From Caldifarciminota bacterium (GTDB taxonomy: Bacteria; Hydrothermota; UBA3072; B12-G15), in assembly GCA_021163525.1 (NCBI GenBank), contig JAGGTX010000107.1, positions 1-10,318 on the forward strand: a stretch of 10,318 bases of DNA, written 5' to 3'. Position numbers and translations under genes: made by a program. Of this stretch, positions 1-10,318 are shown piece after piece. Position 1 is the first letter of the stretch. The number at the start of each line of letters is the position of its first letter. The notes under the pieces were generated by a model. It was not told the DNA's origin and ran no database searches. It worked only from the letters and a program-made list of their open reading frames with translations.

Positions 1-66
1 GGCATAGAAAAGACCAAAAACAATAACAAAACTTACTATTCCGATAATTATAGCCTTTTTTATCAT
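1..66 (-). CDS. 5' end of a membrane-anchored or secreted protein (partial)
   Basis: Only the first 22 codons lie in the window. They read M-I-K-K followed by a hydrophobic run rich in Ile, Val and Phe and ending F-Y-A, which fits a signal peptide or an N-terminal membrane anchor with two lysines on the cytoplasmic side. The ATG (66-64) overlaps the TGA stop of the upstream BY-kinase gene as ATGA, and a strong Shine-Dalgarno GGGAGG (complement of 74-79) sits 7 bases upstream, so the start is well supported. As the third gene of the SLBB/Wzc operon it is probably another exopolysaccharide export or assembly component, but nothing in the visible part identifies a family. The gene runs off the left edge. 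Confidence 0.75.
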   Translation of the reverse strand, partial: MIKKAIIIGIVSFVIVFGLFYA

Positions 67-2198
67 TGTCTTTCCTCCCTTTTTGAGTACCCATAATAAG
101 GATAGTAATAGTGGTAATGGGTGCCTCTATATTCAACATCATTCAGAACTATGCCTTCTGGGGGCTTACTAATATTCTTCAGTGTATTTAGTGCCTTAAT
201 CAATATCTCCTTTTTTATCAAACCAGCCCTTGCAACAAGCAATACATTCTTTATATGCGATACAAGATACCTTGTGTCACTGAAGATTAAAGGTGGAGAA
301 TCAATAAAGATATAATCAAACCTTTTCATCAGTGTGTTTATCAATTTCTTGAACTTATCCTTAGCAAGCAATTCTGCTGGATTCGGTGGAACGGTGCCTG
401 AAGGAAGTATCCAGAGGTTCTCTACATCACAATCCCTTATTACCTTTTCAATGGAAAGTTTACCAATTAAATATTCAGAGAGACCTTCTGTATGCTCCAT
501 TTCAAATATCCTGTGTATCATAGGTTGTCTTAAATCTGCATCAATTATAAGGGTCTTGTTATCAGCCTGAGCAGTTGAAATTGCTAGATTGGCAACAATT
601 GAGGATTTGCCTTCCTGAGGGATGGCGCTTGTAATCAGATATGCACGACCTCCTTCTTTGTCAGTGCCAATAAAGTCAAGATTTGCTCTTAATGTTTTAT
701 AGGCCTCTGAAATTGAAGATTGGGGCTTGTAATGGACAATCAACCTCTCTGTTATGGAGAGAACCCCATTTCCCTTTTTGTGGTTTTCAAGGTGTGGTAT
801 AATACCGATAACGGGTGTATCAGTAATTTCCTCAATATCTGCCTCATCCTTCACAGTGGTATCAATCAGTTCAACAAGGGTTATTCCAATTATTCCAAGA
901 ATGATTCCACCTATAAGTGCAAGCGCAAGGCTCAATTTCTTCTTGGGTTTTACCGGGAAAGAGGGGGGGGTTGCATACTCTATAACCCTTACATTCCCAA
1001 CCTTCCTTGCCTCTTCAATCTTAAACTCTTCATACTTCTCTGTGAGGAGTTTATAAATATCAGAGGCCATATCGTATTCCCTCTGTAGTTCAGCAAGCCG
1101 TGTCTCTTTTTCAGGAAGTGATTTTATCTTCTTTAGATACTTTTCCCTCATACTTTCAAGAACATCCTTCTTTGTTTTCAGCACAAGGAGGTCAATCTCG
1201 GTTTCCATTATCCTGTCAATTAAATCTCCAGTGATGGATATCGGGTCTGATAAACCCAGGGTATCCGCAGTGAATCTGGAAATCTCATCTTTCAACTTCT
1301 TCTTCAGGTCCTCAATATCCCTCTTTATCTCAACAATCTTTGGATGATTTGGAGGCAGACCTTCAATCTCATAGAGAGTCAGGTCCCTTTCAAGTGAAAC
1401 AAGTTTATCCCTTAAGTCGTTGATATACCTTCCTGTAACTTCAACAATCTGTGAGGAAAGATTCTCTTTTATATTATCAAGTTTTGCCTTAAGGGCATTG
1501 AGTTCAACCTGCTTTGATGAATATTCAACAAGGGCCCTGTTGTAGATGTCGTTAAAATTGGTCATTTCATTGGTTATACTCTTAACATGTTCGGATATAG
1601 AAATAATCCCTGATTTTTTCTTGTATTCCTCCAGTGCAATTTCGGCCTTTTTGAGCCTTTCCTCTGCCTTGGGAATCTGTTCCTCAAGAAACCTTTTAAC
1701 CTGTGTTATTTCATTCTTTTCAAACTCAAGGGAGAATTCAACGGCTGTATTTGCAATCGCGTTTGCAACAATGGCCGCCTCTTCCGGATGGTTTGAATTG
1801 AAGGTAATCCTTATAACATTACTCTTCCCCAATGGCATAACAGAATAATTCTTCATCAATTCATACTCAGGGGAAGGCTTTTTCAGGATTGGCAGGTCAG
1901 GGGTCTCCTTTTTCAGTCTCTCAAAAACCCTGTGAATAAATGAAGAACTTGTCAACATCTCTATTTCATTTGCAATGGTTTTCTCATCCTCTGTCCACAT
2001 TCGCTCAACGCCAAGGGAGTATTTTCTTGGCGTGATGAGGATCTTCGTGGTTGCCTGATATACCTTGGGTGTAAGCATGACAAAGATAATCGTAACAATA
2101 AGGATGATGGCAACAGAGGAGTAAAGAATCCATTGCCTTCTTCTCAAAACCGTTAAAAATCTTGAAAAATCAAAATAGGAGTTATCCTGCACTTTCAC
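63..2198 (-). CDS. Wzc-type polysaccharide co-polymerase with fused BY-kinase domain
   Basis: This is an inner-membrane chain-length regulator and autophosphorylating tyrosine kinase for exopolysaccharide or capsule export. The 711-residue protein has the full family layout. TM1 is at about 23-43. A periplasmic Wzz region with long coiled coil (about 150-400) ends in the conserved P-E-K-E-T-R-L-x-x-L segment near 362-370. A Pro-rich stretch (411-420) precedes TM2 (about 422-444). The linker motif E-A-Y-K-T-L-R is at 498-504. The kinase has Walker A with G530-K531-S532, Walker A' with D553 and D555, and Walker B D633. The C-terminal tail carries eight tyrosines between 690 and 704, the expected autophosphorylation cluster. 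The start is GTG: the GTG at 2198 gives a GTGA overlap with the SLBB gene, but the GGAG at 2202-2205 is only 3 bases away. A second GTG at 2192 (codon 3) has 9-base spacing and is equally plausible. A run of eight C on the coding strand (963-970) lies in the Pro-rich linker. The family assignment is secure; the polymer is unknown. Confidence 0.95.
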   Translation of the reverse strand: MKVQDNSYFDFSRFLTVLRRRQWILYSSVAIILIVTIIFVMLTPKVYQATTKILITPRKYSLGVERMWTEDEKTIANEIEMLTSSSFIHRVFERLKKETPDLPILKKPSPEYELMKNYSVMPLGKSNVIRITFNSNHPEEAAIVANAIANTAVEFSLEFEKNEITQVKRFLEEQIPKAEERLKKAEIALEEYKKKSGIISISEHVKSITNEMTNFNDIYNRALVEYSSKQVELNALKAKLDNIKENLSSQIVEVTGRYINDLRDKLVSLERDLTLYEIEGLPPNHPKIVEIKRDIEDLKKKLKDEISRFTADTLGLSDPISITGDLIDRIMETEIDLLVLKTKKDVLESMREKYLKKIKSLPEKETRLAELQREYDMASDIYKLLTEKYEEFKIEEARKVGNVRVIEYATPPSFPVKPKKKLSLALALIGGIILGIIGITLVELIDTTVKDEADIEEITDTPVIGIIPHLENHKKGNGVLSITERLIVHYKPQSSISEAYKTLRANLDFIGTDKEGGRAYLITSAIPQEGKSSIVANLAISTAQADNKTLIIDADLRQPMIHRIFEMEHTEGLSEYLIGKLSIEKVIRDCDVENLWILPSGTVPPNPAELLAKDKFKKLINTLMKRFDYIFIDSPPLIFSDTRYLVSHIKNVLLVARAGLIKKEILIKALNTLKNISKPPEGIVLNDVEYRGTHYHYYYPYYGYSKREERQ

Positions 2199-2584
2199 CT
2201 GCTCCAGAATGTCTGATAGAGAATAGCAACCGCTCCGGCAACTATACTCAAGAAACGGACCACATCACCGAGTGTGGCAGATGCGGAACGAGGAACAATA
2301 ATCACATCACCTGGTGATATCATAGGTATAGATTTTTTCTTCCCATTTATAAAGTCGTTCACATTAACAATTACAACATCACCATTTATACTGACGACCT
2401 TCACACGGTTCAGGTTAGCAGACCTTAAAGGACCACCTGCAAAGGAAATTGCCTCCACTATGTTTATATTTGGGGGAACTGCATAATGTCCAGGATTTCG
2501 CACCTCTCCCCACACCTGGATACTAACATATATCCCCGGCTGTTCATACCCGGTAACATTTAAGGCTATTAAAAGAATTAACAC
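2195..2584 (-). CDS. Minimal SLBB-domain polysaccharide-export protein
   Basis: The protein is about 129 residues from the GTG at 2584. It has a short hydrophobic N-terminus (2-9), one SLBB beta-grasp domain at about 21-98 (V-W-G-E-V-R-N-P-G near 24-32, an A-I-S-F-A-G-G-P segment, then P-G-D-V-I-I-V-P), and a C-terminal hydrophobic helix (about 105-124) ending in W-S-R. SLBB domains occur in Wza-type export proteins, and the co-transcribed Wzc homologue supports a role in polysaccharide export. Unlike Wza it lacks the N-terminal Poly_export domain and has a single SLBB domain. An in-frame GTG at 2590 would give 131 residues, but it directly abuts the -10 box and so would lie upstream of the predicted transcript start; I prefer the GTG at 2584, which coincides with the predicted +1. 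The stop overlaps the kinase start by 4 bases. The domain call is firm; the precise start and cell location (periplasm or outer membrane) are inferred. Confidence 0.85.
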   Translation of the reverse strand: MLILLIALNVTGYEQPGIYVSIQVWGEVRNPGHYAVPPNINIVEAISFAGGPLRSANLNRVKVVSINGDVVIVNVNDFINGKKKSIPMISPGDVIIVPRSASATLGDVVRFLSIVAGAVAILYQTFWSR

Positions 2585-2590
2585 ATCCAC

Positions 2591-2619
2591 ATTATAAGAG
2601 TTATCAGGGATTATGTCAA
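2591..2619 (-). promoter_or_regulatory. Consensus sigma-70 promoter of the exopolysaccharide operon
   Basis: Read on the minus strand, TTGACA (2619-2614) is followed after exactly 17 bases by TATAAT (2596-2591), a perfect match to the housekeeping consensus in both boxes. The expected +1 is six bases past the -10, which is base 2584, the G of an in-frame GTG codon. No Shine-Dalgarno sequence can exist on such a transcript, so it would be leaderless. The promoter is seen directly; transcription start and leaderless translation are inferred. Confidence 0.85.
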
Positions 2620-2660
2620 GTATTTAATTGAAAATCTATAAAACGAGCTAAGTGGATGAT

Positions 2661-2683
2661 TATCTTTTAATAATTAAAAGATA
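2661..2683. promoter_or_regulatory. 23-bp perfect palindrome between divergent promoters (candidate operator)
   Basis: TATCTTTTAA at 2661-2670 is repeated inverted as TTAAAAGATA at 2674-2683 around a 3-base centre. It lies 13 bases upstream of the PfkB -35 box and about 40 bases upstream of the minus-strand -35 box, in the only sizeable non-coding stretch of the window. The position fits an operator for a dimeric regulator acting on either or both transcription units. The regulator is not encoded in the window. The arms are almost all A/T with no GC core, so it makes a poor hairpin terminator, and no gene ends here. Confidence 0.6.
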
Positions 2684-2696
2684 GAGAAATTATATC

Positions 2697-2727
2697 TTGA
2701 CAGGATGGTTTTTACCGGTTGTATTAT
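2697..2727 (+). promoter_or_regulatory. Promoter of the PfkB-family gene
   Basis: A perfect -35 TTGACA (2697-2702) is followed by TATTAT (2722-2727) at a long 19-base spacing; a 17-base spacing would give the weaker TGTATT (2720-2725). Either -10 lies 3 to 5 bases before the ATG at 2731, so transcription would start at or within a few bases of the start codon. The exact -10 is uncertain. No Shine-Dalgarno sequence is within usable distance of 2731. Confidence 0.6.
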
Positions 2728-2730
2728 ACC

Positions 2731-3606
2731 ATGAGAATTGGTGTCTCTGGATGTCTGAGTTTCGACAAAATAGAGAGTCCTGAGTTCACCATCCAGTCAT
2801 GGGGAGGCATAGCCTACAATCTTCTTACACTGTCCTTACACAAAGATGCAGAGGTCTACCCTATCACATATGTGGGGCTTGATTTGAAAGAATCCCTTTT
2901 TAAACTCCTTCCTGAAAATGTATCAACTGAATGCATAAGGATTGCCAATGCGACCAACAGGAATACAATACATGTGCTCGGTGAAAACAGGTATGAATTT
3001 ATTACCCCATATGCACCTGAAATTAGTATTGAAATGTTATCATGCCCTGGAGAGATGGAACTCCTCATGCTCAATCCTGTTATGGGCTGGGAATTTTCCT
3101 TGGATACCATTGAGAGTATAGACAGGGTGAACTCAAGGATAAAAATGATTGATGTTCATAATCTAACACTCGGCAGGCATGAAAGCGGAAGGAGATACAG
3201 AATCTCGCTCGACAGGAAATTGGTGGATACAATCCTCAAAAAATTTCATATTATCCAGATGAACAGGAAGGAATACACTTCTTTTACAGGAAAGGAGTTC
3301 CCGGAAGGATTAAAAGACCTACCAGAGACGACCATTTTCTTTATTACACTTGCAAGTGAAGGGGCAACTGTGGTATATGACAGAAGGATTGAGACATTCA
3401 AACCACAGAGGGTTTTCAATCAGGATGTAATTGGTGCAGGGGATATATCAGGGAGTATTTTTGCCCTGTCCTTTCTTTGCACGGGTGACCCATTTATTTC
3501 CTGTGAGAGAACTGTCAGAATTATGGAGCATCTTGAGGGGAACAAACTTGAAGAAAAGATTGAATCAATAATGCAAATCCTTATTGACACCCTTAAATTA
3601 AAGTAA
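2731..3606 (+). CDS. PfkB/ribokinase-family carbohydrate kinase
   Basis: This is a 291-residue protein of usual family length, predicted to be cytoplasmic and to transfer the gamma-phosphate of ATP to a sugar or sugar-like substrate. The N-terminal substrate-lid signature is W-G-G-I-A-Y-N (24-30). The M-N-R-K-E-Y segment corresponds to the family N-x-x-E region. The C-terminal signature G-A-G-D lies at 235-238, with D238 as the expected catalytic base and the following G-S anion-hole region. The sequence is divergent from named members and the substrate cannot be read off. It is divergent from the exopolysaccharide operon and shares its control region, which would fit sugar supply or signalling for polymer synthesis, but that is inference. 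I chose ATG 2731 because V-S-G begins the first strand directly after it; a TTG at 2719 would add four residues but overlaps the promoter. The stop lies 12 bases before the next gene. Confidence 0.85.
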   Translation: MRIGVSGCLSFDKIESPEFTIQSWGGIAYNLLTLSLHKDAEVYPITYVGLDLKESLFKLLPENVSTECIRIANATNRNTIHVLGENRYEFITPYAPEISIEMLSCPGEMELLMLNPVMGWEFSLDTIESIDRVNSRIKMIDVHNLTLGRHESGRRYRISLDRKLVDTILKKFHIIQMNRKEYTSFTGKEFPEGLKDLPETTIFFITLASEGATVVYDRRIETFKPQRVFNQDVIGAGDISGSIFALSFLCTGDPFISCERTVRIMEHLEGNKLEEKIESIMQILIDTLKLK

Positions 3607-3612
3607 TAAAAT
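3584..3612 (+). promoter_or_regulatory. Promoter of the lipoprotein/secretion operon, inside the end of the PfkB gene
   Basis: TTGACA (3584-3589) lies within the last codons of the kinase gene, and TAAAAT (3607-3612), a 5/6 match to the -10 consensus, starts right after its TAA stop, at the optimal 17-base spacing. Six bases separate the -10 from the ATG at 3619, so the expected +1 is the A of the start codon. There is no Shine-Dalgarno sequence. This indicates that the downstream genes form their own transcription unit with a leaderless first gene, although read-through from the kinase gene is possible. Confidence 0.75.
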
Positions 3613-3618
3613 ACCTGT

Positions 3619-4344
3619 ATGAAAAGAACATATATTCTGATACTGCTCCTTACAGGATGCACAGGTAGTTACATTGGGTTGCCTGAGACCAGAATAGTAA
3701 ATGGTCCACCCTATGGGGCTGTTGTTGATAACAACACAATCAAGTTTGTCTGGGAGGGTAATGAATATACAACAGAGTTCAGGTATTGCATAGACACTAT
3801 TTTATCAGAATGGACTGATGCCGAATCCATAACCCTTATACTGGATGAAGGATGGCATACATTTTCCGTATATGGAAGAAACCTTATTGGAGAGATAGAG
3901 AAAACATACCCCAGAACAGCCTTTCTTGTTGATGGTATAAGGAACGGGTTCTCTCTGGCGCCCCTGCTGGATACAGTGAGTATCACAAGGCACTTTACTA
4001 TATTTTTGAGGGCAGAGACGCCATGTTTACACAGGTATGAACATTTTGTAATAAAATGGGACAAGTCAAAAGTAGAGTTTTCTGGTATTCTCTATGATTC
4101 ATCATCTTACTCTCCCAATGCTCTCCCTGTGATTATTACGAGGTCATATGAGGATTCTGCTGAGATTTTTTTGAGCATGCTGGGTGGAGACTTCCCTGAG
4201 CAGGACAGGGTAATATGTTCAATTGAATTTGTCCCCATTAACTCCGGGGAATGTGATTTTATTCTTGATGGAGAGATATTTGATTCAACCGGTACCACTA
4301 TACCTCTGGACACATTACAGGGAGGGAGAATTGTTATTCTTTAG
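3619..4344 (+). CDS. Lipoprotein with Ig-like and cohesin-like domains
   Basis: The 241-residue protein opens with K2-R3, a hydrophobic stretch and a lipobox L-T-G-C with C14 as the lipidation site, so it should be anchored in a membrane facing the periplasm or the cell surface. Residues about 22-105 resemble the Ig-like/FN3-like repeat common in secreted bacterial proteins (P-E-T-R-I near the start, F-V-W-E-G, a W-T-D, then G-W-H-T-F-S-V and a closing F-L-V-D). Residues about 113-241 resemble a cohesin fold: F-T-I-F-L-R-A, then I-K-W-D-K-S-K-V-E-F, then I-C-S-I-E-F-V-P, ending with a G-G-R-I-V-I-L strand. The next gene encodes a dockerin-like module, so this protein may be the anchored receptor. 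The start is set by the promoter at exact leaderless spacing. The lipobox is clear; the cohesin assignment is by pattern only. Confidence 0.8.
   Translation: MKRTYILILLLTGCTGSYIGLPETRIVNGPPYGAVVDNNTIKFVWEGNEYTTEFRYCIDTILSEWTDAESITLILDEGWHTFSVYGRNLIGEIEKTYPRTAFLVDGIRNGFSLAPLLDTVSITRHFTIFLRAETPCLHRYEHFVIKWDKSKVEFSGILYDSSSYSPNALPVIITRSYEDSAEIFLSMLGGDFPEQDRVICSIEFVPINSGECDFILDGEIFDSTGTTIPLDTLQGGRIVIL
4320..4325 (+). promoter_or_regulatory. Shine-Dalgarno site fixing a TTG start
   Basis: GGGAGG sits 5 bases before the TTG at 4331, inside the 3' end of the lipoprotein gene. It decides the start of the dockerin-bearing gene: the upstream in-frame ATG at 4223 lies 120 bases inside the lipoprotein gene and would put extra, non-leader-like residues ahead of the hydrophobic segment. 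Confidence 0.8.
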
Positions 4345-5581
4345 TCTTTTTGCTCAACTGTTAAACATTTCTGTAACGAAGTACAACTCAAAAAATCTGG
4401 TCTCTTTTGTAACCCCTGATTCATCCACAATTGAGAGTGTTATTGTTATTAGAAGGTATGATAGGTTTGCATATAACCCGTGTGAATGGACGAGAGTATG
4501 GAGAAATCCAGTTGACCCTTTCACCCCTTATTCCTTTGTTGATTCAGTCAACTTAAGGCCTGGAATAATCCAGAAATTCACATTCTTTACAATATACAAT
4601 GATGGTGAATATTTCAGGGATACCGTCTCTGTTCCAACACCTGTTCCGCCTGGAATTGTTGATATAACACCAGCAGGTGGATTGATTCGTGGAGAGAGAT
4701 TCCGTTTTATCTTCAATTCACCCATGGACACCACATACAGTGAAAGCAGTTTCATTTTGTTCTCCTTCCACGGTTCAGACACATTCTACTATGAAGGTAG
4801 TATGGAGGTAATATCCGATACTATTTACATATCTCCCTATCCCCTACCCCGTTCCTGTGATACCCTAACCATTATACTTAAAAGTTCCTATCTGAAGGAT
4901 ATATTTGGGAACTGTTTTGATGGGAATGGAAATTACATTGAGGAAGGTTCACCTGTGGATGACTGTTCTGTAAAGTGGCAGATTTCAGTCCTTGGTGATT
5001 TCAACCTTGATGGATATGTTGATTCAAAAGATTACACCGAATACTTCCGTGATGCCATGCTTTCAAACAATCCTGATTATGAAACAGGCCCTGTTGATGG
5101 AACCGTTCCATACCTTGTTTGTTACAGGGATGGGGAAATGGACATGAGTGACTTTATCGGTTTTTGCAGGATGTGGGAGTATTCCATAAGGAGAAAGGGG
5201 ATGGATATAAAAACAACAAATGGATATCCTGTTTTGTATTCCAGTGGATGTATAATCCCATTATACCAGGGCTTTATTGAGTTGTTCACATTGACACCTG
5301 TACAATCCCCATCCATTGTATTTTCAACTGAATTCAGGGATACATTTTATTATTTTATTCAGGTCAATGGTAATGAGCAGATACATGTTGCAAGACCTGT
5401 TGGACTGAGATACATGTCAATGGATGGTGAGGTCTTAGGGGAGATGAGATTTGGAAGCCCAAACAGTGTGGATATTAAAATTTACGACACACTTGGGAGA
5501 AGGGTGAATGCCCCCTTGAAAAATGGGATATATTTTATAAAATCAGGCATGGACAAAAAGAAGATGTGGGTGATTAAATGA
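4331..5581 (+). CDS. Secreted protein with SbsA-type Ig domain, dockerin-like module and T9SS-like C-terminal tail
   Basis: From the TTG at 4331 the product is 416 residues and overlaps the lipoprotein gene by 14 bases. It begins with a short hydrophobic leader (M-L-F-F-S-L-F-A) lacking basic residues. Residues about 107-218 look like a bacterial Ig-like SbsA (Big_5) domain: I-T-P-A-G-G, F-I-F-N-S-P-M-D, then D-I-F-G-N. Residues 221-286 form a dockerin-like pair of calcium loops: G-D-F-N-L-D-G-Y-V-D-S-K-D at 222-234, and a second loop R-D-G-E-M-D-M-S-D at 266-274, joined by a G-P-V-D-G-T-V-P segment. The C-terminus (about 389-416) has V-D-I-K-I-Y-D-T-L-G-R-R-V followed by N-G-I-Y-F-I and a basic end, like type IX secretion sorting tails. 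The middle region 287-385 is unassigned. Its likely role is an extracellular or surface scaffold partner, not an enzyme I can name. Confidence 0.8.
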   Translation: MLFFSLFAQLLNISVTKYNSKNLVSFVTPDSSTIESVIVIRRYDRFAYNPCEWTRVWRNPVDPFTPYSFVDSVNLRPGIIQKFTFFTIYNDGEYFRDTVSVPTPVPPGIVDITPAGGLIRGERFRFIFNSPMDTTYSESSFILFSFHGSDTFYYEGSMEVISDTIYISPYPLPRSCDTLTIILKSSYLKDIFGNCFDGNGNYIEEGSPVDDCSVKWQISVLGDFNLDGYVDSKDYTEYFRDAMLSNNPDYETGPVDGTVPYLVCYRDGEMDMSDFIGFCRMWEYSIRRKGMDIKTTNGYPVLYSSGCIIPLYQGFIELFTLTPVQSPSIVFSTEFRDTFYYFIQVNGNEQIHVARPVGLRYMSMDGEVLGEMRFGSPNSVDIKIYDTLGRRVNAPLKNGIYFIKSGMDKKKMWVIK

Positions 5582-6882
5582 TACTGCTCCTCTTTTCTCT
5601 CTGGACAGACGAAATTACGCTTGGCGCCAACCATGTCTCCTTCCTGCCACCTGCATCGTCAAATGCAGTTGGAGAGGATAATGGGAATGTTCTAATCACC
5701 TTCACAACAGGCCATACAAACCCCTATCTTGAAATATACTTTGCAATCATTGATGGTTCAGGGAGTGTTCTGAGAATGGTTAATGTTTCAAGGGCTGGGA
5801 CCCAATCCTCTCAATGGGCAGGCTATCCCAATGCAATATCCTTTGACACAACCTATTACTTTATCTGGGATGACAGGAGAATATCATATCATGAAATTGA
5901 GTTCCAGAACGAGATATATTACAGGGTATTCTATCCAGATGTGGCTGGAGGGACATGGCTTGGGATTCAGAATGCCACCTCAAGTGATGGCGAGTGGTCA
6001 ATCAATCCATCAGCAGCAAAACTTGGTGACAGGATTTATGTGGCATGGGAAGACACAAGGGACGGTTATGATGCAGTGTATTATTCCTACCTTGAGAATG
6101 GACTGTGGAGCAATGATTTTAAGGTTTCTGGTTCTATATATTATGCTGGTTATCCCTGTGTTGTTACTGGAAACTCAGAGGTGTTCATCTTTTATGAAGA
6201 GGTTCAGGATTCTTTCACACAGGTCAGGGCGTATAGCCCTATCAGGAATCAGTACTACACAATAAGTTTAGATGGAGAGGCCTACTCCCCTTCAGGCTCT
6301 GCATCAGGTGATGAAATCTGCGTTGTATGGGAACAGGTAGAAAATGGTGTTCCCCGTATATATTCAAGGGTTTTCAATTCTACATGGGGTGAGGCAGTAA
6401 AACTCACAACAAGTGGATACGGCGAAATGCCATGTGTTACAGGGAAAGATGGTATATTCTATTATGCCTGGGTTGAGGATGGCAATGTTGTTTTCAAATC
6501 AGATACCTCTGATTCAAGGGTGATGAATCAATCCTCATATAACTGCTTCAATCCCCATGTATATGCACTTGATAATGGGATTTTGTTCCTCTGCTGGAGT
6601 GGATACATAACAGGGGACATGGACGCAAAGATTTTTTACAGGGTATTTTCATCTTCAAAATCTCTATCAGAGAGTGCGTCATTTGTGGTCAGAGGGAGCA
6701 GGCTTTATCTTCCTGTCAGGAAGAGCAGGGATTACGAACTTTACACCATAGATGGCAGAAGGGTATCCACATTCTCGGGTCCATCCTTTGCATTTAATGG
6801 ACTTCCTCCAGGCATATATCTCCTGAGAACACGGGATTCAGGTAAAAGAAAAATTTACAGGGTTGTTTATCTGGGGGAATAG
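5578..6882 (+). CDS. Secreted sialidase/BNR-like beta-propeller protein with T9SS-like C-terminal tail
   Basis: The 434-residue product starts in an ATGA overlap with the previous stop and has GGGTGA (5568-5573) as ribosome site. It has a very short hydrophobic leader (2-9) without basic residues. The body is a repeat protein: an aromatic followed by acidic or small residues recurs at about positions 42, 97, 157, 206, 251, 298 and 340, in contexts such as I-W-D-D-R-R and V-A-W-E-D-T-R-D-G, each followed by an I-Y-Y or V-Y-Y strand. This period of roughly 45-60 residues is that of a six- or seven-bladed BNR/sialidase-like propeller. I see no sialidase catalytic set (Arg triad, Tyr/Glu nucleophile), so binding or a structural role is more likely than hydrolysis. 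Residues about 365-434 form a sorting-type tail with Y-E-L-Y-T-I-D-G-R-R-V and L-P-P-G-I-Y-L-L. It may be a substrate of the downstream peptidase. Confidence 0.8.
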   Translation: MILLLFSLWTDEITLGANHVSFLPPASSNAVGEDNGNVLITFTTGHTNPYLEIYFAIIDGSGSVLRMVNVSRAGTQSSQWAGYPNAISFDTTYYFIWDDRRISYHEIEFQNEIYYRVFYPDVAGGTWLGIQNATSSDGEWSINPSAAKLGDRIYVAWEDTRDGYDAVYYSYLENGLWSNDFKVSGSIYYAGYPCVVTGNSEVFIFYEEVQDSFTQVRAYSPIRNQYYTISLDGEAYSPSGSASGDEICVVWEQVENGVPRIYSRVFNSTWGEAVKLTTSGYGEMPCVTGKDGIFYYAWVEDGNVVFKSDTSDSRVMNQSSYNCFNPHVYALDNGILFLCWSGYITGDMDAKIFYRVFSSSKSLSESASFVVRGSRLYLPVRKSRDYELYTIDGRRVSTFSGPSFAFNGLPPGIYLLRTRDSGKRKIYRVVYLGE

Positions 6883-9800
6883 ATGATACTTATCCTTCTT
6901 TCATTCTACTCCATACTTGAATCAAACCAGAGTGGAATCACAATTGAGATTAACACAGACCATCTCATTTTCTCTCGTTACAATCCATCAGGCACAAAGG
7001 GAGAGGGCGAAATAAGCCTTCCCATTGGAATACCACAGGCAGGGGGGTATGTGCTCAAAGTGATGGATGGTAAAATACCTGAAGGCTCCATTCAAATAAA
7101 GGGCCCCTTCAATTTCAGGAAACACAGGATTATACTTCTTGATTTGAAGGAAAACATCGCTTCACATGGAAAAATTAAGGTCAGGATTGGGTTCACGCAC
7201 ACTCCCATTGAAATCAAGGGCAAAACAGACCATCTGTATGAACAAACGGTTATAAACGGGAAGACATCTATTAACTGGAAGATACTGAATAAGACCAAAT
7301 CATACCTTACATGGGAACCATCAGGGATAAGGCTCGGGCTTAAAGAGGGTGGTGTTTACAGGGTCTCAAGTTCCTATCTCTCAGCATCAGGGATTGTCTT
7401 TAATCCGCCTGTGGAAAGCATTTCCCTCTTATATAGAGGGAAGGCAGTTCCTATATGGGTTCATGATTTGAACAATGACGGAATCTTCAACTCCACTGAT
7501 TACTTTATCTTTTATTCGCCACCTGTTAAAAGTGATTATGACACCCTCACCTATTACTGGTTGAAAGAAGGTGTAGGTGCAGGATACATTGAACTATCTA
7601 TGGATACAACCTCTGCCCTTTTCATAACTGACTATATGGACAGTTTCTATGTGGACAGGGATTCCATTTTCTCAAGGTGTGCTGGTGAATTCCTCTATAA
7701 ACTTGATACCATGTTCACCTTCCAGTTTTCTGACACCTTTATGATGCCTGAGTATCCATGCTCCATAAAGGTCAGGCTCTTCAATCCATCCTCCAATTTT
7801 GAAACCCTGAGCATCTATGTGGATGAAAATATTGTTTACACAGGGCTTGTGTCGGGTAACAACTTCACATACCTCAGGCTTGAAAATCCTCTCTCCCCAT
7901 CTTCCATTGTGAAGATAGTTACAAGTGAATATTCATATCTTGACAGATTTTCAATAGCCTACAGAAGAAAACTTGAGTATTCGGGTGATTACTTTGTATT
8001 CAGGGCAGATACAAGGGGTAAAAAACATTTTGTTATTCACGGATGCCCCTATCCAGATCCAGTTATCCTGAGAATAGATGGTTACAGAATACAGCCCTCC
8101 GTTGATGAAGATTCTTCTGGTTATACTGTATCCTTTGCAGATACCATTATTCAGCCCTCCTGCTATGTGGTTTACACACCAGGCACAGAGAAAAAACCTG
8201 TCCAGGTAATCCAGGTTGATGACACAGGAACATTTGAAAACCTTGAAGATTCAGACATCCTTGTTATAACCCATCCTAACTTTTTACTACAGGCTGAGGA
8301 ATACAGGCGGTTGAAGGAACAGGATTCCCTGAGTGTTTCCATTTACACCACGGATGAAATCTACAATGCCTTCAATTACGGTGAGAAATCCCCCTATGCC
8401 ATAAAGAGTTTTCTCAAGTACCTCTTTGAAAACACCTCTACCCCACCCTCTTACCTGTTCTTCCTGGGAAAGGGTAGTTATGACCCCCAAAATATACTTG
8501 GTTCTGCCTCTGACCTTGTTCCAGTTATACTTCACAACACCCCTGAGGGTTATTTTGCAAGTGATTATCTGTATGCTTTTGTTAATGATGACCATTACCC
8601 TGACATTATTGTTGGCAGGCTTCCATGCCTCACACCTTCAGAGGCTGAAGGTTATCTGAACAAACTCAGATACGGAAGGTCTTCATCAGAGCCCTTTGAG
8701 AACGTTCTATTCTTTGGGGCTGATTACGCACTTCCAGGCGCAGATGTAGAGTCGAATAAACTTATAAAATCCATTGTCCCATCTGGTTACAGGATTGTGA
8801 GGGAGTATTCCAGAGAGGGAACAAGCATATGGGAAGAGGTGATAAATGCAGTAAATTCTGGTGTTTCAATTTTCAACTTCCATGGGCATGGGAGTGAAGA
8901 GGACCTTGGTGCAGGTAGATACTTCAGGGTATATGATATACCAAGGCTCAACAATTATGGAAAATTGTCCTTCATGATGGCATTCACATGTGCCAATGGT
9001 GTTATGGATGTGCCTGGATTCCGTTCAATAGGTGAACTCTCTGTTGTATTCCCTGGTGTTGGTATGATAGGGTCAATTGGCCCCTCTGGCTTCACCTATT
9101 TTGATGAAAATCTTGCATGTGATAGGTACTATCTGAATTCACTGCTCAAGAATGGAATTTCAAGGCTTGGTGATGTAACCTACTCCTACAACTTCACCCA
9201 TCCAAATTCCTACAATTCATATGTTTATCTTCTTATAGGAGACCCTGCCTATGAAATCTTTATACCATCAGATACACTCAACCTATCAGGTTATATGCAT
9301 GGTGATTCAGTCACTGTGAGTGCCTCTGTTTCTGGTGAGGGAATATGCTATTTCACACTTGTGGACTCCACAAACTGCATGGATTTCTCTGTTCAGGTTA
9401 AAAACGGGGTGGCTGAAACCACTTTCTATTATATGCCTTTATCTGAGAATCCAGGGCTTATTGCACTGGTGAAGGGTGATGGAATATTATTGAGTGGAGA
9501 GACCAGTATATACAGAAAAGACCTTTTCAGCAGGGTTGTTTTTGTTCCAGATACCCCTGATTATGGAGATACCCTCCACATTTTATTTATGCTTAAAACC
9601 CTACCTGACTCTGCAAAGTTGAACTGGGGTTATGGCAGTTCCCAGGCATCCTATTCTCCACTCACCCTATCAGGAGATACATTGAAAGGGGCTATTTATA
9701 TAGACAGGGAAAAATCAAACCTCGTTTTAAGGGCAATCCTGTTCGATTCAACCGGGATATACTACTCAAGGAGTTACAGTTTTTACATCAGGGAGAGGCC

Positions 9801-10318
9801 AAACCTGAAATTCACAGAACAGCCATTCATCTCAATTGAAGACACCACTGCCTGTATCAACCTTCATATAGTGAATTCAGGTGAAGAGGTTGTCAATACC
9901 TGTGAATACAGTGTTCTCATGTATATTTCTGGAACACCACTCCAGATTTACCGTGGCAATGCAGGAACACTTGAGCCTGGCAATTCAAAAACTGTGAAGG
10001 TTTTGCTTCCTGAGTCCCTTATTGCCCGTGTTGACACATTGAATTTCAGGGTTGACCTTGACCCTGCTGACAGGATAGATGAATCAAACGAGAATGATAA
10101 TGTCACCTATCTCAACCAGTTGAAGGGTATATTCTCTGTTGACCAGAACACGGATACAATTTTCAGGTATGGTGATATCAATATAAGGGTAGAATCAGGT
10201 GACTTCTCATCAAAATCACTGCTTCTAATACAGGAAACATCCTTTAAGGTTCCCTTCTCACAGCAGGTAGAACCTGTAAAAATAAATGGACTTATCAGAA
10301 CATTCTCATTGAGTTTCA
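6883..10318 (+). CDS. C25 (gingipain/PorU-like) cysteine peptidase with CARDB domain (3' end missing)
   Basis: The frame stays open from ATG 6883 to the window end, giving at least 1145 residues. GGGGGA (6873-6878) precedes the start and the upstream stop abuts it directly. After a short hydrophobic leader the first 440 residues are beta-rich and include D-L-N-N-D-G-I-F-N-S-T-D-Y at 195-207, matching the G-D-x-x-F-x-x-x-D-Y segment typical of PorU-like proteins. The C25 domain spans about 456-795: D-I-I-V-G-R-L-P at 574-581, H-G-H-G-S-E with catalytic H669, F-T-C-A-N-G with catalytic C703, and L-L-I-G-D-P-A-Y near 783-790. The His-Cys distance of 34 is close to that of gingipains. Residues about 973-1080 resemble a CARDB adhesion domain (I-V-N-S-G, L-E-P-G, D-E-S-N-E-N-D-N). 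Two upstream genes encode sorting-type tails, so a sortase or maturation protease is plausible; a secreted degradative protease is the alternative. No other type IX component is in view. Confidence 0.9.
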   Translation, partial: MILILLSFYSILESNQSGITIEINTDHLIFSRYNPSGTKGEGEISLPIGIPQAGGYVLKVMDGKIPEGSIQIKGPFNFRKHRIILLDLKENIASHGKIKVRIGFTHTPIEIKGKTDHLYEQTVINGKTSINWKILNKTKSYLTWEPSGIRLGLKEGGVYRVSSSYLSASGIVFNPPVESISLLYRGKAVPIWVHDLNNDGIFNSTDYFIFYSPPVKSDYDTLTYYWLKEGVGAGYIELSMDTTSALFITDYMDSFYVDRDSIFSRCAGEFLYKLDTMFTFQFSDTFMMPEYPCSIKVRLFNPSSNFETLSIYVDENIVYTGLVSGNNFTYLRLENPLSPSSIVKIVTSEYSYLDRFSIAYRRKLEYSGDYFVFRADTRGKKHFVIHGCPYPDPVILRIDGYRIQPSVDEDSSGYTVSFADTIIQPSCYVVYTPGTEKKPVQVIQVDDTGTFENLEDSDILVITHPNFLLQAEEYRRLKEQDSLSVSIYTTDEIYNAFNYGEKSPYAIKSFLKYLFENTSTPPSYLFFLGKGSYDPQNILGSASDLVPVILHNTPEGYFASDYLYAFVNDDHYPDIIVGRLPCLTPSEAEGYLNKLRYGRSSSEPFENVLFFGADYALPGADVESNKLIKSIVPSGYRIVREYSREGTSIWEEVINAVNSGVSIFNFHGHGSEEDLGAGRYFRVYDIPRLNNYGKLSFMMAFTCANGVMDVPGFRSIGELSVVFPGVGMIGSIGPSGFTYFDENLACDRYYLNSLLKNGISRLGDVTYSYNFTHPNSYNSYVYLLIGDPAYEIFIPSDTLNLSGYMHGDSVTVSASVSGEGICYFTLVDSTNCMDFSVQVKNGVAETTFYYMPLSENPGLIALVKGDGILLSGETSIYRKDLFSRVVFVPDTPDYGDTLHILFMLKTLPDSAKLNWGYGSSQASYSPLTLSGDTLKGAIYIDREKSNLVLRAILFDSTGIYYSRSYSFYIRERPNLKFTEQPFISIEDTTACINLHIVNSGEEVVNTCEYSVLMYISGTPLQIYRGNAGTLEPGNSKTVKVLLPESLIARVDTLNFRVDLDPADRIDESNENDNVTYLNQLKGIFSVDQNTDTIFRYGDINIRVESGDFSSKSLLLIQETSFKVPFSQQVEPVKINGLIRTFSLSF

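Follow-up and report, generated by a model that had tools for sequence, protein, structure and literature searches.

Between about one in five and one in four of the transcript-opening genes of this uncultured Caldifarciminota bacterium appear, judging from their upstream sequence, to be transcribed into mRNAs that begin at the start codon and carry no ribosome-binding site. Such genes are marked by a −10 box (TANNNT) ending 5–7 nt before the start codon, and we call them TA-led; in a sample of the genome they account for 34 of 122 first genes, where about 10 would be expected, as against 7 of 324 internal genes. We put the probability that TA-led genes are leaderless genes at roughly 0.88.

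Promoters and Shine–Dalgarno sites in the window

The window, the whole 10,318-nt stretch analysed here, holds three genes (2584 on the minus strand, 2731 and 3619 on the plus strand) that the sequence-only reading had placed directly behind promoters, each with TTGACA and a −10 box close to the start codon. The promoters of all three are conserved in G123, a genome of the same genus. The minus-strand gene (2584–2195) encodes an SLBB polysaccharide-export-like protein and starts with GTG (2582–2584), the predicted +1 of its transcript. Its promoter runs from 2619 to 2591 on the minus strand, matches the consensus at 12 of 12 positions and ends exactly 6 nt from the GTG: TTGACA (2614–2619) has the same letters in G123 and is followed, after a 17-nt spacer, by TATAAT (2591–2596), also kept there. 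This GTG is a likelier start than the upstream GTG at 2590, because the latter codon is TTG in G123 and abuts the −10 box. A second promoter (3584 to 3612, plus strand; 11/12 consensus) consists of TTGACA (3584–3589), 17 nt and TAAAAT (3607–3612), both boxes kept in G123, and ends exactly 6 nt from the ATG of a predicted leaderless gene (3619–4344, plus strand) that has no Pfam match, has a signal-like N-terminus by eye and was missed by our own gene finder. The geometry proposed for these two genes, TTGACA-N17-TATAAT/TAAAAT-N6-start codon, is thus borne out exactly. Because the gene at 3619 starts 12 nt past the stop of the 2731 gene and its −35 box lies within the 3′ end of that gene, it counts as a first gene only if its own promoter is used.

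The third case fits in part. The predicted leaderless gene at 2731–3606 (plus strand) encodes a PfkB-like protein with a Pfam PfkB score of 20.8 bits, under the cut-off of 25.8; distant PfkB relatives, at 28–35% identity, were matched in 8 of 30 genomes, its own included. TTGACA (2697–2702, plus strand) is identical in G123 and stands at −34 from the ATG, a suitable distance and just 1 nt nearer than at 2584 and 3619. The −10 box is out of register: the hexamer at 17-nt spacing is TGTATT, and the closest −10-like hexamer, the probable −10 box TATTAT (2722–2727, plus strand), is spaced 19 nt from TTGACA and 3 nt from the ATG. Positions 2720–2730 are identical to G123 at 11 of 11 sites. Among the 29 sigma-70-like sites in the window, the promoters of 2584 and 3619 are the best two; since the shuffled window has a mean of 27.8 such sites, their count by itself is what chance would give.

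Consistent with the claim that these three genes lack a Shine–Dalgarno (SD) site, their pairing energies with the anti-SD sequence are +0.9 (2584), −2.8 (2731) and −0.5 (3619) kcal/mol, the quantiles for random 17-mers being −6.9 (5%), −6.1 (10%), −4.0 (25%) and −2.4 (50%) kcal/mol. Measured against those quantiles, only three internal genes rise above the background: the gene starting at 66 on the minus strand, with the SD GGGAGGAAAG (70–79, minus strand; −11.5 kcal/mol); the gene starting with TTG at 4331, with GGAGG (4321–4325, plus strand; −11.4 kcal/mol) and with both SD and TTG conserved in G123; and the Peptidase C25 gene at 6883, with the SD-like GGGGGA (6873–6878, plus strand; −8.4 kcal/mol). 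The minus-strand gene at 2198 reaches −5.2 kcal/mol. At 5578, where the start overlaps the preceding stop as ATGA, the SD-like GGGTGA (5568–5573, plus strand) is weak, its −3.7 kcal/mol falling within the random 17-mer range. The strong GGAGG-like sites once proposed for internal genes therefore hold at 66, 4331 and 6883 and fail at 5578.

TA-led first genes across the genome

We extended the comparison to 84 contigs of the same genome besides the window, divided into a discovery part and a held-out part; contigs shorter than 3 kb, 10 of 60 in sample A and 6 of 40 in sample B, were excluded. Only coding content and the type of start codon were used to call starts, and the counts of first and internal genes omit 111 of the 557 genes called (88 at contig edges and 23 codirectional at 26–60 nt). 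The expectation for TA-led genes was taken as the mean of six other offsets. The −10 box is enriched at the predicted register in first genes: 24 of 78 were TA-led in the discovery part (6.8 at other offsets) against 4 of 207 internal genes (p = 1.4e-11), and the held-out part gave 10 of 44 (3.2 at other offsets) against 3 of 117 (p = 1.5e-4). TANNNT at exactly −12 occurs in 16/78 and 7/44 first genes and in 0/207 and 1/117 internal genes in the discovery and held-out parts, respectively. Because AT-rich upstream regions yield TANNNT at the other offsets too, perhaps 10 of the 34 TA-led first genes arise by chance.

Three further features accompany this −10 box. TTGACA (at least 5 of 6 matching) lies at −36 to −33 in 26 of the 34 TA-led first genes, against none of 49 SD-led first genes and none of the 34 at one control offset; the remaining 8 of 34 have no −35 box. 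An SD word was found in none of the 34, and in 215 of 324 internal genes (142/207 discovery, 73/117 held-out). The base at −1 is a pyrimidine in 29 of the 34 TA-led first genes as against 125 of 324 internal genes, a bias that would fit a +1 on the start codon. With the −10 signal in 34 of 122 first genes, and with the −35 box as well in 26 of 122, the sequence-only reading was fair in calling leaderless mRNAs routine in this genome; its clean split between first and internal genes is overstated, since an SD leads 49 of the 122 first genes and another 39 show neither crude signal.

The complete pattern TTGACA-N17-TANNNT-N6-ATG has 18 exact matches in the genome and none for the reversed control, and over 24 spacings (N7–N30) the same pattern gives 39 matches, or 1.6 per spacing. 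In 17 of the 18 the ATG opens a frame of at least 118 amino acids, among them glnA, purD, mlaE and rsmD. Nine of the 18 encoded proteins were submitted to a Pfam search: position 1 of the profile aligns at residue 1 in PurD, RsmD (PF03602) and a metallophosphoesterase. In GlnA, position 2 of TIGR00653 aligns at residue 2. RsmD aligns with TIGR00095 and NF008157 only from model position 13, so that both models start 12 positions earlier.

Promoter-to-start spacing and alternative readings

Defining a promoter-bearing start as one with TTGACA (at least 5/6), 16–18 nt and TANNNT within 40 nt, we found 69 among 497 starts in the sample, with a bimodal distribution of gaps between promoter and start. 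Gaps of 4–9 nt go with an SD word in 0 of 34 cases and gaps of at least 12 nt in 24 of 30; gaps of 14–16 nt are empty, as are gaps of 8, 11, 24 and 25 nt. Samples of G122, G007 and G136 follow the same trend, with one of six promoter-bearing starts at gaps of 6–8 nt in G122 also having an SD word and one SD-less start at a gap of 15 nt in G007. Whether two states exist phylum-wide, with strong promoters either flush with the start or just far enough away to fit a single SD into an A-rich leader, is in our view an evenly balanced question. The same even odds attach to reading the pattern as if leaders longer than zero and too short for an SD were selected against.

These observations would be accounted for if a housekeeping-type sigma factor recognised TTGACA-N16–18-TANNNT and, with the −10 box ending about 6 nt upstream of the start codon, RNA polymerase started on the A or G of that codon, or within 1–2 nt of it. 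We infer that an mRNA made in this way would begin 5′-AUG or 5′-GUG, in which case the ribosome must recognise a terminal codon without SD pairing; by analogy with other bacteria, the 70S ribosome may bind it. Genes deeper in operons, like the second class of first genes, would rely on GGAGG sites and their pairing with an anti-SD of the usual kind, giving two designs in one genome: zero leader, or a short A-rich leader that just fits an SD.

An alternative that we consider unlikely is that transcripts start 1–5 nt before the codon and carry very short, SD-less leaders. Start-site choice commonly wobbles by 1–2 nt, and among the 34 promoter-bearing starts at gaps of 4–9 nt, 12 depart from 6 nt; the other 22 lie at exactly 6 nt, and this fixed gap, like the −1 pyrimidine in TA-led first genes, speaks against such leaders. 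The two readings overlap, as leaderless transcription is itself allowed a wobble of 1–2 nt. Far less probable is that the promoters are real and the codons mis-assigned, translation proceeding from a downstream SD-led codon behind an ordinary leader. The starts were indeed called computationally, and within 30 codons downstream 12 of 34 TA-led genes offer a further in-frame start with an SD-like word. Internal genes show the same in 94 of 324 cases (p = 0.44), which makes these starts background. The profiles that begin at residue 1 of PurD, RsmD (PF03602) and the metallophosphoesterase leave no downstream room, the RsmD alignment with TIGR00095 hints, if anything, at an upstream rather than a downstream start, and a downstream start does not require a peak at a single fixed gap to the ATG. 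Least probable of all are chance AT-rich boxes, with farther promoters and AT-rich non-SD ribosome sites like those described in the FCB group (in the relevant part of PMC9581028): the A+T content of the sampled genome is about 58% and TANNNT occurs at other offsets at about one-third of the peak rate, but the signal clearly exceeds both the reversed controls and the other offsets, TTGACA recurs at −36 to −33, and SDs are in normal use elsewhere in the genome, with the anti-SD intact in relatives. FCB-type disuse of the SD was itself rejected on the SD words in 142/207 and 73/117 internal genes and on CCTCCTTT in 5/5 relatives.

Relatives, known systems and significance

The anti-SD was taken from relatives because the genome's own 16S gene is absent from the assembly. 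A search of 15 relatives yielded a 16S match in 7, full length in 5, and all 5 phylum members with a full-length gene have CCTCCTTT at the 16S 3′ end. Summed over 147 genomes of the phylum, the N6 register is enriched 3.3-fold, although not in every family; the count for other phyla omits G169, since most of its 27 matches belong to a single repeated element. In samples of 90–100 kb, the gene-level test for TA-led genes was negative in G007 (2/20 first versus 4/61 internal genes) and not significant in G122 (p = 0.11) and G136 (p = 0.17). Family f17 may keep a flush −10 box without a TTGACA box, in the manner of Deinococcus. In an RpoB tree without an outgroup, built from the 26 of 30 genomes in which the domain was found, 9 other named rows stand apart from 16 phylum rows plus 'Desulfuromonas sp. 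SDB' (support 100/99), the fork of SDB itself being tentative (80/86). NCBI places SDB under Thermodesulfobacteriota and GTDB in WOR-3, a phylum named Caldifarciminota at NCBI; on that placement the phylum considered here is probably WOR-3. If it is, strain sy37 (PMC12285271) is a cultured isolate of the phylum, although its genome has 60.6% G+C.

Leaderless genes are well known in bacteria; the present case involves no new mechanism and adds only a lineage and a strong −35 box. Zheng et al. 2011 (PMC3160421) found TA-led leaderless genes in 207 of 953 genomes, in listed phyla and one unclassified genome, and the part of its results on TA-led genomes considered here does not mention the window's lineage. 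As that part describes, a TA-like −10 box lies about 10 bp before the start codon with no SD, and only promoter-proximal genes can be leaderless, distal genes usually having an SD. Its Lactococcus genes carry TG ahead of the TA signal and probably lack a −35 box, whereas most cases here have a near-perfect one. The split between first and operon-internal genes recalls Sulfolobus solfataricus, cited in that paper; unlike in that archaeon, the boxes here are bacterial −35 and −10 elements and the split is only partial. In Deinococcus–Thermus, according to the relevant section of Zhong et al. 2025 (PMC12340547), TANNNT likewise lies about 6–7 bp before the ORF and leaderless genes occur beside GGAG sites, yet in a 100-kb sample of D. 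radiodurans MP1 the promoter pattern defined above precedes 0 of 80 starts, against the 69 of 497 here. GeneMarkS-2 predicted 21.6% of bacterial species to be leaderless (as quoted in that part of PMC9581028), and in those genomes, as here, leaderless and SD-led genes occur together.

With these genes, a mostly uncultured and little-studied phylum joins the lineages in which leaderless genes are apparently routine. The consensus −35 boxes make leaderless starts predictable from sequence, and the bimodal gap offers a sequence-level test for selection against very short leaders. Gene finders that rely on the SD only may place starts wrongly for between a fifth and a quarter of the phylum's first genes.

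Promoters abutting start codons in the window

Among 29 sigma-70-like sites in the window, the two best lie exactly 17 + 6 nt (spacer, then the gap between the −10 end and the start codon) before GTG 2584 (minus) and ATG 3619 (plus). The first of these genes (2584–2195, minus) encodes an SLBB polysaccharide-export-like protein and is divergent from a gene for a PfkB-like protein (2731–3606, plus; score under the Pfam cut-off); the second (3619–4344, plus) begins 12 nt past the PfkB-like gene. The sequence-only reading took all three to be leaderless, with exact geometry at two of them. The geometry is indeed exact at 2584 and 3619; at 2731 there is a TTGACA at −34 and a −10-like TATTAT just 3 nt before the ATG. 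The strong Shine–Dalgarno (SD) sites that it assigned to operon-internal genes hold for 66 (minus), 4331 and 6883 but not for 5578, where anti-SD pairing (−3.7 kcal/mol), like that of 2198 (minus; −5.2 kcal/mol), is unexceptional against random 17-mers (5% and 25% quantiles, −6.9 and −4.0 kcal/mol).

In a same-genus genome that is about 90% identical across this stretch, all three promoters are intact: each −35 is 6/6, both in-register −10 boxes are 6/6 and positions 2720–2730 are 11/11, against 60/78 identical positions in the middle of the divergent spacer. We regard this conservation, in one relative, as supportive rather than decisive.

On the minus strand (63–2590), the SLBB protein adjoins a fused Wzz/GNVR chain-length determinant and ATPase, with gene overlaps of 4 nt, and the genes look like an exopolysaccharide export operon. 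On the plus strand, 3619–4344 is followed by genes starting at 4331, 5578 and 6883, the last encoding a C25 peptidase. The proteins of 4331–5581 and 6883–10317 (plus) carry stretches that we take to be dockerin/EF-hand-like (GDFNLDGYVDSKDY; DLNNDGIFNSTDY), at which Pfam gave no match.

Two proposed leader classes in the genome

The assembly containing the window (contig C26) spans 1.38 Mb in 244 contigs and is 75.6% complete. The word TTGACA-N17-TANNNT-N6-ATG, which we call a flush promoter, occurs in it 18 times, versus 0 in the reversed control and 1.6 matches per spacing when N6 is replaced by N7–N30; allowing one mismatch gave 44 matches versus 5 in the control. Seventeen of the 18 exact sites start reading frames of at least 118 amino acids (the other has 14 codons). 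The nine proteins scanned for identity were GlnA, PurD, MlaE, RsmD, a rhomboid protease, a glycosyltransferase, an HTH/M78 regulator, a metallophosphoesterase and a solute-binding-protein-like protein (SBP_bac_3). The gene for the last belongs to a divergent pair (L014/L015; G000:C198:17443–17549) with exact flush promoters on both genes within about 110 bp; its partner is, by eye, a coiled-coil, chemoreceptor-like protein.

We then compared first genes (neighbour divergent, or codirectional and >60 nt upstream) with internal genes (neighbour within 25 nt) in sample A (50 contigs, 357,253 bases) and held-out sample B (34 contigs, 198,670 bases), neither including the window. Starts were picked on codon usage and start-codon type only. 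Genes at intermediate distances or at the edge of a contig (111 of 557) were left out, and 3619 itself would not have counted as a first gene, being just 12 nt from the end of the 2731 gene. The genome-wide excess of −10 boxes at first genes suggested by the sequence-only reading was borne out in both samples. In A, TANNNT starting at −13 to −11 preceded 24/78 first but 4/207 internal genes (p = 1.4e-11); the counts in B were 10/44 and 3/117 (p = 1.5e-4). Some of this signal is AT-rich background, as six other offsets averaged 6.8/78 and 3.2/44 in first genes. SD words preceded 142/207 (A) and 73/117 (B) internal genes, and no first gene combined the two signals (0/78 and 0/44). Because the pooled 122 first genes comprise 34 TA-led, 49 SD-led and 39 with neither, predicted leaderless initiation is one of two main first-gene designs and not the rule, and the split between first and internal genes is less clean than proposed.

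TTGACA played no part in selecting the 34 TA-led genes, yet a match of at least 5/6 lies at −36 to −33 in 26 of them (19 perfect), versus 0/49 SD-led first genes, 3/39 with neither and 12/324 internal genes; at one control offset the count was 0/34. A pyrimidine occupies −1 in 29/34 TA-led genes, versus 24/49, 22/39 and 125/324, respectively. As bacterial transcripts usually start at a purine preceded by a pyrimidine, this bias suggests that +1 falls on the start codon.

Promoter-to-start gaps were measured at starts bearing TTGACA (at least 5/6), a 16–18-nt spacer and TANNNT ending 0–40 nt upstream (69/497, versus 3/86 in an E. coli sample, none there at a gap below 30 nt). Thirty-four of the 69 have gaps of 4–9 nt (22 at exactly 6) and SD in 0/34; 30 have gaps of at least 12 nt and SD in 24/30, frequently AAAAAGGAGG near the start; at the remaining five the gap is 3 or 10 nt. 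The hole at 14–16 nt is suggestive only, since gaps of 8, 11, 24 and 25 nt are also empty.

Distribution across the phylum

The phylum is probably WOR-3/Caldifarciminota, judging from an RpoB tree and an existing taxonomic placement. Across 147 of its genomes there are 1,086 matches to the N6 word (reversed control, 27; mean for N7–N30, 326 per spacing); 132 genomes have at least one match and 125 exceed their own per-spacing mean. Its density per Mb is 13.0 in the window's genome, 3.45 in the phylum and 0.84 in 49 genomes of other lineages, which are unmatched for G+C and differ in it. A repeat-laden fiftieth genome (G169, isolate Yes71-08; locus L192) was excluded: near-identical copies of TTGACA-N17-TACCAT-N6-ATG account for the majority of its 27 matches, with many lying at the ends of contigs, and are probably a mobile element bearing a flush promoter.

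The register is not enriched in families f7, f8, f11, f14 and f21 (ratios 0.8–1.2), and the scan found no N6 word in f17 or f23. In 90–100-kb samples of three other members, the gap trend resembles that of the window's genome but is less clean. In G122, gaps of 6–8 nt occur at six starts, one of which has an SD word, and gaps of 18–24 at four, all with SD. In G007, SD is lacking at three starts with gaps of 5–6 and at two with gaps of 15 and 17, and present at seven with gaps of 17–38. G136 has ten SD-less starts at 1–12 and six at 24–40, four with SD. Comparing TA signals at gene level gave a negative result for the G007 sample (2/20 first versus 4/61 internal) and fell short of significance for those of G122 (p = 0.11), G136 (p = 0.17) and the negative control E. 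coli (5/49 versus 0/29; p = 0.15). In G043 (f17, G+C 54%), 16/41 first versus 4/35 internal genes have the signal (p = 0.009), which peaks in first genes at gaps of 6–8 nt, and a TTGACA promoter at 1/84 starts; f17 may thus use a Deinococcus-like version of the arrangement.

Known systems and a proposed mechanism

Bacterial leaderless genes with a −10 signal adjoining the start codon, operons with leaderless proximal and SD-led distal genes, and mixed genomes are already described in PMC3160421, PMC12340547 and PMC9581028. In Deinococcus radiodurans MP1, first genes do have a flush TA signal (7/48 versus 0/26 internal; p = 0.047), but 0/80 starts have a TTGACA promoter, compared with 69/497 here. 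Searches of an open-access library yielded no paper pairing leaderless with WOR-3, Stahlbacteria, Caldifarciminota, Hydrothermota or Stahliibacteriota; the single hit for Stahlbacteria concerns a Gracilibacterium and lacks that name. This result applies only if the phylum has been correctly identified. What is added is the lineage, the near-perfect in-register −35 and the bimodal leader.

All 5 relatives whose 16S gene is full-length have the anti-SD CCTCCTTT at its 3′ end; the bases just before it are GGATCA in four of them and GGAACA in the fifth. In the mechanism we propose, RNA polymerase carrying the main sigma factor would begin the transcript on the start codon itself, and ribosomes would recognize the 5′-terminal AUG or GUG without SD pairing; at later operon genes they would use GGAGG sites or stop–start overlaps. 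Lacking an SD, 3619 would be poorly translated from transcripts reading through the PfkB-like gene, and its output would therefore track its own promoter.
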